Shown here: piece after piece, positions 1-64,000 of the stretch | Position numbering within the stretch: the stretch's first letter is position 1 | Layout: every line of letters starts with the position of its first letter | Assembly (NCBI RefSeq): GCF_021044625.1 | Contig: NZ_CP087999.1 | Span: 1,319,001-1,383,000, forward strand | DNA from: Geomonas sp. RF6 | GTDB taxonomy: Bacteria > Desulfobacterota > Desulfuromonadia > Geobacterales > Geobacteraceae | Length of the DNA stretch: 64,000 nt | Direction of reading: 5' to 3' | Position numbers and translations under genes: made by a program | The notes under the pieces: model-generated | Told to the model about the DNA's origin: nothing | The model's input: only the letters and a program-made list of their open reading frames with translations | Databases searched by the model: none

Positions 1-163
1 TGTCGTGCAGCGGCTCCTGGCGCGGGGGATCGCCGCGGGGGTGCCGCTCGGGTCGTACTACCCCGGGCGCGAGAACTCCCTCGTGGTGACGGTGACCGAA
101 CGGCGCAGCCGGGAGCAGATCGAGAAACTCGCCGAGGGTCTGCAGGAGGCGGTATGCAGCTGA
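1..163 (+). CDS. gcvPA: Glycine dehydrogenase (decarboxylating) subunit 1, C-terminal end (partial)
   Basis: An open frame enters from the window edge (first full codon at position 2) and ends with TGA at 161-163, overlapping the start of the next gene by 10 bases. The readable tail has the pattern [20 protein letters not shown], which resembles the C-terminus of GcvPA, the N-terminal half of the two-part glycine cleavage P-protein. The overlap with gcvPB and the family logic (the two subunits form one PLP enzyme) make the assignment firm even though only about 53 residues are visible. The start lies outside the window. Confidence 0.85.
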
Positions 164-1590
164 TATTCGAAAAATCGATGCCGGGGCGGCCGGGGGTGAG
201 GCTCCCCGCGCCGGACGTCCCGCACGCCGAACCGTTCCCCGCCGAGCTCTCCCGAAAGGAGCCGCCGCGGCTCCCGGAGGTGAGCGAGCTCGATCTGGTG
301 CGGCATTATACGAACCTCTCCAGGCGCAACTTCTCGGTCGATACCAATTTCTACCCCCTCGGCTCCTGCACCATGAAGTACAACGTGAAGGTGATGGAGG
401 ACCTCGCCGCCCTCTTCCGCGACTGCCACCCGATGCTGGCACTCCTTCCTGGGGGCGCGGAGATGGCGCAGGGGCCTCTGTCGCTTATCTGGGAGCTGGA
501 GCGGCAGCTGTGCGAGATCACGGGGATGGACCAGGTAACGACGCAGCCTCTGGCGGGGGCGCACGGGGAGATGACCGGGATCCTCATGATCGCCGCCTAC
601 CACCGGGCAAACGGGGAGAAGCGGCGCTACGTCATCGTCCCCGACTCCTCCCACGGCACAAACCCCGCGAGCGCGGCGATCGCCGGCTACGAGCTCATCA
701 CGGTACCGAGCGCGCCGTACGGCGACATGGACCTGGACGCCTACCGGCAGGTGCTCACGAACGAGGTCGCCGCGGTCATGCTGACCTGCCCCAACACCCT
801 CGGCATCTTCAACCCCTACGTCGCCGACGTGTGCCGCATGGCGCACGAGGTGGGCGCCCTCACCTACTACGACGGCGCGAACCTGAACGCCATCCTCGGA
901 AAGGTGCGGCCTGGGGATCTCGGCTTCGACGTCATCCACGTGAACCTGCACAAGACCTTCGGCACCCCGCACGGCGGCGGCGGCCCCGGGAGCGGCCCGG
1001 TCGGCGTGGCGCAGCGGCTCGCCCCCTTCCTGCCGGGACCGCGGGTGGTGCGGGGGGAGGACGGCAAGTTTACCCTCGTCCCCAGCGAGAAGAGCATCGG
1101 CCGCGTCTCCGACTTCTTCGGCAACTTCGGCATCATGGCCCGCGCCTACGGTTATATCACCCGCCTCGGGAAGGAAGGACTGATCGAGGTGAGCGAGCAG
1201 GCGGTTCTGAATGCGAATTATGTTATGGCGCGGCTGAAAGAAGCGTATGATCTTCCCTTCGACACCCTGTGCATGCACGAATGCGTCTTTTCCGCGAGCA
1301 GGCAGACGAAGGACGGCGTGCACGCCATCGACATCGCAAAGTACCTGATCGACCGCCGCTACCACCCGCCGACCGTGTACTTCCCGCTCAACGTGAAGGA
1401 AGCGATCATGATCGAGCCGACCGAAACAGAGAGCAAGCAGACTCTCGATGACTTTGTCGACGCGATGCTGGAAGCGGCGCGGATAGCGGCTACCGATCCG
1501 GAATCGCTGCGGCAGGCTCCGGTCGGGACACCGGTCGGGCGGCTCGACGAGGCGCGCGCCGCGAGGGCGCAGCAGGTCTGCTGCGAGTAG
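154..1590 (+). CDS. gcvPB: Glycine dehydrogenase (decarboxylating) subunit 2
   Basis: This is the PLP-carrying subunit of the glycine cleavage P-protein, which decarboxylates glycine and passes the aminomethyl group to the lipoyl arm of H-protein. The 478-residue length is normal for split bacterial GcvPB. The cofactor lysine is expected at K267 in [16 protein letters not shown], a hallmark of the family, and the upstream [11 protein letters not shown] segment fits the PLP fold. Its ATG lies inside the gcvPA end, so translation is probably coupled. The genes that follow make the lipoyl cofactor the same system needs, so the neighbourhood is functionally coherent. No oddities were seen. Confidence 0.96.
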
Positions 1591-1599
1591 GGACTAGGC

Positions 1600-1635
1600 G
1601 GGGACTGGCTCCTTTGTTAAAAGGTGCCTGTCCCC
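1600..1635 (+). repeat. Intergenic palindrome (GGGGAC..GTCCCC type)
   Basis: An imperfect inverted repeat has arms GGGGACTGGCTCC (1600-1612) and GGTGCCTGTCCCC (1623-1635), with 11 of 13 positions pairing and an A/T-rich loop. It sits ten bases after the gcvPB stop. Fragments of the same arm (GGGACAGGCA, GCCTGTCCCC) recur near 40360-40380 and 41658-41668, so it looks like a dispersed element rather than a gene-specific terminator; no U-tract follows. Confidence 0.6.
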
Positions 1636-1664
1636 CTCTCCGTCGCTGTCCCCCTCTCCGTCGC
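1629..1664 (+). repeat. Tandem 18-bp direct repeat, two copies
   Basis: The unit TGTCCCCCTCTCCGTCGC occurs twice back to back (1629-1646 and 1647-1664), the first copy overlapping the right arm of the palindrome just upstream. It lies in the leader of the octanoyltransferase gene and is probably slippage variation of the palindrome edge. No function is evident. Confidence 0.7.
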
Positions 1665-1692
1665 GCGGGAAGATCGAACGAAAGGAGTTGCA

Positions 1693-2511
1693 GTGAGAGA
1701 AAACGGAGGCGCGTGGCGCCTGGTTGACAGCGGGAGGCTGGACGGCCCCGCCAACATGGCGCTCGACGAGGCACTCCTGGAGAGCTTTGCCGCCGGCGCT
1801 TCCCCTCCGGTACTTCGCCTCTACGGCTGGAGCCCGGCCGCCCTGAGCGTCGGGCGCTACCAGGATGCCGCAGCTTCCCTGAACCTGCCGGTCTGCAGCG
1901 GCGACGGCGTCGACGTCGTTCGGCGCATGACCGGCGGCGGCATCATCTACCATGACCACGAGCTCACCTACAGCCTCGTCTGCTCACCCTCCCATCTCGG
2001 CCACATCTCCAGCGTAAAGGACGGCTTTCGCCAGCTCTGCGCTTTCCTCATGAGCACCTACCGCGGACTCGGGCTCGATCCCGCGTTTGCGACGGAGTGC
2101 AGCGACGACGAGGTCCGCTTCGGAGCGGCGACACCCTTTTGCTTTGCGGGGAGGGAAGCGTACGACATCGTGGTGGGGGGGCGGAAGCTGGGGGGGAACG
2201 CGCAGCGCAGGAAACGCGACCTCATCTTCCAGCACGGGTCTATCCCGCTGTCGAGCCGCGTGGCCCGGGGGTTGCGCTACCTGCGCGAGCCGGCTCCGGG
2301 AGCAGAGCGCGCCGTAAGTCTCGAAGAGCTCGGCGTAACCGTACCGGTGGAGACACTGAAGGAAGCGCTGGCGGCCTCGTTTGAGGCAGATGTGCAGGTG
2401 ACGCTGAAGCCTCATCCGGTAACGGCGCAGGAATGGGAAAACGTGCAGAGGCTTCTGGACGAAAAGTACCGGTGCGAACGGTGGACCCTCAAGGGAGACG
2501 CCGGGAAGTAA
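1693..2511 (+). CDS. LipM-like octanoyltransferase / lipoate-protein ligase family
   Basis: This is a protein of the biotin/lipoate transferase fold, predicted to move octanoyl groups from acyl carrier protein to H-protein or E2 subunits. The 272-residue reading starts at GTG 1693, seven bases after an AAAGGAG ribosome site; an open frame continues upstream to 1624 but crosses the tandem repeat and has no better site. The family motif RRMTGGGIIYHDHELTYS is at about 77-94, the binding lysine at K165 (GGRKLGGNAQRR), and a cysteine at C150 in PFCFAG sits where LipM enzymes carry their acyl-accepting Cys. That cysteine favours LipM over LplA, which would need an ATP-dependent C-terminal domain not seen here. 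lipA follows 23 bases later, which fits de novo lipoate synthesis. Confidence 0.82.
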   Translation: MRENGGAWRLVDSGRLDGPANMALDEALLESFAAGASPPVLRLYGWSPAALSVGRYQDAAASLNLPVCSGDGVDVVRRMTGGGIIYHDHELTYSLVCSPSHLGHISSVKDGFRQLCAFLMSTYRGLGLDPAFATECSDDEVRFGAATPFCFAGREAYDIVVGGRKLGGNAQRRKRDLIFQHGSIPLSSRVARGLRYLREPAPGAERAVSLEELGVTVPVETLKEALAASFEADVQVTLKPHPVTAQEWENVQRLLDEKYRCERWTLKGDAGK

Positions 2512-2534
2512 TAGCTCAACTGGAAAGGTAGTGC

Positions 2535-3413
2535 ATGGATCCGTTGCGGAAACCACATTGGCTGCAGAAAAAGATCAACCCCGGCGCTCACGGAGAGATG
2601 GAGGGGCTGCTGAGCGAGCTGCGTCTCGAGACGGTCTGCCAGCAGGCGCATTGCCCGAACATCACCGAGTGCTTTTCCAGGAGCCAGGCCACCTTCCTCA
2701 TCCTCGGCCGCATCTGCACGAGGCACTGTTCGTTCTGCAACGTTTCGAAGGAAGCGCCACGCCCCCCTGATCCGCAGGAGCCGGGAAACGTGGCGCAGGC
2801 GGTGCAGCGGCTGAAGCTTGCCCACGTGGTGGTGACGAGCCCCACGCGCGACGACCTCCCAGACGGAGGCGCGGCACACTTCGCGGAGACGGTCCGGCAG
2901 ATTCGGCGGGCCTCTCCGGAGACCGCGGTGGAGCTTCTGGTGCCGGATTTTGCCGGAGACGAAGGGGCGCTGTCGGTGGTGCTGCAGAGCGCTCCGGAGA
3001 TACTGGGGCACAATCTCGAGACGGTGCCGCGGCTGTACTTCATCCGCGCCGGCGCCGACTACGGCCGGTCTCTTCAGCTACTGGCGAGGGCACACCAGCT
3101 TGCACCGCAGCTGAAGACGAAGTCGGGACTGATGCTTGGCCTCGGGGAAGAGGAAGAAGAGCTCTTCGCGGTGCTGGAAGAGCTCCGCGCGACGGGATGC
3201 TCATACTTGAGCCTCGGGCAGTACCTCGCCCCGAGCCGGCAGCATTACCCGGTGCAGCGCTACCTCGAGCCGGAGCTTTTCGAGCGCTACCGGGAGAAGG
3301 CCCTCTCCCTGGGGTTCCTCCACGTGGAAAGCGCCCCCTACGTGCGCAGCTCGTACCATGCGCAGGACTATGAATCGAAAAGGATAGGACGGAATCGATG
3401 TAGGCCGGAATAA
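2535..3413 (+). CDS. lipA: Lipoyl synthase
   Basis: This radical SAM enzyme inserts two sulfurs into protein-bound octanoyl groups. The radical cluster motif CTRHCSFC uses C61, C65 and C68; the auxiliary sacrificial cluster uses C35, C40 and C46 (CX4CX5C); the RSSYH serine motif at about 271-275 ligates the auxiliary cluster. Length (292) is typical, but the last residues (NRCRPE and the stop) are encoded by the left arm of a REP-like palindrome that begins at 3398, so the C-terminus has been overwritten beyond the conserved core. It forms an operon-like unit with the octanoyltransferase and gcvPA/gcvPB. The ATG at 2535 follows GGAAAGG at 2521-2527. Confidence 0.96.
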   Translation: MDPLRKPHWLQKKINPGAHGEMEGLLSELRLETVCQQAHCPNITECFSRSQATFLILGRICTRHCSFCNVSKEAPRPPDPQEPGNVAQAVQRLKLAHVVVTSPTRDDLPDGGAAHFAETVRQIRRASPETAVELLVPDFAGDEGALSVVLQSAPEILGHNLETVPRLYFIRAGADYGRSLQLLARAHQLAPQLKTKSGLMLGLGEEEEELFAVLEELRATGCSYLSLGQYLAPSRQHYPVQRYLEPELFERYREKALSLGFLHVESAPYVRSSYHAQDYESKRIGRNRCRPE

Positions 3414-3476
3414 GCGCAGCGTTTCCGGCAGAGTCCACAGCCGCCGGGAACGCCTCCGGCTTATCCCGGCCTACAT
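3398..3476 (+). repeat. REP-like palindrome, full inverted copy
   Basis: A long imperfect inverted repeat runs from ATGTAGGCCGGAATAAGCGC to GGCTTATCCCGGCCTACAT, with GTTTCCGG and CGGGAAC in the inner arms. Related sequence occurs at 14092-14133 (right half) and 55500-55578 (full). The outer arm TATCCCGGCCTACA resembles enterobacterial REP sequences in general design. It covers the lipA stop codon (3411-3413) and could also act as an mRNA 3' stabiliser or terminator. Confidence 0.8.
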
Positions 3477-3607
3477 TCAGATGCCACATCCGCCCCCGCG
3501 GCTCGCCCCCAGAATGCTTTTCACCGACACGGTTGTTTCTTCCGGCTCACAAGGGTATGATGCACAACCTAGTACCCGCGGCGGCCATGCCGCACCAGGA
3601 GATCGGA

Positions 3608-4210
3608 ATGCTTCACCGCACTCTCGCCCTTGGCGCGATCCTTTTCACCGCACTTTCCGTCTGCCCCGCTCCAGCCGAAGCCCGCAGGACTTCCCCCGTC
3701 GATGGCGGCACGGTCACGTCCGGGACCGGGTGGCGCCTCGACCCCTTCGGCACCGGGAGGATGATGTACCACAACGGCTACGACATCGCCGTCCCGATGG
3801 GGACTCCCGTGCACCCCGTCGAATCGGGAACCGTCTATTTCGCCGGCACCTACAAGGGGTACGGCGAGATGGTCGCCATCGACCACGGCAACGGCTACCT
3901 CACCATCTATGGCCACAACTCCGCCGTGAAGGTGCGTGCAGGGGAGAAGGTCACCAGCGACAGCGTCATCGCCCTCTCCGGCACCAGTGGCAGGTCGACC
4001 GGCCCCCACGTCCACTACGAGATGCGGATGCTCCCCAATTACCAGAAGGTGCAGCGCGCCAAGATGGAGAAGGACCTGAAACAGCTTGTGGAGAATAAGA
4101 TCGGTGGCTGGGTGGAAGGTCAGGTGAAAGGGAATGCGGGACCGCATCTCAACGGGGGGGGGATGGGTGGAGGGAGCGAATTCTACCTGCCGGATGACCT
4201 GAACGAGTAG
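3608..4210 (+). CDS. Secreted M23 family metallopeptidase
   Basis: A 200-residue LytM/lysostaphin-type peptidase of the envelope that would cut peptidoglycan cross-links. The ATG at 3608 is preceded by AGGAG at 3597-3601 and begins a signal peptide (MLHRTLALGAILFTALS.. cut near AEA-RR); an upstream in-frame ATG at 3533 lacks these features. Zinc ligands are visible: H55 and D59 in HNGYD, and H134/H136 in GPHVHYE. The domain fills residues 35-140, and the tail is Gly-rich with no known domain. It stands alone between the lipA palindrome and a convergent thioredoxin pair. All catalytic residues are present, so an active enzyme is likely rather than a LytM activator. Confidence 0.9.
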   Translation: MLHRTLALGAILFTALSVCPAPAEARRTSPVDGGTVTSGTGWRLDPFGTGRMMYHNGYDIAVPMGTPVHPVESGTVYFAGTYKGYGEMVAIDHGNGYLTIYGHNSAVKVRAGEKVTSDSVIALSGTSGRSTGPHVHYEMRMLPNYQKVQRAKMEKDLKQLVENKIGGWVEGQVKGNAGPHLNGGGMGGGSEFYLPDDLNE

Positions 4211-4244
4211 CTCTACTCCCTGTCGATTCTTCTATTCTATTACG

Positions 4245-4766
4245 TCACTGTTCGGCGATGAGCCTTCTGATTGTGTCCTCTATCGCTTTGCCGGTCTGCT
4301 CGGAATACCCCTGGAATTTCTCCGCGACCACCCCTCTTTTGTTGATGATGTAGATGGTGGGCACAGAGCGCAGGCCGTAATCGGTCTGCATATCTTCACC
4401 GGCTATGGCGATCGGATAGCCGATCTTCTTCTCGGCGGAGAAGGACTTCACCTCTTTCTCCCCCCCCTCATCCACACTGACTCCCAGGATCTGCAGCCCC
4501 TGCTTCCCGTACTTGCGATTGAGCGTATTGAGATGCGGAATGGAATTCTTGCACGGGACGCACCACGTGGCGAAGAAGTCCATGACGAGCACATAGCCGC
4601 GGTAGTTCGCGAGGGAGATCGGTTGTCCTGCAGTGGTGGTCAGCTTGATGGGAGGAGCGACATCCCCTTTCTGCAAAATAGCGGCGGCCGGCACTGCATT
4701 CATCAGCATGCCGGCAACCGCTAAGGGGAGAGAGTATCGACTGATTCTGGCGAGAACTCTTTTCAT
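4245..4766 (-). CDS. TlpA/ResA-like thiol-disulfide redox protein, exported
   Basis: A 173-residue thioredoxin-fold protein with an N-terminal signal or anchor (about residues 1-29, ending PAAA-I) and the redox motif WCVPC in FFATWCVPCKNS. The insertion after strand 2 and the SVPTIYII cis-Pro segment fit the AhpC-TSA/Redoxin branch that reduces cytochrome c apoproteins or other periplasmic thiols. It starts 4 bases after the thioredoxin stop, so the two are co-transcribed. A role in cytochrome c maturation is plausible given the CcsA gene nearby, but that is inference. Confidence 0.85.
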   Translation of the reverse strand: MKRVLARISRYSLPLAVAGMLMNAVPAAAILQKGDVAPPIKLTTTAGQPISLANYRGYVLVMDFFATWCVPCKNSIPHLNTLNRKYGKQGLQILGVSVDEGGEKEVKSFSAEKKIGYPIAIAGEDMQTDYGLRSVPTIYIINKRGVVAEKFQGYSEQTGKAIEDTIRRLIAEQ

Positions 4767-4770
4767 GGAG

Positions 4771-5100
4771 TTAAAGGGCCTTCTTGATCAGCGCCTCCAG
4801 CTGTGATTTGGGGATCGCACCGACGACCTGATCGAGCACCTTGCCGTCCTTCAGGAGGATGACGGTGGGGATGCCGCGCACGCCGTATTTTCCCGGAGTA
4901 GCGGGGTTGTCGTCAACGTTTACCTTCCCGACCTTAACGCGCCCCTGGTACTCCTCTGCGATGGAATCGATGAGGGGGGAGATAGCCTTGCAGGGGGCGC
5001 ACCAGGTGGCCCAAAAATCTACCAGCACCGGTATATCGGACTGAAGAACTTCTTTTTCAAAGTTGTCATCGGTGAATGCATGCACGTGTTCACTGGCCAT
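4771..5100 (-). CDS. trxA: Thioredoxin
   Basis: A 109-residue classical thioredoxin with the active site WCAPC in [13 protein letters not shown] and the cis-Pro loop [11 protein letters not shown]. It is cytosolic (no signal peptide) and would reduce protein disulfides using NADPH via thioredoxin reductase. A ribosome site (AAGGAGAG) precedes the ATG. First gene of a two-gene unit with the TlpA-like protein. Confidence 0.95.
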
Positions 5101-5137
5101 GTAACCCTCTCCTTAAGGAAATATACAATCGTCTATG

Positions 5138-5165
5138 ATCATAGATGAGCGGCCAAAAAAAGCAA
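5138..5165 (-). promoter_or_regulatory. Predicted sigma-70 promoter for the thioredoxin pair
   Basis: On the minus strand TTGCTT (5165-5160) and TATGAT (5143-5138) are separated by 16 bases, placing a start site about 30 bases before the trxA ATG. Assigned by motif only. Confidence 0.4.
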
Positions 5166-5213
5166 GGAGTAATTAAAGCCGGCAGCGGCGCTGTGACAGT
5201 TCCACATCCGCTG

Positions 5214-5243
5214 TTGACAGGGCTTCGCAGGTTGGGCCATAGT
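5214..5243 (+). promoter_or_regulatory. Possible sigma-70 promoter for the siroheme/heme cluster
   Basis: A perfect TTGACA (5214-5219) is followed after 18 bases by a weak -10, CATAGT (5238-5243). It would give a leader of about 200 bases before the TTG start at 5449. The stretch 5244-5448 holds no supported gene. Confidence 0.3.
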
Positions 5244-5448
5244 GACACCCTGAGAAAAAGTGGCGAGTAACAGTTGCATTTCGCCGCAATAGTGTATGCA
5301 GCGCAGAGGCCGCCAGGGGCACCTCCACCTGCGATCCCTCCAGGCGGCTCGGCCGCCATCGCCGGGGGGCTTCACATTTGGCGCTGCGGCCACTGCCATA
5401 GCAGAATTACATACCACTGCAGGCTTCATATCACCAGGAGACCCTTCC

Positions 5449-6123
5449 TTGCGCTGTTACCCGATCAACCTGAACCTCCACGGCAAAAAAGTCGTCATCA
5501 TCGGCGGGGGTCGGGTCGCCGCGCGCAAGGCCGGACGTCTCGTCGCCGCCGGCGCCTCCGTCACCGTCATCGCCCCTGAACTTTGCAACCAGCTCCAAGC
5601 CATCGTCTCCGCCGGGAACGCGACCCACCTCGCCAGGGGTTACTCCGAGGGGGATCTCGCCGGCGCCTTTCTCGCCTTTGCCGCCACCGACGATGAAGCG
5701 ACCAATGCCTCCGTCGCGACGGAGGCCCGCCGCATCGGGGTCCTAGTCGATCGGGTGGACGCCCCGGCGGACTCCGATTTCGGCACTCCCGCCCTCCTTT
5801 GCCGCGGCGACTTGCAGATCACCGTCTCCACCGGCGGAGTGAGCCCCGCGCTCTCCCGCAAGATCGTGGAGACGCTGGAAACGCAATTCGGACCGGAGTA
5901 CGCAGAGGCTCTGGAGCTTCTCGGACGCGTCCGTGAAAAGATATTGACTGCCAAGGCAGGTAGCGAATACAATGAGCCGATTTTTTCCGAGCTCGCCGCG
6001 CTCGACCTCCCTGCCATGATCAAAAACGGCTCCCGGGACGAAGCACTCCAGACGCTCCTAAAACTCCTGGGCCCCGAATTCGCACAGGTCCTCTCCGCAG
6101 CGGTAAAAAAGGATCCTTCATGA
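5449..6123 (+). CDS. Precorrin-2 dehydrogenase / sirohydrochlorin ferrochelatase-type protein
   Basis: A Met8/CysG-N-like enzyme that oxidises precorrin-2 to sirohydrochlorin and may insert iron to make siroheme. The Rossmann motif VVIIGGGRVAARKAG lies near the N-terminus, and STGGVSPALSRKI is the family dimer and active-site segment. The chosen start is TTG at 5449, eight bases after AGGAG (5436-5440), giving 224 residues and beginning RCYPINLNL, where relatives start; the open frame runs 51 codons further up without homology. It lacks the methyltransferase half of CysG, which here is supplied by the cobA/hemD fusion downstream. The stop overlaps the ccsA ATG. Confidence 0.9.
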   Translation: MRCYPINLNLHGKKVVIIGGGRVAARKAGRLVAAGASVTVIAPELCNQLQAIVSAGNATHLARGYSEGDLAGAFLAFAATDDEATNASVATEARRIGVLVDRVDAPADSDFGTPALLCRGDLQITVSTGGVSPALSRKIVETLETQFGPEYAEALELLGRVREKILTAKAGSEYNEPIFSELAALDLPAMIKNGSRDEALQTLLKLLGPEFAQVLSAAVKKDPS

Positions 6124-6935
6124 ACGCGTTGCTCTTCAATTCCGCCCTGGCCATCTACTCAGCCGCCACCGCCGTATACCTCGCCTTTCTGGTCAAGCCG
6201 CGGGACATCTTTGGGCGCGCCGCTCACTGGCTCATATCGACGGGCTTTCTCGTCCATCTCATCTTCACCCTGAACCGCTTCCGCGAGGCGGGACACTTTC
6301 CGATAACAAACCTGCACGAATCCCTCTCCTTCTTCAGCCTCGCCGTCATCGGCGTCTTCATCGTCTGCGAGAGGCGCTACCACGTCTTTATCCTCGGGTC
6401 CTTCGTAACTCCTCTGGCGCTCCTTTTCCTGGCGCTTTCGGCAGGGTACCCTTCGGACATCATGCCGCTCAACCCGGCGCTCAAGAGCGGCTGGCTCTCG
6501 ATCCACACCGCCCTCGCCTTCCTGGGATACGCTGCCTTCGCCATCTCCTTCGGCGTCAGCATCATGTACCTCATACAGTCGCACTACCTGAAGAAAAAGA
6601 AGCTCGGCGCCCTCTTCCAGAAGCTCCCCCCCCTCGACCTTCTGGACGAGATCAGCTACCGCTGCCTGACCTGGGGCTTCCCGCTTCTGACTTTTGCCAT
6701 CATCTCCGGCGCCATCTGGGCGGAAACCGCCTGGGGCACCTACTGGAGTTGGGACCCGAAGGAGACATGGTCCCTCATAACCTGGTTTGTGTACGCAGCA
6801 CTCCTGCACGGTCGTCTCACCACCGGTTGGCGCGGCAGAAAGGCCGCGTTCCTCTCCATTCTCGGCTTTGCGATCCTCCTTTTCACCTTCCTGGGGCTGA
6901 ATTTCCTTCCGCCGGGGCTGCACAGCTACAAATGA
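6120..6935 (+). CDS. CcsA/HemX-type cytochrome c assembly membrane protein
   Basis: A 271-residue multi-spanning protein with about eight hydrophobic segments and the heme-handling signature WGTYWSWDPKETWSL near residues 210-225, diagnostic of the CcsA/ResC/HemX family. Conserved histidines flank the motif on the membrane segments. It overlaps the upstream dehydrogenase by 4 bases and precedes hemA by 55 bases, the arrangement in which this protein is often called HemX and proposed to tune HemA levels. Whether it acts in System II heme delivery or only in regulation cannot be told from sequence. Confidence 0.88.
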   Translation: MNALLFNSALAIYSAATAVYLAFLVKPRDIFGRAAHWLISTGFLVHLIFTLNRFREAGHFPITNLHESLSFFSLAVIGVFIVCERRYHVFILGSFVTPLALLFLALSAGYPSDIMPLNPALKSGWLSIHTALAFLGYAAFAISFGVSIMYLIQSHYLKKKKLGALFQKLPPLDLLDEISYRCLTWGFPLLTFAIISGAIWAETAWGTYWSWDPKETWSLITWFVYAALLHGRLTTGWRGRKAAFLSILGFAILLFTFLGLNFLPPGLHSYK

Positions 6936-6990
6936 GTTATCGGAACCGAAGCGCCGTCAGCTGTAACTTCTCAAAAGAGGCAGGTTGTTT

Positions 6991-8292
6991 ATGAACATTA
7001 TCGTGGTCGGGCTGTCCCATAAGACTGCCGGAGTGGAAATCCGGGAGAAGGTGGCGTTCGCCCCGACTCAGATGGAAAAACCGCTGCGCGCCGTGGTGGC
7101 GCTTCCCGATATCACCGAGGCCGTCATCGTCTCCACCTGCAACCGGGTAGAGATCTACGCCACCACGAGGGACGTGGCTGGCGGCATGGCGCGCCTGAAA
7201 CGCTTCCTTGCCGACTACCACAAGGTGGACCTGGAGCTCCTGGAAAAGCACCTCTACGCCTACCACGGCGAGGACGCCACCCGCCACGTCTTCCGCGTCG
7301 CCGCGAGCCTCGACTCCATGGTGGTGGGGGAGCCGCAGATCCTCGGACAGATCAAGACCTCCTACGGCTACGCCGCAGAGTTCAAGAGTTCCGGCGTCAT
7401 CCTGAACCGCTTCCTGCACAAGGCGTTTTCCGTCGCAAAGAGGGTGCGCACCGAGACGAAGATCGCCTCCTCTGCGGTCTCCGTCGCCTTCGCGGCAGTG
7501 GAGCTCGCCAAGAAGATCTTCGGCGACCTCTCGGACAAGGTCGTCCTCCTCGTCGGCGCAGGGGAGATGTGCGAGCTGGCGGCGAAGCACTTCATAAACT
7601 CCGGAGTGCGCGGCGTCATGGTCACCAACAGGACCTTCGAGCGCGCCGAGAAGCTCGCCGAGGAGTTCGACGGGAAGCCGGTCCGCTTCGAGGAGCTCTT
7701 CGACCACCTGCACAAGGCGGACATCATCCTCTCCTCCACCGGCGCGCCGCACTTCATCATCAAGCCGAAAGAGGTGGACGAGGTGATCCGGCGCCGCAAG
7801 CTGAAGCCGATGTTTTTCATCGACATCGCCGTGCCGCGCGACATCGACCCGAAGGTCAACGACGTGGAGAACGTCTACCTCTACACGGTCGATGACCTGA
7901 ATGGCGTCGTCGCCACGAACCTGGAGCAGAGAAAGATCGAGGCTGCGAAGGCAGAGGCGATCGTGGAGCAGGAGATCGGGCAGTTCTTCAAGTGGCTCTC
8001 CTCCCTGGAGGTGACCCCCACCATCGTGGCGCTGAGGACCCGCTTCGACGATGTGCGCAGGACCGAGCTCGCAAAGACCTTGGCAAACTGGAAGGACCTG
8101 CCGCCGGACGCCGAGAAGAAGCTGGAGTCGCTGACCAATGCGATCATGAACAAGCTTCTGCACCAGCCAACCAGCATCCTGAAAAAGACCGACCAGGGGA
8201 GCCGCAACGAGCTGTACGTAGACGCGCTGCGCCAGCTCTTCGAGTTGGAGGACACCGCGCCGCGCGAGGCGCTGATGGAGATAGAAGAGTAA
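6991..8292 (+). CDS. hemA: Glutamyl-tRNA reductase
   Basis: First committed enzyme of the C5 heme pathway: reduces glutamyl-tRNA to glutamate-1-semialdehyde. The catalytic cysteine is C50 in [25 protein letters not shown] is the substrate-binding signature; the NADPH domain and helical dimerisation tail (to residue 433) are complete. ATG 6991 is preferred over the in-frame TTG 6985 because an AGAGGCAGG ribosome site lies at 6976-6984. It sits in a colinear heme cluster with CcsA upstream and hemC downstream. Confidence 0.97.
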
Positions 8293-8391
8293 TACCGAGG
8301 TTCACGAGTCCCCTTGAGGGGCGCCCCGCAGCCTGACGTTAAAGAAAAGACACACCGAGTTGGACTTGTTCACTATAAGGAGAGTATCTAG

Positions 8392-9348
8392 ATGGCGTTG
8401 AAACAGCTGAGAATTGGGACCCGCGCGAGCCAGCTCGCGCTGTGGCAGGCAAATTGGGTAAAATCCGAGCTTGAGAAGCGCTATCCGGATATGGAAGTTA
8501 CCCTCGTCAAGATCAAGACCATCGGCGACAAGATCCTTGATGTACCGCTGGCGCAGGTCGGCGGCAAAGGGCTCTTCGTGAAGGAGATCGAGGAAGCGAT
8601 GCTGCGCGGCGAGATCGACATCGCTGTGCACAGCATGAAAGACGTGCCGACCGAGTTCCCGGAAGGGCTCGGCCTGTACTGCATCACCGAGCGCGAAGAT
8701 CCGCGCGACGCGGTCATCTCCCGCGGCGTGAAGTTCGCCGACCTCCCGCGGGGCGCGAAGATCGGCACCTCCGCGCTGCGCCGCCAGGCCCAGCTCCTCA
8801 AGGTGCGCCCGGACCTCGAAATGGTGATCATCCGCGGCAACGTGGAAACCAGGATGAAGAAGCTGGAGACCGAAGGGCTCGACGCAGTCATTCTTGCCGC
8901 AGCAGGCCTCAATCGTCTCGGCTTTGCCGACAACGTCAGCGAGTACCTCGACACCGACCTCTCCCTCCCGGCCATCGGGCAGGGCGCTCTCGGCATCGAG
9001 TGCGCACTCGCCAACGAAGAGGTGAAGCAGGCGATCGAATTCTTCAACCACCCCGACACTGCCCATGCGGTCCGCGCCGAGCGCGCGCTCCTGTGGCGCT
9101 GCGAGGGGGGCTGCCAGGTTCCGATCGCAGCCTTCGGGCAGGTTACCGGCGACGAGCTGAAGCTTACCGGCTTCATCGCGTCCGTTGACGGCAAGACCTC
9201 CGTGAAGGGCACCGTCACCGGGCCGGCAGTCGAGTGCGAGAAGCTGGGCATCAAGCTCGCCGAGCAGCTTCTGGCGGATGGGGGCCACGCGATTCTCGCC
9301 GAGGTATACCAGCGCGAAGTTTCCCGGGAGAAGGAAATCCCGGTCTAA
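8392..9348 (+). CDS. hemC: Porphobilinogen deaminase (hydroxymethylbilane synthase)
   Basis: Polymerises four porphobilinogens into hydroxymethylbilane. The dipyrromethane cofactor attaches to C241 in RCEGGCQVPIAA. The N-terminal RIGTRASQLALWQA and the HSMKDVPT loop are textbook. Length 318 is typical. AAGGAGAG lies about 8 bases before the ATG. It is followed by two strong hairpins before cobA/hemD. Confidence 0.97.
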   Translation: MALKQLRIGTRASQLALWQANWVKSELEKRYPDMEVTLVKIKTIGDKILDVPLAQVGGKGLFVKEIEEAMLRGEIDIAVHSMKDVPTEFPEGLGLYCITEREDPRDAVISRGVKFADLPRGAKIGTSALRRQAQLLKVRPDLEMVIIRGNVETRMKKLETEGLDAVILAAAGLNRLGFADNVSEYLDTDLSLPAIGQGALGIECALANEEVKQAIEFFNHPDTAHAVRAERALLWRCEGGCQVPIAAFGQVTGDELKLTGFIASVDGKTSVKGTVTGPAVECEKLGIKLAEQLLADGGHAILAEVYQREVSREKEIPV

Positions 9349-9387
9349 GCACCGCTTATCAGGTAGCATCACAACGTCTGTTGGTCC

Positions 9388-9420
9388 GATGAATGCCCCT
9401 CTCACAGGGGGGCATTCATC
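9388..9420 (+). other. Perfect 12-bp stem-loop between hemC and cobA/hemD
   Basis: Arms GATGAATGCCCC (9388-9399) and GGGGCATTCATC (9409-9420) pair perfectly around a 9-base loop. No U-tract follows, so it is a stabilising or regulatory hairpin rather than a standard terminator. Confidence 0.7.
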
Positions 9421-9459
9421 CTTCGCGGAAGGGATTCAGCAGCAGACGTAGAAGGCATC

Positions 9460-9490
9460 AAAAAGGCTAACGGTCCTCCCTTAGCCTTTT
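9460..9490 (+). terminator. Terminator-like hairpin ahead of cobA/hemD
   Basis: Arms AAAAGGCTAA (9461-9470) and TTAGCCTTTT (9481-9490) form a 10-bp stem whose 3' arm ends in a short U-run, followed by AGCTTTT. It could end the hemC transcript or work as an attenuator for cobA/hemD, whose start is about 90 bases on. Confidence 0.5.
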
Positions 9491-9582
9491 AGCTTTTGAA
9501 GGCGACAACCCTGGACGCGGTCTCGCGGCCGCTCACAAAAGGGAAGGCGCCAGCGGCATTTCTCCCGGAAGGTGGTGACGGT

Positions 9583-11148
9583 ATGACAGAAAATTCAGCA
9601 GCCGAAGGCTTCGTGTATCTTGTCGGCGCAGGTCCCGGCGACCCCGGGCTGATCACCGTCAAGGGGCGCGACTGCCTCGCCAAGGCAGAGGTCGTCCTCT
9701 ACGACTACCTCGCCAACGACGATCTGCTGAGGCTCGCGCCGGCGGGAGCGGAGCTCATCTACGCAGGAAAGATCGGCGGTGGGCACAACAGCGATCAGCA
9801 GAAGATAAACGAGCTACTGGTGGAGAAAGCACGGAGCGGCCGGCAGGTCGTGCGGCTGAAGGGGGGCGATCCGTTCATCTTCGGCAGGGGCGGTGAGGAG
9901 TGCCTGGCCCTCGAGGCTGCGGGGATCCCGTTCGAGGTGGTCCCCGGTATCACCGCCGCGATCGGGGCTAGCAGCTACGCCGGCATCCCCCTCACCCACC
10001 GCTGCATCGCCACATCCGTCGCCTTCGTCACCGGGCACGAAAGCCCGGAGAAGGAGAACTCCCAGATCGACTGGGAGCGGCTCTCGCTCGGCTCCGGGAC
10101 GGTCGTCTTCTACATGGGAGTCAAAAACCTCCCGCAGATCGCCCAGAACATGATCTCCCACGGCAGGCCGGCCGAGACTCCGGTAGCCCTTATCCGCTGG
10201 GGGACGCGGCCTGAGCAGGAGGTGCTGGTCGGCACCCTGGAAAACATCGCCGAAAAGGCGCGCGAGGCCGGATTCCGCGCTCCCGCCATAACGGTCGTCG
10301 GAGAAGTCGTGAGCCTTCGGGAGACGCTGCGCTGGTTCGACAACAGGCCCCTCTTCGGGAAATCGATCCTCGTGACGCGTGCGGCGGACCAGGCGGGTGA
10401 ATTCTCCGGCCGCCTCGAGCGCCTCGGTGCCCGCGTGTACAGCTGCCCCACGATCGAAATCATTCCGCCGGCAAGCTTCGAGGAGCTGGACGGCGCCATC
10501 ACCGAGATCGACACTTTCGACTGGATAATCTTTACCTCGTACAACGCGGTGAAGTACTTCTTCTGCCGCCTCAACGCGCACGGTCTCGACACCCGCGCCC
10601 TCGGGCGCTGCCGGGTCTGCGCCGTCGGCCCGAAAACCGCCGCAGCGCTGAAGGTCTTCGGAGTGCGCGCGGATCTTGTCCCCCCCGACTACAAGGCTGA
10701 GGGGGTGGTCGACGCCTTCGGCTCGCTGGAGATCGCGGGGAAGAAAGTGCTCTTTCCGAAAGGGGACCGTGCACGCGATGTCGTGCCGCGGGAGCTCGCC
10801 CGGATGGGGGCAGAGGTGGTGACGCCCGTGGCGTACGCCAACGTCATCCCCGCCGACATTCCGGCGGAATCTCTGGCCGCGCTGGAAGACGGAAAGATCG
10901 ACTGCGTCACCTTCACTTCATCCTCGACTGTGCAGAATCTTCAGCGTATTCTTGGCGGCGAGAGATTTCTGCACCTGCTGGACGGCGTAGCCATCGCCTC
11001 CATCGGCCCGATCACCTCGTCCACCTGCCGGGAACTCGGGCTGGAGGTGCATGTGGAGCCCGCACAGTACACACTGGACGCACTGGAAGCGGAGCTGGTG
11101 GAGTATTTCGCTGGGACGCCGCAGGCGGAGGCCGCCACCACGGTTTAG
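9583..11148 (+). CDS. Fused uroporphyrinogen-III methyltransferase / uroporphyrinogen-III synthase
   Basis: A 521-residue bifunctional protein. Residues about 10-255 are the SAM-dependent uroporphyrinogen III C-methyltransferase (CobA type: YLVGAGPGDPGLITVKG, then RLKGGDPFIFGRGGEE); residues about 270-515 are uroporphyrinogen-III synthase (HemD) with the FTSYNAVKYF and FTSSSTVQN segments. It both closes the tetrapyrrole ring and starts the branch to siroheme and corrinoids, so it sits at the branch point served by the precorrin-2 dehydrogenase upstream. ATG 9583 follows GGAAGGTGGTGA; the frame is open to 9496 but has no family similarity there. The fusion is common in clostridia and Geobacter relatives. 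Confidence 0.94.
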   Translation: MTENSAAEGFVYLVGAGPGDPGLITVKGRDCLAKAEVVLYDYLANDDLLRLAPAGAELIYAGKIGGGHNSDQQKINELLVEKARSGRQVVRLKGGDPFIFGRGGEECLALEAAGIPFEVVPGITAAIGASSYAGIPLTHRCIATSVAFVTGHESPEKENSQIDWERLSLGSGTVVFYMGVKNLPQIAQNMISHGRPAETPVALIRWGTRPEQEVLVGTLENIAEKAREAGFRAPAITVVGEVVSLRETLRWFDNRPLFGKSILVTRAADQAGEFSGRLERLGARVYSCPTIEIIPPASFEELDGAITEIDTFDWIIFTSYNAVKYFFCRLNAHGLDTRALGRCRVCAVGPKTAAALKVFGVRADLVPPDYKAEGVVDAFGSLEIAGKKVLFPKGDRARDVVPRELARMGAEVVTPVAYANVIPADIPAESLAALEDGKIDCVTFTSSSTVQNLQRILGGERFLHLLDGVAIASIGPITSSTCRELGLEVHVEPAQYTLDALEAELVEYFAGTPQAEAATTV

Positions 11149-11262
11149 GCAGAAAGATCACAACTTTACAAAAGAGGCGCGATTTCAAGGTCGGCAGACG
11201 CGCCGCATGTCACTGCCGAGGCATCGTCAGGAGCCTCATCGCATAACCAAAGGAGACAGCAC

Positions 11263-12249
11263 ATGTTCTACCCAGTCTACCGCGCCCGGCGCATTCGCAG
11301 CAAAGAGGTATTCAGAAACATGGTCCGCGAGACCAGCCTCTCCGCCAACGACCTGATCTACCCGATGTTTTCCGCCTTCGGCAAGGGGATCCGCAAGGAG
11401 ATCTCCTCCATGCCGGGAATCTACCAGCAGTCGATCGAGTACATCGTCGAGGAAGCTCAGGAGGCCTATGAGCTCGGCGTGCCGGCGGTGATCCTCTTCG
11501 GGATTCCCGAGACGAAAGACGCGGTCGGAAGCGATGCGTACTGCGACACGGGGATCATCCAGGAAACGATCCGCGCCATCAAGAAGGCGGTCCCCGGTCT
11601 CGCCGTCATCACCGACGTCTGCATGTGCGAGTACACCGACCACGGCCACTGCGGCATCATCAAAAATGGCGACGTCGACAACGACGAGACCCTTGAGCTC
11701 CTGGCGAGGGAGGCTCTTTCCCATGCAAAGGCAGGCGCCGACATGGTCGCCCCCTCCGACATGATGGACGGGCGCGTCGCAGCTATCCGCGAGGCGCTGG
11801 ACAACAACGGCTACAAGGACATCCCTGTCATGAGCTACGCCGTGAAGTATGCTTCCGGCTACTACGGGCCGTTCAGGGAAGCCGCCGAGTCCACCCCGCA
11901 GTTTGGCGACCGCCGCTCCTACCAGATGGATCCGGCCAACAGGCTGGAGGCGATCCGCGAGGCGCGGATGGACGTGGAAGAAGGCGCCGACATCCTCATG
12001 GTGAAGCCGGGGCTGCCGTACCTGGACATCGTGCGCGAGGTGCGCAACGAGTTCAACCTGCCGCTGGCGGTGTACAACGTCTCCGGCGAGTACAGCATGG
12101 TGAAGGCCGCAGCGAAAATGGGGTGGATCGACGAGGACCGCGTCATCATGGAGACGATGATGGCGTTCAAGAGATCCGGAGCCGATCTCATCCTCACCTA
12201 CCACTCGAAAGAGGTGGCGAAGCTCCTGAAGAAGGGGTACGGCGCCTAG
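11263..12249 (+). CDS. hemB: Delta-aminolevulinic acid dehydratase (porphobilinogen synthase)
   Basis: Condenses two 5-aminolevulinate molecules into porphobilinogen. The two Schiff-base lysines are K195 (SYAVKYAS) and K248 (LMVKPG). Zinc-site cysteines C120, C122 and C130 are all present in [13 protein letters not shown], marking a zinc-dependent rather than magnesium-only enzyme. Length 328 is typical. AAAGGAGA precedes the ATG. Last gene of the cluster; a strong terminator follows at once. Confidence 0.97.
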
Positions 12250-12255
12250 GGCACG

Positions 12256-12299
12256 AAAAGGGGCAGCGGTCATCGACACCGCTGCCCCTTTTGTTTTTT
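12256..12299 (+). terminator. Rho-independent terminator after hemB
   Basis: The 15-bp stem AAAAGGGGCAGCGGT / ACCGCTGCCCCTTTT closes a 7-base loop and is followed by GTTTTTT. It is the clear end of the heme operon. Confidence 0.93.
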
Positions 12300-12302
12300 C
12301 GT

Positions 12303-12500
12303 CCGCAGATTACGCAGATTAGCGCAGATTATTTTCGAGCAGCTGCCAGCCTTACCTCTTATTCGAGAAGTAATTGAGGGAAGATCAGGTTCTCGATTTA
12401 CCCTCCGCCTTTACCTTTAAAATCTGCGGAAATCTGCGTAATCTGCGGATAAAACCCGCCTTTAAGATGTGCGTAATCTGCGGAAAAAGCCGCGTTTAAG
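12303..12500. repeat. Cluster of GCAGATTACGCAGATT repeats, inverted flanks
   Basis: A short iterated repeat occurs in one orientation at 12303-12335 (GCAGATTACGCAGATTAGCG) and in the other at 12419-12500. The second block holds two direct copies of about 31 bases (12436-12466, 12470-12500), each of the form TGCGTAATCTGCGGA followed by CCGCnTTTAAG. The last copy supplies the stop codon of the convergent cupin gene. Between the blocks (12336-12418) nothing is recognisable. Confidence 0.75.
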
Positions 12501-12828
12501 CCCTTATCATCACCAGCAACATCTTAAATTTCTGCACCGCGCGCAGGGAGTGCGGCTTGTTCGCCGGCATGACGATGATCTCCCCTGCGGCTACATTGTG
12601 CGCGGTACCATCTATGTTTATCTGCGCCTCGCCGTCCAGCACCTGCACAAACGCGTCGTACGGTGCGGTATGCTCACTCAGCCCTTCCCCCTCGTCGAAC
12701 GCGAAAGCGGTGATCGTACCCACCGGCTTGTCAAGAATAGTGCGACTGACCACAGCACCATCCTGATAACCAGCTAATCCAGCCAGCTCCAGCTTCTCAC
12801 CCGTGACAACACCTTTTTTCTCAGCCAT
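12496..12828 (-). CDS. Small cupin-domain protein
   Basis: A 110-residue single-domain cupin with the metal-site pattern SEHTAPYDAFVQVLDGEAQI and PANKPHSL, both motifs in the usual order. Such proteins bind a metal and a small ligand; the substrate cannot be read from sequence. It has its own predicted FNR-type promoter (site 12896-12909), which suggests a response to oxygen or nitric oxide. The ribosome site AAAGGAGG precedes the ATG. Confidence 0.85.
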   Translation of the reverse strand: MAEKKGVVTGEKLELAGLAGYQDGAVVSRTILDKPVGTITAFAFDEGEGLSEHTAPYDAFVQVLDGEAQINIDGTAHNVAAGEIIVMPANKPHSLRAVQKFKMLLVMIRA

Positions 12829-12867
12829 CTCATCCTCCTTTGAAGAGCATCATTTTCTTTTGAAACA

Positions 12868-12909
12868 ACTCTACATTGAGAGAGTGCGCCTGCAATTGAT
12901 ACAGATCAA
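12868..12909 (-). promoter_or_regulatory. FNR-type activator site and promoter for the cupin gene
   Basis: TTGATACAGATCAA at 12896-12909 is a perfect match to the FNR/CRP-family consensus TTGATNNNNATCAA. On the minus strand a -10-like TAGAGT spans 12873-12868, giving a start near 12861; the site is then centred at about -41.5, the classic position for class II activation. Which Crp/Fnr regulator uses it is unknown. Confidence 0.65.
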
Positions 12910-12975
12910 CATTCTGAAGAATGACTCAGTCATCGCGCGCCCGATGATTGAAAGGCCTTATGATAGAATAAGGCC

Positions 12976-14061
12976 ATGCCGAAGCCATTCCGATACATAG
13001 AACCGACCTTCTTCTCCGGCCTCTTCGACGACCCACTCCTGCTGATCTACGTCCGCCCCCTCGGACGGTGCCTTCTATTCGACTGCGGGCAGATGCACCA
13101 CCTCGCCAAGCGCGTCCTCAAATCGATCGATGCCATCTTCATCAGCCACGCCCACATGGATCACTTCATGGGAATGGACATCTTCATTCGGCACAGCCAC
13201 GTCTCGCCGCGCACCATCGACGTCTTCGGCCCCCCCGGTCTCGCAAAGAAGCTGGAGAACAAGTTCGCCTCCTACGACTGGAACCTCGCCGACACCTTCT
13301 GGGGCAACTTCCGCGTAGGAGAGGTGGAAGGAGAGCGCATCGTCTCCACCCTGTACCGTGGGCCGGATGCCTTCGCCGCGACTCCGGACGGGGAGCGCTT
13401 CGGCGAGATCTACCGCAACCAGTTCCTCAAGGTGGAGGGGCTGCTCTGCGAGCACCGGATCCCGGTCCTCGCCTACCGTATCACGGAAACCCCAGCTTTC
13501 ATGGTGGACGACGCACGCATGGCGGCGGCGGGAGTGGTAAAGGGAGAGTGGATAAAGGAACTTGAGAGGTTTTTCCACACGGCGACCATGGCGCGCGCGC
13601 CGTTGAGGTATCTGGTAATGAAGGATGGAGAAGTAGTGGAGGAAGAGACCTCCGACGCAGCATGCTTCTATGAAACGATCAGGAGGATGGAGGAACCGGC
13701 GAGCATCGGGTATGTGACGGACATTGCCTACTCCGCCGAAAACCTGGAGCGCGTGGAGAAGCTTCTCAGCGGCGTAACGCTCCTGATCTGCGAGTGCGCC
13801 TTTCTTTCCGCGGAGCATGAAAAGGCAGCTTCCTCGCGCCACCTGTGCACGACCGATCTCAACAAGCTCCTGGACCGGCTGCGGCCGCGCTACGCCTTGC
13901 CGATGCACCTCTCCAAGGGATATCTCGAGCACAGCCCGCGTCTCTATCAGGAGATCGAGCCGCCGCCGGGAGTCACGGTGCTGAAGGTGCCGGACAGAAT
14001 CACCCCCCGTCCCATCATGGCATGCGAAGTGCCGAGCCTTTTCGGCAAGATGCACGCGTGA
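12976..14061 (+). CDS. Ribonuclease Z-like metallo-beta-lactamase-fold hydrolase
   Basis: A 361-residue hydrolase of the RNase Z/ElaC-like branch. The zinc motif HAHMDH is at residues 58-63, further ligands are expected in YVTDIAYS and MHLSKGY. Compared with true RNase Z (about 310 residues) it has a long insert in the middle (about 110-230) and lacks an obvious exosite arm, so it may act on another phosphodiester. It is divergent from the cupin gene. No ribosome site is evident before the ATG. Confidence 0.8.
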   Translation: MPKPFRYIEPTFFSGLFDDPLLLIYVRPLGRCLLFDCGQMHHLAKRVLKSIDAIFISHAHMDHFMGMDIFIRHSHVSPRTIDVFGPPGLAKKLENKFASYDWNLADTFWGNFRVGEVEGERIVSTLYRGPDAFAATPDGERFGEIYRNQFLKVEGLLCEHRIPVLAYRITETPAFMVDDARMAAAGVVKGEWIKELERFFHTATMARAPLRYLVMKDGEVVEEETSDAACFYETIRRMEEPASIGYVTDIAYSAENLERVEKLLSGVTLLICECAFLSAEHEKAASSRHLCTTDLNKLLDRLRPRYALPMHLSKGYLEHSPRLYQEIEPPPGVTVLKVPDRITPRPIMACEVPSLFGKMHA

Positions 14062-14091
14062 TGGGTAGCGACTCCTGGTTCGCCTGATGCA

Positions 14092-14133
14092 GTGATGCCG
14101 GGAACGCCTGCGGCATATCCCGGCCTACATCAC
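14092..14133 (+). repeat. REP-like half element
   Basis: The sequence matches the right half of the 3398-3476 palindrome (CGGGAACGCCTGCGGCATATCCCGGCCTACAT) over about 30 positions with few changes, and folds on itself through TGATGCCGGGA and TCCCGGCCTACATCA. It follows the hydrolase gene by 30 bases. Confidence 0.75.
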
Positions 14134-14152
14134 ACCTCCACCGTCTCACTTA

Positions 14153-14205
14153 CGTCCCCTCCCTTTCAAGGGGAGGGTCAGGGTGGGGATGGGGTTCGCT
14201 GACTG
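14153..14205 (+). repeat. CCCTCCCTTTCAAGGGGAGGG repeat family member
   Basis: A hairpin made by CCCCTCCCTTTCAAGGGGAG continues into GGTCAGGGTGGGGATGGGG. Near copies lie at 26597-26632 and, inverted, at 26650-26690. It is a dispersed intergenic element; nothing suggests coding. Confidence 0.7.
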
Positions 14206-14260
14206 CAATCGCAGCTAAATGAACTTGTGAACGGCACCACCTTTCTGCTACAAGAGACGG

Positions 14261-14626
14261 ATGAAAAAGAACACCTCCAGCAATTCCACCCTGGTCTACA
14301 GTTCCGAACTCGGCAGAATCTGCCCGTCCTGCAACAAGCCCGTCAAAAGCTGCGTCTGCTCGAAAAAGGGCGCTCCCCCCGCCGGTGACGGCGTCGTGCG
14401 CATCAGGCGCGAGAGCAAAGGGCGCGGCGGCAAGACCGTCATGGTCATCACCGGCCTCCCGTTGGACGCGGCCGCCCTCACCCTGCTCGCCGGGGAGTTG
14501 AAGCGGCGCTGCGGCTGCGGCGGCACTGCCAAGGACGGCGTCATAGAGATACAGGGAGACCACGGGGATCTCCTCCTCGAGGAGCTTGCCAAGCGCGGCT
14601 ACAAGGCGAAGCGCGCTGGAGGGTGA
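14261..14626 (+). CDS. yciH: SUI1/eIF1-family translation factor (YciH)
   Basis: A 121-residue bacterial SUI1 protein. The zinc-ribbon-like N-terminus has CPSCNKPVKSCVC, and the SUI1 core contains RIRRESKGRGGKTVMVITGL and ELKRRCGCGGTAKDGVIEI, the two conserved blocks. The family helps discriminate start codons on the 30S subunit; its role in bacteria is modest. It is convergent with the S4 gene, stop to stop separated by 4 bases. Confidence 0.93.
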   Translation: MKKNTSSNSTLVYSSELGRICPSCNKPVKSCVCSKKGAPPAGDGVVRIRRESKGRGGKTVMVITGLPLDAAALTLLAGELKRRCGCGGTAKDGVIEIQGDHGDLLLEELAKRGYKAKRAGG

Positions 14627-14630
14627 GTGG

Positions 14631-14828
14631 TCACTCCACCTGGAAGCTGTTTCCCTCGACCTCCACCGTATCGCCCGGGCGCAGCTTCCTGCCGCGGCGC
14701 AGTTCCGTCTCCCCGTTTACCCGCACCATCCCTTCCGAGACGATGATCTTCGCCTCACCGCCCGAACATACGGCGTTTACCGCCTTTAAGAAGCTGTCCA
14801 ACTTGATGTATTCTGTGTCTATCTTCAT
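14631..14828 (-). CDS. Small S4-domain RNA-binding protein (YbcJ/YaaA type)
   Basis: A 65-residue protein consisting of one S4 domain: FLKAVNAVCSGGEAKIIVSEGMVRVNGETE in sense, then RRGRKLRPGDTVEV. The start is ATG 14828, preceded by GGAGAAAGC; the frame is open to 14894 but that extension is not family-like. Such proteins bind structured RNA, often the ribosome. Confidence 0.85.
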   Translation of the reverse strand: MKIDTEYIKLDSFLKAVNAVCSGGEAKIIVSEGMVRVNGETELRRGRKLRPGDTVEVEGNSFQVE

Positions 14829-14939
14829 GCTTTCTCCAATTGTGCGAGTGACGCCCGGGAATTCCGCCTTTACGGCAGCCGTTGAATTTATCACAGAATT
14901 CTGGTAGAAAGGACAAATTTTCCCAAGGAGAAGAACCGA

Positions 14940-15503
14940 ATGTTTACCACCAACGATTTTAAGAAGGGGCTGATCATCCAGTTAGACGGCGCCCCCTGCG
15001 TCCTTGTCGATGTCGCCTTCCAGTCCCCGAGTGCCCGCGGCGCCAACACCATGGTGAAGACGAAGTACCGCAACCTGATCACCGGGCAGGTGCTGGACAA
15101 GACGTTCCGTTCCGGCGACAAGGTCGACGAGGCCGATTTCGAGCGTCACAAGGGGCAGTTCCTCTACGCCGACGGCGGCCGCGGCGTGTTCATGGATCTG
15201 GAGAACTACGAGCAGTTCGAGATGGACGAAGACGACTTCTCCGAGCTGGCGCCGTACCTTCTCGACGGTACCGAAGTGCAGTTGGGGCTCTTCGAGGGGC
15301 GCATGGTAAGCGTCGACCTGCCGATGACCGTCGAACTGGTCGTAGCGGAGACCGCACCCGCCCTGAAGAACGCCACCGCCACCGCGCAGACGAAAGAAGC
15401 GATCCTGGAGACCGGTTTGAGGCTCCAGGTCCCGCCGTATCTGGAGAGCGGAGAGAAGATAAAGGTCGACACCAGAGACGGCCGGTTCATCTCCCGGGCA
15501 TAG
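14940..15503 (+). CDS. efpL: EF-P paralogue of the EfpL/YeiP type
   Basis: A 187-residue three-domain elongation factor P family protein that would rescue ribosomes stalled at proline or related motifs. In EF-P the tip of domain I reads PGKGxAF with a modifiable lysine; here it reads SPSARGANTMVK, the longer arginine-bearing loop that marks YeiP, recently named EfpL. Domains II and III are complete, ending with ETGLRLQVPPYLESGEKIKV, IDTR-like and SRA. It needs no lysine modification if it follows the EfpL pattern. AGGAGAAG precedes the ATG. A routine annotation would call it efp; the loop argues otherwise. Confidence 0.82.
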   Translation: MFTTNDFKKGLIIQLDGAPCVLVDVAFQSPSARGANTMVKTKYRNLITGQVLDKTFRSGDKVDEADFERHKGQFLYADGGRGVFMDLENYEQFEMDEDDFSELAPYLLDGTEVQLGLFEGRMVSVDLPMTVELVVAETAPALKNATATAQTKEAILETGLRLQVPPYLESGEKIKVDTRDGRFISRA

Positions 15504-15518
15504 CAGGTAAAAAAAGGG

Positions 15519-15547
15519 TTGACACCGAAGGTCAATCCGCGTATAAG
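15519..15547 (+). promoter_or_regulatory. Sigma-70 promoter of tRNA-Phe
   Basis: TTGACA (15519-15524), a 17-base spacer and TATAAG (15542-15547) lie just before the tRNA. This is close to consensus, as expected for a stable RNA gene. Confidence 0.85.
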
Positions 15548-15558
15548 AGTGGTTCTTC

Positions 15559-15634
15559 GCCCAGATAGCTCAGTCGGTAGAGCAGAGGATTGAAAATCCT
15601 CGTGTCGGCGGTTCGATTCCGTCTCTGGGCACCA
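15559..15634 (+). tRNA. tRNA-Phe (GAA)
   Basis: A 76-base cloverleaf with acceptor arms GCCCAGA / TCTGGGC, D-arm AGCTCAGTCGGTAGAGC, anticodon loop TTGAAAA giving anticodon GAA, T-arm GGCGGTTCGATTCCGTC, and encoded ACCA end. All arms pair. Confidence 0.97.
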
Positions 15635-15644
15635 TGCAAAAATA

Positions 15645-15684
15645 GAAAGGCCTTGCGAGTTACCGACCGCAAGGCCTTTTTTGT
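15645..15684 (+). terminator. Terminator after tRNA-Phe
   Basis: Stem AAAGGCCTTGCG / CGCAAGGCCTTT with a 10-base loop and a following TTTTTG run. Confidence 0.92.
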
Positions 15685-15810
15685 TTGCACTCACATTGTC
15701 CCACCCAAGTCGCACTCCTTCCCGATGCTCACACCGTCAATGTTTGGGAAGTTACCCCTTTACCCCCGGGAAGACACGGCGGGCGAGCGCCTCAGCCATG
15801 CCCGCTCTCA

Positions 15811-18120
15811 CTAATGGCCCAGCGCCCGCGAGAGTTCGTCGGCCAACTGTGAAATGGAGTACGGCTTTGCCACGACACCATTTACTGCCGCCTCGCTCTG
15901 CCACTCGGACAACGCCTCGGAGAAGTACCCACTGGAAACGACGATCACGGCGTTACTGTCCAGTTGCCGAATCTGCAGCGCCGCCTCCTTCCCCCCCATC
16001 CCCCCCGGCACCGTCATGTCGAGGAGCACCGCGTCAAAAGGCTCTCCCCCGGCGAGGCGCTCACGGTACAAGGTGATCGCCTCCTCGCCGTCACAGCAGG
16101 TAACGACGTCGTAGCCGATCTTCTTCAACATGCGGCGGGCCACCGAGCGTACGGACGCTTCATCATCCATCACAAGGATCTGCCCACGTGCTGTCACCGG
16201 CACAACGCTGGCGGGAACCCCCTGCTGCGCGGGCTCCCTCGGTCCGGCTGCCGGGAGCAGGATTTCGAAACAGGTCCCCACCCCTTGCTCTGACGACACG
16301 GCGATGTCCCCCCGGTGCCGCTTCACGATGGAGAAGACGGAGGCGAGCCCCAGCCCGGACCCGGTCGGCTTCGTGGTGAAGTACGGGTCAAAGATGCGCG
16401 GGAGGGTGTCGGGGGGAATTCCTCCCCCCTGGTCGGCGATCTTTAACTTCACGTAGCGGCCAGGCGCGAGGTTCCTCTGGGAGACGGCGATCTCCTCGTT
16501 CGTTGCCGTGACGGAGATGACGCCGCCCCCCTGCATCGCCTGCACTGCGTTCAGGATCAGGTTGTTCAGGGCCTGCTGGACCTGGGCCGCGTCCGCATCC
16601 ATGCACCACAGGTCCGGCACCAGGTCGAGATCGGCCTTGCAGTTGGTGCCGCTCAGAAAGAGCGACACCGCTTCCCGTATCAGGGGCTCGCTGTCCAGCG
16701 GCTTGCGGATCGGTTCGCCACCCCTTGCGAAGGTGAGGAGTTGGCGGGTGAGTCCGGCGGCTTTGGCGATGGCGACCTGGCTCTCCACCAGGCGCGGCGT
16801 GGGATCCCCCCCGCTTTCCACCTCCAGCTGGGCCACGGTGATGTTTCCCCCGATGGCGGTAAGTATGTTGTTGAAATCGTGGGCGATGCCACCCGCAAGG
16901 ACCCCGAGCGACGCCAGCCGCTCGTTCTTCTCCTGCTCCTCCTGCAGCTTTCTGCGCTCGGTCACGTCGGTATAGATGATGGCGATATGGGTCCTGTCCG
17001 GCGCATAGATGCGTATCTCCAGGTAGCGGTCGCGCATCTTGCAGTCGATCTCGGCGGGGACGCCGGTCCTGGCGACCTGATCCATCCGGCTCGACAGTAC
17101 CATACAAAGCTCCGGCATCACCTCGCCCAGGCTCCGTCCCACCAGATATTCCCGCCCTATACCGGCCATCCTCTCGAAGGTGGCGTTCAGCTCGACGAAG
17201 CGATACTCGAGATGCGTCTCCACGACCACCTCATGCAGCGAGAACCCCTCCTGCAGGGAGGAGAAGAGCTCGCGGTAGCGCGCCTCGTGCTCCTTTACCT
17301 CCTCCGCCGCGTGGACCCGGTAGGTTATGTCCCTGGCGATGCCGACAAAGCACCCGGCCGCCCTTCCCCCTTCATCGTGCCGGTACATCCTGCCGTGCAG
17401 GGCTACCCAGCGCACCTCCCCTTTGGGCCCGACGACGCGGTGTATCTTTCGGTAGGTGCCGCCGTCGGCGTCTATGACGCTCTTCTTGATCCCTTCGTGC
17501 AGTTGGGCGCGCTCCACGGGGTGGACGCACTGCAGGATCTCCATGTAGGTGACCGGTACCCGCGGCGCGATCCCGAAGATGGCGCGACTGCGCTCGTCCA
17601 GAACGACCTCGCCGCTCCCTACCCGGTACTCCCAGGTGCCGAGCTCCGCCGAGTCGAGAGCCTGGCGCAGCCGCAGTTCGCGTTCCGCCAGTGCCTCCTG
17701 GTGCGCCTTCAGCTCCCGGTTCAGCCGGATCTGGTTCATCGCCTCGTCGATCGCCTGGAAGAGCTGCGGATATACGATCGGCTTCAACACGTAGCGGCTG
17801 ATGCCGAGGCTGATGCTGAGGATCAGCTGCTCTACCTCGGTGTGGGCGGAGAGGACGATGATGTGCGCCTGCGGCGAAAGGAGGCGTATCTCTTGCGCCA
17901 TCTGCAGCCCGCTCATTTTCGGCATCTTCAGATCGGTGAGGACGATTTCCGGCCTGACCCCCTTGAAGAGCTCCACCCCCCGCGCGCCGTTGTCGGCGAA
18001 ATCGAGGGCGAGGTGGGGATACCTTCGTGAGAGGGCGCGTTGAAGCGCGTCCCGCGTTATGGGGTCGTCCTCAACGATCAGCATGCTATCCCGGCTAAGG
18101 TCCCGGTGCGGTAATTTCAT
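15811..18120 (-). CDS. Hybrid sensor kinase: REC-PAS-PAS-kinase-REC
   Basis: A 769-residue cytosolic hybrid histidine kinase. N-terminal receiver (about 10-125) has D63 in VLTDLKMPKMSG; two PAS domains follow (about 155-270 and 280-390); the dimerisation histidine is H414 in [12 protein letters not shown]; the ATPase domain runs about 510-625 (N-box NNLILNAVQAM, G-boxes GGGIPP and GSGLGLA); a C-terminal receiver has D701 in LLDMTVPG. Start ATG 18120 follows GAGG and gives a normal receiver edge; the frame extends 43 codons upstream with no homology. There is no membrane segment. It is the last gene of a minus-strand set of four signalling genes, which suggests a phosphorelay, but partners are not provable by sequence. 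Confidence 0.88.
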   Translation of the reverse strand: MKLPHRDLSRDSMLIVEDDPITRDALQRALSRRYPHLALDFADNGARGVELFKGVRPEIVLTDLKMPKMSGLQMAQEIRLLSPQAHIIVLSAHTEVEQLILSISLGISRYVLKPIVYPQLFQAIDEAMNQIRLNRELKAHQEALAERELRLRQALDSAELGTWEYRVGSGEVVLDERSRAIFGIAPRVPVTYMEILQCVHPVERAQLHEGIKKSVIDADGGTYRKIHRVVGPKGEVRWVALHGRMYRHDEGGRAAGCFVGIARDITYRVHAAEEVKEHEARYRELFSSLQEGFSLHEVVVETHLEYRFVELNATFERMAGIGREYLVGRSLGEVMPELCMVLSSRMDQVARTGVPAEIDCKMRDRYLEIRIYAPDRTHIAIIYTDVTERRKLQEEQEKNERLASLGVLAGGIAHDFNNILTAIGGNITVAQLEVESGGDPTPRLVESQVAIAKAAGLTRQLLTFARGGEPIRKPLDSEPLIREAVSLFLSGTNCKADLDLVPDLWCMDADAAQVQQALNNLILNAVQAMQGGGVISVTATNEEIAVSQRNLAPGRYVKLKIADQGGGIPPDTLPRIFDPYFTTKPTGSGLGLASVFSIVKRHRGDIAVSSEQGVGTCFEILLPAAGPREPAQQGVPASVVPVTARGQILVMDDEASVRSVARRMLKKIGYDVVTCCDGEEAITLYRERLAGGEPFDAVLLDMTVPGGMGGKEAALQIRQLDSNAVIVVSSGYFSEALSEWQSEAAVNGVVAKPYSISQLADELSRALGH

Positions 18121-18241
18121 CGATGCCTCGCAAAATGTGGGGGGCGCGCCGTCGGCCCAACCGCAGCACCCCTCTCTCTTCAGCAGCGAGCGGGCTCGGC
18201 ACCTCTGGCGCAGTCGGGAGTCACCGTGCGCCGCGTGCAGG

Positions 18242-20191
18242 TTACTCAAGGGGTGCCAGAAGTCTCGTCAGGAGCTCGCGCAGCTGCTCCGGCTGGTACG
18301 GCTTCGCGGCGAAAACGGCGTGTTCGTCACTCTCTATCGAAGAGGCGACCTCGTCTCCGTCATATCCGCTGCAGATGACTACCGGGATCGTCGGGGCGAT
18401 CTTGCGTAGCTCCGTGTAGGTTTGCAGTCCTCCCATCTCGGGCATCACGAGATCTATCAGGAGGAGATCGATGGAGGAACCCCTCGCCCGGTAGATCTCC
18501 AGCGCCTCCCGACCGTTTGATGCGGTGATGGTCGAAAAGCCCATCGACCTCAGCAGCTTCCCCCCGATCAGGCGAAGCTGCGCTTCGTCGTCGACCAGGA
18601 GAACGGTGCCGCGCGGTGTCGTTGCCGGAGGAGACGGGGGGGTCTGCACCGGCTCCCCCTCGTCGCCGTCGGCGCTCAACGGGAAGTAGACGGTGAAGGT
18701 GGTTCCTGCGCCGGGCGCACTGCACAGCTTGAGGGCCCCCCCGTGCGACTTGATGATGCCGAGCACCGCCGACATCCCGAGACCGCGGCCGGCGAGCTTG
18801 GTGGTGAAAAAGGGCTCGAAGATCCGCTTCCTCGTCTCCTCGTCCATGCCGCAGCCGGTATCGGCGACAACCACGCAGGCGTACCTGCCGGCCGGAATCG
18901 GCACCCCGAGGAAGTCCCTTTCCGCATCTTCCGCCACCTCCCTCTCGGCAACCGCGATCTTCACCGTCCCCGCACCGTCGCCGAGCGCTTCGGCGGCGTT
19001 CATGATGAGGTTCATGACGACCTGCTGGATCTGGGCCTGGTCGCCGTGCACGGCCGGCACCTCGCTTGCCAGGTCGAGGGTGAAGGAGACGTTCTTCCTG
19101 ATGGCCGATCTGAGCATGCGCACCATCTCGTCCACCAGGGGGCGGATGCTCACCTGAGTCTGGACCAGGGGGCTTCTCCCCGCGTAGGCAAGCATCTGGC
19201 GGCAAAGGTCGGCGGCCCTGCGCGCGGCACCATCGATGTGCTGGAAGTGTGCTTCGACGGCGGCGCGGGAGTCGAGGTTTTCCTGGGCCAGCATGCAGTG
19301 GCCGAGAATGATCATCAGGATGTTGTTGAAGTCGTGGGCGATGCCGCCGGCAAGGACCCCCAGGCTTTCCAGTTTCTGGGTCTGCTGCAGTTGCTGCTCG
19401 AGACAGAGACGCTCCCGCTCCGCCTTCCTGCGCTCGGTGACGTCCCGAGCCACGTGCACGAAGGCGGTGATGCACCCTTCTTCGTCGTAGAGGGGAGAAA
19501 CGGAGATTTCGAGTAAGCAGCCGTGCACTTCCAGCTCTTCGGAATGCTCCCGGCCGCTGGCAAGGGCGCGGAAGACGGGGCACTCCTCAGGGGGGGCAGC
19601 GGTGGAGTGCATGAGTTCGCAGCATCTGCGCCCTGTCAGTTCGTCGGGCTCCAGGTTGAAGCGGCTTGCCATGGCGCGGTTCACCCGCGTTATCGTGTAC
19701 CCGGCATCGATGATGAAGATAAGGTCGGAGACCGCCTCGAAGGTCTGCTCCCATTCCCGCTTCCCCCGGGCCACCGCCTCATACGTCCTTCTGCGCTCCT
19801 TGACGAGGTCCCACTCCGCCAGGGCCATCTTCACTATCCCGGGGAGGGCGAGGAAGACGTCGGGCGACTTCACCAGGTAGTCCTTTGCGCCCGCCTTCAT
19901 GGTGGAGGCCGCGACCTGCTCGTTTCCCTGGGAGGTCATGATGATGACTGGACACAGCTCCTTCACCATGGCCACCACCGCGTTGCCGTCTCCGTCGGGC
20001 AGGCGGTAGTCGGTAAGGACCAGGTCCGGGACGCAGCGCTCTATGAGACAGGCGGCCTCGGCGAGGGAGCGGGCCCTCTCCAGTCGATAGCGCTCGTGAC
20101 CGGCCTCGAAGGAACGGCTTATCAGCTCCGCGTGGTTCTCGTCATCCTCTACAACCAGCACGAGAGGTGGGGCAGGTGTATCCGTAGGCAC
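18242..20191 (-). CDS. Hybrid sensor kinase: REC-PAS-kinase-REC
   Basis: A 649-residue cytosolic hybrid kinase with the same layout as the downstream gene but one PAS. Receiver 1 carries D61 (VLTDYRLPDGDG); the PAS domain at about 145-255 has a cysteine cluster (RRCCELMHS..PEECP) that could bind a metal or redox cofactor; the phospho-acceptor is H286 ([12 protein letters not shown]); the ATPase domain lies about 385-505 and receiver 2 about 525-645 (LLLIDLVMPEMGG). It is separated from the response regulator upstream by 30 bases, so the genes are likely one transcript. Confidence 0.88.
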   Translation of the reverse strand: MPTDTPAPPLVLVVEDDENHAELISRSFEAGHERYRLERARSLAEAACLIERCVPDLVLTDYRLPDGDGNAVVAMVKELCPVIIMTSQGNEQVAASTMKAGAKDYLVKSPDVFLALPGIVKMALAEWDLVKERRRTYEAVARGKREWEQTFEAVSDLIFIIDAGYTITRVNRAMASRFNLEPDELTGRRCCELMHSTAAPPEECPVFRALASGREHSEELEVHGCLLEISVSPLYDEEGCITAFVHVARDVTERRKAERERLCLEQQLQQTQKLESLGVLAGGIAHDFNNILMIILGHCMLAQENLDSRAAVEAHFQHIDGAARRAADLCRQMLAYAGRSPLVQTQVSIRPLVDEMVRMLRSAIRKNVSFTLDLASEVPAVHGDQAQIQQVVMNLIMNAAEALGDGAGTVKIAVAEREVAEDAERDFLGVPIPAGRYACVVVADTGCGMDEETRKRIFEPFFTTKLAGRGLGMSAVLGIIKSHGGALKLCSAPGAGTTFTVYFPLSADGDEGEPVQTPPSPPATTPRGTVLLVDDEAQLRLIGGKLLRSMGFSTITASNGREALEIYRARGSSIDLLLIDLVMPEMGGLQTYTELRKIAPTIPVVICSGYDGDEVASSIESDEHAVFAAKPYQPEQLRELLTRLLAPLE

Positions 20192-20220
20192 GTCGCGCCT
20201 CCTGTCTCAGGGGAAGGTAG

Positions 20221-20664
20221 TCACCACGGCCGCCGGTTCCAGGCGAGCCAGTAAAACCCCAGGTCTTTCAAGAGCCTGCTGAAATCCGCGAAGGCGACCG
20301 GTTTGGTGAGGTAGCTGTTGGCGTGGTACTCATAGGCCAGGGCCATGTCGCGCTCGGCATCAGAGGTGGTGAGCACCACCACCGGTATGGAGCGCAGGAC
20401 ATGACTCTCCTTCACCTCCTTCAGCACCTGGAGACCGTCCACCTTAGGCAGGCGCAGGTCCAAAAGCATCAGGTGAGGGGTGGGAAAGCTCGCCTTATCG
20501 GCATAGCAGCCTCGTCCGTGCAGGTAGTCCAGCGCCTGCTCGCCGTCCTCCACATGGACGATGCGGTTGGCGACGTGGAAATCCTCCAGGTTGCGTGTCA
20601 CTATCTCGGCGTGGTCGGGATTGTCCTCGACCAGAAGAATCACCAGCGCCTCACCCGTCATCAT
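20221..20664 (-). CDS. Single-domain response regulator (Rcp1-like)
   Basis: A 147-residue stand-alone receiver. Acidic pair EDN near the start, phospho-acceptor Asp in LMLLDLRLPKVDG, and TT..K switch residues (VVLTTSD, SYLTKP) are all present. The start is one of two adjacent ATGs (20664 or 20661) that overlap the stop of the upstream kinase, with GGAGGGAA as ribosome site. Coupling to that kinase makes it the likely cognate partner; it carries no output domain, so it probably passes phosphate on or acts by binding. Confidence 0.9.
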   Translation of the reverse strand: MMTGEALVILLVEDNPDHAEIVTRNLEDFHVANRIVHVEDGEQALDYLHGRGCYADKASFPTPHLMLLDLRLPKVDGLQVLKEVKESHVLRSIPVVVLTTSDAERDMALAYEYHANSYLTKPVAFADFSRLLKDLGFYWLAWNRRPW

Positions 20665-22604
20665 TTCCCTCCCTGTGACGACCCCAGGTGGAAGCAAAAG
20701 ACGCTCCCCTTTCCCGGGCCTTCCGACTCGACCCACACCTCTCCGCCGTGGGCCTCCACGATCCGTTTGACCAGGGCGAGACCTATGCCGCTTCCTTCCG
20801 TCCTGGCATCGAGCTTGTTGAAGAGCCCGAAGATGTTCTGGTGGTACTTGGGATCGATCCCCACCCCGTTGTCCTGCACGAAGAAGACCTCCCTGCCGCC
20901 GGCGCGGCGCGTCCCCAGAGAGATCACGGGATGGGGCTGGGCCCCCAGGTACTTTATGGCGTTCTCCAAGAGATTCTGCCAGACCTCGTGCAGGCGCCGC
21001 CGGTCGCACAGCACGGCGGGGAGCCCGGACTGCACCGTGATCTCGACCCCCTTTTCCTGCAGGGGTCCCGCCATCTGGACGATCACCTCCTGTACCAGCG
21101 TCCCCATCTCCACCCGTTCCGGGGTGCTGATGACGCGCCCGATCCTGGAGAGTTCCAGCAGGTCGTTGAGGAGCCCCGCCATCTTGTCGGCGGCCGCGCC
21201 GATCCGTTCCAGGTCCCTCTCCATCCGGTGGTACGTCCCCGTCGCCAGGTCCTGCTTCAGGGAGTCGGAAAAGCCCTTCACCGTGATCAGTGGGCTTTTG
21301 AGGTCGTGGGAGACGGTATAGGTGAAGCGCTCCAGTTCGGCATTTCTGCGGGAGAGTTCCTCCTGCGCTTTTTTGCGGTCGGTGATGTCGGTGACGATCA
21401 GGGCGAACTGCCGGGGCTGCGGCCGGTAAACCACGACGTCCAGGTGCTGGTCCAGGCCGTCCCCCGATCGCTCCAGATGCGCAGGGGTGCCGGTTCTGAC
21501 CACCGCCTCCCCGATCTCCAGCCACTGGGGCTCGCTGTCGGGGAAGACCTCCCGTGCGGTACGCCCGACCACCTGCTCCCCCGTGACGCCGGAGAGGCGT
21601 TCGAAGCTCGCGTTCACCATGAGGAAGCGGTAGTCGACCCCCTTGCCGGTTTCGTCGCAGATCAGCTCATGCAGAGCCACCCCCTGCAGCATCGACTCGA
21701 TGAGGTTTTTGAAGCTGAGCTCGCTGAGCTCCAGCAACTCCTTCTTTTGCCTGACCTCCCGGCTCGAAACCCACGCGATCCTCCCCGCAACCGCCAGCCC
21801 GACCGCCAGGAAGGCGCAGGCAAGCCACACCACGGCGCCGAAGCGGTCCTTTTCCAGGTTGTTGACCCAGTACTCGTAGCGCTCGTAGTAGAGCGATCCC
21901 TTGTCCGCCTTGAGAGCCCCTATCTCGCGGTCCAGGCTCGCCAGGAGCTCCCGGTTGGCACCCTTTTTCACCGCGAAGCCGAGCTTCACCGGGGTGAACA
22001 AGATGGCGGTGCGCCGGACGTGAAATTTCTCCTCGAACTGCAGACCGGTCAGGTTGGTGGACACCGCCGCATCGCAGCGCTGCTGCTCGAGGTCGCGGAA
22101 TGCCTGGAGATAGCTCCCTTCCTCCAGGAAGTTCGCCGTGATCTCGAACTGCCGCAGCGTCTGCTTCAGCCCGTCGGTGTACACGCTCCCGTGGAGCCCG
22201 GAGATCCGTTTGCCCCGCAAATCGAAGATGGTCTCGATCCCGCTGCCGGGACGGGTGTAGATCACCCCCCAGTCGAGAAAGAGCGCCTGTTCGCCGAAAT
22301 CGACCTCCCCCTTGCGCGCCTCCGTGACGCCGACGCAGGGGACGAGGTCGAGCCGGCCGTCCAGCAGCGCCTGGTAGGTCTCCTTCCAGGTGCCGTACTG
22401 GTAGCGGACCTGCCACCCTTCCTTTCGCGCGACGTGGTTGATCACGTCGACGTAGAGACCCGCCGGGCTACCGTTCTCGTCTTTGAAGATAAGGGGCTTG
22501 AAGTCGTACAGCCCCACCCTGAGCACCCCCTGTGCACGAGCGGCAAAGGGGGAGAGGATCCAGAGGAAGATCACGGCGACCAGGGCCGTCTTTGCACACT
22601 TCAT
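20661..22604 (-). CDS. Sensor kinase with periplasmic substrate-binding domain
   Basis: A 647-residue kinase whose sensor is a family 3 solute-binding protein: signal peptide 1-24, SBP_bac_3 domain about 28-250, membrane helix about 257-279, PAS about 295-410, dimerisation histidine H433 in YTVSHDLKSPL, and ATPase domain to 640. The binding domain suggests detection of an amino acid or similar polar ligand in the periplasm (BvgS/EvgS-like idea), but the ligand is unknown. It heads the four-gene signalling set; 238 bases upstream to the next gene leave room for a promoter. Confidence 0.9.
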   Translation of the reverse strand: MKCAKTALVAVIFLWILSPFAARAQGVLRVGLYDFKPLIFKDENGSPAGLYVDVINHVARKEGWQVRYQYGTWKETYQALLDGRLDLVPCVGVTEARKGEVDFGEQALFLDWGVIYTRPGSGIETIFDLRGKRISGLHGSVYTDGLKQTLRQFEITANFLEEGSYLQAFRDLEQQRCDAAVSTNLTGLQFEEKFHVRRTAILFTPVKLGFAVKKGANRELLASLDREIGALKADKGSLYYERYEYWVNNLEKDRFGAVVWLACAFLAVGLAVAGRIAWVSSREVRQKKELLELSELSFKNLIESMLQGVALHELICDETGKGVDYRFLMVNASFERLSGVTGEQVVGRTAREVFPDSEPQWLEIGEAVVRTGTPAHLERSGDGLDQHLDVVVYRPQPRQFALIVTDITDRKKAQEELSRRNAELERFTYTVSHDLKSPLITVKGFSDSLKQDLATGTYHRMERDLERIGAAADKMAGLLNDLLELSRIGRVISTPERVEMGTLVQEVIVQMAGPLQEKGVEITVQSGLPAVLCDRRRLHEVWQNLLENAIKYLGAQPHPVISLGTRRAGGREVFFVQDNGVGIDPKYHQNIFGLFNKLDARTEGSGIGLALVKRIVEAHGGEVWVESEGPGKGSVFCFHLGSSQGGK

Positions 22605-22842
22605 CGTTCTGGCGCTCCCTTCTCAGCGGGTACGGTGGGGTGCCCGGTTCCGGCCCGTAACGGCCGGCACGAGGTGAGGGGGCGGTGCGCCAGAAGAGCG
22701 ACCGTTGCGGGCGCACTCTCCCCCGGGCTTGGCGGGTGTGTCGCGCAGGAGATGGCGCGAGACGGAACAGCAGAACATCAATCGCAGACGCGGTCAAGTC
22801 GGTGAAGGTCTGATGGCGTGTAGGAAAAGATGAAGGGGGTGG

Positions 22843-23493
22843 CTAGGCAGGAAACTTCCGCTCCGCCAGTCGGTGGAAATGGCCGAAGCTGATGATGTCC
22901 GCGGTGGTCCGGAGCTGAAGCTTTTCCAGAATGCGGGTGCGATAGGTGCTGACGGTCTTGACGCTCAGCCCCAACTCCCCTGCGATCTCGGTGAGGGTCT
23001 TGCCCGCCGTCATCATGCAAATCAGCTGGAACTCGCGGTCGGACAGGATGTCCGGCATGGGGGGGGTCTCCCCTTTTTTGCCGACCGCATCGATGATGAG
23101 GCTCGTCTGGGCGGAGGTGACGTAGCGCCTGCCGTTCAGCCCGGTCTCGATCGCTTCCTTGAGGACGGCCGCGTCTCCTGCCTTGTTGAGGTACCCTGCC
23201 GCCCCCGCCCGCAGCGAACGGACCGCGTAATGCTCGTCGCTGTGGGTGCTGAGAATGAGCACCGGCACCTGCGGGTTGTGCCGCTGCAGCCTCTTGAGCA
23301 CGTCCAGCCCGTTCATGTCGGGAAGGGAGATGTCCAGCAGCACCAGGTCGTAGCTGGCCGAGCAGAACATGGAGATCGCCTGCTGGCCGTCCTGTGCCTC
23401 GTCGAACTCCGCCGGCTCCAGCAAATCCTTCAGGATCCTGATGATCCCCTGCCTGAGAATGGCATGGTCATCGACAACGAGGAGTTTCTTCAT
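22843..23493 (-). CDS. NarL/FixJ-family response regulator
   Basis: A 216-residue regulator with receiver (D54 in LLDISLPDMNG, K in YLNKAG) and a LuxR-type helix-turn-helix at about 150-205 (LSDREFQLICMMTAGKTLTE, then SVKTVSTYRTRI). Its ATG lies inside the end of the upstream kinase gene (26-base overlap), marking a cognate pair. Confidence 0.93.
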   Translation of the reverse strand: MKKLLVVDDHAILRQGIIRILKDLLEPAEFDEAQDGQQAISMFCSASYDLVLLDISLPDMNGLDVLKRLQRHNPQVPVLILSTHSDEHYAVRSLRAGAAGYLNKAGDAAVLKEAIETGLNGRRYVTSAQTSLIIDAVGKKGETPPMPDILSDREFQLICMMTAGKTLTEIAGELGLSVKTVSTYRTRILEKLQLRTTADIISFGHFHRLAERKFPA

Positions 23494-25993
23494 GGTGAGT
23501 TTCCCCTTTTCCTAGAGGCATGCTGAGCCGCAGGACGGTGCCGCTACCTGGTTTGCCGTTGATCTCCACTGTCCCCCCGCAGATCCTGGCACGTTCCTGC
23601 ATGCCGAGGACCCCGTACGCCCTGGGGGAGGAGAGCTGTTCGCTCCCCGCTCCGCACCCGTTGTCGGAAATCTCCAGGACCATGGTGTCCCCCTGCTGGC
23701 AGAGCGAGATCCCCACCTCGGTGGCACGTGCGTGGCGGGCCACGTTGGTGAGAGCTTCCTGCACGATGCGCATGACCGCGGTCGCTGTCTGCTGATCGGA
23801 GGGTGCCGCCTCGTCGTTTAGCATGAGGAAGCATTCGAGTCCGCTGCGCCTGCTGAATTCGGCCACATGCCACTCGAGGGCGGCGCAGAGCCCGAGGCCG
23901 TCCAGCAGGGGGGGGCGCAGGTCCGCCGCGATGCGATGCACCGAGGCGGTCAGCTGGTCTATCCCCGTCCTCATTTCCTCCATGCGTTCCCGCACCTCGG
24001 GAAGGTCGGGTACCCGGGACTGCAGCCACTCCAGGTCTATTTTCAAAAGGGTAACGTTTTGCCCTATGTCGTCGTGAATGTCGCGGGCCAGCGCGATCCG
24101 CTCCCGCTCCTGGACCTCCTGCACGTGCTCGCTCAGGGAGAGAATCTTCCTGTTAAGTTCCAGCAGAGCCTGCCTGGCATTCTCCCGCTCCGTCAGATCG
24201 CGAACGGCGGCCACGTGCATCTGGCGACCCTGGGAGGAGAAGTACCCTGCGGCTACCTCGACGGGGAAGACGGTGCCGTCCTTCTTCCTGTGCAGGCGCA
24301 GGGGAACCGCGGTTTCCCGTTCGGCGATCGCCCTCTCCGTCTGCGCGGGTTCGGCGGAGAGATCGACGTGCCTCAGTTGCAGGAACTCCTCGCGGGTGTG
24401 GCCATACATGCGGATCGCCGCGCTGTTCACGTCGATGAACCTGCCCGTCTCCCAGTCGGTGAGAACGACCGCGTCCGATTCGGTCTCGAAGAGGCTGTGG
24501 TAGCGCTCCTCGCTGTTTCTGAGCTCCTCCTCCGCAGCCTTCCGCGCTGTGATGTCGATGTTGACCCCGATGACTCTGACCGGCTCCCCGGACGGGCCGC
24601 TGAACGCCTGAAAGCGCGCGGAGATCCAGCGCAGGGAACCGTCGGGAAGGAGTACGCGCCACTCCCCCTCCCCCGGCTCACCGGAGGCGAGCGCCCGGTT
24701 CACGGTGGCGATGGCGCCTTCCCTGTCGGGGGGGTAAATAAGCTGCTCCCACGCCTCCTCAGTCCCGCCGAAAGTACCGGGCGCCAGACCATACATCTTT
24801 TCCAGCTCCGGGCTCCAGGTATTCACCCCGGTCTGGATATTCCATTCGAAGGCACCGATGCCGGTCGCCTGGTAGGCCAGCCGCAGCCGCTCCTCGCTCA
24901 GTTCCAGCCTCTGCTTGTGCTTGCTTTCCTTCTCGATGTGCTGTTGCAGAAGGAGACAGGTCTTCTCCAGCGAGCGTCCGATGTCATCGATTTCGGCGAC
25001 AGGATGCGGTCCGAACGTCCCTTCCGCTCTACCCTGCGCTATGGAAAGGGCGTAGGGGACCAGGGAGCGCAGCGAATCGACGATGTCTCTTATGATCCCC
25101 ATGGCCAGAAAGATGCTCAGCAGCGAAACGCAAAGTGCGCCGCCGGTTACGAGGCCGGCCCAGCCGACCAGGTCCCTCATGACGATGGAGGTGGGGACGC
25201 CGATCAATACCGCCCACCCCGTCGCGGGGGACTGGGCGAAAGATACCAGGACAGGAACCCCGGCCGCATTTTTCACCTCTGCGGTACCTGAGCTTCTCGT
25301 GTCCAAGGCGAGACGCAGTGCGGCAGGTATGGGCCTGCCGACCACATACTCCGAATTGCCGGTCTTGGCGACCACGTTACGTTTGCCGTCGATGACCGCT
25401 GCATGCCAGCCGGCGGGCAACCTGAGTCCCGCGCAGGTTCTTTTTCCGATCCAGTCGGAGGGAACGGCAATAGAGAGGTCGTAGGCCACCCGACCGCTGA
25501 CGAAGACCGGGACGTCGACGGCAACCAGAGGTCGCTTGGTGACCGCCCCGAAGAAAAGATTGCTTACCACCGGCTTGCCGTGCTGGAAGATGTGCTGCAC
25601 CGTGGTGGGGTTGTTGCGTTTGGGGAGGGGGGTTCCGAAGGAACGGTAGCTATTGACCAACTGCTGGGCGCTTCTGTCGGCAACAATGATGTCGGCGCCC
25701 GGAAAGGCGTGCAGCAGATCAAGACACTGTCGGTGGATCTCCCCGAGGTCCCCGGAGCGGAAGGCCGGTGAAGTGGCGAGGCCCTCAAGGGCGAACTGGA
25801 GGTTTGCCAATTCGCTGTCGACCGCCTTCTCCAGATGTCTGACGGGATCCGTCATTTCCCGTCTGAGTACCTCGAGCTTCGATGAATGCGCCGCAAAAAG
25901 GAGAACACCTGACAGGACCCAGATCGGAACGACACAGGTGAAGACCAGCAGTATCAAGCGGGTTCTGATGGTGGATTTGTTTGCGACAGACAT
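23468..25993 (-). CDS. NarX-type membrane sensor kinase with two PAS domains
   Basis: An 841-residue kinase: membrane helix about 12-35, extracytoplasmic Cache-like region about 40-270, second helix about 275-300 with a HAMP-like stretch, PAS domains about 360-485 and 490-615, then a HisKA_3 dimerisation domain with RDIHDDIGQNVTLLK and an ATPase domain near the end (ISDNGCG). HisKA_3 kinases pair with NarL-type regulators, exactly what the overlapping next gene is. The periplasmic region suggests small-molecule sensing; ligand unknown. Confidence 0.9.
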   Translation of the reverse strand: MSVANKSTIRTRLILLVFTCVVPIWVLSGVLLFAAHSSKLEVLRREMTDPVRHLEKAVDSELANLQFALEGLATSPAFRSGDLGEIHRQCLDLLHAFPGADIIVADRSAQQLVNSYRSFGTPLPKRNNPTTVQHIFQHGKPVVSNLFFGAVTKRPLVAVDVPVFVSGRVAYDLSIAVPSDWIGKRTCAGLRLPAGWHAAVIDGKRNVVAKTGNSEYVVGRPIPAALRLALDTRSSGTAEVKNAAGVPVLVSFAQSPATGWAVLIGVPTSIVMRDLVGWAGLVTGGALCVSLLSIFLAMGIIRDIVDSLRSLVPYALSIAQGRAEGTFGPHPVAEIDDIGRSLEKTCLLLQQHIEKESKHKQRLELSEERLRLAYQATGIGAFEWNIQTGVNTWSPELEKMYGLAPGTFGGTEEAWEQLIYPPDREGAIATVNRALASGEPGEGEWRVLLPDGSLRWISARFQAFSGPSGEPVRVIGVNIDITARKAAEEELRNSEERYHSLFETESDAVVLTDWETGRFIDVNSAAIRMYGHTREEFLQLRHVDLSAEPAQTERAIAERETAVPLRLHRKKDGTVFPVEVAAGYFSSQGRQMHVAAVRDLTERENARQALLELNRKILSLSEHVQEVQERERIALARDIHDDIGQNVTLLKIDLEWLQSRVPDLPEVRERMEEMRTGIDQLTASVHRIAADLRPPLLDGLGLCAALEWHVAEFSRRSGLECFLMLNDEAAPSDQQTATAVMRIVQEALTNVARHARATEVGISLCQQGDTMVLEISDNGCGAGSEQLSSPRAYGVLGMQERARICGGTVEINGKPGSGTVLRLSMPLGKGETHHEETPRCR

Positions 25994-26715
25994 CGATGCG
26001 TCCTTGGCCGGCTGATTAAATACGGAATGGTAGCATCGATTTACACAAATTGAAACAGTATTTTAGGCGGTCGAGGATCGACTGTTGGATGGCTGGCACA
26101 GTGTCTCAGAAATGCCGCAAGGGTTGTAGAAAAACATCCTACATGTAGTTATAATTTTCCAACCAACTAACATAAGTCTAAGGCACAGGCAGTAGCAGTT
26201 TAACAGGGTATTATATTTCTTCATAGAAAAGAACCGATGGCTAATACTGTGGAGGAAGCTCGAGAAGCCTTTCATCAAGCGTTCTTCGGCAAAATAGATA
26301 CACCGCAAGGGGATCCCGCCGCCGTAGAGGGAGGGGGCCTGGGGGTGGGTGGAGCTGGATGGTAGCGGCCTGGCTCCGGCTGTAGATCCGGATGGCGCCC
26401 CCGTCCCCAACGGTGGCGCACCAGGTGTGCCGCGGCCGAGTTTTGCTTCTTCAGGAAGTCGTTCCACGACCGACAGATATTGTTGCAAGCGGCTGCGGTT
26501 CTGCAGAACGGGCGTCCCCCCGTTTGCGAAGGTTCTTCAGGGAATTTTGGGAGCCGGGGTCGTGTTCGCTCGAAGGACTAGGCGAGGCCCATGCGTCCCC
26601 CCCCTTTCAAGGGACAGGGTGGGGATGGCTGGAGGTTGCCGTAATCGCCCCCCCATCACCCTCCTGTCCTCCCCCTCGAAAGGGGAGGGCCGTCCTGCCG
26701 GCGGCTGAGATGCCG
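25994..26715. other. Long intergenic stretch with dispersed repeats, no supported gene
   Basis: About 720 bases between a kinase and a GNAT gene. 26150-26340 is A/T-richer without recognisable features. 26509-26555 carries GTCCCCCCGTTTGCGAAGG and AGGGAATTTTGGG, a near copy of 29273-29312. 26597-26632 (CCCCTTTCAAGGGACAGGGT) and its inverted partner 26650-26690 (CCTCGAAAGGGGAGGG) belong to the family seen at 14153. Open frames here (for example on the minus strand from 26488) have no ribosome site or homology and are not called. Confidence 0.6.
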
Positions 26716-27216
26716 CTACTGCGAGAAGGACTCGTGGTACTGCACCACGCCGTGTGGCAGCGGGCCGGAAAGCGGAAGAGCCTGGAAATATTCAGGCGGA
26801 ACGCCGGGCAAGACCAGTGACGGTTCCGCCCTGAACCCGAAGCGGCCGTAGTACTCCGGCTCCCCCAGCAAGACACACCCAGATGCTCGCAGCTCCCGCA
26901 GAGCTGCCAGCGCCTCCTCCATGAGGCGCGATCCAATGCCGCGTTGTTGAAACTCGGGCAGCACTGAGATCGGGCCCAGTCCGTACCACCCCGGCGTGCC
27001 GTCGGAAATCGAGACGGGGGACACCGCGACGTGCCCCACTACCTTCCCTTCATGCTCCGCGACCAGCGATACCGAAAGCATCCCTGCGTCCCGCAGCGCT
27101 TCCACGATGAATGCTTCCGTCCCGCTGCGGTATGGGGCTTCCAGGAATGCTGCCCGGGTGACGGCGGATATTTCGGCGGCATCTGCGGCTGATTCCCTTC
27201 TTATTTTCACATCCAT
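26716..27216 (-). CDS. GNAT-family N-acetyltransferase (YhbS-like)
   Basis: A 166-residue acetyltransferase. The acetyl-CoA loop is LPEFQQRGIGSRLMEEAL; the C-terminal VLLGEPEYYGRFGF motif is typical of the YhbS branch. The substrate is unknown. Start ATG 27216 follows GAGGAGAG; an ATG 21 bases upstream lacks a site. Single gene, divergent from the lipid kinase. Confidence 0.88.
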   Translation of the reverse strand: MDVKIRRESAADAAEISAVTRAAFLEAPYRSGTEAFIVEALRDAGMLSVSLVAEHEGKVVGHVAVSPVSISDGTPGWYGLGPISVLPEFQQRGIGSRLMEEALAALRELRASGCVLLGEPEYYGRFGFRAEPSLVLPGVPPEYFQALPLSGPLPHGVVQYHESFSQ

Positions 27217-27351
27217 CTCTCCTCCTCTTTGATACACAATCCTGAAGTACGCGCACTCCCTATCCCGCTATAATTGACATAGAATGACGAGCGATAGTAC
27301 TGCCTTATGCGGCCGAGTACAAGCGGCAACACTTACGGAAGGAATACTGAA

Positions 27352-28338
27352 GTGCCTCTACCTGAAAGAGATTCTGCACCGACTTCCCCCCCTATTTTTA
27401 TCGTTATGAACGCCGGCTCTGGAAAAGAGGATGTAAAAACCAGAGAAGCTACCATCCGGCAGGTACTAAGCGACGCAAAAAGGGAGCACCGGCTGTGGCC
27501 TGTCCGCAATGCCGAGCAGCTTTCCGTTGCGGCCCGGGAGGCGGTGGCGCTGGCCCGGGAACGATCCGGCATCGTGGTCGCCGCAGGGGGGGACGGGACG
27601 ATCAACAGCGTGGTGCAGGCGGTGCTCGGAAGCGGCAGGCCGTTCGGCGTTCTCCCGCAAGGTACCTTCAACTACTTCAGCCGCACCCATGGCATCCCGC
27701 TGGACACCGCGGAGGCCACGGCAGCGCTGCTGGACGGCGTGGTCCGACCGGTGCAGGTCGGCCTCGTAAATGGCCGCGCCTTCCTGGTCAATGCGAGCGT
27801 GGGCCTCTACCCGCGCCTTCTGGAGAACCGCGAGGCGCACAAGCGCCAGTTCGGGCGCACCCGCCTTGTGGCACTCTTCTCCGCGCTGATGACGGTCCTG
27901 CGCCCCCCGCGCCAGATGGCCCTCACCCTTGAAGAAGGAGGAGAAAAGCGGGTGGTGACTACTCCGACCCTGGTAGTGGATAACAACGCCCTCCAGCTCG
28001 AGCAGGTCGGCCTCCCGGAGGCGCACGCGGTAAAGAGGGGGGAACTTGCAGCGGTAACGGTGCAGGCACGCGGGGTCTTCGAGATGCTGGTCCTCCTCGG
28101 TTACGCAGCGCTGGGGAAGCTCGCGAAGGCGGAGAAGGTGCTCAGTTTCCCGTTCGAGACCCTGACTGTGAAGCCCCTGAGACGCCGGCGCATAAAGGTG
28201 GCAACGGACGGGGAGATCGTATGGCTTGCACCCCCCCTCGTATTTACCGTGGCCCCTGACCCCTTGCTCCTGGTGCTTCCGGCACCCAAAGAGGCGCCCG
28301 CCTCCTCCGCAGCTCCTGCCCTGGCGGTTACCGCATGA
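27352..28338 (+). CDS. Diacylglycerol kinase-family lipid kinase
   Basis: A DagK/YegS-type lipid kinase. The nucleotide signature VAAGGDGTINSVV and PQGTFNYFSRTHGIP are characteristic; the C-terminal beta-domain ends near VKVATDGE-like KVATDGEIVW. GTG 27352 has GGAAGGAA at 27338-27345, so it is preferred over ATG 27307, which has no site. A TATAAT at 27269-27274 may be part of its promoter. Its stop overlaps the metallophosphoesterase start, suggesting a joint role in lipid or phosphate metabolism. The alanine-rich tail is variable. Confidence 0.88.
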   Translation: MPLPERDSAPTSPPIFIVMNAGSGKEDVKTREATIRQVLSDAKREHRLWPVRNAEQLSVAAREAVALARERSGIVVAAGGDGTINSVVQAVLGSGRPFGVLPQGTFNYFSRTHGIPLDTAEATAALLDGVVRPVQVGLVNGRAFLVNASVGLYPRLLENREAHKRQFGRTRLVALFSALMTVLRPPRQMALTLEEGGEKRVVTTPTLVVDNNALQLEQVGLPEAHAVKRGELAAVTVQARGVFEMLVLLGYAALGKLAKAEKVLSFPFETLTVKPLRRRRIKVATDGEIVWLAPPLVFTVAPDPLLLVLPAPKEAPASSAAPALAVTA

Positions 28339-29156
28339 GCACCGTCCTGCACCTCTCCGACCCCCACTTCGGCACCGACCAGTCTCCTGTGGAGGAGGCG
28401 CTTCTGCAACTGGCCGGGACGCAGCAACCTGACCTGCTGATCCTTTCGGGCGATGTCACCCAGCGCGCAAGGCGCCATCAGTTCGACCGGGCCGCCGCCT
28501 TCCTGCAGCGGCTCGGCATTGCAAACACCATCGTACTGCCGGGAAACCACGACATCCCCCTTTTCAACGTCTTCGCCCGGGCCTTTACGCCATACGGAAA
28601 CTATATGCGGGCGTTTGACGATCTTGAGCCGGAGTACGAATCGGAGGACCTTCTCGCGGTCGGAGTGAACACTACCCGCCCCGGCCGCCACACCGTCGGC
28701 ACCATTTCGCCGAAGCAGATCGACCGCATCAGCAGGCGGCTTCGGCACGCCGCACCAGAACAGCTGCGCATCGTGGTCACGCACCAGCCGGTGCACGTAA
28801 TCCGCCCGAGCGACGAGAAGAATATCCTGCGAGGCCATCTCGATGCGGTGCAGGCGTGGGCCTCTGCGGGGGCCGACCTCATTCTCGGTGGACACATCCA
28901 TCTCCCGTACGTGCGTCCTTTGAAAGAAATACTCCCAGACCTGCCGCGCCCGCTCTGGGCCGTCCAGGCGGGCACCTCCCTTTCCTGGCGGATCCGCAGC
29001 TCAATACCGAACTCCGTCAACATCATCCGCTATCTCGCCTCCGATACCCCGCGGCACTGCGTGGTGGATCGTTGGGATTACGACCACGAAAGAGGAAGCT
29101 TTGCTCGGACGGATCAGCACGTTCTCCATCTCGGCGATACGTTCACTGCCAGATGA
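28335..29156 (+). CDS. Calcineurin-like metallophosphoesterase
   Basis: A 273-residue two-metal phosphoesterase with the complete motif set: LSDPHFG, LSGDVTQRA, LPGNHDIP, VVTHQP and GGHIHLP. This resembles the CpdA/Icc branch, but the substrate could be a nucleotide, lipid head group or diphosphate. Its ATG overlaps the lipid kinase stop by 4 bases. YegS-like kinase plus phosphoesterase pairs are a recurring arrangement, which hints at lipid phosphate turnover (inference). Confidence 0.9.
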   Translation: MSTVLHLSDPHFGTDQSPVEEALLQLAGTQQPDLLILSGDVTQRARRHQFDRAAAFLQRLGIANTIVLPGNHDIPLFNVFARAFTPYGNYMRAFDDLEPEYESEDLLAVGVNTTRPGRHTVGTISPKQIDRISRRLRHAAPEQLRIVVTHQPVHVIRPSDEKNILRGHLDAVQAWASAGADLILGGHIHLPYVRPLKEILPDLPRPLWAVQAGTSLSWRIRSSIPNSVNIIRYLASDTPRHCVVDRWDYDHERGSFARTDQHVLHLGDTFTAR

Positions 29157-29500
29157 GGTGGAAAGAGCTGGGAGATGACAACATCCCTCGCAGAACGCGT
29201 ATAAAAGAAGGTTCTTCTGGGAATTCCGGGGGACCGTGGGTCCATTGCCACGAAGCACTGCAGAAGGCCCAACGTTCCCCCCTTTGCGAAGGGTCTTCCG
29301 GGAATTCTGGGGAACGCGCTACAAAGAATCCGGGTGCCCCCACGCTGGAGCGTAGGCATCTTGCCTGCGATGGCGGCGCAGCCGCCACAGACCGCGCGGC
29401 TGGCGCCGCGGTACAGGCTGGGAAGCCTGTGCTCCAGCGCGGCGCCACTAGTGTCCCCTCACGTCAACGGAAGCGACCGGGCTGAATTCCCGGAATTCCT
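29157..29500. repeat. Intergenic repeat cluster
   Basis: No gene is seen. 29213-29235 (TTCTGGGAATTCCGGGGGAC) and 29273-29315 (TTCCCCCCTTTGCGAAGGG, then CCGGGAATTCTGGGG) are copies of the element at 26509-26555. 29343-29439 is an imperfect 97-base palindrome bounded by CGCTGGAGC and GCTCCAGCG, with TAGGCATCTTGCCTGC in the left arm and ACAGGCTGGGAAGCCTGT in the right. Confidence 0.65.
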
Positions 29501-29511
29501 CGGATGAGCCT

Positions 29512-29550
29512 AAAAGAAGGGCCTTGCGAACAAACCACAAGGCCCTGTCT
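29512..29550. terminator. Bidirectional terminator between convergent genes
   Basis: AGGGCCTTGCG and CAAGGCCCT form a stem around ACAAACCA, with A-rich sequence on the left and T-containing sequence on the right. It separates the phosphoesterase from the convergent DUF2950 gene. Confidence 0.6.
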
Positions 29551-29595
29551 ATCTGGATCCATTACCTTCTTGTCGGACTCCCTACCCGCTAGCTG

Positions 29596-30618
29596 CTACC
29601 TCCCCTCAGCCGAGCCCGCCTGCGGGAGAGCCAGGTCTGAAACGGTGGGCAGAGACTCGCCGTCCCCCCCTACTTCTGACCAGCTCTTGTCGGGATCGAA
29701 AAGCTGCATCCCGGGTGCCACCTTCGGCGTATCCTGCCCCAGATCCTTCTGGTACACTACGCCGTCCTGGTTGACGATGAAGGTCATGATGCCGGACGCT
29801 CCATACCGCGCGGGGTATGCCACCATGCCAAATCCCCGCACCATGCGACCGTTGACCACATAGTCGAACGCCCCGCCCGGCGCGTTCCTCCCCTGCCCCT
29901 TCAGTATCCTGAAGTAGTAGCCATGGAAAGGTACCGGCCACTTCCCCTCAGGCTTCATGTACCCTTCGCGGGCCGCCTGAGCTACCAGGGGACCCAGGGG
30001 GCTCTCCTCTTCCCCTTCCTTCGCCTCCCAGTACAGACCGTCCTTCTTTCCTGGCGTGCTGAGGAGCTGCTGGGCATACTCCGATGGCCGACCCGGCGCG
30101 TGCGCGCGCGCCGAATACTCGCGCTGCGCCTCGACGTAGGCATCCAGGATCTCGATGGCCTCCAGCTCGTTCTTTCCCATTCGCCGGTTGAGGATCTCCT
30201 TTCTACCCGCGTTGGTGTCGAAGATCCAGGACTCCCCTTGCTTCACGACCGGTATCGGCAACGGATAGTCCTGTGCCCCGACCAGGAGAACCGCCTTGTT
30301 CCCCTGCACCATGTCCAGGTGGTTTTTCGCCTCATAGAGCTTCACCAGCTCCGCCCGGCCGGCGCGATCAGCGACCACATCTCCCGATGATATGAGACTC
30401 TCGGAGCCGGGGCCGAGGATCTCGGCGAGCCTGGCCTCGTCGCTATTTTTCAGAGCCGCAAAGAGGGCTTGCGCCGCCTCCTCGGGTGAGGAAAAGGAAA
30501 CCTGCCGGCTTACCTCATTGGCAGCATCGACCATCCCCTGGAACGCAAGGACCAGGACCGCGGCGAGTACAAAGTGGAGGAGGTGGAACGCCCTTCCTGT
30601 GGCACATGTCCTTTTCAT
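29596..30618 (-). CDS. DUF2950 family exported protein
   Basis: A 340-residue exported protein with signal peptide (residues 1-33, LVLAFQGMVDA-A). The body matches the DUF2950 pattern: FSSPEEAAQALFAALKNSD, SWIFDTNAGRKEILNRRMG, PFHGYYFRILKGQG and GFGMVAYPARYGASG. The function of the family is not known; members are often envelope proteins of soil bacteria. The start at 30618 follows GAGAGGGAAACG; upstream codons of the open frame are not family-like. Confidence 0.85.
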   Translation of the reverse strand: MKRTCATGRAFHLLHFVLAAVLVLAFQGMVDAANEVSRQVSFSSPEEAAQALFAALKNSDEARLAEILGPGSESLISSGDVVADRAGRAELVKLYEAKNHLDMVQGNKAVLLVGAQDYPLPIPVVKQGESWIFDTNAGRKEILNRRMGKNELEAIEILDAYVEAQREYSARAHAPGRPSEYAQQLLSTPGKKDGLYWEAKEGEEESPLGPLVAQAAREGYMKPEGKWPVPFHGYYFRILKGQGRNAPGGAFDYVVNGRMVRGFGMVAYPARYGASGIMTFIVNQDGVVYQKDLGQDTPKVAPGMQLFDPDKSWSEVGGDGESLPTVSDLALPQAGSAEGR

Positions 30619-31178
30619 CGTTTCCCTCTCTTTCTCTTCGTGCTTTTTTCCAACTATCCGATCCATCAGCAGTATCTGCGCCGCCCACGGCAAGAAGATA
30701 CCGACCGTAAAAGCCTCGCCCGGCGCTCCGGCTCGACTGCCCCAAAACCCTTGCCACCCCTTTACGATCAATGTTATCACACGGGGCTTCAGCCAAGAGA
30801 TTAGGCGCCTGGAGTGTTCATGCAGTGGTGGAAAGAGAGAGACAGCCGTGATGAAGGTGAGCCTGCCGCCGCCACTTTCCGTCGGCGACTCCGTTGCGGA
30901 TAATTACCAGCTGCCCCGCCCGATTATGACGGGCACCCATCGTTGGAGACGGTTCGCCTGATGGATCCGGCGAAATCGACATCAAGTAGAGGAGGCAAAA
31001 GTGTGCGCTGCGACCCATAAGAAGGAAAAGCAGTTGAATGTGCGACGTTTCGTCCGGTAAACTGGCCGCGCTGCAAAGTAACCGTGCGCTGAGGAGTCGG
31101 GAAGGCGGAGCATCGAGAACCTTCCGACCGTCGCGGGTTCTTCTGCTACCACACATTCTTTACACAATACGGATTTCC
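30619..31178. other. Intergenic region between divergent genes
   Basis: About 560 bases. Open frames here carry no ribosome site or homology. GAGGAGGC near 30991 could be a ribosome site for a short peptide but no convincing frame follows. A promoter for the hybrid kinase must lie here; none could be assigned with confidence. Confidence 0.4.
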
Positions 31179-33548
31179 ATGCCTGGACAAAGACAAACCT
31201 GCCCCGACAACGCGCAAGCAACTCTCCTTGCACGCATAGAAGAACTCGAAGCCGAGCTCGATGCGGTGAAAGAGGCGCACGCAGCGGACCGGCGCGCCCT
31301 CGCAGCGATGCGGGAAACAAAAAGGCGCTACCTTGCCATCATCAATTCCTTCGATGGTCAAATCTACATCTGCTCGCACGATTATCGCATCGAGTTCATG
31401 AACGAGCAGATGGTGCAAAGGACAGGTCGCAACGCCACGGGGGAGTTCTGCTACGAGGTGCTGCACCACCTCCCGGACGTCTGCCCCTGGTGCGTGAAGG
31501 ATCGTGTCTCCCGCGGGGAAACGGTGCGCTGGGAAGTGCAAAGCCCGAAGGATGGCCGCTGGTACTACGTGGTGAACACGCCGCTCTACAAGGACGACGG
31601 GACGGTGTCGAAGCACGCAATGATCCAGGACATCACGGAACGTAAAGTTGCGGAGGAGAGAAGACGCGAGTCGGAGGAGAAGTACCGCGGCATATTCGAA
31701 AACGCCCCGGTGGGGATCTACCAGACGACCGTGCAGGGGGAGATCCTAGGTGTAAACCCGATGCTGGCGCGACTCTTCGGCTACGCCAGCGCCGACGAGA
31801 TGCTCGCCGAGAAGGATTCCACCGCGCCGTCGTACTTCGCCGATCCGGAGGTCCGGGAGGCGATAGTCTCCGCCGCGCTCGCCTCCCACGGATTCGTCAG
31901 TACCGAGGTCATCTATCGCCGCCGCGACGGCTCCACCTTCTGCGGCACCCTCACCATGATGGCGCTCCGTGACAAAACAGGCGAGATCTCCTTCCTTGAG
32001 GGGTTCATCGAGGACGTCACCCTGCGTAAGAAGGCGGAAGAGGAGCTGCGCAAGCTCTCGGAAGCGGTGAAGCAGAGTCCGGTGAGCATTACCATCACCG
32101 ATGCAGACGGTGCCGTCGAGTTTGTTAACCCCATGTTCACGAGGGTGTCGGGATACCTTCCTGAGGACGTCGTGGGGAAAGCCGCCCGCATTCTCGGCCG
32201 CTCCGTTGCGCCGGAACCGTATGCCGAGGAAATGTGGTCCGCGCTTCGGGACGGAAAGGTCTGGGAGGGGGAGGTCCATTGCAGGAAAAAGGGGGGGGAA
32301 CCGCTCTGGGAGCACGTCACCGTCTCGCCGATCCGCGACACCCGCGGAGGGGTGACCCACTTCGTCGCACTGGAACAGGACATCACCGAGCAAAAGCGCA
32401 TCAAGGAACAGCTCCTCCAGGCGCAAAAGATGGAAGCGGTCGGACAGCTCGCAGGCGGGGTTGCCCACGACTTCAACAACATCCTTACAGCCATCATCGG
32501 CTTTGCCAGCATCATGCAGCTGCGCATGCCCCTAACCGACCCGCTGCAGAGCAACGTGGAGCAGATCCTTGCCGCAGCCGGGCGCGCCGCGACGCTCACC
32601 CGGAGCCTCCTCACCTTCAGCAGGACGCACAACGTAAACCTTCGGCCTGCGAACCTGAACGACGCGCTTTCCGACCTCGGACGGTTCCTGAAGCGCATCA
32701 TCAGCGAGGAGATCAGCTTCAGGACGATCTTTGGGGACGACATCCCCACGGTGTACGCGGACGTAACCCAGATACAGCAGGTGGTCATCAACCTCGCCAC
32801 CAACGCCAGGGACGAGATGCCGAAGGGGGGGGTCCTGACCCTAGAGACCGGATCCCGCGACATCGACGAGGATTTCGTCTCCTGCCACGGACTCGGCACC
32901 CCCGGAAGCTATGCGGTGATAACGGTCTCCGATACCGGCAGGGGGATGGACGAGGAGATCAGGAAGAGGATCTTCGAGCCGTTCTTCACCACGAAAGGGG
33001 TGGGGAAAGGGACCGGTCTCGGGCTCTCCATCGTCTACGGCATCGTGAAGCAGCACAGCGGCTTCATCATCGTCAGCAGCACGCCCGGCAACGGCGCATC
33101 CTTTGAGGTATTCCTACCCGCCGCAGAGAACTGCGTCTGCACCGAGCAGGAGTCCGCTGGGGACGAAGCCGCGGCAGGGGGGAGAGAGACGATCCTTCTG
33201 GCTGAGGACGATGCAGCCGTCCGTCAGCTCATGAGTAGCATCCTTACCAGCTACGGGTACCGCGTCATCGTGGCGCAAGACGGCAGCGAGGCGGTACGTG
33301 CCTTCGAGGAGCACGGCGACGAGGTGCAGCTCCTCCTTTTCGACATGATCATGCCGCAGATGAACGGCAAGGAAGCCTGCGAACAGATCCGCCGGATGCG
33401 CCACGGCGTGCCGGTCCTCTATTTGAGCGGCTACACCATGGATTACATCCGCGACCGGGGGGACTTGGCGGACGGCGCCGAACTGTTGATGAAGCCTGTC
33501 GAGCCCCGCGAGCTCCTCAAGAAGGTGCGTGGCATGCTCGAACGGTAG
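31179..33548 (+). CDS. Hybrid sensor kinase: three PAS domains, kinase, receiver
   Basis: A 789-residue cytosolic hybrid kinase. A coiled-coil N-terminus (about 8-45) leads to PAS 1 (about 45-155), which contains VCPWC; PAS 2 (about 160-285) and PAS 3 (about 290-410); the phospho-acceptor histidine in [12 protein letters not shown]; ATPase domain with GRGMDEE and [12 protein letters not shown]-terminal receiver with [13 protein letters not shown]. The start at ATG 31179 is chosen because the reading frame above it is not family-like; no strong ribosome site is seen. The CxxC in PAS 1 may bind metal or sense redox state. Confidence 0.87.
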
Positions 33549-33681
33549 AGCCCCCTTTTTCATCTCCCACCGCGCTTTTTCCCCGGTAAAAACAGGTATT
33601 TTTACCTGCGGCTCCTTTACCGCACCGCGATACTATGGTATTCCCTTTTCCCAAAGCGGTGCCGGAACGGGAGATTAGCCG

Positions 33682-34341
33682 ATGAAGCAGCTTGATGCCA
33701 TGGTGCTGGGGCGGTTCGACGAGCTTGCCGAGAAGGGGAATGCCGTGCGCGCCACCCTGCAGGTCACCGACATCGCCGCCTCGGTGGACTGCAAGAAGTT
33801 TCAGGAGTGGGCGACCTCCTCGCTGAACCTGCTGCAGCGGGTCTTCGGGGAGAACAGCGTGCACTACCGCAACTTCTTCGGGATCTACTCCAAGATCATC
33901 AACATCGCCTACCAGGAGAGCTTCGACAACTGCAGGGCGATAATGCAGGCGGCACGGGAGGATTACGAGGCAGGATACAAGTTTGAGCTGCAAGGTTTTC
34001 TCGGCTACGCAGTCCTCGAGTACCTCTCCAAGAGAAGCCGCGAGTTCATGCGCCGCGGCGAGAAGGAAACGGCGTGCGTGCTCGCGGGGGTCCTCCTGGA
34101 AAGCGCGCTGAAGGAGTTGTGTGCCAGGAACCGGCTTCCGGAACAGAGCGTGGCGCAGATGAATGAGACGCTGCACAGGAAAGGGATCTATCAGGTGGGG
34201 ATGCGCCAGCGGATCACGGATTGGTGCTGCATCTGGGACGACATGCTCCGCTGCTACGGCGACAAGTACCGCATGATCGATATCGAGGAGATGCTGCGGG
34301 GAGTGGAACGATTCATAGACAGGGAGCTTTACCGCACCTGA
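33682..34341 (+). CDS. DUF4145/HEPN-like helical protein with degenerate active site
   Basis: A 219-residue helical protein of unknown role. The C-terminal part, ACVLAGVLLESALKELCARN followed by a terminal MLRGVERFIDREL, resembles the DUF4145 branch of HEPN-fold proteins. In those relatives the segment between has an RNxAAH-type motif; here it reads CIWDDMLRCYGDK, so the RNase residues appear lost. It follows the kinase by 133 bases on the same strand. It may be a scaffold or antitoxin-like remnant; the fold assignment is by eye. Confidence 0.5.
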   Translation: MKQLDAMVLGRFDELAEKGNAVRATLQVTDIAASVDCKKFQEWATSSLNLLQRVFGENSVHYRNFFGIYSKIINIAYQESFDNCRAIMQAAREDYEAGYKFELQGFLGYAVLEYLSKRSREFMRRGEKETACVLAGVLLESALKELCARNRLPEQSVAQMNETLHRKGIYQVGMRQRITDWCCIWDDMLRCYGDKYRMIDIEEMLRGVERFIDRELYRT

Positions 34342-34405
34342 ATCTGGTTACGGTGGTAAATCGAAAGGGGGAGCCATAGGTAGCCCCCCCTTCCGTTCCC
34401 GCCTT

Positions 34406-34437
34406 AGGAGGCGCCGCGTGACCGCGGCGCCTCTTTT
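34406..34437. terminator. Terminator between convergent genes
   Basis: GAGGCGCCGCG / CGCGGCGCCTC with a TGAC loop, followed by TTTT. It closes the HEPN-like gene and lies just past the end of the convergent OmpA gene. Confidence 0.88.
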
Positions 34438-34449
34438 CGTTTGCAGAAG

Positions 34450-35850
34450 CTACTTCTTGATCACGCAATCGACGACGGCGTTGATCCTTCTGTTTTTCTG
34501 CCGCCCTTCCGCGGTGTTGTTGTAGGCGACGCGGCGGCTGGAACCGTACCCCTTGGCGGAGAGGCGGCTGCGGTCGATGCCGCACTTCTCTACCAGGTAA
34601 TTGACCACCGCCTCGGCGCGCTGCTGCGAGAGCTTCATGTTCCCTTCGTAGCTCCCCGTGTTGTCGGTATGCCCCTCGATTACCGCGGTGGTCGTGGGGT
34701 AGGTATTCATGTACTCGCCGAGCTTGTCGACATCGCCGGTGCAGTCCGGCTTGATGTCCGCCTTGCCGGTATCGAACTCGAGGTCGAGCGTCATGCACAG
34801 GCGCTGCGGAGGAGGAGCCTGTTTCACGTCGAAGGCGCAGTCGATGATCGCCTCGATGCGGCGGTTCTGCTGGCGCCCCTGCTCGGTCGCGTTGTCGGCG
34901 ATCGGGCGGGTAAGCCCGTAACCGCGGGCGCTAAGGCGCGACCCGTCGATGCCGAACTTGTCGCAGAGGTAGTCCACCACCGCCTGGGCCCGGCGCTGCG
35001 AGAGATCCATGTTGTATTCCGCATTGCCCACGTTGTCGGTATGCCCCTCGATTACCGCGGTCGTGGTCGGGTACTTCTTCATGAACTCTCCGACCTTCGC
35101 AATCTCGTTGTGGTATTCGGGGCGGATCAGGGCCTGGTCGATATCAAACTCGATGTGCAGCGTCATGCAGTACTTGTAATGTCCCGGCGACGGTTCGGCG
35201 GCGGGGACCGGCGCCAGCGGGGCTTCCTTCCCGGGGGCAGGGGCCGCGGGGGCCGGTGCGGGAGTGGCTGCTGCAGGGAGTGCTGCCGGTTTCGCTCCGC
35301 CGAAGAGGAAATCGAGCCCGAGCAGGTATTCGAGGTTGTGGTAGGTCTTGTTGTCGTCCATCACGATGTGGCGGAGGTCCGTCCTTACCGCCATGTTGTC
35401 GGCAAAGAAGTACTTCATGCCGAGGCCGTAGTTGAAGGCGGGTCTGTGGCGGGTTCCTGCGGGCTCGGGATAGTCGCGGGTTATCTCGCTGAAACCGGCG
35501 GCAAGGTACGGAACGAACGGCCCCTCCGGCATGAAGTGATAGAGGAAGTCGAGGCCGTACTTGTAGACGCTGACGTCCTCACCCGGGGAGACCCCGTAGG
35601 GGCTTGTGTTGGTATTCTGGTGTGTGCGGATGTAGTCGAACGCGAGTTCCGCTCCGAAGTTGCTGGTGAAGTTGTAGCCGAAGCGGATTCCGTACGCCGG
35701 CCTCGTCGTCAGGTGCTCGGCCCCCATGAAGGTGTACCCCCCGACCACCGGGGTGACGGAGAAACTCTCGGCATTGACCCCGGCGCTGGCAAGATTTGGC
35801 ACTGTCAGGAACAGGGCTGGAACAAGGATTAGTAGCAGATACCTTTTCAT
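34450..35850 (-). CDS. Outer membrane protein with beta-barrel and two OmpA domains
   Basis: A 466-residue outer membrane protein: signal peptide 1-23 (LASA-G), an eight-strand-like barrel about 28-180 (TPVVGGYTFMGAEHLTTRPA start), an Ala/Pro linker about 190-220, then two OmpA-C peptidoglycan-binding domains in tandem (about 228-340 and 350-462). Each repeats IEGHTDN, NMxLSQxRAxAVVxYL and QNRRI / KNRRI. The two copies share long stretches, including ATYPTTTAVIEGHTDN-like text, so a recent internal duplication is likely. Most OmpA proteins have one such domain. It would tether the outer membrane to peptidoglycan at two points. Confidence 0.92.
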   Translation of the reverse strand: MKRYLLLILVPALFLTVPNLASAGVNAESFSVTPVVGGYTFMGAEHLTTRPAYGIRFGYNFTSNFGAELAFDYIRTHQNTNTSPYGVSPGEDVSVYKYGLDFLYHFMPEGPFVPYLAAGFSEITRDYPEPAGTRHRPAFNYGLGMKYFFADNMAVRTDLRHIVMDDNKTYHNLEYLLGLDFLFGGAKPAALPAAATPAPAPAAPAPGKEAPLAPVPAAEPSPGHYKYCMTLHIEFDIDQALIRPEYHNEIAKVGEFMKKYPTTTAVIEGHTDNVGNAEYNMDLSQRRAQAVVDYLCDKFGIDGSRLSARGYGLTRPIADNATEQGRQQNRRIEAIIDCAFDVKQAPPPQRLCMTLDLEFDTGKADIKPDCTGDVDKLGEYMNTYPTTTAVIEGHTDNTGSYEGNMKLSQQRAEAVVNYLVEKCGIDRSRLSAKGYGSSRRVAYNNTAEGRQKNRRINAVVDCVIKK

Positions 35851-36230
35851 CTTCCGACCTCCTTTGAATGATGGGAATCTCGTATGCGCTGCCGAACGAG
35901 CGTTGCATGCTGATGCACGGACTTCACCGCGGGTCGCCGGGCGAAATTTCGCGCTTCTTTCCGTTCATGCCGTCGTGGAAACGGCACCTGCGAAACGAGT
36001 GTTGCTGCGTCACCTGATGGAGGGAAAAAGCCTTTCGGCTGGGAGATTCTTGTGAGGAAGGCGGAATGTGTGCTGACGGAGTGCGGCCGTGCGGGATGCC
36101 AAGGAGTACTGAACGGTTCCCTGTGACTCGATAGTTGCTGCATCCCCTCACCCCGCGGAATCAGATATCAATGCATGTTCGCTATGCTATCATTTTTTCC
36201 GCGGGTCGCAACAATTAATGTGAACGTTAT
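35851..36230. other. Upstream region of the OmpA-like gene
   Basis: No gene is supported. On the minus strand TTGCGA (36211-36206) and TAGCAT (36189-36184) with a 16-base spacer may be the promoter, giving a leader of over 300 bases, unusually long. GGAGGTCGGAAG is the ribosome site. Confidence 0.35.
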
Positions 36231-36737
36231 TTAATGCAGATTGAAGTGCTGTATCACGAACTCCGCGACCTGGGCAGGGTCGTTCAGATCGAGCACCGGC
36301 ACGTCCAGTTCGAGCGGCTCGTCGCTGGCGACAGCTATGAGGGTGGGGTCGTGGTTCTCGCCGCGGCAGAGCAAGGTGGCGCTCCTTTCCTTGCGATGCA
36401 GCTCCACCTTCGGCATTCCGCTCTTTTTGAACCCTTCGGTGACGACGATGTCCACGTCGCCGAAGTAGGTGGCGATGAGTTCGTCGATTTCGGGGGAGAC
36501 GTTGTGCTGTTTCACGAGGGCGAGCTTTTCAGGGGAAGAGACGAGCATGGTATCCGCACCGGCCGCGGTGAGGCGGTAGCTGTCCTTGCCGGGGATGTCG
36601 ATATCGAAGCGGTGGGCGTCGTGCTTGATGGCGCCGACGCGGAGCCCGCGCTTTTTCAGCTCGGTGATAACCTTCTCCAGCAAGGTCGTCTTTCCGGTCC
36701 CCGATTTCGCTACAAATGAAACAACCTTCGTCTGCAT
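36231..36737 (-). CDS. mobB: Molybdopterin-guanine dinucleotide biosynthesis adaptor MobB
   Basis: A 168-residue P-loop GTPase: Walker A SGTGKTTLLEKVI, then KHDAHRFDID and the late VVTEGFKKSGMPKVELHR segment diagnostic of MobB. It assists MobA in making the bis-MGD form of the molybdenum cofactor used by nitrate, formate and similar reductases. No mobA or moe gene is adjacent. Confidence 0.93.
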   Translation of the reverse strand: MQTKVVSFVAKSGTGKTTLLEKVITELKKRGLRVGAIKHDAHRFDIDIPGKDSYRLTAAGADTMLVSSPEKLALVKQHNVSPEIDELIATYFGDVDIVVTEGFKKSGMPKVELHRKERSATLLCRGENHDPTLIAVASDEPLELDVPVLDLNDPAQVAEFVIQHFNLH

Positions 36738-36914
36738 CGCTGCTGCCTCCTTGCTGTCGGGCTCGCCGTCCCGGGGGTCTTGTGCACGCAGGCACCTCCC
36801 GGCGCAGGTGCACTATAGCCATCCGCCTGCGACAAGTCAACAGCTGCCGACGAGCTCGCTGCGCGGCGGGAGCAGGGAGAATTTCGGAAAAGTTGACGGC
36901 TGGAAAAAATGAAG

Positions 36915-36943
36915 TTGACAGTAAAAAACGACCGTGTTATAAA
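36915..36943 (+). promoter_or_regulatory. Sigma-70 promoter of tRNA-Asn
   Basis: TTGACA (36915-36920), 17-base spacer, TATAAA (36938-36943). Distance to the tRNA leaves a leader of about 65 bases. Confidence 0.85.
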
Positions 36944-37014
36944 CTCTCTGCTTTCGAGGTACACCCCGCAACGGCGCGGGCACCGAAGAAAAGCCTGTAG
37001 CATCAGCAATTTAT

Positions 37015-37090
37015 TCCCCATTAGCTCAGTCGGTAGAGCGGGTGACTGTTAATCACCATGTCCGTGGTTCGAGTCCGCGATGGGGAGCCA
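37015..37090 (+). tRNA. tRNA-Asn (GTT)
   Basis: A 76-base cloverleaf: acceptor TCCCCAT / ATGGGGA, D-arm AGCTCAGTCGGTAGAGC, anticodon loop CTGTTAA giving GTT, T-arm CCGTGGTTCGAGTCCGCG, encoded GCCA. It marks the left edge of an accessory-looking region. Confidence 0.97.
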
Positions 37091-37102
37091 TCTTCAAGAA
37101 AA

Positions 37103-37137
37103 GGCCGATTTCCTCCAGGAAATCGGCCCTTTCTCTT
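37103..37137 (+). terminator. Terminator after tRNA-Asn
   Basis: GGCCGATTTCC / GGAAATCGGCC with TCCA loop, followed by CTTTCTCTTTT. Confidence 0.9.
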
Positions 37138-37414
37138 TTCCCTCCACACGATCTTCCGACTTCCCATCAAGTGGCTAGTTGGCGTGCAGAATCCCCACCT
37201 CCACAAACAACACAGCACCGACACGGCTACGTCTGCACCTCAAGTAGCTTCCCCCCGGCGACCCCTTCCACGACTCCGCATAATTCACATTAGATGATCT
37301 TGTGGTACCCTTTCCCGGGTCCGCCTCCCGCCGGCGCACGTTTTTCATGCCATTTTGCGATCAGCAAGAAAACAGGTGGAAACTCACCCTCCTCCCGCCA
37401 TAACGGAGATGATC

Positions 37415-37816
37415 ATGCTGAAAGTGCACTCGCAACAACAGGAACAACTGGCGCGCGCCATGTTCATTCAAAAGATGCAGGCAGCATTTTCGCGGGACAT
37501 TCCCGGCTTTGCCGATCTCGCGGAACAGGACCGCAAGGAGTTCCTTGACGAGAGCATGTCCGCTGCAGAAGCCATCGGCTTGATCACCGAGCAGGGCATG
37601 GCATCTTACGCGCTTGCGGTATGGTGGCTGGGGCCGGATTTCGAGACCGTTTCGGAGGAACTTCAGGCGTTGCTTGGGAGTTCTTACCCGGAGACCCGCA
37701 AGGTGCACGCGATGAACGAGTGGGTCCATGAGATGATCGGCAACCCCGACGACATAGCCGCTGCAGATAGAAAACTTAAAGAGGCATTCGGCCGAACAGA
37801 GGCATGGGGCAGGTAG
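37415..37816 (+). CDS. Small type VI secretion-associated protein (candidate)
   Basis: A 133-residue soluble helical protein without signal peptide. Its layout (Q-rich helix QQQEQLARAMF, then AAEAIGLITEQGMASYALAV and WLGPDFET) resembles a family of small proteins commonly encoded beside PAAR, VgrG or lipase effectors of type VI systems. Start ATG 37415 is 6 bases from GGAG; ATG 37409 is too close to it. It precedes the lipase gene by 27 bases. Its role, perhaps effector adaptor or chaperone, is inference. Confidence 0.5.
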   Translation: MLKVHSQQQEQLARAMFIQKMQAAFSRDIPGFADLAEQDRKEFLDESMSAAEAIGLITEQGMASYALAVWWLGPDFETVSEELQALLGSSYPETRKVHAMNEWVHEMIGNPDDIAAADRKLKEAFGRTEAWGR

Positions 37817-37843
37817 AAAAGTGCTGACGATAAAGGGACGCCC

Positions 37844-38959
37844 ATGGGACTTTCAGATCCGGTGAAGGCTGCCTTAGGCAATTGGCTCGCCAACAAAAAG
37901 TCCACTCAGCTGCAAGAGGCTGAGGCGAGGAAGACTCCTGCGATGCGGCAGCACGAGTATGACGTGGCTCGCCAGGCCATCCTCGGAGAATTCTCGTCGC
38001 AGCCGTTCCCTATCTGCCAGCATTGCATCGTCGACGCGAAAGCCGCACGGCGCAAGGAGCGTCTCGACCTGGTCAGCAGACATATGGTCGCCTGCCCCAC
38101 CCACGCCACACAAGCAGCCCGGCTACGCGGGGACATGGACGAAGTGGAGAACATGCGCTGCGCGAAGCATGTGTACTTAGCCAATGACCCGAACGCTCCT
38201 GAGGATCTGCGCGACAATCCCCCGCCCGGGTTCAAAAAGGCAACGCCGGAGGACCTAGCAGCGATGGGACTGCAGGAAAAAATGCTGCGGCCGGAAGGCA
38301 GCAACTTTCGGGCAGCAGTCTACGTGAAGGATCCGGCCGTTTGGGGACTGGACCCCAAACCGAGCGCTGTCGTTGCATTCCGCGGTTCGACGCTTGCACA
38401 GGAGGATTGGCGAAACAATCTCGCGCAGGATGCGAACCAAGAATCCAGATACTACCGTAATGCCGTACTGATCGGTAACCTCCTAGCCAAAACTCAAGCG
38501 GATGTACACATCGTCGGTCATTCCCTCGGCGGGGGCTTGGCAAGTGCAGCACAAGGTGGCAGCGGCCTGACGGCTTCGACGTACAATGCCGCTGGGCTCC
38601 ATCCAGCAACTGTGGCTCGATACTCTGGAGACCCCGAACACATGGCGGCCGAGCCGGATAAAATAACGGCTGTTCGAGTTTATGGAGAGGTATTGACCAA
38701 GACTCAAGAGAACGTTTTCGGCTCACGCGGCTTGTCCGTATTGGCCAATGACGCTGTGGGTACGAAGCGCGATATTGAACCCTCTCACCACGAAGCATAC
38801 TTCAACGCACTCAAAGCAGAAGGCAAGGCCGACGATCGTGACGCCTACGATACATATCTGCACGGCATGGATGAAGTTATCGATTCAACCGAGAAACAGA
38901 AGAGAGCAGACGAGGCTATATTAAAAGGGTGCACAGGCATAAGGGGGAATTCAAGGTGA
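37844..38959 (+). CDS. Class 3 lipase-like protein, candidate secreted effector
   Basis: A 371-residue alpha/beta hydrolase. The nucleophile elbow is GHSLGGG with S227, preceded by FRGST at about 180-184 (oxyanion region) as in class 3 lipases; candidate acid and histidine residues lie in the last 100 residues (EPSHHEAYF). The first 150 residues contain CQHC, CPTH and MRCAKH, which may be a small metal-binding lead domain. There is no signal peptide, so export would need a dedicated system. Gene order (small adaptor-like protein, lipase, ankyrin protein with signal peptide) matches type VI Tle effector/immunity modules. No type VI structural gene is in the window. Confidence 0.7.
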   Translation: MGLSDPVKAALGNWLANKKSTQLQEAEARKTPAMRQHEYDVARQAILGEFSSQPFPICQHCIVDAKAARRKERLDLVSRHMVACPTHATQAARLRGDMDEVENMRCAKHVYLANDPNAPEDLRDNPPPGFKKATPEDLAAMGLQEKMLRPEGSNFRAAVYVKDPAVWGLDPKPSAVVAFRGSTLAQEDWRNNLAQDANQESRYYRNAVLIGNLLAKTQADVHIVGHSLGGGLASAAQGGSGLTASTYNAAGLHPATVARYSGDPEHMAAEPDKITAVRVYGEVLTKTQENVFGSRGLSVLANDAVGTKRDIEPSHHEAYFNALKAEGKADDRDAYDTYLHGMDEVIDSTEKQKRADEAILKGCTGIRGNSR

Positions 38960-39783
38960 CTTACCGTTTCCCACCACGTTGGCACAGGCACAAGACTCTT
39001 TTTTGCATGTCCCTCTTATCAATAGGATTGATCACTATGATGACCACGAACGCGATTGGTGCACCCGTCTTTAAACTAAAGCCCCCTACTCATTACTTTG
39101 CCGACGACAAGACGTTGGCCCTTCTTGCCGCCGCCATGGCAGGAGATCTCCCAAAGGCAAAGAACCTCGTGGCGCAGGGGGCCAATCCAAACGACGAAGG
39201 CCCTCGAGGTAACCCCTACAATCGATTGCGCCTGCTGCACTATGCAATGGCTGCCCGCAACCGCGAGGCGATCAGGGTACTTGTCGCCGTGGGGGCGGAC
39301 CCAGAACTCAGTGTGCAAGGATTTGGACGAGCCTTCTTGTTCGCCCTGACTCTAAAGGACGTTGAACTGCTTTCCTTACTGCTTGAATTAAAGCCCGCTC
39401 ACACTCTGTCGAAGGACACAATTGAATATCTCCTAACGGAGTCTGTTATAAACGGGTGCAAGCCTTGCCTGGAACTGCTTCTCAAACGTGGAGCTCCTAT
39501 TGATTTGCCCGATGACGCAGGCAACACGATCATGATGGATGCAATGGATGTACAAGATTATGAGTTGGCGGAGTGGCTCCTCCAACAAGGCGCGTCAATT
39601 CAAATCGAGACCAAAGCGGGCGTTACTCCGGCTTATACGGTGCAATTTCACTTGCAGAAATTCAAGCCGGGCAGTCCGACTTACAACAAGGTGCTGAGAC
39701 TAAAGAATTTGATGGAACAAAAGGGCGCCGTTTTCCCGGCTCCAACACCCAAAGAGGTAAGGGCAAAGCATGCGAAGCCATGA
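38956..39783 (+). CDS. Exported ankyrin-repeat protein, candidate lipase immunity protein
   Basis: A 275-residue protein with an N-terminal signal (hydrophobic CMSLLSIGLITMMTTNAIGA) and about five ankyrin repeats, e.g. LLAAAMAGDLPKAKNLVAQG and LLHYAMAARNREAIRVLVAV. GTG 38956 follows GGGGGA and overlaps the lipase stop as GTGA, implying tight co-expression. Periplasmic ankyrin proteins are known immunity partners for type VI lipases, where the toxin acts from the periplasm. Base composition is lower in GC than flanking housekeeping genes. Confidence 0.68.
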   Translation: MTYRFPPRWHRHKTLFCMSLLSIGLITMMTTNAIGAPVFKLKPPTHYFADDKTLALLAAAMAGDLPKAKNLVAQGANPNDEGPRGNPYNRLRLLHYAMAARNREAIRVLVAVGADPELSVQGFGRAFLFALTLKDVELLSLLLELKPAHTLSKDTIEYLLTESVINGCKPCLELLLKRGAPIDLPDDAGNTIMMDAMDVQDYELAEWLLQQGASIQIETKAGVTPAYTVQFHLQKFKPGSPTYNKVLRLKNLMEQKGAVFPAPTPKEVRAKHAKP

Positions 39784-39849
39784 GTGCTCGAATATGTAGG
39801 GAACTGGCCCTGTTAAGGTGAGCTCCGCCGTTGACATCCGTATATAATC

Positions 39850-39866
39850 GGTATAAAAATTATACC
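39850..39866 (+). promoter_or_regulatory. Operator-like palindrome at the brnTA promoter
   Basis: GGTATAA-AAA-TTATACC is a perfect 7-bp inverted repeat ending one base before the brnT ATG. It covers a -10-like TATAAA (39852-39857), 15 bases from TTGACA at 39831-39836. BrnA is known in other systems to repress its own operon, so this is the likely operator. Confidence 0.65.
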
Positions 39867-39867
39867 C

Positions 39868-40128
39868 ATGAAGTATGAGTTTGACTTGTCCAAGAGCGCC
39901 GGGAACAAGCAAAAGCACGGCATCGATTTCGACGAAGCCCAAAGTCTCTGGGATGACCCGGATCTGCTTGAGGTCCCTGTTGTAACCACCGATGGACCTC
40001 GTTTTCTTGTGGTCGGCAGGATTTCGGGAAAGCACTGGTCTGGCATCATTACGTACCGCGGCGATGCCATCAGAATCATCTCGGTCCGGCGCTCCCGCAA
40101 GGAGGAAATTGCACTATATGAAAGCTGA
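39868..40128 (+). CDS. brnT: BrnT family toxin
   Basis: An 86-residue type II toxin of the RelE-like ribonuclease fold. The family pattern is clear: FDLSKSAGNKQKHGIDFDEA, FLVVGRISGKHWSGIITYRG and IRIISVRRSRKEE. It would cleave RNA and halt growth unless bound by BrnA. No ribosome site is visible because the operator palindrome abuts the ATG, so the message may be nearly leaderless. It overlaps brnA by 11 bases. Confidence 0.88.
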   Translation: MKYEFDLSKSAGNKQKHGIDFDEAQSLWDDPDLLEVPVVTTDGPRFLVVGRISGKHWSGIITYRGDAIRIISVRRSRKEEIALYES

Positions 40129-40342
40129 TGACATAGACAAGACTTTCGACGAAGGTGGCGATATCTCTGCACATCTCGATGTGACGAAGGCGAGAAGGCC
40201 GGAACAGGAACAAAAGCGGGTCAATGTTGACTTTCCCCTCTGGATGATCCAGCAACTTGACAAGGAATCACGGCGCCTGGGTGTCCCGCGGCAGGCCATC
40301 ATCAAGGTATGGGTGGCGGAACGCCTGGAGAAAGCCGGGTAA
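40118..40342 (+). CDS. brnA: BrnA family antitoxin
   Basis: A 74-residue ribbon-helix-helix-type antitoxin: RVNVDFPLWMIQQLDKESRR and LGVPRQAIIKVWVAERLE form the strand and two helices that bind DNA, and the N-terminal 30 residues would wrap the toxin. ATG 40118 follows AGGAGG. It is short for a BrnA but complete. It should autorepress through the palindrome at 39850-39866. Confidence 0.85.
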   Translation: MKADDIDKTFDEGGDISAHLDVTKARRPEQEQKRVNVDFPLWMIQQLDKESRRLGVPRQAIIKVWVAERLEKAG

Positions 40343-40527
40343 CAGTCCCGGACGGGGACAATCGACAGGGACAGGCATTGGCAACGTTGTTCTGGCAATC
40401 GAGTATGTGTAGTTGCGCCATCTTGTAAAAGGGCACCTTGTCGAAGAAGCGGGGAATTTATAACTGCAGGCTCCTTTTCGCGCAGGCTACTGCCCCACTA
40501 CAATCCTGATAAATGCTGTTGAACCAA

Positions 40528-40884
40528 CTATTCCACCATCCCTCGTATCCGGTAGACGAACTCTCCTGCGAGCACATCCTCCCACTGCCAGTCCTGAGCG
40601 GTGGAACGGGTGTCGTCGGGGCTCCCTACCCGCTTTCCTGGGGTAAGGAACCAATTTACTATCGCCTCTCCGCTGTGCCGCAGCACTAACCAGTGTTTCC
40701 CCGGTGCCAGTACCGGAGGATCCGGCCATCTGAAATCGATCCAGGAGTAGTCGGGCCGCTGGTTCACGTCTTCCAGCCGAACCGGAAGAGAGCGGAATCC
40801 GTCGAGACCCGGCCGCCCGCCATGATCACGGACTCGAGGTAGATCGCCCCGTACATTGGGGGACGTGGGTAACGAAAGGCGCAT
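40528..40884 (-). pseudogene. C-terminal remnant of an exported beta-sandwich protein
   Basis: The last 75 codons read as a convincing beta-domain (YSWIDFRWPDPPVLAPGKHW and VNWFLTPGKRVG), of the choice-of-anchor R kind, ending in a normal stop. The first third lacks an N-terminal signal or matching start, and no ribosome site precedes the ATG at 40884. It is best read as the end of a gene whose 5' part was lost, perhaps when the BrnTA/lipase segment arrived. A short real gene cannot be excluded. Confidence 0.45.
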
Positions 40885-40942
40885 ATGTGAAAAATATCAA
40901 CGACGTCCCGCATGCGACACTGTTCCGCGAATAATCACGCGC

Positions 40943-41575
40943 TCAAGTGACATCTTCAGACGCAGGGCCCCCAGATGGAGCTTCTTCTTTCTCTACAGGT
41001 TTTTTTGGCTTCTTTGCTTTTTTTATTTTCTTTGCTTTCTTCTCTGGCTTTTTTGTGTCGTGAGACTGCGAACGCTGTGTACCGGCATCACCTGACACTT
41101 CCAACTGTTCGGTGGTCCCGCCTGACGGTGTACTGGCGTCTGCTGTTGCTATGTTTGGGTCCCCAGATGGAGGGGCCTCTTCTTTCTTGGCAGCTTTCTT
41201 TGCCTTTTTTGCCTTTTTTGCGGCTTTTTTTACAAGAGTCATGGAACAATTGTTATTAAAATCAATGTCGGTCACCCACTGCTTTTGAGCTTCACAGTAG
41301 TAACGAAGTTCGTATTCCTTGCATACATCGCGAAATTCCGTTCCGCAGACCTCTCTCTGCTCACGGTCTTGACACTCCTTTGTGCATATCCTTCTTCCAC
41401 CATCATTGACGCATGTCGTTGACCATGAAAGACACTCGCCATCAACATAATGGCATGCAGTGTATGGCTGAGACTCGGAATTAACACATACATTTTTTGT
41501 ATCTCCGTTATGGGCGCACCCACCAATAACGATAAACAAAGAAAAATAAATAACTACTGTGATATGTTTTTTCAC
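40943..41575 (-). CDS. Cys-rich lipoprotein with Lys/Ala-rich tail
   Basis: A 210-residue protein of unknown function. GTG 41575 follows GAGAGG and starts a lipoprotein signal (ITVVIYFSLFIVIGG-C). Residues about 25-110 carry fourteen or so cysteines in a repeating CxxxC-like layout; about 120-210 is a low-complexity tail of KKAAKKAKKAKK blocks with two near copies of a (K/E)EEAPxSG segment. The tail could bind nucleic acid, polyphosphate or anionic polysaccharide at the cell surface. Composition is A/T-richer than neighbours. Confidence 0.65.
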   Translation of the reverse strand: MKKHITVVIYFSLFIVIGGCAHNGDTKNVCVNSESQPYTACHYVDGECLSWSTTCVNDGGRRICTKECQDREQREVCGTEFRDVCKEYELRYYCEAQKQWVTDIDFNNNCSMTLVKKAAKKAKKAKKAAKKEEAPPSGDPNIATADASTPSGGTTEQLEVSGDAGTQRSQSHDTKKPEKKAKKIKKAKKPKKPVEKEEAPSGGPASEDVT

Positions 41576-41782
41576 GCCATCCTCTCGATTATCGGGGTAC
41601 ATGACTGAACTTACAAATTTGCAGTTATTAACAGTATGTGCCTCATGCCGAGGGAGCAGTTCTTAGAGCCTGTCCCCAAAGCTATCACTTACAAAGACTG
41701 TATGTAACCGTCACTCAGTCAGGTCAAAGTCGTGCCCTAGCCTCCTAGTCGTTGTACAAACCAGTGCAAGTTTCAATAACTA

Positions 41783-41821
41783 AGGAGGCCGGCATATCCC
41801 AGTTGGGAATATGCCGGCTCC
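41783..41821. repeat. Perfect-arm intergenic palindrome
   Basis: GGAGGCCGGCATATCCCA and GGGAATATGCCGGCTCC form a long stem with one or two mismatches around GTT. No U-tract on either strand, so a terminator is only possible, not shown. Confidence 0.6.
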
Positions 41822-41887
41822 ATCGGTGACAATAAAGGCTTCTCAGTCTCGGCTGGGTTCAGATTTGTCACATTTCAAGGTGCGCCC

Positions 41888-42112
41888 TCAGGGTTGCCCG
41901 ACCCAGAGTTGCCCCCGACCCCATTCCGCGGCGACTCCACCACCATGGATACAAGTTTCGCTACCAGGCCTGCTCCACTTGGAGGTTGTTTTGGCGGTAA
42001 ATGTCAAAATACCAGGTTGAGCGACTCTATATGAATTTGCTGCTATTGTCTTTCCTGCCAGTGCAGCACTGAATACTGCAAAGAGCAGCCGCAATGGTAG
42101 GATAGGCCTCAT
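41888..42112 (-). CDS. Small exported protein or gene fragment
   Basis: A 74-residue frame starts with a clear signal peptide (MRPILPLRLLFAVFSAALAG, then KTIAA-N). The remainder (YRVAQPGILTFTAKTT and a Gly/Trp-rich end) matches nothing recognised and may be the start of a truncated gene. It lies 88 bases after the glycosidase gene on the same strand. Confidence 0.35.
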   Translation of the reverse strand: MRPILPLRLLFAVFSAALAGKTIAANSYRVAQPGILTFTAKTTSKWSRPGSETCIHGGGVAAEWGRGQLWVGQP

Positions 42113-42200
42113 TTTAGTAACATGCATTCTGTTTATGCTGCCTTTAGTACGTGAGTATCAACACCAACTGGCTCAACGATTTTTCAGCAACAAATTGAGA

Positions 42201-43898
42201 CTATTTGAGGACATAGACCATTTCGGCTACTGGACGACCTGTTCCGTAGCTCCCGCCATCTACTTTCATTTGGCTCGCTGTCCCCCCATCCATTGTGATG
42301 CCATCGACGAACCTATAGCCCTTGTCTTTGCTGTATTTATTTATTGCAATTCTGAAGGTATCTGCTGTGCATCCCGTATCAGTTCCTATGAGCCATACCT
42401 TTAATTCCCCCGAATCTGAACCATAGACCATTGCTCCGCGATAAATCGGACGTCCGTCTCGGTAATGTGAAACATCAAAATATGGGATAGAACGCCTAGA
42501 CGTTTTCCACCCGGAATCGTTATTAAGATGCAGTTGGTTGCCACTGTGTGCCCACCAATTCGTGGTTCCCTTGGAAACTCCAATCGTTTTGCTCGAATAG
42601 TATTGGTTTATAAACAACTTGCTCTTTATATTCGGATCGTAAACCAATGTGTCTAGCGGCTTCCCTATACCACCAGTACCACCATAACGAGCAGGCATGA
42701 CACTTTTTCCGTTCATTATAGCAATGGAGTACAAATAGAATTCTGGAACGTCGTTTTCATCATCGGAAAAGTAACCTCCGTTAATCCCGAGGCTAGCCTG
42801 TCTAGGAACCGTACCGCCTAGCAAGGGCTTAAAAGAAATGTTACTGGGATCAGCCATGACTACATACAGGTGCACTTTCTCAGATGGGAGATCCACTTGT
42901 ACGATTTCGCTTTTTGTCGATGATTTCGAGGGGTAACCAACCGCAGGGTTAACGGTAACGCTGCCCCCTTTCGTGCTGCCGTTCTTACCGCTCTCATCGT
43001 AGGCGGTGACCACGAACCGGCGGCTGCCGGCTTGGTTGATCGGGCCGCTCCAGTTCCAGTTCGTACCGCTGCCGTTCATGTTCAGGTTGACCCCGGCGTC
43101 CGGGAAGCTAAGGACCACCCGCGAGGCGGCGCGGTCAGTACTCGCACTAAAGGCCACAGGCTGCCACGCTGTTATGCTGGCAGGGTTGACGTTTACACTA
43201 CTAACATTGGGTGGAATTTCGGATACTGTCACGGTGCAGTGGTCATATTTTGCCCTGTTCGCTGCGCTAACAACAGAGATTACCGCCGTTCCCTGGGCAA
43301 CCGCCTTCACATTGCCGTTCCCGTCCACCTTCGCAACAGCTTTATTATTCGAATCCCAGGTCAGCCGCTTGTCCGTTGCGTTAGACGGCGATACGCCTGC
43401 GGTCAGGCTTGCCGTATCACCCACGGCCATAGTGATGCTTTTTTTGCTGACGCTCACCCCGCGTACAGGAATGTCGGACGTTGGCATCGGGGTCGGTTTA
43501 GAAGAGGGAGATGAGGGAGATGGCATGGTGAACTTGGTCACACTACCGTAACCGGTCCCTGCAGAATTCACTGCGTAAAACTTGTAAGAGTAAGTTGAGC
43601 CAGGGGTCAGACCAGTCAGGTTATAAGTATACGATGTACCTTTCAGTCCATTACTGCCAACGACCTTCTTGGTGGATAGATTGGAGCCGCTCCCCCAGAA
43701 AAAGCCGTACTCGGTAATGTTAGCTCCCCCGTTCGCAGTAATCACGCCACTGAGGGTAGCGGTTGTCTGCCCTATACCGGTGGCGGAATTGGTTTGAGCT
43801 GTTGGCGGAGTCACTGCCGCGGTGGCTAAAGACGAAAAAAGTAAAATCAGATAGGCTAAAGCTTTTGTTGCAATCTTTAAGAAACTCTTTCCATACAT
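42201..43898 (-). CDS. Exported NAGPA-type glycosidase with FN3 and Big_2 domains
   Basis: A 565-residue secreted protein: signal peptide 1-27, fibronectin-like domain about 30-125 (TNSATGIGQTTATLSGVITA), Pro/Ser linker, Big_2 Ig-like domain about 142-225, a further beta-domain about 228-315, and a C-terminal phosphodiester glycosidase (NAGPA/DUF2233) domain about 330-565 with GINGGYFSDD and DGGTASQM. NAGPA domains in bacteria process exopolysaccharide or sugar phosphodiesters at the surface. ATG 43898 follows GGAGGGG; upstream ATGs are not used by this site. Confidence 0.82.
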   Translation of the reverse strand: MYGKSFLKIATKALAYLILLFSSLATAAVTPPTAQTNSATGIGQTTATLSGVITANGGANITEYGFFWGSGSNLSTKKVVGSNGLKGTSYTYNLTGLTPGSTYSYKFYAVNSAGTGYGSVTKFTMPSPSSPSSKPTPMPTSDIPVRGVSVSKKSITMAVGDTASLTAGVSPSNATDKRLTWDSNNKAVAKVDGNGNVKAVAQGTAVISVVSAANRAKYDHCTVTVSEIPPNVSSVNVNPASITAWQPVAFSASTDRAASRVVLSFPDAGVNLNMNGSGTNWNWSGPINQAGSRRFVVTAYDESGKNGSTKGGSVTVNPAVGYPSKSSTKSEIVQVDLPSEKVHLYVVMADPSNISFKPLLGGTVPRQASLGINGGYFSDDENDVPEFYLYSIAIMNGKSVMPARYGGTGGIGKPLDTLVYDPNIKSKLFINQYYSSKTIGVSKGTTNWWAHSGNQLHLNNDSGWKTSRRSIPYFDVSHYRDGRPIYRGAMVYGSDSGELKVWLIGTDTGCTADTFRIAINKYSKDKGYRFVDGITMDGGTASQMKVDGGSYGTGRPVAEMVYVLK

Positions 43899-44134
43899 AG
43901 AACTCCCCTCCATTCGATTGGAATAACATTCAGACACATTTATTTTTTACCCCTACTGGCAGTGCACCAGACACTCTGGATTACAGCCCTGCGCCAGCGG
44001 CAGCCTTCTCCGCATTTCTCCTCATCCCTGGTGATTACCTGACGGGCACCACCGGAAATTTCTTCAAAAAAGATCGCCGCAGAGCAAACAGCAGGCGATA
44101 CGTGCGCGCCCGCCCTGAACAGCTGCCCAGGTGA

Positions 44135-45046
44135 CTACCGTGCCCCGCCCATGGCGATCCCTACCCGGGCCTGTCTGAACGGCGCGTCGTTCTTGCTTTC
44201 GTTGACGAGATTCATGAGGTAGGCGTCCGGCTTTGACACCGTCACGCGGTTCTTGCCGTCGACCGCCAGCGCTGCCAAGACGATCGTACCGCTGCCGTAC
44301 TTCTCCTTCGCCTCCCCCTCGCGCAGGAATATCTCCGCCGTTCCCCGGTCCCGCCTGACCACAGGGTCGACCCGGTCGGGCGCATAGACGGCGCACGTTT
44401 CACCACCTTGCCCCTCAAAGACGATGGAGATATCCCTGGTCTCGCTGTTGATCGGCCTGCCGCTCACGTTCACGAGAAAGAACGGCATCTCGCCAGCCGC
44501 GGCGGGGACCTTTGCCAGCGCCTCGCGCGAGGACTCCAGATCGGGAGTGAGATCGCACGATGCGGGGCGCGCCCTTTTCCCTCCGCTTCTCTTGGCTGGC
44601 AGGACACTCGCCAGCGCACTCTCGGACCGGCAACTCCCCCCCTCGCTGTAGAGGCACACCCTCATCTCCACGGTCGCCGCAACGTAGCCTTGCTCCTTCG
44701 AGACTCGGGCCTCTCCGGACTGAAAGGCGTTGCGCAGCACCCCCTGCACTCTGATCGACGCTTCCGTCCGCTCCTCCATCAACTCCCCCACCGACGTCTG
44801 CCTGTCGACCCGCACCTCCTTGATGGCCCCCAGGAGATCGGCCTGGGCGACGACTTTTGCAGCATCGACAGCGTTGTCGACGTCCATCGGCGTTCCGGTA
44901 TCCTTGGCATATCCGGTGGCAGTGGCGCTCACGTAGCCGCCGACCCAATCTACCTTTGTCAGCGGCTGCGCGGCAGCGGCACGATTGGGGGACAGTGGGA
45001 GCAGGGCCACACTACAAAGAAGGAGTAAGTATCGTGCTGGCTTCAC
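44135..45046 (-). CDS. Exported LPP20-like domain protein
   Basis: A 303-residue exported protein of unknown role. Start GTG 45046 lies just after the stop of the upstream gene (coupled) and begins a signal peptide (YLLLLCSVALLPLSPNRAAA). Residues about 30-145 have the ATGYAKDTGTP..DAAKVVAQADLLGAIKEVRV layout (in parts) of LPP20/FlgT-N-like domains; the rest (about 200-300) is beta-rich. It is the last of nine co-directional exported proteins. Confidence 0.7.
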   Translation of the reverse strand: MKPARYLLLLCSVALLPLSPNRAAAAQPLTKVDWVGGYVSATATGYAKDTGTPMDVDNAVDAAKVVAQADLLGAIKEVRVDRQTSVGELMEERTEASIRVQGVLRNAFQSGEARVSKEQGYVAATVEMRVCLYSEGGSCRSESALASVLPAKRSGGKRARPASCDLTPDLESSREALAKVPAAAGEMPFFLVNVSGRPINSETRDISIVFEGQGGETCAVYAPDRVDPVVRRDRGTAEIFLREGEAKEKYGSGTIVLAALAVDGKNRVTVSKPDAYLMNLVNESKNDAPFRQARVGIAMGGAR

Positions 45047-45047
45047 C

Positions 45048-46061
45048 TCACCCCCCCGTGCTGCTTTTGTGCTCTGTTCCATCATCCGGTGGGTCCGAGT
45101 CTGAAGTGGTTTTAGGCGAGCTTTTGTCAGCCGAAGGGGCGGTCTGCGCCACCTCGACGCCAAATTCCTTCACCTTCTCTGCAGATTTGCGGCCGTCACC
45201 GTCCAGAGCCACCACCGATACCTTGTACATGCCGTTGCCAAGTGAGATCGGATTCGACGTTTTGGTGCATTCCTTTTGGTCCGCGCATTCCACGCTCTCT
45301 TCGTGAACGATCTGCCCTTGGGGATTCCTTACCTCGATGACGATCCCTGCCACACCCTTGTCATCTTGAGCGCTGACCGCGAACGCGGTGCGGTTATCGG
45401 CGTACCTCTTAACCACCAACTCCTTGACCCACGGCTTTGCGCTGATCTGCTCCAACACGTTCTGCGCCACTTGCGCCGCGGCGTTCGACAGTTTGCCGAC
45501 GTCCACCGTGACTCCTCCCGAGGTAGTCGTCTTTTGATCCTGTGACTGAGACAGATTTCCCCCCCTCGCAGTGCGAGTCTCCTCGAACCGCCTGATGGTG
45601 TCCTTCACCATGGCGCTTCGCTGGTTCACCTCGTCCACCAGTTGGATCGCGTAGCTGATCGCATACTGATACGGTGTGACGGAATTCTGGGCGATTTCGG
45701 TGCTGCGCTCCTGGGTCGGGGTGGAAGTCTGCTGGTTCATGTAAAAGGAGCGGCCGCTGTACAGGTTTTCGGGGTTGAAGGGGACGACCAGGTCCATCGT
45801 CCCGGAATACCCGGCGTCGTTCCTGTCGTTGTCGATCTCCGCGGTCACCACGACCTGCTCCTTGTCGGCGGACGCGATTATCTTTGTTACCGGCTCATCC
45901 GACTGCCACGAGATGTTCAACCGGACTTCCTTCTCCAGGAGGTGAGCATCGTACTTGGTAATTACCGGAGGCCCCGCCTGGGCAAGGCCGGAGAGCGCGA
46001 GGAAGGTCCCCGCTACCGCTGAAATAACCACTATTTTCACGTTGCGTCCCTTGCCGGTCAT
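45048..46061 (-). CDS. Exported protein of unknown function
   Basis: A 337-residue protein with signal peptide (about 1-29, LSGLAQA-G). The middle is helical and Gln/Thr-rich; about 225-305 looks like an Ig-like beta-domain (GIVIEVRNPQGQIVHEESVE); the C-terminus is Ser/Asp-rich. ATGA overlap with the upstream lipoprotein gene. No known family recognised. Confidence 0.7.
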   Translation of the reverse strand: MTGKGRNVKIVVISAVAGTFLALSGLAQAGPPVITKYDAHLLEKEVRLNISWQSDEPVTKIIASADKEQVVVTAEIDNDRNDAGYSGTMDLVVPFNPENLYSGRSFYMNQQTSTPTQERSTEIAQNSVTPYQYAISYAIQLVDEVNQRSAMVKDTIRRFEETRTARGGNLSQSQDQKTTTSGGVTVDVGKLSNAAAQVAQNVLEQISAKPWVKELVVKRYADNRTAFAVSAQDDKGVAGIVIEVRNPQGQIVHEESVECADQKECTKTSNPISLGNGMYKVSVVALDGDGRKSAEKVKEFGVEVAQTAPSADKSSPKTTSDSDPPDDGTEHKSSTGG

Positions 46062-47113
46062 TGCAGCCTGACCGTCTTGATTTTGAAAGTTTCCTGCGCG
46101 GCGGAAAGCTCAGCGCTGAATTCGACAGGCTCCAGCATCTCTGTTACGGTCCCCTTCTGCAGCGAGATCTTCAGGCGCGTGCGCTCGATCATGTCGTTCG
46201 CCGAGTTGATCCCGGTGGAGATGATCCCTTCATACTCGGAGCAGTCCTCGATCTCCGGATGGGCGGGAAACGCGATTTTGAGGGTCTTCCTATCCGCCCC
46301 CGTCTGCGCCACGGTGACTACCCACGCCGCATTGATCGCGTTTTTCTGGCTGGCCGCCCGCTTGCACGCCCACAGCAGGTTCTTCGGGAGGGACTTTCCC
46401 GACCCCGGCACGATCGACTCGAAGGACGCCGATGCCGTTATCGCCGCATCCTTCAGCACAGCCTTGGCATCCAGCCCGACGGGGACGGGCTCCGTCTGTT
46501 TCCTCGAGTAGCTATCGTCGTCCACAGTCTGTAGGAGATAGCCGACGACCAGCCCCTCGCCGCTTATGCCGTCGTTGGCGTCGTGCGAGACGTTGAGGTC
46601 AGCGGAGCCGGAGCCGATCGCCTTGCTCCCTCCCGCCTTTGTTTCGAGGGATAGATTCTTGTCCTTGCTCTGGTTGAACGACTCCAGGCGCAATGCTTCG
46701 CCCACGTAGGTGATTCCCGGCTTGAAGTCGATGTACCCCGGGGAGGCGGGCTTGATGATCTGGAGGCCACTCATCCTCACCTGGCTCGCCACGCTGGCAT
46801 TGATGCCGGCGCTGGCGGAGGAGCCCTCGGTGCTGAGGACGGCGAGCCCGAGGGCGACCTTGTCCGCCGTCCCCTTGTCCAGTTGCTTTAGCGACTTCTC
46901 CATCACGATCTTGTCATCGCTCAACGATCCTTTCCCCGTCGCGTTGAACTGCCGCGACCACTCCGAGCCAATGTGGTGCTTCGCTGTAGGGAACTTCAAC
47001 ACGAAGTATTCTTCCCCGATCGTGCTGGAGACGTCCACACGGGCACACCCCACCAACGGAAGGAAGAAAAGGAAGGCTGACAGCAGTAATCGATTTTTTC
47101 TACTCCATCTCAT
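46058..47113 (-). CDS. Lipoprotein of unknown function
   Basis: A 351-residue lipoprotein; lipobox FLPLVGC with C near residue 24. Start ATG 47113 follows GGAGAGAG. The region KQLDKGTADKVALGLAVLS is helical, the rest beta-rich. The gene overlaps its downstream neighbour by 4 bases. Confidence 0.7.
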   Translation of the reverse strand: MRWSRKNRLLLSAFLFFLPLVGCARVDVSSTIGEEYFVLKFPTAKHHIGSEWSRQFNATGKGSLSDDKIVMEKSLKQLDKGTADKVALGLAVLSTEGSSASAGINASVASQVRMSGLQIIKPASPGYIDFKPGITYVGEALRLESFNQSKDKNLSLETKAGGSKAIGSGSADLNVSHDANDGISGEGLVVGYLLQTVDDDSYSRKQTEPVPVGLDAKAVLKDAAITASASFESIVPGSGKSLPKNLLWACKRAASQKNAINAAWVVTVAQTGADRKTLKIAFPAHPEIEDCSEYEGIISTGINSANDMIERTRLKISLQKGTVTEMLEPVEFSAELSAAQETFKIKTVRLQ

Positions 47114-47142
47114 GACTCTCTCCGTGGTCCGTACAAGTGCAG

Positions 47143-48276
47143 TCACTTGCATTCTCCTTCCTCTCTGGCCTTCTCCAAAGCCTCGCAACTCCCCACCTTG
47201 CATGCCGCCTGGAGATCTGCGCAAAACTTCTGCCGGTCACCGATCATCAGAAAAGCGAGCCCCCTGTATTTGTAGGCTTCAGCATCCTTCCCATTGGAAG
47301 TCAGGACCCGATCGAAATCCTCGATGGCACTGGCGTACGCTTCGGACTTCAACGCTGCGTATCCCCGGTTGAAGTACGAGTCTGCGTTTCCCGGATCGGC
47401 CTTTATGGCGGCATTGAATCTGTCAAGCGCTCGGTCATACTTGCCGAGCTCGGTGTAGGCGTTCCCCGAGTTGCATAGAGCGTCCGCATTGTGCGGGTCG
47501 AGTTTGATCGCCTGCTCGAAATCCTGAATCGCCCTTGCAGGCTCGCGCTGTGTGGCGTGCAGAATCCCCCTGTTGTTGAAGGAATCAGAAAAAGCCGGAT
47601 CCATGGAGATCGCCTCGTTGAGAAGGGAGAGCGCCTCCTCCGGATCGCTGAACATGCCCCCTCCGAAAAGCGCCATTGCCTTCCGGTTCGCCTCGACAGC
47701 CTTCAGGCTCCTGGCAGCCTCGCGGAACTCGCGGGATGCCTCCTGCTCGCCGCCTTTTTCTTTTCCTGTTTCTGCCGCCCCCCCTGAAAGATGGCGGTAG
47801 CGCCCTTCTAGTTCATCAATCTTTGCCAGAAGTTCCCTCTCGCGCTGCTCCAGTCGTTCGGCCTTCTCCAGGGCGCTCCGTTCATCCAGGAACTTCTTGA
47901 TCCGCCGCTCCAGATCGGCTGTGTCGACGCTGACTGTTGCCTCAATCTCCACACAGAATGTTTCTCCAGATATGCAGTTTTTCTGGGCGACGATCTCCGC
48001 CTGTAACACCGCCGCGGAGAGGGCGACGATCTGGTTGTGCGCCAGTTGCCGGTCCCTCACGACCTTGACGCTGTCGATGTAGGTTCCTGCCTTCTCCAGC
48101 ACCTCGCGTTTGGCCTTTGCCAGTGCGGCGGCGCGTGCATCGTCGGGAGACTGGCTGCCGGCGAAGTTCTGCCTGACCACGTGTCGTACCGTGACCGGTT
48201 CGGCCGATGCCGCGGAGGCGCAAAGAGACAAGGCAAGAGCCGTCCAAAGAAGGGGGAAGAAGTTTCCAGATTTCAT
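47143..48276 (-). CDS. Exported TPR protein with LPP20/FlgT-N-like N-domain
   Basis: A 377-residue protein: signal peptide 1-25, an N-domain about 27-125 (ALAKAKREVLEKAGTYIDSV, VSVDTADLERRI) of the type repeated in this operon, a coiled coil about 125-160, and five TPR units about 205-360 (NADALCNSGNAYTELGKYDR). TPRs suggest a scaffold for other envelope proteins, possibly the caspase-like lipoprotein. Confidence 0.82.
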   Translation of the reverse strand: MKSGNFFPLLWTALALSLCASAASAEPVTVRHVVRQNFAGSQSPDDARAAALAKAKREVLEKAGTYIDSVKVVRDRQLAHNQIVALSAAVLQAEIVAQKNCISGETFCVEIEATVSVDTADLERRIKKFLDERSALEKAERLEQRERELLAKIDELEGRYRHLSGGAAETGKEKGGEQEASREFREAARSLKAVEANRKAMALFGGGMFSDPEEALSLLNEAISMDPAFSDSFNNRGILHATQREPARAIQDFEQAIKLDPHNADALCNSGNAYTELGKYDRALDRFNAAIKADPGNADSYFNRGYAALKSEAYASAIEDFDRVLTSNGKDAEAYKYRGLAFLMIGDRQKFCADLQAACKVGSCEALEKAREEGECK

Positions 48277-48413
48277 GTGGCACCTGTAGTCGGTCGTGTG
48301 GCTTTCTTCACTGCACCTGCATCATTTGACGGACAAACGCCCGTCATCCTCGGAAAAGGATCGGGGTCGTAAAGCGGCGGGACCCGGACCGTTTCCAACA
48401 AGCATTGTCACCG

Positions 48414-49223
48414 TCAATCGACGATGGTGTACGCAGCCACCGCATCCCCCCACTCGGCCGGGTCGAGTTGGTTCAGCCTGCGGGCAAGATCCCCTACCAG
48501 CGGGGTCGAGCTCGCGTCGTGGACCTGGAACATCCCCTCCTGGAAGCCGGTGAGAATGATCTCCTTCTTTTTGGTTGCCACCAGTTTTACCTTCTCCTGC
48601 ACCGTCCCCTTTGAACCGGGGAGGCGCAGCGGCCGGAGACGGAGCGAAGACGCCTCGGGGGGGAAGACCATCCCTGCGTCTGCCTTGACAAAGTTGTCTT
48701 TCATCTCGGAGTTGGGGAAAAGGAGGGTGACCGAGTTGTCCGCGGCGATGGAAAAGAGGTAGACATAACAGTCCCTGTTGCTCTGATAGTAGATCTTTAC
48801 CTCTTCCCCCTCCTTGAGGACCGACCTGTCCACCGAGAGCTTCAGGTCCAGCCCCTCACCTTCCTTCGGGAGGACCGGCCGCACCAGCGCCTTCAGTCGC
48901 ACCCGGAAGAGGTTGGGATTTGCGCCGTCGCGCTCCTCGGAAATGATGCGGACGGTGTCGATCGTCCCCCGCACCCTGGCAAAGGTCAGCTCCTCGGCCA
49001 GTTGTGCATCGCTTACCAGTGTATGGGAGCGGAGGAAGGAGCCGACAGCCTCCTCCACCGCCTTTCGTTTTGCGTCGTTGCGTGCGCGATCCATCACCTC
49101 CTTCGGAGGGTCATATTCGCTCCCGATCGACTCCCCTACAGCCTCCACCCATACAGGCTCGGTGGCGGCGCGGGCCAGCGGCGGCAAGAGAAGCAGTGCG
49201 ACCAAAAGAATCATCGTGTTCAT
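48414..49223 (-). CDS. Exported DUF4384 protein with FlgT-N-like N-domain
   Basis: A 269-residue protein: signal peptide 1-19, N-domain about 22-130 (ARNDAKRKAVEEAVGSFLRS), then DUF4384 about 133-225 (LSVDRSVLKEGEEVKIYYQS, YVYLFSIAADNSVTLLFPN). DUF4384 domains are often fused to or beside caspase and kinase domains, and here a caspase gene is two genes upstream. ATG 49223 follows GGAGAG. Confidence 0.82.
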   Translation of the reverse strand: MNTMILLVALLLLPPLARAATEPVWVEAVGESIGSEYDPPKEVMDRARNDAKRKAVEEAVGSFLRSHTLVSDAQLAEELTFARVRGTIDTVRIISEERDGANPNLFRVRLKALVRPVLPKEGEGLDLKLSVDRSVLKEGEEVKIYYQSNRDCYVYLFSIAADNSVTLLFPNSEMKDNFVKADAGMVFPPEASSLRLRPLRLPGSKGTVQEKVKLVATKKKEIILTGFQEGMFQVHDASSTPLVGDLARRLNQLDPAEWGDAVAAYTIVD

Positions 49224-49337
49224 ATCACTCTCCAGTGGCTCCCCAAAGTAGGAGGGAAGCTTCAACGGGTTCTGGTCAAGAAAGGGAGGGAGGCCGGATG
49301 TTGCGAGCTGCTGAGCTATGGCCGCATGCCCTGAAGG

Positions 49338-50276
49338 CTATTTGAGAACAAAAGCAACCCTTGCCCCTGCAAAAAAGTCATTTTTCTGGTTTGCCGAGTA
49401 CACCTTCACGGCATCCCCTTCAGCCAGCTGAAGGTCAGCGTTGTTGAGAGAACCGGTAGCTTTGACCACCAGTGGATTCTTCACCCCCCTCCCCGAGAGG
49501 GCCTCTTTTGCCTTTTCCACACTGCTTGTGTACTCACCGCAGCCCTGGTCGACGAGTATTTTCTGGCTCACCTTGGAGGGGTCATACAGCAGCTCACCCT
49601 TTGAGCTGAAGATGCGGTTTATGAGGGCTGGTTTGAAGTTCTGCTCAGTAGCATCGACGACCAACCCGTCGTAAAGCTCCGGCAGATTCTCCGCCTTGTG
49701 CCTGTATCTGAGCGCGGGCTTGTCGTTCAACTCCGTAAGCTTCTTCTTTAGTTGCGGGTCCCTGAAAATTTTTTCGTAGATGGAGGTAGCGAACCCTTTC
49801 GGGCCATGCATGCCGAGCTTCACTATGGCAACGGCCATGTCCTTCTCAGGGCTGTATTCCTTGTAGACGACCTGTGCCCCCTTGACGGTTCCGGCTACAG
49901 CGGAGCGCACCACATCGTACTGCTGCATGCTGTCCTTGACGAGAGTGTCCCCCACGACGGCAAAGCCGTTGAGATATTCCAGTACCGAGCGCTGCGCCAT
50001 GACCTCGGCGGTTCTCTTGGCACCGAGCTCCCTTTGCGCCGGGGTGCGCGCCTCCGGGTTGCCAACTGCTTCACCGTAAAAAAGGATGGCGTCCTGTTCA
50101 AATGGCATCGCGTAGTCCTGTCCCGACGGTCCCCCGGTGAGGGCGAGACTCTGCTGGTCAAGCCACGTCCTCGCCTTGGTGAACGTCTCGTCCAACTGCA
50201 CAGAAGCGCCACTATCGGCCACGGCGCCTTGCACCATTGCCGCGATCAGGACGGCCGCCAAAACTACCCTCTTCAT
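49338..50276 (-). CDS. Exported LPP20-like domain protein
   Basis: A 312-residue exported protein with signal peptide 1-20. About 80-175 shows the LPP20-like pattern (GAKRTAEVMAQRSVLEYLNG, VVGDTLVKDSM, MAVAIVKLGM). The C-terminal part is a separate alpha/beta region ending in FFAGARVAFVLK. Function unknown; position inside the operon argues for an envelope role. Confidence 0.7.
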   Translation of the reverse strand: MKRVVLAAVLIAAMVQGAVADSGASVQLDETFTKARTWLDQQSLALTGGPSGQDYAMPFEQDAILFYGEAVGNPEARTPAQRELGAKRTAEVMAQRSVLEYLNGFAVVGDTLVKDSMQQYDVVRSAVAGTVKGAQVVYKEYSPEKDMAVAIVKLGMHGPKGFATSIYEKIFRDPQLKKKLTELNDKPALRYRHKAENLPELYDGLVVDATEQNFKPALINRIFSSKGELLYDPSKVSQKILVDQGCGEYTSSVEKAKEALSGRGVKNPLVVKATGSLNNADLQLAEGDAVKVYSANQKNDFFAGARVAFVLK

Positions 50277-50464
50277 AAATCCCCTCCCACATGTGAAAAA
50301 AGAATTTCAGACGACCCACACTGTCAGAAGGCGCTGATCAGCGCCTCCAGGTCCACCTTAGTCGATGGTGTCGTGGCTTTTGATCTCATGCTCCAGCTTC
50401 CGGATCAGACGCGCCAGGGCGAGCTGTTCCCGTGGAATCATTTCTTCTACCACCCGGCTTGCTC

Positions 50465-51664
50465 TCACATGAGGCTCAGCTTCTTCACCGAACCGTCAGA
50501 GTAGATCAACTGGGGGGTCTGCTCCACGTTGTTCTGCTTGCGGGCGAGATCCATCACGTTCGGCTGGATATCCTTGAAGAGGGCCTGAAGCTCGCACGGT
50601 TTCCTCCCCTTCTGCGCAGACTCCTTTATTGACTTCAGGAAGAAATAGGTAAAGAGCCCGTGCGCCTTCTCCTTGTAAGTGGAGCTGACCTGGTTTGTCG
50701 AGGTAGCCGTCATGACTGCAACGTTCTTCCCAAGCTGCGCTTCCTTCTCCGAAGTGAGCACCAGAGGCCGCGTTCCCTTGGGGATGACCGACCTCCCGCC
50801 ATAACCGGAAAAACAGGAATCAAGCGCCACCACCACGCTTTTGGCCTTCAACGCGCTCAGTTGCCCGTACAGCTTCTTCAACGGGTATCCGGTTTCCTCG
50901 ATAAAGGCGGGGTCGGCGTCATACGGGACCAGAAAGGAAGTGCCGTCCTTCGTGTTGGGGGCGCCGTGACCGGAATAGTAGACAAGTACCTCCGACTTCG
51001 GCGTCACGTTATTGCTGAGCCACCGGCCAAAGTACTTCTCGAAATCGCTCTTGGTGGCTTTGTCGTTGGTAAGAAGCACCACGTTCTTCGCCGGGTACCC
51101 CATGACCCTGGTGGCGTAGTTGTACACGGCTGTCGCGTCGTTGGCGGCGTAGTCGGCAGGGGGAAGGTCGCTGCGGTACTTTTCGACCCCGACGATGATG
51201 GCGAACTTGCTGGCCGTCGGACGGATCCCCTTTGCCGGAAGCTCGTCCACGTCGGAGCTAGCCACCTCCTGCACCCTGTCATCCTGTACCCGGAAACCGG
51301 GCCTCTCCTCTCCCATCATGTACGTGAAGCTCAGCAGATACCCCTTGCGGTAGGGGGGCTGGATGAACTCCTCCTTCGCCAGGTACCCTTCCGGCACGGC
51401 CCTTATGGTGTGCTCCTTCCGGTCGTTCACCAGCACCTTCACCCGCCTGCCGGTGGCTACGGACTTGCCGTCCACAAAGAAGGTGGTGCGCTCGATATTC
51501 GACTGGAGCACAATCATCTGGTTTGCGTCGTCCGACGCCTTCGGGTACAGCTCCTGATCGTTGCTGAAATCGAGATCGATAGGACCGATGGAGATCTCCT
51601 TCGGATAGGAGGCGCAGCCAGCGAACATAACCAGACAAAGGAGAAGACTGAGTAGCCTCATCAT
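50465..51664 (-). CDS. Caspase-family (peptidase C14) lipoprotein
   Basis: A 400-residue outer-envelope lipoprotein (lipobox FAGC, C17) with a beta-rich N-part (about 18-145, PEGA-like, GYLAKEEFIQPPYRKGY) and a caspase-like protease domain about 150-395. The catalytic dyad is intact: H233 in YYSGHGAP and C284 in LDSCFSG. Metacaspase/orthocaspase proteins cut after basic residues, but specificity is not readable here. ATG 51664 follows GGGGGG. It is the only enzyme in the nine-gene exported-protein operon, so it may process the others. Confidence 0.88.
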   Translation of the reverse strand: MMRLLSLLLCLVMFAGCASYPKEISIGPIDLDFSNDQELYPKASDDANQMIVLQSNIERTTFFVDGKSVATGRRVKVLVNDRKEHTIRAVPEGYLAKEEFIQPPYRKGYLLSFTYMMGEERPGFRVQDDRVQEVASSDVDELPAKGIRPTASKFAIIVGVEKYRSDLPPADYAANDATAVYNYATRVMGYPAKNVVLLTNDKATKSDFEKYFGRWLSNNVTPKSEVLVYYSGHGAPNTKDGTSFLVPYDADPAFIEETGYPLKKLYGQLSALKAKSVVVALDSCFSGYGGRSVIPKGTRPLVLTSEKEAQLGKNVAVMTATSTNQVSSTYKEKAHGLFTYFFLKSIKESAQKGRKPCELQALFKDIQPNVMDLARKQNNVEQTPQLIYSDGSVKKLSLM

Positions 51665-51727
51665 GATCACCCCCCAAAAGAGGCAGGGGGGAATATCTCC
51701 CCCCCATCCCGTAGAAGGAACAGCATG

Positions 51728-52102
51728 CTAGCGCATCGCCTTCAGGTCTTTTTTGCCGATGGTCATCTTGGCGGCGGTACCCTCGAGCTCGATGGTGGAC
51801 CACCAGTAGAGCGGGACCAGCGGGAAGGTCGTGGTGGTATCCGCCTTGTAATTGACCAGCATGTCTGCACCGGGATACTTCTTGAGAGCCTCCGCGTACA
51901 GAGCGTCAATCTCTTCCTTGCTCCAGTCCGGAGGGATGATGGCAGCCGTCTTTGTCTTGGAGATCTTGGTGCTTCCCAATGCCTTGATGTTGCTGTTGGG
52001 GTAGGCAAATCGGGACTTGTCGACGAAGTTGCCGCTTTTGAGCGTGCAACCGGAAAAGGAGGCGACGGCCACTATAGCTGCTGCTACTTTGAAAACTTTC
52101 AT
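51728..52102 (-). CDS. Small lipoprotein, paralogue of the next one upstream
   Basis: A 124-residue lipoprotein (lipobox ASFSGC). It shares with its neighbour the pattern YPNxNxxxxG, a central helix, an (x)LxxWWSTIELEGTAAK-like strand and a terminal KKDLK / LQKLK. No known family recognised. Confidence 0.7.
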   Translation of the reverse strand: MKVFKVAAAIVAVASFSGCTLKSGNFVDKSRFAYPNSNIKALGSTKISKTKTAAIIPPDWSKEEIDALYAEALKKYPGADMLVNYKADTTTTFPLVPLYWWSTIELEGTAAKMTIGKKDLKAMR

Positions 52103-52121
52103 TGTTCCTCCCGTACGTTAT

Positions 52122-52487
52122 CTACTTGAGCTTTTGCAGGCCTATTTCCTGCTTGGCCACAGTTCCTTCAACGCTGTACTTCACACAGTTGATGTTGAGA
52201 TAGAGAAGGGGAATGGTCCAGTCGGTCCTGAATTCTGCGAAATCTATGAGAAGGGCCCCCCTGCGGGAGGCGACTGCCTGGGAAATGGCTTCTTCCTGCA
52301 TGGCAGAAGAGATCAGTGCCGGCAGCATGACGGTGCACTTGGTGGCAGAGCCGGTGCCTGGACCGATCGGGGTGACATTGGCGTTGGGATAGCCGATGTG
52401 GGAACTGGCCTTGTAACCGGTGAACTGGGTGCATCCGGTGACTGCAATGAAAACTGCTGCCGCTGCACAGAAACCTTTTACCTTCAT
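52122..52487 (-). CDS. Small lipoprotein, paralogue of the downstream one
   Basis: A 121-residue lipoprotein (lipobox AVTGC) starting at ATG 52487 after AAAGGAGGAGG. Alignment by eye with the next gene: YPNANVTPIG versus YPNSNIKALG, and VEGTVAKQEIGLQKLK versus LEGTAAKMTIGKKDLK. It appears to head the exported-protein operon, with the leader RNA candidate upstream. Confidence 0.7.
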   Translation of the reverse strand: MKVKGFCAAAAVFIAVTGCTQFTGYKASSHIGYPNANVTPIGPGTGSATKCTVMLPALISSAMQEEAISQAVASRRGALLIDFAEFRTDWTIPLLYLNINCVKYSVEGTVAKQEIGLQKLK

Positions 52488-52616
52488 ACATCCTCCTCCT
52501 TTACAAACTTCAAATAGACGACAAAGACACGGGAGATCTCTGAAACCGCGGCAGGTGCGTGAGCCACCAAAAATCACATTGTACGAGCTGCCCGCTTCTT
52601 CTTTCTTCTGAACCAC

Positions 52617-52768
52617 AAAGAAAAACGCCCAATCCGAAATCGAAATGGGCGCTCGTATGCCAGCTACAGCTCGTGCTCAACCTTCTTCGGGACCAGTCAT
52701 CCGCAAGATGCGGATCACTTACTCAGCGCTCCTGATTTCCTGAGGGCTGCTATCCTTATCAGGAGAAA
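52617..52768 (-). ncRNA. Candidate structured leader RNA or small RNA with terminator
   Basis: On the minus strand a TATAAT (52780-52775) would start a transcript near 52768. It folds through an 8-bp stem (CTCCTGAT / ATCAGGAG, 52765-52758 with 52736-52729), a 7-bp hairpin (ATCCGCA / TGCGGAT, 52715-52699) and a final hairpin CGCCCA / TGGGCG (52651-52626) followed by TTTTTCTTT. The operon start codon is 130 bases further on. This is either a riboswitch-like attenuator or a separate small RNA. No known class was recognised. Confidence 0.45.
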
Positions 52769-53063
52769 TTAAACATTATAGTACAGACACTTTTGCAAGT
52801 CCTTCACCTGCCTAAGCCACTGTATACGCACATCTGGGTCGCAAATAGCCGGCAACTAATGAGATGTAATTGGTATGCAACCTATCACTTTTCATTATTA
52901 TGGTCTACAAAAAATGCTAATGCGATTACGATTCATCGACGTATCGATGTTGAAGTAACTCCGAGACCGGGGTTCACCATCAATCAGGAATGCCCAAGGC
53001 TGCAGGTGATTCGTCGATCTCCTAAATGCTATAATTACCGTATTAACAAAAGGGAGTGAGCCT
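52769..53063. other. A/T-rich divergent intergenic region
   Basis: No gene supported; an 88-codon frame (52793-53059, plus) lacks a ribosome site and family similarity. An extended -10 (TGCTATAAT, 53027-53035) probably drives the nucleotidyltransferase gene. Confidence 0.45.
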
Positions 53064-53804
53064 TTGCAAACACCACCAAGCGCTGAAAAAGCTTCTGAAA
53101 TAATGACCGACCTCATACCACCGGAGCAGTGGACGGTTTACTCGGAGTTCCTCACCGAAATCATGGAGCGCCGCATACCCTTTGCCGTCGGCGGGGGGCT
53201 GGCGATCTCCGCCTATACCGGTTGCGTCCGCAACACGAAGGACATGGATATTTTCGTGTTGGAGAAAGACAGCGAGGAAGTAGTCGACATAACGAGGCGC
53301 CTTCGCTTCGACGAGTTTACCGAGGTGCCGTACGACCGCACCTGGAGCTACCGCAGTTCCCGCGACGGCTACATCATGGACTTCCTGTGGAAGATGCTGA
53401 ACGAAAGAGCTCCCGTTACCGAAGATTGGCTGACCAGGGGATGGGAGCTGCAGGTTCGCGGCGTACCGCTCAGGCTCCTTCCGGTGGAAGAACTCATCTG
53501 GTCAAAGCTCTATATCCTCAGAATCGATCGTGCCGATTGGCCGGACATTCTCAGCCTCCTCTACGCCCGGGGCGTGGAGCTCGACTGGGAACACATGCTC
53601 TCGAACCTCGGAGATGACGCCATGGTGTTGGGGGGCGTCGTGAACTTGCTGCGCTGGCTCTGCCCGGGCCTCGCCTGCCGCTTTCCTGAGTCGATCTGGG
53701 CTCCCATGGGACTCCTTCCTCCCCCCTTCTCGGATGCAGAGGTTCACCATGAGAGAGTGGCCCTGTTCAAGAGCGCGCACCTTTTTGCCGGAGACCTGCC
53801 GTGA
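53064..53804 (+). CDS. Nucleotidyltransferase-fold protein
   Basis: A 246-residue protein with the polymerase-beta-type core: GGGLAISAYTG, then DMDIFV giving the DxD metal site, and a downstream helical part (LIWSKLYILRIDRADWPDIL) as in AbiEii-like and related NTases. Start TTG 53064 follows AGGGAG; ATG 53103 is a second choice. It overlaps the next gene as GTGA. Substrate is unknown; no antitoxin-like gene accompanies it, so a toxin role is not argued. Confidence 0.75.
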   Translation: MQTPPSAEKASEIMTDLIPPEQWTVYSEFLTEIMERRIPFAVGGGLAISAYTGCVRNTKDMDIFVLEKDSEEVVDITRRLRFDEFTEVPYDRTWSYRSSRDGYIMDFLWKMLNERAPVTEDWLTRGWELQVRGVPLRLLPVEELIWSKLYILRIDRADWPDILSLLYARGVELDWEHMLSNLGDDAMVLGGVVNLLRWLCPGLACRFPESIWAPMGLLPPPFSDAEVHHERVALFKSAHLFAGDLP

Positions 53805-54577
53805 TAATCGGGGCCATGAATCATCCTGGACGCAATACCGTTGAAGAGATCCACCACTTCGCCCGCCTGGGGCTCGACTTCATCGACCTGACACTGGAGC
53901 CGCCCGAGGCTGGCTGGTGGCAATGCGACCCGCAGGCGATCAAAAGGGCGCTCGCCGAGACAGGGATGGGAATCGTCGGGCACACAGCCTACTATCTCCC
54001 TATCGCCCACCCCTTCGAGGACGTGCGGCGGGGAGCGGTCGAGGCATTTCGCCGCTCCATCGCAGCCTTCGCAGAGATCGGGGCAAAGGTCATGAACATC
54101 CATCCGGACGCTCACGCGCCGATGCACGACCGGGCCTTCGTGATCGCGCAGAACTTAAGGAGCCTCGGGGAAATTTTGCAGGCAGCAGAAGGGGCCGGCG
54201 TGAAGGTGATGGTCGAAAACCTCCCCCGCAACTTCAACACCGCTGCGCAACTCGGCGAACTCCTCGATCCACTTCCACAACTCGGGCTGCACCTCGACCT
54301 CGGGCACACTGAACTCTCCGTTCAGACAAGCAGCGCCGACGAAATCCTGGCACGTTTCGGCCCGCGCATCATGCACGTCCATCTCCATGACAACAAAGGT
54401 GGCGATGCAGACCTCCATCTCCCGTTGGGCGCCGGTGTCATCGATATTCCAAAGCGTCTGGCATCCTTGAAGAAAACCGGCTACGACGGCACCATCACCC
54501 TCGAAGTCTTCACCCCCGATCCCGGCTATCTGAAATACAGCGCCGCGAGGCTCCGCGAAATGTGGGCCGAAGCCTAG
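53801..54577 (+). CDS. Sugar phosphate isomerase/epimerase family (AP endonuclease 2 fold)
   Basis: A 258-residue TIM-barrel of the xylose isomerase-like/EndoIV family. Metal-site segments are visible: VMNIHPDAHAP, MVENLPRNF, GLHLDLGHTEL, IMHVHLHDNKG and ITLEVF. Could isomerise a sugar or inositol derivative or act on DNA; the metal ligand spacing fits isomerases better. Start GTG 53801 overlaps the upstream stop. Confidence 0.83.
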   Translation: MIIGAMNHPGRNTVEEIHHFARLGLDFIDLTLEPPEAGWWQCDPQAIKRALAETGMGIVGHTAYYLPIAHPFEDVRRGAVEAFRRSIAAFAEIGAKVMNIHPDAHAPMHDRAFVIAQNLRSLGEILQAAEGAGVKVMVENLPRNFNTAAQLGELLDPLPQLGLHLDLGHTELSVQTSSADEILARFGPRIMHVHLHDNKGGDADLHLPLGAGVIDIPKRLASLKKTGYDGTITLEVFTPDPGYLKYSAARLREMWAEA

Positions 54578-54690
54578 CCACCCCTCCCATCCCCGGAGAT
54601 ATCCCTAAAGAAACCGATGCGAACGCCGATAGATGCCACAGGTAACACCGCGATTTACCGACGCTATCCTCTGGGCTTATCGAGAGTTCG

Positions 54691-55470
54691 ATGTCTCCGC
54701 AAAAGATTGTCCCGTCCCCGTGCAGTTTTAGTTCGGCCTCTACCTGCCGCCCATGGCTCCGTTTATCCCACTTCCTGCACCTCGCTCTCATCGGCAGCGC
54801 CTTCTTCCTTGGCGCCTGCGCCGGTCCGGGCCTCACCTCCTACCGCAAAGGTGACTACCCGAAGGCGCTGCGCGAGTTTCAGAAGGATCCCTCCCCGAAA
54901 GGGGATTTCGCCGTGGGGGTCATGCAGTTCAAGGGGGAAGGCACCGACCGGGCTCCTGAAGAGGCTGCCCTCTCCTTCCAGCGCGCCGCCGAGCGGGGAC
55001 ATGCCGGCGCCCAGTACAACCTCGGGGTTCTCTACCTCAGGGGAGAAGGGGTCCAGCGCGACCGCGAGGAGTCCGCGCGCTGGTTCCGGGAGGCGGCGGA
55101 GCGCGGAGACGTGAAGGCGCAGGTGAACCTGGGGCTTCAGTATGCCATGGGAGACGGCGTGGAGAAGGACCTCGGTGAAGCGGTGCACTGGTTTACCAAG
55201 GCGGCGAAGCGGGGATACCCAAAGGCGCAGATCTGCCTCGGCAAGCTGTACGCCTACGGCGCGGGAGTCGCCAGGGACCGCAACATGGCGGCGTACTGGT
55301 TCCGGCGTGCCGCGGAGCAGGGCTCCCTCCAGGGGCAATTGTTTCTGGGGGTAATGTATGCGGAGGGCGAAGGGGTCGAAAAGGACAGGGAAGCGGCGGC
55401 CTCCTGGTTCAGGAAGGCGCAGGAGCAGGGATCGCTGCAGGCGAAATGGTACCTCGATCATCTGGAGTAA
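54691..55470 (+). CDS. Sel1-repeat lipoprotein
   Basis: A 259-residue lipoprotein (lipobox FFLGAC, about C43) with five or so Sel1 repeats of the form AQYNLGVLYLRGEGVQRDRE. The N-terminus before the signal is longer than usual, and the true start may be downstream, but no other ATG or GTG in frame was found. Sel1 proteins mediate protein contacts in the envelope. Confidence 0.85.
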   Translation: MSPQKIVPSPCSFSSASTCRPWLRLSHFLHLALIGSAFFLGACAGPGLTSYRKGDYPKALREFQKDPSPKGDFAVGVMQFKGEGTDRAPEEAALSFQRAAERGHAGAQYNLGVLYLRGEGVQRDREESARWFREAAERGDVKAQVNLGLQYAMGDGVEKDLGEAVHWFTKAAKRGYPKAQICLGKLYAYGAGVARDRNMAAYWFRRAAEQGSLQGQLFLGVMYAEGEGVEKDREAAASWFRKAQEQGSLQAKWYLDHLE

Positions 55471-55499
55471 GCTCTGGCACCCTTCCCTGCCGTTGGACT

Positions 55500-55578
55500 T
55501 GCAGGCCGGATGAGCCGCAGGCGTTACTGGCGGTCCACCCGGCGCTGCCGGAAACGCTGCGCCTATTCCGGCCTACAT
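55500..55578. repeat. REP-like palindrome at the exosortase 3' end
   Basis: Arms GCAGGCCGGATGAGCCGCAG and GCGCCTATTCCGGCCTACAT pair imperfectly, with GGCGTT and AAACGCTGC inside. Same family as 3398-3476. Read on the minus strand it provides the last four codons and stop of the exosortase. Confidence 0.8.
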
Positions 55579-56570
55579 CCACACAGCTCCTTGTTCCTCT
55601 GTGCGCCGCCGATCACCCACCAGAGAGCGAATGGCAGGGCCAGAAGAAGCCCTTTCTCGACAAAAAGAAAGAGCGCAAGGGCTGCTTCGCCGTGCACGAT
55701 CCTGACTGAAAGGGAGTTGGCGATGAAGACGGCGTTCAGCACGAAGGCTCCGGCAAGGGCAAGGAGCGTCACCGCCGCGGTCTTCCAGTCCCCCCGCCGT
55801 TGCAGCGGAAGAGCGAGACCGGCAAAGACGGCGAGGTTCAGATACTCGATGGTGAACATGACGTCGTACGTCGTCCCCGCATAGGTGCTCCGCATCGTTT
55901 GCCCCGCCCAGGTCACGCCGACGCCGGGGTCGCAGAGGAAGACCTTCAGGAAGAGAGAGCTCAACAGCGCGAGAGAGTCCCCGTACTCCCGCACCCCCAG
56001 CCTCAAAAGGGCATAGAAGAAGGAGGAGGCGAGCAGCACCACCAATATCCTTTGAAGGGCGCCTCTGGTGATAGAGAGGGAGCGATCGACCCACAGCTTC
56101 CAGAGGGCGAAGATCAGGAGGGCGAAGAGAGCGACCCAGAGGTACTCATGGACCAGCTCGAAGACCGTCCATGAGATGGAGCCGCACACTCCGGTCACCA
56201 GGAGACGGAAGGCGTTTGCCAGCACGATAACCGGGACGACCGCGGCCACCCCCTGCAGCCGGTAGCGGATCGTGTGGCGCGCATAGCAGAGAATCGCCGC
56301 AGAGATGATGATGACGTAGTTGATGGCGGTGCATTCGTTGGCGATGCGCATGGCAAAGCCGTTGACCGACAGAATGTCCCGGCTCGTGGTCACCGAGAGC
56401 CCGAAGAGAGCGCCCCCCAGCGCTGCGACGCGCATGACGAGCTGGCGCCACCCTTCCACGACGGCGACCGGCAGATACGCTGCAAGCCCGACAGAGACAC
56501 CTACGGCGAGCACGAAAAGAAGCCCCAGTTCCGGCTTCCCCTTTTCTTCCTGATGATTCGAAGTTTTCAT
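55563..56570 (-). CDS. Exosortase/archaeosortase family transpeptidase
   Basis: A 335-residue integral membrane protein with about eight to ten spanning segments. The exosortase triad is complete: C80 in ANECTAINY, R122 in ANAFRLLVTG and H141 in VHEYLW. Exosortases cut the C-terminal tripartite tail of exported proteins and join them to a lipid or saccharide at the surface. The last residues (CRPE) come from a REP-like element. It starts 4 bases after the small substrate-like protein, so the pair is dedicated. The subfamily cannot be named from sequence alone. Confidence 0.88.
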   Translation of the reverse strand: MKTSNHQEEKGKPELGLLFVLAVGVSVGLAAYLPVAVVEGWRQLVMRVAALGGALFGLSVTTSRDILSVNGFAMRIANECTAINYVIIISAAILCYARHTIRYRLQGVAAVVPVIVLANAFRLLVTGVCGSISWTVFELVHEYLWVALFALLIFALWKLWVDRSLSITRGALQRILVVLLASSFFYALLRLGVREYGDSLALLSSLFLKVFLCDPGVGVTWAGQTMRSTYAGTTYDVMFTIEYLNLAVFAGLALPLQRRGDWKTAAVTLLALAGAFVLNAVFIANSLSVRIVHGEAALALFLFVEKGLLLALPFALWWVIGGAQRNKELCGCRPE

Positions 56571-56574
56571 CGAG

Positions 56575-56775
56575 CTACCTGCGCGATCTCCACATCCCGT
56601 ACATGGCTATGCCTGCTGCCACAGCGAGGGCGGCTTCCGGACCTCCAAGCGGGGTTGACGGTGTGCTGGTAACCGGCGGCATGGGGGGTCCTCCCCAGGC
56701 CGCTGCGGTAATGGTTACATAGGCAACTACGGCAACGGTAACAGCCTGTGCAACGCGGCTTCTTTTGGTGTGCAT
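56575..56775 (-). CDS. Tiny exported protein with PEP-CTERM-like sorting tail
   Basis: A 66-residue protein made of almost nothing but sorting signals: signal peptide about 1-28 (VTVAVVAYVTITAAAWG), a Pro/Thr linker (PPMPPVTSTPSTPL), then the tail GGPEAALAVAAGIAMYG and WRSRR, i.e. a PE-type motif, hydrophobic helix and basic end. That is the plan of PEP-CTERM substrates, placed directly before the exosortase. Ribosome site AGGAGG. The mature part would be under 25 residues. Confidence 0.75.
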   Translation of the reverse strand: MHTKRSRVAQAVTVAVVAYVTITAAAWGGPPMPPVTSTPSTPLGGPEAALAVAAGIAMYGMWRSRR

Positions 56776-56784
56776 GCCGTCCTC

Positions 56785-57297
56785 CTACGGTTGTTCCACG
56801 ACTAAGGTAAATTCCGATTTCGCTCCCGGCCCCGGGGCAGGGAGAAGATACCTTTCCTGCGCCACATTCCTTTCCTTTTTTCTCGCCCTGTCCTTTAGCG
56901 TCACTCTCATCCCCTTCGGCAGCGAGCTTCTGTCCTCTTGAAGCTCCACCGTCAGGGGGGTCCCCTTCGGCAGACTCGATGAGACCGACACGGCCCACTC
57001 CTGCCGCCTGGCAACGGAGCGCACGTCTCCGCGGAACTCCTTCATGGCCATATTCCACTCCGGATGAACGATCAGCGCGCTGATGTACGGCTGCCCCATG
57101 TCGGCGTTCAGATTTCCCGGCGAGATGGTGTCGTAGGCGTTGTCAAAGCCGTCGGAGGCGCGGCTGTCCTCCCCTATGAGGACATAGTCGTACACGCTCC
57201 CGCTGGAGACGCGGATCGCGGCGGCCATCGGCTCATAGGCCATGGCCGCCGCGGTGGTGAGGCAGAGAACTGCTGTAGTTATCACGAAAATGCGCAC
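56785..57297 (-). CDS. Small exported beta-rich protein
   Basis: A 170-residue exported protein with signal peptide 1-20. The rest looks like one or two beta-sandwich domains (VYDYVLIGEDSRASDGFDNA, LTVELQEDRSSLPKGMRVTL and a closing EFTLVVEQP). It starts 13 bases after the giant protein gene and may cap or anchor it. No sorting tail is seen. Confidence 0.65.
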   Translation of the reverse strand: MRIFVITTAVLCLTTAAAMAYEPMAAAIRVSSGSVYDYVLIGEDSRASDGFDNAYDTISPGNLNADMGQPYISALIVHPEWNMAMKEFRGDVRSVARRQEWAVSVSSSLPKGTPLTVELQEDRSSLPKGMRVTLKDRARKKERNVAQERYLLPAPGPGAKSEFTLVVEQP

Positions 57298-57310
57298 TGT
57301 TTGGTGGCTC

Positions 57311-60300
57311 CTACTGAATGGTCAGGCTATGGTTCTGCGAGTCGAGGTTGAGTATCCAGTACCCCTTCCACGTCTCTATCACCGGATTGCTGCCGATGAT
57401 CGACCAGGAATCGTAGGCGCTCCCGTTCCACCAGTAGACTGAGCCCCCTATCCTGTTCGCGCTGATGGCCTGCGACAGCGGGTTGCCGTCGATGAGCCAC
57501 TTCGTCCCGATATTGGTCTTGTTGCTCGTCTGCGGCGAGGCGACCATGGTCCACCCCGGCTTCAGCGTGATGCTCGCGCTGGATGGCCCGGGGTTCCCGG
57601 CATAGACGAGAGTTGTCCCGCTCCCCGTCGCCTTCACGAAGTACCCTTTCCCCGGCGTGAGGGTGGCAACGGTGACATAGGAGCCGAGCGGGGAATTGCT
57701 CGTCTCCGCTGTCGCTCCGGAAGGGACCCACTCGTACACCGCGCTCGCCCCCCCGCCGAAGAAGGTGGAGGCATTGACCCCGCTGGTGGCATACGGAACC
57801 GCGATGATGTTCCATCCGTTGTAGAGCGGCGTCCGGATCGTCATGAAGACGGTCTGGGTCGGATCGGTGTCGGAGGTGACGGTGTACTGGTAGATCGTGT
57901 TCGGCAGCAGCGCCGCCGTGTCTTTGAAGGTGGTGCTGGTCGTGGCAACGACAGGGGTGAACGCCTTGCCACCCTCGGACCGGCTGACGGTAAAGGTGGT
58001 GCCCGATTTCAATGCGGCAAAGCTGGCAGAGGGCTGTGTCGTCACCACAGGGGCCGTCAGAGCCGCTGAACATGTGGCGCTGGCGCCCCCGTTGAGACCG
58101 CTGCAGCTCCAGCTCCACGGTCCGGTCCCACTTACAGCCGAGGCGGTTCCCGCCGTGCAAAGATTGGTGACGGGGGTGGCAGAGTAGCTGGCGCCGTTTG
58201 CCGTGCCGCAGGCACCATTCACCGCGGGGTTCCCCGCCACCACGAGGACCGCCGTGGCGCTGGCGGTTGCGTAATTGGCGCTGTCGAGCGGTGTGAAGGT
58301 GACGGAGAGCGTCTGGCTGCCGGCCGTGAGGATCGCCCCGTGGGCCGGTGAGTAGCTGTACGAGCCGGGTACTGAAGCGGTCGCGTTCAGCTGGGCGGCC
58401 GAGAGCGGTGTCCCATAGGTGATGCCGGCGGGATTGCCCCAGGTGATGGCGGGGGTGGCTTTGGCAACTGTTATGGCGGCAGTTTTTGTTACCGTGCTGT
58501 AGTTTGTGGTATCGGCCGGCGTATAGGTGACCGAAAGGATCTGCCCCGCCCCTGCAGGTAGGACTGTACCCGCAGCAGGGGTATATACGAAGGAGCCGCC
58601 GGCAGGGGTTGCAGAGGCATTCAGCTGCACCGCCGAAAGAGCGGCACCGTAAGTGATACCGGCCGGATTGCTCCAGCTCACCACCGGCTGCCCCTTGGCG
58701 ACGACCAGGGTACCGCTGGCAGAACCGGTGTAGCTCGCGCTGTTGATGGTGGCGACGACGTTGTAGCTTCCCGCGCTGGACGGGACCGTGCTGCTGCCGT
58801 TGTACGTTACCTCGACCGGGAGGTTGGCAGGAGTCGTCGTCACCGTCACCCGTTTCGCTGCACCGTCATAGGTCTGGCTGAGGCTCGTGAGAGAAACCGT
58901 CGCCGCGATCTTCGGCACCACGTTCAGCGTGACCGTCTTCGTGGCCGTCGTGTAATTTGCGGTGTCGGCCGGGGTGTAGACGACGGACAACGAGTGCCTC
59001 CCGGTAACGAGAGTCGTCCCTGCTGCAGGCGCATATCCAAAGGAGCCGCCTCCCGGGGTCGCACTCGCGTTCAGCTCGGTTCCCGATAGTGCGCTTCCGA
59101 CGAAAATGTCCGCAGGGTCGCTCCAGGTAATCACGGGGGTCGCCTTCTCAACGACAAGCTTCCCGTTGCCGTAGCTGAATTCATAGTTATTGGAGAAGAG
59201 GGTGCCGCGGCTCACCACGATTTCGTACTCGCCGACGGGGGTGCCGGCGGCGGCGATGGTGCTGAAGTGTGGAGCTCCCAGGAGGTCCTTTTCGTTCTCG
59301 TTCTTCACAAAACCGCTGTAGGCGGCGGTGAAGGCAGGGTTTTCCGCACCGTACGGGCGGGAGGCATCGGCTGCGGCCACGACGAGAGGCGCCTTCTCTA
59401 CCGTAAGGGGCTCCCGGGCGGTGCCGGGGGCGTAGTTGGTGTCGCCGGGCTGGCTGGCGACGATTTCCGTAGTTCCGGCACCGACAATCGTGACGGTGCT
59501 CCCCGAAACCGTCGCTACGGCCGGGTTGGAGCTCGTGAAGGAAATCGGGTTCCGCGACTCACCGCCGGTGGCGGTGATATCGAAGGGGAGGTCTCCATAC
59601 CTCTTCCTTTCGAGAGGAGTGATGGAGACCGTCTGGCTCGCCTGCCCGACTGCCAGGGTTCCGTCAACGAACCGGAGGCTGTAATTGGCTGCCGCTAGTG
59701 TGCCTGCGGAAACGGTGATGGGATAGCTGCCAACGGGGCTTGACTGGAGAGCGCTCGTGCTGACGACCGGTTCCCCCTCGAGCTTCGCTGCTGTCTCGCC
59801 ACTGACAAAGCCGCTGTAGCTGACGGTAAATGGCGGGTTCTGCGTGTTGTACGGACGGCTCTTGTCGTCGGCGGTGACCGTCACAATGGCCTTTTCTACC
59901 GTGAGGGTCTGCTGCGCCGTCGCGGAGGCGTAGTTGCCGTCACCGGGCTGGGTGGCGGTGATGATCGTGCTCCCGGCGCCGACGATGGTGACGGTGGAGC
60001 CATCGACTGTGGCGACGGCCGTGTTGGAACTGGTGAAGCTAACGGGCTGACCGGAAGCGCCGCCGGTGTAGCTGAGGGGGAAGCTGCCTGCTCCGTATGT
60101 CTTCGGCTCGATCGGGTTGAACGTGATCGTCTGGCTGGCGAAGCCGACCGCAAGGGTACCGGGGGCGAAGACGAAGGTGTAGTTGTCAGCCGAGAGCGAG
60201 CCGATCTCAGGAGTGATCGGGTAGCTTCCGGGGATGCTGCCTGCCGTCGCCGTCGTGGTGAAACCCGGTGTCCCCGAGATGACTGCAGCCGCTGCCTCGC

Positions 60301-63300
60301 CCAGCATCAACCCGCTGTAGGTCGCAGAGAAGTCGGGATTCGGCTCTCCATAGGCGCGGCTGGCGTTGGTGGCTGTCACGGTTATGACCGCCTTTTGCAC
60401 CGTGAGGGTCTGGGCGACTGCCGCTGCGGGAAGACGGTTATCGTCGCCGCCCTGCGTGGCGGTGATAGTCGCACTCCCCGCGCCGACGATATGAATGAGC
60501 CCTTCAGCCGTAACAGTGGCCACCGCCGGCGCGCTGCTGGTATAGGCGACGGGAAGCCCGGAGGAGGCACTGGCGCCGGGTCCGAAGTCTCCCGCTCCGT
60601 ACGTTTTCTCGGCCAGTGCGCCGAAGGTGATGGTCTGGCTCCCCTTTGCGACGATGAGGGTGCCGGTCGCCGAACCCTCGAAGCTGGAGTCGTTGATGGT
60701 GGCGGTGACGGCGTAGCTTCCCGCCGATGTCGGGGCGGAGGAGGAGCCGTCGTAGCTCACTTCCACCTGCAGATTCGCCGGATCCGTGGTGGCGGTGACG
60801 GATCTGGGGGTACCGTCGTAGGTCTGGCCCAGTTTCTCCAATGTGACGGTGGCGGATCCCTTCCCGACGGCGACGGTCACCGTATCGGAGACAGGGGCAT
60901 ACCCCGGGTCGGTCGGCGTGAAGGTAATGGCTGCGCTGTAGGGGCCGACGGCTGCCGGAACGGCATCGGGCGATGTGAAGGTGAAGGTTCCGGCCACAGA
61001 CGCGGTGCCGCCGGTGAGACTCGAGGAAGAGAGGGACTGTCCGTATCTGATCCCGCTGGCGACCGGCGGGCTCGTGATGGTCGGCGTTCCCTTCGCAACC
61101 GCCACATCTACCGTAGCAGTGGCAGTCGTGTAGTTGCTGCTGTCGGAGGGAGTGAAGACGACCTCGGCGCTGTACGAACCTGTAGCTGAGGGTGCCGTCC
61201 CCGGTACCTTGAAGCTGAAGCTCCCTGCAACGGAGCCTTTGCCGCCGGTCAGTGTCGAGGCGGAGAGTGTCTGCCCATAGACGATACCGGTCGCGGTTGG
61301 AGGAGCCGTGATTGTCGGGGTTGCCTTGGCAACCGGCACATCTACCGTGACGGCCGCCGCTTTGTAATTCCCGGAATCGGCCGGTGTGAAGGTGACGGCC
61401 GCCGGATAGGTCCCTGCGGCGGTGGGGACTGCCGACGGAGCGGTGAAGGCGAACGTTCCTGCCGTGCTGGCCTTCCCGCCGCTCAGGGTGGAGGCGGATA
61501 GCGCCTCACCGAACACTATTCCGCTCGCGGCCGGTCTTTCGGTAATTGACGGCGTTGCCTGTGTCACCGTGAGTATCCCGTTGACGAAAGCGAAGTCGTA
61601 GTTGTTGGAAGTCAGTGCTCCGCGAGACGGGATGATGAAGTACGGTCCGACAGGGGAAGTGCTGCCTGCCTCGGTAGCGAAGGCCGGGGCCCCGGAAATG
61701 GCCTCCGGATTCTCGTCATTGACAAACCCTGTCATCACCGCAGTGAAGGCCGGATTGGCCTCGCCGTATGCGCGTGTCGCATCGTTGGCCGTAACGGTGA
61801 GGAAAGCTTTCCGGACGCTCAAGGTCTGCGCCACATCTGCGGCCGCGCTGTAGTTGCTGTCGCCGGACTGGCTGGCGGTGATGGTGGCGCTGCCGGCCCT
61901 GAGGACGTGAACGAGGCCGTCCGCGCTGACGGTGGCGACGGTCGGATCGGAGATTGCGTAGGTTACCGGTTTTCCGGAAGCCCCTCCGGTTGCGCGTAGA
62001 GCGAAGTCCGCTGCTCCGTAGGTGACCGGGGGTAGTGATTCAAAGCTGATGATCTGCGCCTGCTTCCCTACTGTTATTGCCGCGGGGGCACTGGGCGCGG
62101 AGAGGTGGTAATATGCGTCAGCGCCACGGGTTGCCACGATGGAGCAACTGCCTGTCCCGCTGGTGAAGGTCAGGGCGCCGGTGGAGGGATCGACGCTGCA
62201 GGCGGTGGAAGCCCCGGCGCTGTAGCTGTAGGCGCCGCTGCCGCTCCCCCCTTCCGCAGTGGCACGCAGACCCGTTTCGCCGTATGTAGCCGCTACAGGA
62301 GCACTGACCGTCACGACACCCTGCGCCGCCTTCGCCGCCGCAGTATTGTTCGTCACCGACGCTGCAGCGAGGTAGTTTCCATTCCCTTCCTGGTCGTACT
62401 GCACCACGCACGTCCCGCTCCCGCTCACCATCGTGAAGGTCGCGCCCACATTGGTGCAGATTGTCCCGGTGCCGCTGCTGTATTTCACGCTCCCGCCGGG
62501 GGCGGTCGCCGCTACAGTAAACGACGAGTTGTACGGCGCACTTGCAGGAGCCGGGGTCCCTACAGTGATCGTCTGCGCACCTCTGGCGACCAGAAGTGTC
62601 CCGCTGGCGGTCCCCTGGTACGTCGGATCGTTCACCGTTGCAGTCACCGTGTACGTTCCGGCGGCCGTCGGTGCGGTGGCGGTCGGGCCGTAGCTGGTTC
62701 CCGCCGTGCCGCTGTAGCTGACAGTCACCTCAAGAGGCGCCGGGGTTGTGGTGACGCTGACGCTTTTGGACGAACCGTCATAGGTCTGGCTGAGGTTACC
62801 GAGGGTTATGGTGGCTCTGTTTTTCGGGACCACGTTCAGTGCCACCGTCATCGTCGCAGTTGAGTAGTTGACGCTGTCCTGCGGAGTGAAGGTTGTGCTA
62901 AGGGTCTGGCTCCCCAGCGACAGTACCTCGCCTGAGTCGGGGGTGTAGGAGAAGGTACCCGGGACGGAGGCGGATCCATTGAGCTCGCTCCCGGAGAGGG
63001 GGCTCCCGACGATGATGTCGGAGGGGGTGTTCCAGGTGATGACGGGGGTCGCCTTCTCAACGACGAGCTTCCCGTTGCCGTAGCTGAATTCATAGTTATT
63101 GGAGAAGAGGTTGCCGCGGCTCACCACGATTTCGTACTCGCCGACGGGACTGCCGGCGGCGGCGGTGGTGCTGAACTGTGGAGCTCCCAGGAGCGCCTTT
63201 TCGTTCTCGTTGTTCACGAAACCGGTGTAGGCGGCGGTGAAGGCGGGGTTTTCCGCGCCGTACGGGCGGGATGCAGCGGCTACGGCCACCATGAGCGGCG

Positions 63301-64000
63301 CTTTCTCTACCGTAAGGGTCTGCCGGGCGGTGCCGGGGGCGTAGTTGGTGTCGCCGGCCTGGCTGGCGACGATTTCTGTCGTTCCGGCACCGACGATCGT
63401 GACGGTGCTCCCCGAGACCGTCGCTACGGTCGGGTTGGAGCTCGTGAAGGAAATCGTGTTCCCCGAATCGCCGCCGGTGGCGGTGATATCGAAGGGCAGT
63501 GCTCCATAGGTGTTCCTTTCGAAAGGAGTGATGGAGACCGTCTGGCTCGCCTGCCCGACCGCCAGGATTCCGTCAACGAACCGGAAGGTGTAATTGGCTG
63601 CCTTTAGTGTGCCTGCCGAAACGGTGATGGAATAGCTGCCGACGGGGCTCGACTGGAGAGCGCTGGTGCTGACGACTGGTTCCCCCTCGAGATTCGCTGC
63701 TGTCTCGCCATCGATAAAGCCGCTGTAGCTGACGGCAAGCTCCCGGTTGGGGGTGTTGTATGGGCGGCTTTGGTCGTTGGCGGTGACGGTCACGACTGCC
63801 TTTTCTACCGTGAGGGTCTGCTGCGCCGTCGCGGAGGCGTAGTTGCTGTCACCGGGCTGGGTGGCGGTGATCATCGTGCTCCCAGCGCCGACGATGGTGA
63901 CGGTGGAGCCATCGATTGTGGCGACCGCCGTGTTGGAACTGGTGAAGCTAACGGGCTGACCGGAAGCGCCGCCGGTGTAGCCAAGGGGGAAGCTCCCTGC
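57311..64000 (-). CDS. Giant MBG/Ig-like repeat surface protein (partial, 5' end outside)
   Basis: At least 2229 residues; the frame is open to the window edge, where AGSFPLGYTGGASGQPVSFT continues the repeat pattern, so the start lies beyond 64000. It is a string of beta-domains: Big_2-like (SFTSSNPTVATVSGSTVTIV, GDTNYAPGTA), MBG_2/YDG (ASRPYGAENPAFTAAYTGFV, ANYTF), and Ig-like cap units (LNASATPGGG, TYTPADTTNYSTVT). Near the C-terminus come an ANG-ACG-type Cys-containing unit (VNGACGTANGAS), a fibronectin-like stretch and a closing domain with LYNGWNIIAVPY and LKPGWTMVASPQ. No exosortase tail is present. It is probably a secreted adhesin or matrix fibre and heads the exosortase operon. Confidence 0.85.
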   Translation of the reverse strand, partial: AGSFPLGYTGGASGQPVSFTSSNTAVATIDGSTVTIVGAGSTMITATQPGDSNYASATAQQTLTVEKAVVTVTANDQSRPYNTPNRELAVSYSGFIDGETAANLEGEPVVSTSALQSSPVGSYSITVSAGTLKAANYTFRFVDGILAVGQASQTVSITPFERNTYGALPFDITATGGDSGNTISFTSSNPTVATVSGSTVTIVGAGTTEIVASQAGDTNYAPGTARQTLTVEKAPLMVAVAAASRPYGAENPAFTAAYTGFVNNENEKALLGAPQFSTTAAAGSPVGEYEIVVSRGNLFSNNYEFSYGNGKLVVEKATPVITWNTPSDIIVGSPLSGSELNGSASVPGTFSYTPDSGEVLSLGSQTLSTTFTPQDSVNYSTATMTVALNVVPKNRATITLGNLSQTYDGSSKSVSVTTTPAPLEVTVSYSGTAGTSYGPTATAPTAAGTYTVTATVNDPTYQGTASGTLLVARGAQTITVGTPAPASAPYNSSFTVAATAPGGSVKYSSGTGTICTNVGATFTMVSGSGTCVVQYDQEGNGNYLAAASVTNNTAAAKAAQGVVTVSAPVAATYGETGLRATAEGGSGSGAYSYSAGASTACSVDPSTGALTFTSGTGSCSIVATRGADAYYHLSAPSAPAAITVGKQAQIISFESLPPVTYGAADFALRATGGASGKPVTYAISDPTVATVSADGLVHVLRAGSATITASQSGDSNYSAAADVAQTLSVRKAFLTVTANDATRAYGEANPAFTAVMTGFVNDENPEAISGAPAFATEAGSTSPVGPYFIIPSRGALTSNNYDFAFVNGILTVTQATPSITERPAASGIVFGEALSASTLSGGKASTAGTFAFTAPSAVPTAAGTYPAAVTFTPADSGNYKAAAVTVDVPVAKATPTITAPPTATGIVYGQTLSASTLTGGKGSVAGSFSFKVPGTAPSATGSYSAEVVFTPSDSSNYTTATATVDVAVAKGTPTITSPPVASGIRYGQSLSSSSLTGGTASVAGTFTFTSPDAVPAAVGPYSAAITFTPTDPGYAPVSDTVTVAVGKGSATVTLEKLGQTYDGTPRSVTATTDPANLQVEVSYDGSSSAPTSAGSYAVTATINDSSFEGSATGTLIVAKGSQTITFGALAEKTYGAGDFGPGASASSGLPVAYTSSAPAVATVTAEGLIHIVGAGSATITATQGGDDNRLPAAAVAQTLTVQKAVITVTATNASRAYGEPNPDFSATYSGLMLGEAAAAVISGTPGFTTTATAGSIPGSYPITPEIGSLSADNYTFVFAPGTLAVGFASQTITFNPIEPKTYGAGSFPLSYTGGASGQPVSFTSSNTAVATVDGSTVTIVGAGSTIITATQPGDGNYASATAQQTLTVEKAIVTVTADDKSRPYNTQNPPFTVSYSGFVSGETAAKLEGEPVVSTSALQSSPVGSYPITVSAGTLAAANYSLRFVDGTLAVGQASQTVSITPLERKRYGDLPFDITATGGESRNPISFTSSNPAVATVSGSTVTIVGAGTTEIVASQPGDTNYAPGTAREPLTVEKAPLVVAAADASRPYGAENPAFTAAYSGFVKNENEKDLLGAPHFSTIAAAGTPVGEYEIVVSRGTLFSNNYEFSYGNGKLVVEKATPVITWSDPADIFVGSALSGTELNASATPGGGSFGYAPAAGTTLVTGRHSLSVVYTPADTANYTTATKTVTLNVVPKIAATVSLTSLSQTYDGAAKRVTVTTTPANLPVEVTYNGSSTVPSSAGSYNVVATINSASYTGSASGTLVVAKGQPVVSWSNPAGITYGAALSAVQLNASATPAGGSFVYTPAAGTVLPAGAGQILSVTYTPADTTNYSTVTKTAAITVAKATPAITWGNPAGITYGTPLSAAQLNATASVPGSYSYSPAHGAILTAGSQTLSVTFTPLDSANYATASATAVLVVAGNPAVNGACGTANGASYSATPVTNLCTAGTASAVSGTGPWSWSCSGLNGGASATCSAALTAPVVTTQPSASFAALKSGTTFTVSRSEGGKAFTPVVATTSTTFKDTAALLPNTIYQYTVTSDTDPTQTVFMTIRTPLYNGWNIIAVPYATSGVNASTFFGGGASAVYEWVPSGATAETSNSPLGSYVTVATLTPGKGYFVKATGSGTTLVYAGNPGPSSASITLKPGWTMVASPQTSNKTNIGTKWLIDGNPLSQAISANRIGGSVYWWNGSAYDSWSIIGSNPVIETWKGYWILNLDSQNHSLTIQ
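59125..60091 (-). repeat. Long internal duplication in the giant gene, copy 1
   Basis: This stretch matches 63034-64000 at an offset of 3909 bases (1303 codons) with only scattered differences, e.g. both contain CCGTTGCCGTAGCTGAATTC at 59164 and 63073. The match is far closer than among other repeats of the gene. Confidence 0.8.
63034..64000 (-). repeat. Long internal duplication in the giant gene, copy 2 (runs off the window)
   Basis: Second copy of 59125-60091. Homology continues to the window edge and may extend further. Weaker colinear similarity also reaches left to about 62770, matching 58860. Confidence 0.8.

What the first reader, a model, noticed from the sequence alone, without database searches (positions are those of the whole stretch)
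55563..64000. Exosortase operon with a 66-residue substrate made almost only of sorting signals
Four minus-strand genes with gaps of 13, 9 and 4 bases encode a giant repeat protein, a small exported beta protein, a tiny protein with signal peptide plus PE-motif/helix/RSRR tail, and an exosortase with C80/R122/H141 intact. In known exosortase systems substrates carry the sorting tail on large mature domains. Here the only tail is on a protein whose mature part is under 25 residues, while the giant protein has none. The small protein may be a pilot, lipid-linked tether or regulator for surface display of the giant protein. The tail motif (GGPEAA) is a variant I cannot assign.
Basis: partly seen in the sequence, partly recalled or inferred. 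Interest (0 to 1): 0.85.

Follow-up and report, generated by a model that had tools for sequence, protein, structure and literature searches.

The report
Exosortase with a tail-only peptide substrate
In soil bacteria related to Geobacter, the tag that a membrane enzyme uses to fix proteins on the cell surface appears to have become a tiny protein of its own, encoded beside very large surface proteins that lack the tag.

Summary
In detail: giant protein, small beta protein, 66-aa signal-peptide-plus-tail protein and exosortase lie on the minus strand with gaps of 13, 9 and 4 bases. The tiny gene is real and conserved. Its tail (consensus PSTPVGGxExxxxTxxAIAxYGxWKSRK) fits no NCBIfam sorting-tail model. 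Of 277 genomes of the class, the tail was found in exactly the 12 that hold this unassigned exosortase subfamily; in one of them it also ends a 450-aa propeller/Ig protein beside its enzyme. So the tiny protein is very probably a true substrate. The giants differ in architecture but share a ~170-aa C-terminal domain (CTD). One CTD protein is 56% identical over 346 aa to a protein that elsewhere carries a fused sorting tail: CTD plus separate tail peptide stands where the tail in cis was. In two genomes another exosortase type with another tail fills the same slot, while CTD, beta protein and a PPxPP motif after the signal peptide are kept. Best reading: a split-substrate exosortase system, in which an anchored peptide holds a CTD-bearing surface protein. 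Cleavage, anchoring and binding are inferred, not shown. A new variant of a known kind, so far seen only in the window's order.

The parts
55563..56570 (-). exosortase of an unassigned subfamily (335 aa); Cys80, Arg122, His141
55566..56078 (-). extra C-terminal membrane region of the exosortase (about 170 residues; 185-242 residues follow the His in the 13 long exosortases, 34 in the short type)
   Evidence: boundary approximate
56575..56775 (-). tiny tail-only protein (66 aa), presumed exosortase substrate
56674..56688 (-). PPMPP (residues 30-34), the PPxPP motif after the presumed signal peptide
56578..56652 (-). sorting tail, residues 42-66: PLGG motif, hydrophobic helix, YGMWRSRR
56785..57297 (-). 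small exported beta protein (170 aa), no Pfam or NCBIfam family over cut-off
57311..64000 (-). giant surface protein; 3671 codons in all, continuing to position 68326 in window coordinates; Peptidase_S8, MBG domains, C-terminal domain
57314..57823 (-). C-terminal domain (CTD, 170 residues) shared with the giants of related cassettes

Best explanation
This is a split-substrate exosortase system. The sorting tail that exosortases normally find at the end of a larger exported protein is here a separate protein of about 60-74 residues: signal peptide, a short proline-rich stretch (PPxPP) and the tail. The exosortase recognises the tail, presumably cleaves near the P[VL]G motif and passes the small peptide to a lipid or other surface anchor. 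The giant protein has no tail; it ends in a CTD. The anchored peptide, probably through PPxPP and with the beta protein as partner, holds the CTD and so displays the giant. Shown by sequence: gene order, co-distribution, conservation of the tail, joint replacement of enzyme and tail, and interchange of fused tail and CTD on homologous surface domains. Inferred: cleavage, anchoring, the binding contacts and the final location.
For: Tail and enzyme: 13 full-length exosortases in 12 of 277 class genomes; tail at E below 1e-9 in those 12 and not in the 2 other genomes searched with them; the whole tiny-protein profile reaches the tail in the same 12 of 277. The same tail ends a 450-aa protein directly before its exosortase in G256. 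Joint replacement: G032 and G253 keep giant CTD and beta but have another tail protein and a short exosortase, which is the other side of a 100/100 branch. Fused tail against CTD: 56% identity over 346 aa between an Oryzomonas CTD protein and a Geomonas protein with a fused tail, 40% over 255 aa with a second. Giant and tiny: 13 of 14 strong CTD places lie beside a tail-protein gene, with at most the beta gene between; in Geomonas Red32 two giants are each followed directly by a tiny gene far from the exosortase. PPxPP after the signal peptide in 16 of 16 linked and 2 of 9 unlinked tail proteins. Selection: dN/dS 0.07-0.27 in six pairs of tiny genes, of which three have saturated synonymous change.
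Against: No cleavage, anchoring or binding was shown. G011 has exosortase and tiny gene but no CTD or beta was found (85% complete genome), and Red32 has a lone tiny gene, so tiny can occur without a giant beside it. In G254 three tiny genes follow a beta protein without a full exosortase beside them, and its full exosortase follows a tail-less protein. One unlinked short-type substrate has PPQPP just before its tail and another has PPxPP in its middle, so PPxPP may be a plain linker. Beta and CTD models were too weak to show a binding site. Kinship makes the counts non-independent.
Confidence: 0.58

Rival explanations
1. The tiny protein is a transient pilot, chaperone or regulator of the exosortase that helps export the giant or the beta protein and is then destroyed; it is no lasting anchor.
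For: It is small, and always or nearly always encoded near exosortase, beta or giant. In Red32 the exosortase and beta gene lie apart from two giant-tiny pairs, so the tiny protein travels with the cargo.
Against: The same tail ends a 450-aa surface-type protein, and in two cassettes the slot holds proteins of 157 and 283 aa with an Ig domain and a sorting-type tail, which look like display proteins.
Confidence: 0.2
2. The cleaved proline-rich peptide is itself the product (a matrix or signalling peptide) and the giant reaches the surface by another route; the genes are together for regulation only.
For: A lone tiny gene in Red32 and a tiny gene without CTD or beta in G011.
Against: CTD places lie beside a tail-protein gene in 13 of 14 cases, and homologous surface domains end either in a CTD or in a tail.
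Confidence: 0.13
3. The CTD of the giant is the real attachment signal, read by the beta protein or an unknown sortase, and the tail-only protein is a relic of an older fused substrate.
For: The CTD is strongly conserved (58-67% identity to the window's), and CTD and beta occur in the same 12 genomes, beta also in G254 and as a fragment in G231.
Against: The tiny gene evolves under purifying selection, and its tail is found in the same genomes as the exosortase.
Confidence: 0.07
4. The tiny frame is not a gene.
For: It has only 66 codons.
Against: Protein-level conservation in 12 genomes with dN/dS 0.07-0.27 in six pairs, and a GGAGG-type site before the start codon.
Confidence: 0.02

Closest known systems
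Exosortase / PEP-CTERM system (Haft et al. 2006, PMC1569441; passages read)
   Same: Membrane cysteine enzyme with Cys-Arg-His, and a C-terminal tail made of motif, helix and basic end on exported proteins; tail and enzyme share their distribution
   Different: The tail here is outside the PEP-CTERM model, sits on a tail-only protein, and the large neighbour ends in another domain; the enzyme has a longer C-terminal region
Exosortase H, TIGR04177 (NCBIfam)
   Same: Best-scoring member-level model for the window's exosortase, 58.6 bits
   Different: Below its cut-off of 86 in the window and in all other long exosortases scanned; different tail
Dedicated sorting systems as defined for rhombosortase (PMC3237569; passages read)
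   Same: Enzyme and its single target usually adjacent; perfect or near-perfect co-distribution
   Different: There the single target is a full-size protein; here mostly a peptide, with a large non-target partner
IPTL-CTERM S-layer protein of Methylomirabilis (PMC8671808; passages read)
   Same: A surface protein of a diderm bacterium with signal peptide and an exosortase-type tail
   Different: Tail in cis on the surface protein
Type IX secretion cargo with C-terminal domain and sortase (recalled; mentioned in PMC7468200, seen in a search listing only)
   Same: Diverse surface proteins share one C-terminal domain that governs surface attachment
   Different: No type IX model was listed for the part of the giant scanned; here the exosortase-type tag is on a separate peptide

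Membership tests
Exosortase/archaeosortase superfamily (TIGR04178) | Score over the signature cut-off | tested here: met
   43.2 bits against 23; over it too in the six other long exosortases scanned
Exosortase/archaeosortase superfamily (TIGR04178) | Conserved Cys, Arg, His | tested here: met
   13 of 13
Exosortase/archaeosortase superfamily (TIGR04178) | Cleaves and transfers a C-terminal tail | not testable with these tools
   needs mass spectrometry
Exosortase H (TIGR04177) | Score over the curated cut-off of 86 | tested here: not met
   58.6 bits; 38.7-49.6 bits in the six other long exosortases scanned
Exosortase-type sorting tail (CTERM) | Motif, hydrophobic helix, basic end, on a protein with a signal peptide | tested here: met
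   signal peptide by hydropathy only
PEP-CTERM (TIGR02595) and other catalogued tails | Match to a tail model | tested here: not met
   no tail model listed for the window's tiny protein at E<=10, nor for three other tiny proteins and the 450-aa protein at E<=1; the tiny gene is not among the 14 PEP-CTERM matches of its genome
Dedicated one-enzyme one-target system | One target in the genome, adjacent to the enzyme | tested here: met
   one tail in the window's genome at E<=5, next to the enzyme; not met in G207 (3 tails) and G254 (4 tails)
Type IX secretion cargo CTD | Match to a type IX C-terminal model | tested here: not met
   NCBIfam scan of the giant's 2229 residues in the window, CTD included, listed one unrelated weak family at E<=10; genes of the type IX machinery were not looked for

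The most novel reading that the evidence does not exclude
Sorting in trans: an exosortase anchors a stand-alone peptide, which then captures large and otherwise different surface proteins through a shared CTD, so that one anchor can serve different cargoes and the enzyme-tail pair can be exchanged without changing the cargo.
Probability: 0.55. Interest if true: 0.82.

Novelty: new variant of a known kind. Interest (0 to 1): 0.66.

Why it matters
Sortase-type systems are understood as reading a tail at the end of the protein that is displayed. A tail that has become a free peptide, with a replacement domain on the cargo, would be a second logic for surface display in diderm bacteria. It also offers a very small natural substrate, on which the cleavage site and the attached group of an exosortase could be read directly by mass spectrometry.

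Tried and rejected
Window exosortase as exosortase H: rejected on the curated cut-off. GGPEAA as a PE signature: rejected by alignment. Extra C-terminal region of the exosortase as a fusion of the ~150-aa membrane protein that follows the short-type enzyme: no support in a profile comparison (probability 0.8%, E 0.066). Fold of the beta protein: pLDDT 71, best Foldseek E 0.034, none at 0.001 or better, not interpretable. Fold of the CTD: pLDDT 59, not searched. A first scan of named genomes with the exosortase alone found no relative; the beta alignment found 9 loci. Phylum-wide, the tiny-protein profile matched 1 of 375 genomes at E<=1e-6, the window's own. Beta tree: only 2 of 10 inner branches are well supported; the two beta proteins linked to short exosortases are never one side of a branch in 200 bootstrap trees, but the number and direction of exchanges stay open.

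Rows dropped and limits: in the PPxPP count the short-type substrates of G231 and G232 were left out because their N-termini could not be read with confidence, and the second locus of G017 because no tail protein was found beside it; in four control loci (L130, L133, L136, L137) the script found no exosortase by its pattern. A first Fisher table typed by hand (15/0/2/9) was replaced by the counted table (16/0/2/7). In one search five further genomes (G032, G253, G044, G185, G230) matched the tiny-protein profile, but none to its end. The genome searches score only the best first-look candidates, so misses are possible. The tail alone was searched in 14 genomes only. The dockerin-like end of the beta proteins of G254, and the likeness to beta and CTD of the two genes before its full exosortase (L066), are judged by eye; the profile searches did not list that L066 place.
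Full report
What is there. On the minus strand, giant, beta, tiny and exosortase genes follow each other with gaps of 13, 9 and 4 bases. The exosortase passes the superfamily signature but no member-level model and carries Cys-Arg-His. The tiny protein is a presumed signal peptide, PPMPP, a few more residues and a motif-helix-basic tail. The giant's frame runs on to position 68326: 3671 codons with Peptidase_S8, MBG domains and a C-terminal domain, without a tail. The genome holds two other exosortases, one just over the XrtA cut-off and one nearest XrtV but below its cut-off, and 13 PEP-CTERM tails over the model's cut-off, in frames of 96-271 codons.

The tiny gene is tied to this exosortase. 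An exosortase profile found 13 full-length relatives (185 bits or more; the next hit has 65) in 12 of 277 genomes of the class. A tail profile, run on 14 genomes, matched at E below 1e-9 in those 12 and not in the other two. A profile of the whole tiny protein reached the tail in the same 12 of 277; five further genomes matched other parts of it only. Of the 19 genomes of the Geomonas genus, 7 have this exosortase and the tail, 12 have neither. In a phylum sample of 375 genomes only the window's own matched. dN/dS was 0.07-0.27 in six pairs of tiny genes, three of them with saturated synonymous change.

Gene order at the 13 exosortase loci. Giant, beta, tiny, exosortase: 8 (window, G017, G022, G202, G198, G206, G259, G256 contig 22). 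Giant, tiny, beta, exosortase: 1 (G201). G207: exosortase and beta about 3 kb apart, tiny genes elsewhere. G254: full exosortase after a tail-less protein; four tiny genes on other contigs, three of them right after a beta protein (of one only the end is on the contig). G256 contig 38: exosortase right after the 450-aa tail protein. G011: exosortase, then tiny, no giant or beta found. In Geomonas Red32 (G207) two CTD giants are each followed directly by a tiny gene and a third tiny gene stands alone. This suggests that exosortase and beta act in trans and that giant plus tiny is the cargo unit (inference).

The tail is a sorting tail. In G256 the same tail ends a 450-aa protein with a Virginiamycin-B-lyase-type propeller and an Ig domain, right before its exosortase, while the same genome has a second locus with all four genes.

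Enzyme and tail change together. In G032 and G253 the giant with CTD and the beta gene are kept, but then come a protein of 157 or 283 aa with an Ig domain and a VPVM..W...ARRRK-type tail, a short exosortase, and a ~150-aa membrane protein. The short exosortase of G032 scores nearest to archaeosortase B and XrtF and below every member-level cut-off listed. On an enzyme tree 13 long and 10 short exosortases are two sides of a 100/100 branch. On the beta tree the two do not group, with weak branches.

Fused tail and CTD are alternative ends. The 718-aa CTD protein of Oryzomonas MAG_BA72 is 56% identical over 346 aa to a 362-aa protein of the Geomonas genus (G204) that ends in a VPVM-type tail beside a short exosortase, and 40% over 255 aa to a protein of G255 that also ends in such a tail. 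MBG domains occur with a CTD in the window giant and with a fused tail in G232; repeats are weak evidence.

CTD and beta. The CTD has 58-67% identity to the window's in 11 others. In the nine giants scanned, what Pfam finds before it differs: subtilase with MBG, MBG, NHL, YNCE/lactonase-type propeller, RCC1 with cadherin-like, RCC1 with He_PIG, fn3 with carboxypeptidase-regulatory, Big_3_5, He_PIG; the giants of G198, G201, G202 and G206 were not scanned, and a stretch just before the CTD is also alike in some (window and G259, by eye). Strong CTD matches (over 270 bits) occur at 14 places in 12 of 277 genomes; 13 lie beside a tail-protein gene with at most the beta gene between, and the last is a short remnant. 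G254 has partial matches and eight other genomes distant ones of 44-61 bits. Beta occurs in 14 of 277 genomes: the same 12, G254, and a fragment in G231.

PPxPP. Near residue 30 it is present in 16 of 16 tail proteins beside a CTD giant or a beta gene, including the two with the other exosortase type, where an Ig domain separates it from the tail; elsewhere in 2 of 9 (Fisher p 7.5e-5, kinship ignored). Two unlinked proteins have PPxPP further on, one of them just before its tail, so a linker role is not excluded.

Mechanism. The most economical account is that the tail moved from the large protein to a small one, which the exosortase anchors and which then holds the large protein through the CTD, with beta as probable partner and PPxPP as probable contact. 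Cleavage, attachment, binding and place are inferred from what is known of exosortase-type systems (passages read in PMC11980579 and PMC3237569).

Relation to what is known. It belongs to the exosortase superfamily and works like a dedicated sorting system (PMC3237569, passages), but fits no catalogued exosortase or tail. Seven library searches (exosortase with CTERM and dedicated; with Geobacter; with archaeosortase and sorting signal; with PEP-CTERM or putative Ig domain; IPTL-CTERM; exosortase with small protein and tail; Geomonas with surface protein) listed no paper whose title or shown start of abstract describes a tail-only substrate; I read passages of six of the listed papers, no whole paper. 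Haft et al. 2012 is not held. So absence from print is not established.

Noticed in passing
window 50465-51670 (-), with neighbours 49338-50276, 51728-52102, 52122-52616: A 401-aa caspase-like protein (Pfam Peptidase_C14, 61 bits) with a lipoprotein-like N-terminus by eye, in a row with three small exported or lipoprotein-like proteins without Pfam families.
   Followed up: partly
L127, about 14614-15664 (window coordinates 68614-69664, beyond the window): Upstream of the giant gene, short frames made of near-identical repeats of about 50 residues, probably a repeat array rather than genes.
   Followed up: no
L051 26-685, L054 2622-3356, L118 5259-5381: In an uncultured Geobacteraceae genome (G254) the beta protein carries a C-terminal dockerin-like stretch (by eye), directly before a tiny gene.
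   Followed up: partly
L036 10313-11381, L120 7963-8983, L071 2702-3755: The short exosortase type with VPVM..W tails is followed by a ~150-aa membrane protein that has no NCBIfam family in the one case scanned; this pair also looks uncatalogued.
   Followed up: partly
L033 11868-13296: The most divergent long exosortase (G011, long branch) has the tiny gene after it, with a run of nine prolines; no giant or beta found in that genome.
   Followed up: partly
L118 4887-5045: A 52-residue frame that looks like a truncated start of an exosortase lies right after a tiny gene in G254 (by eye).
   Followed up: no
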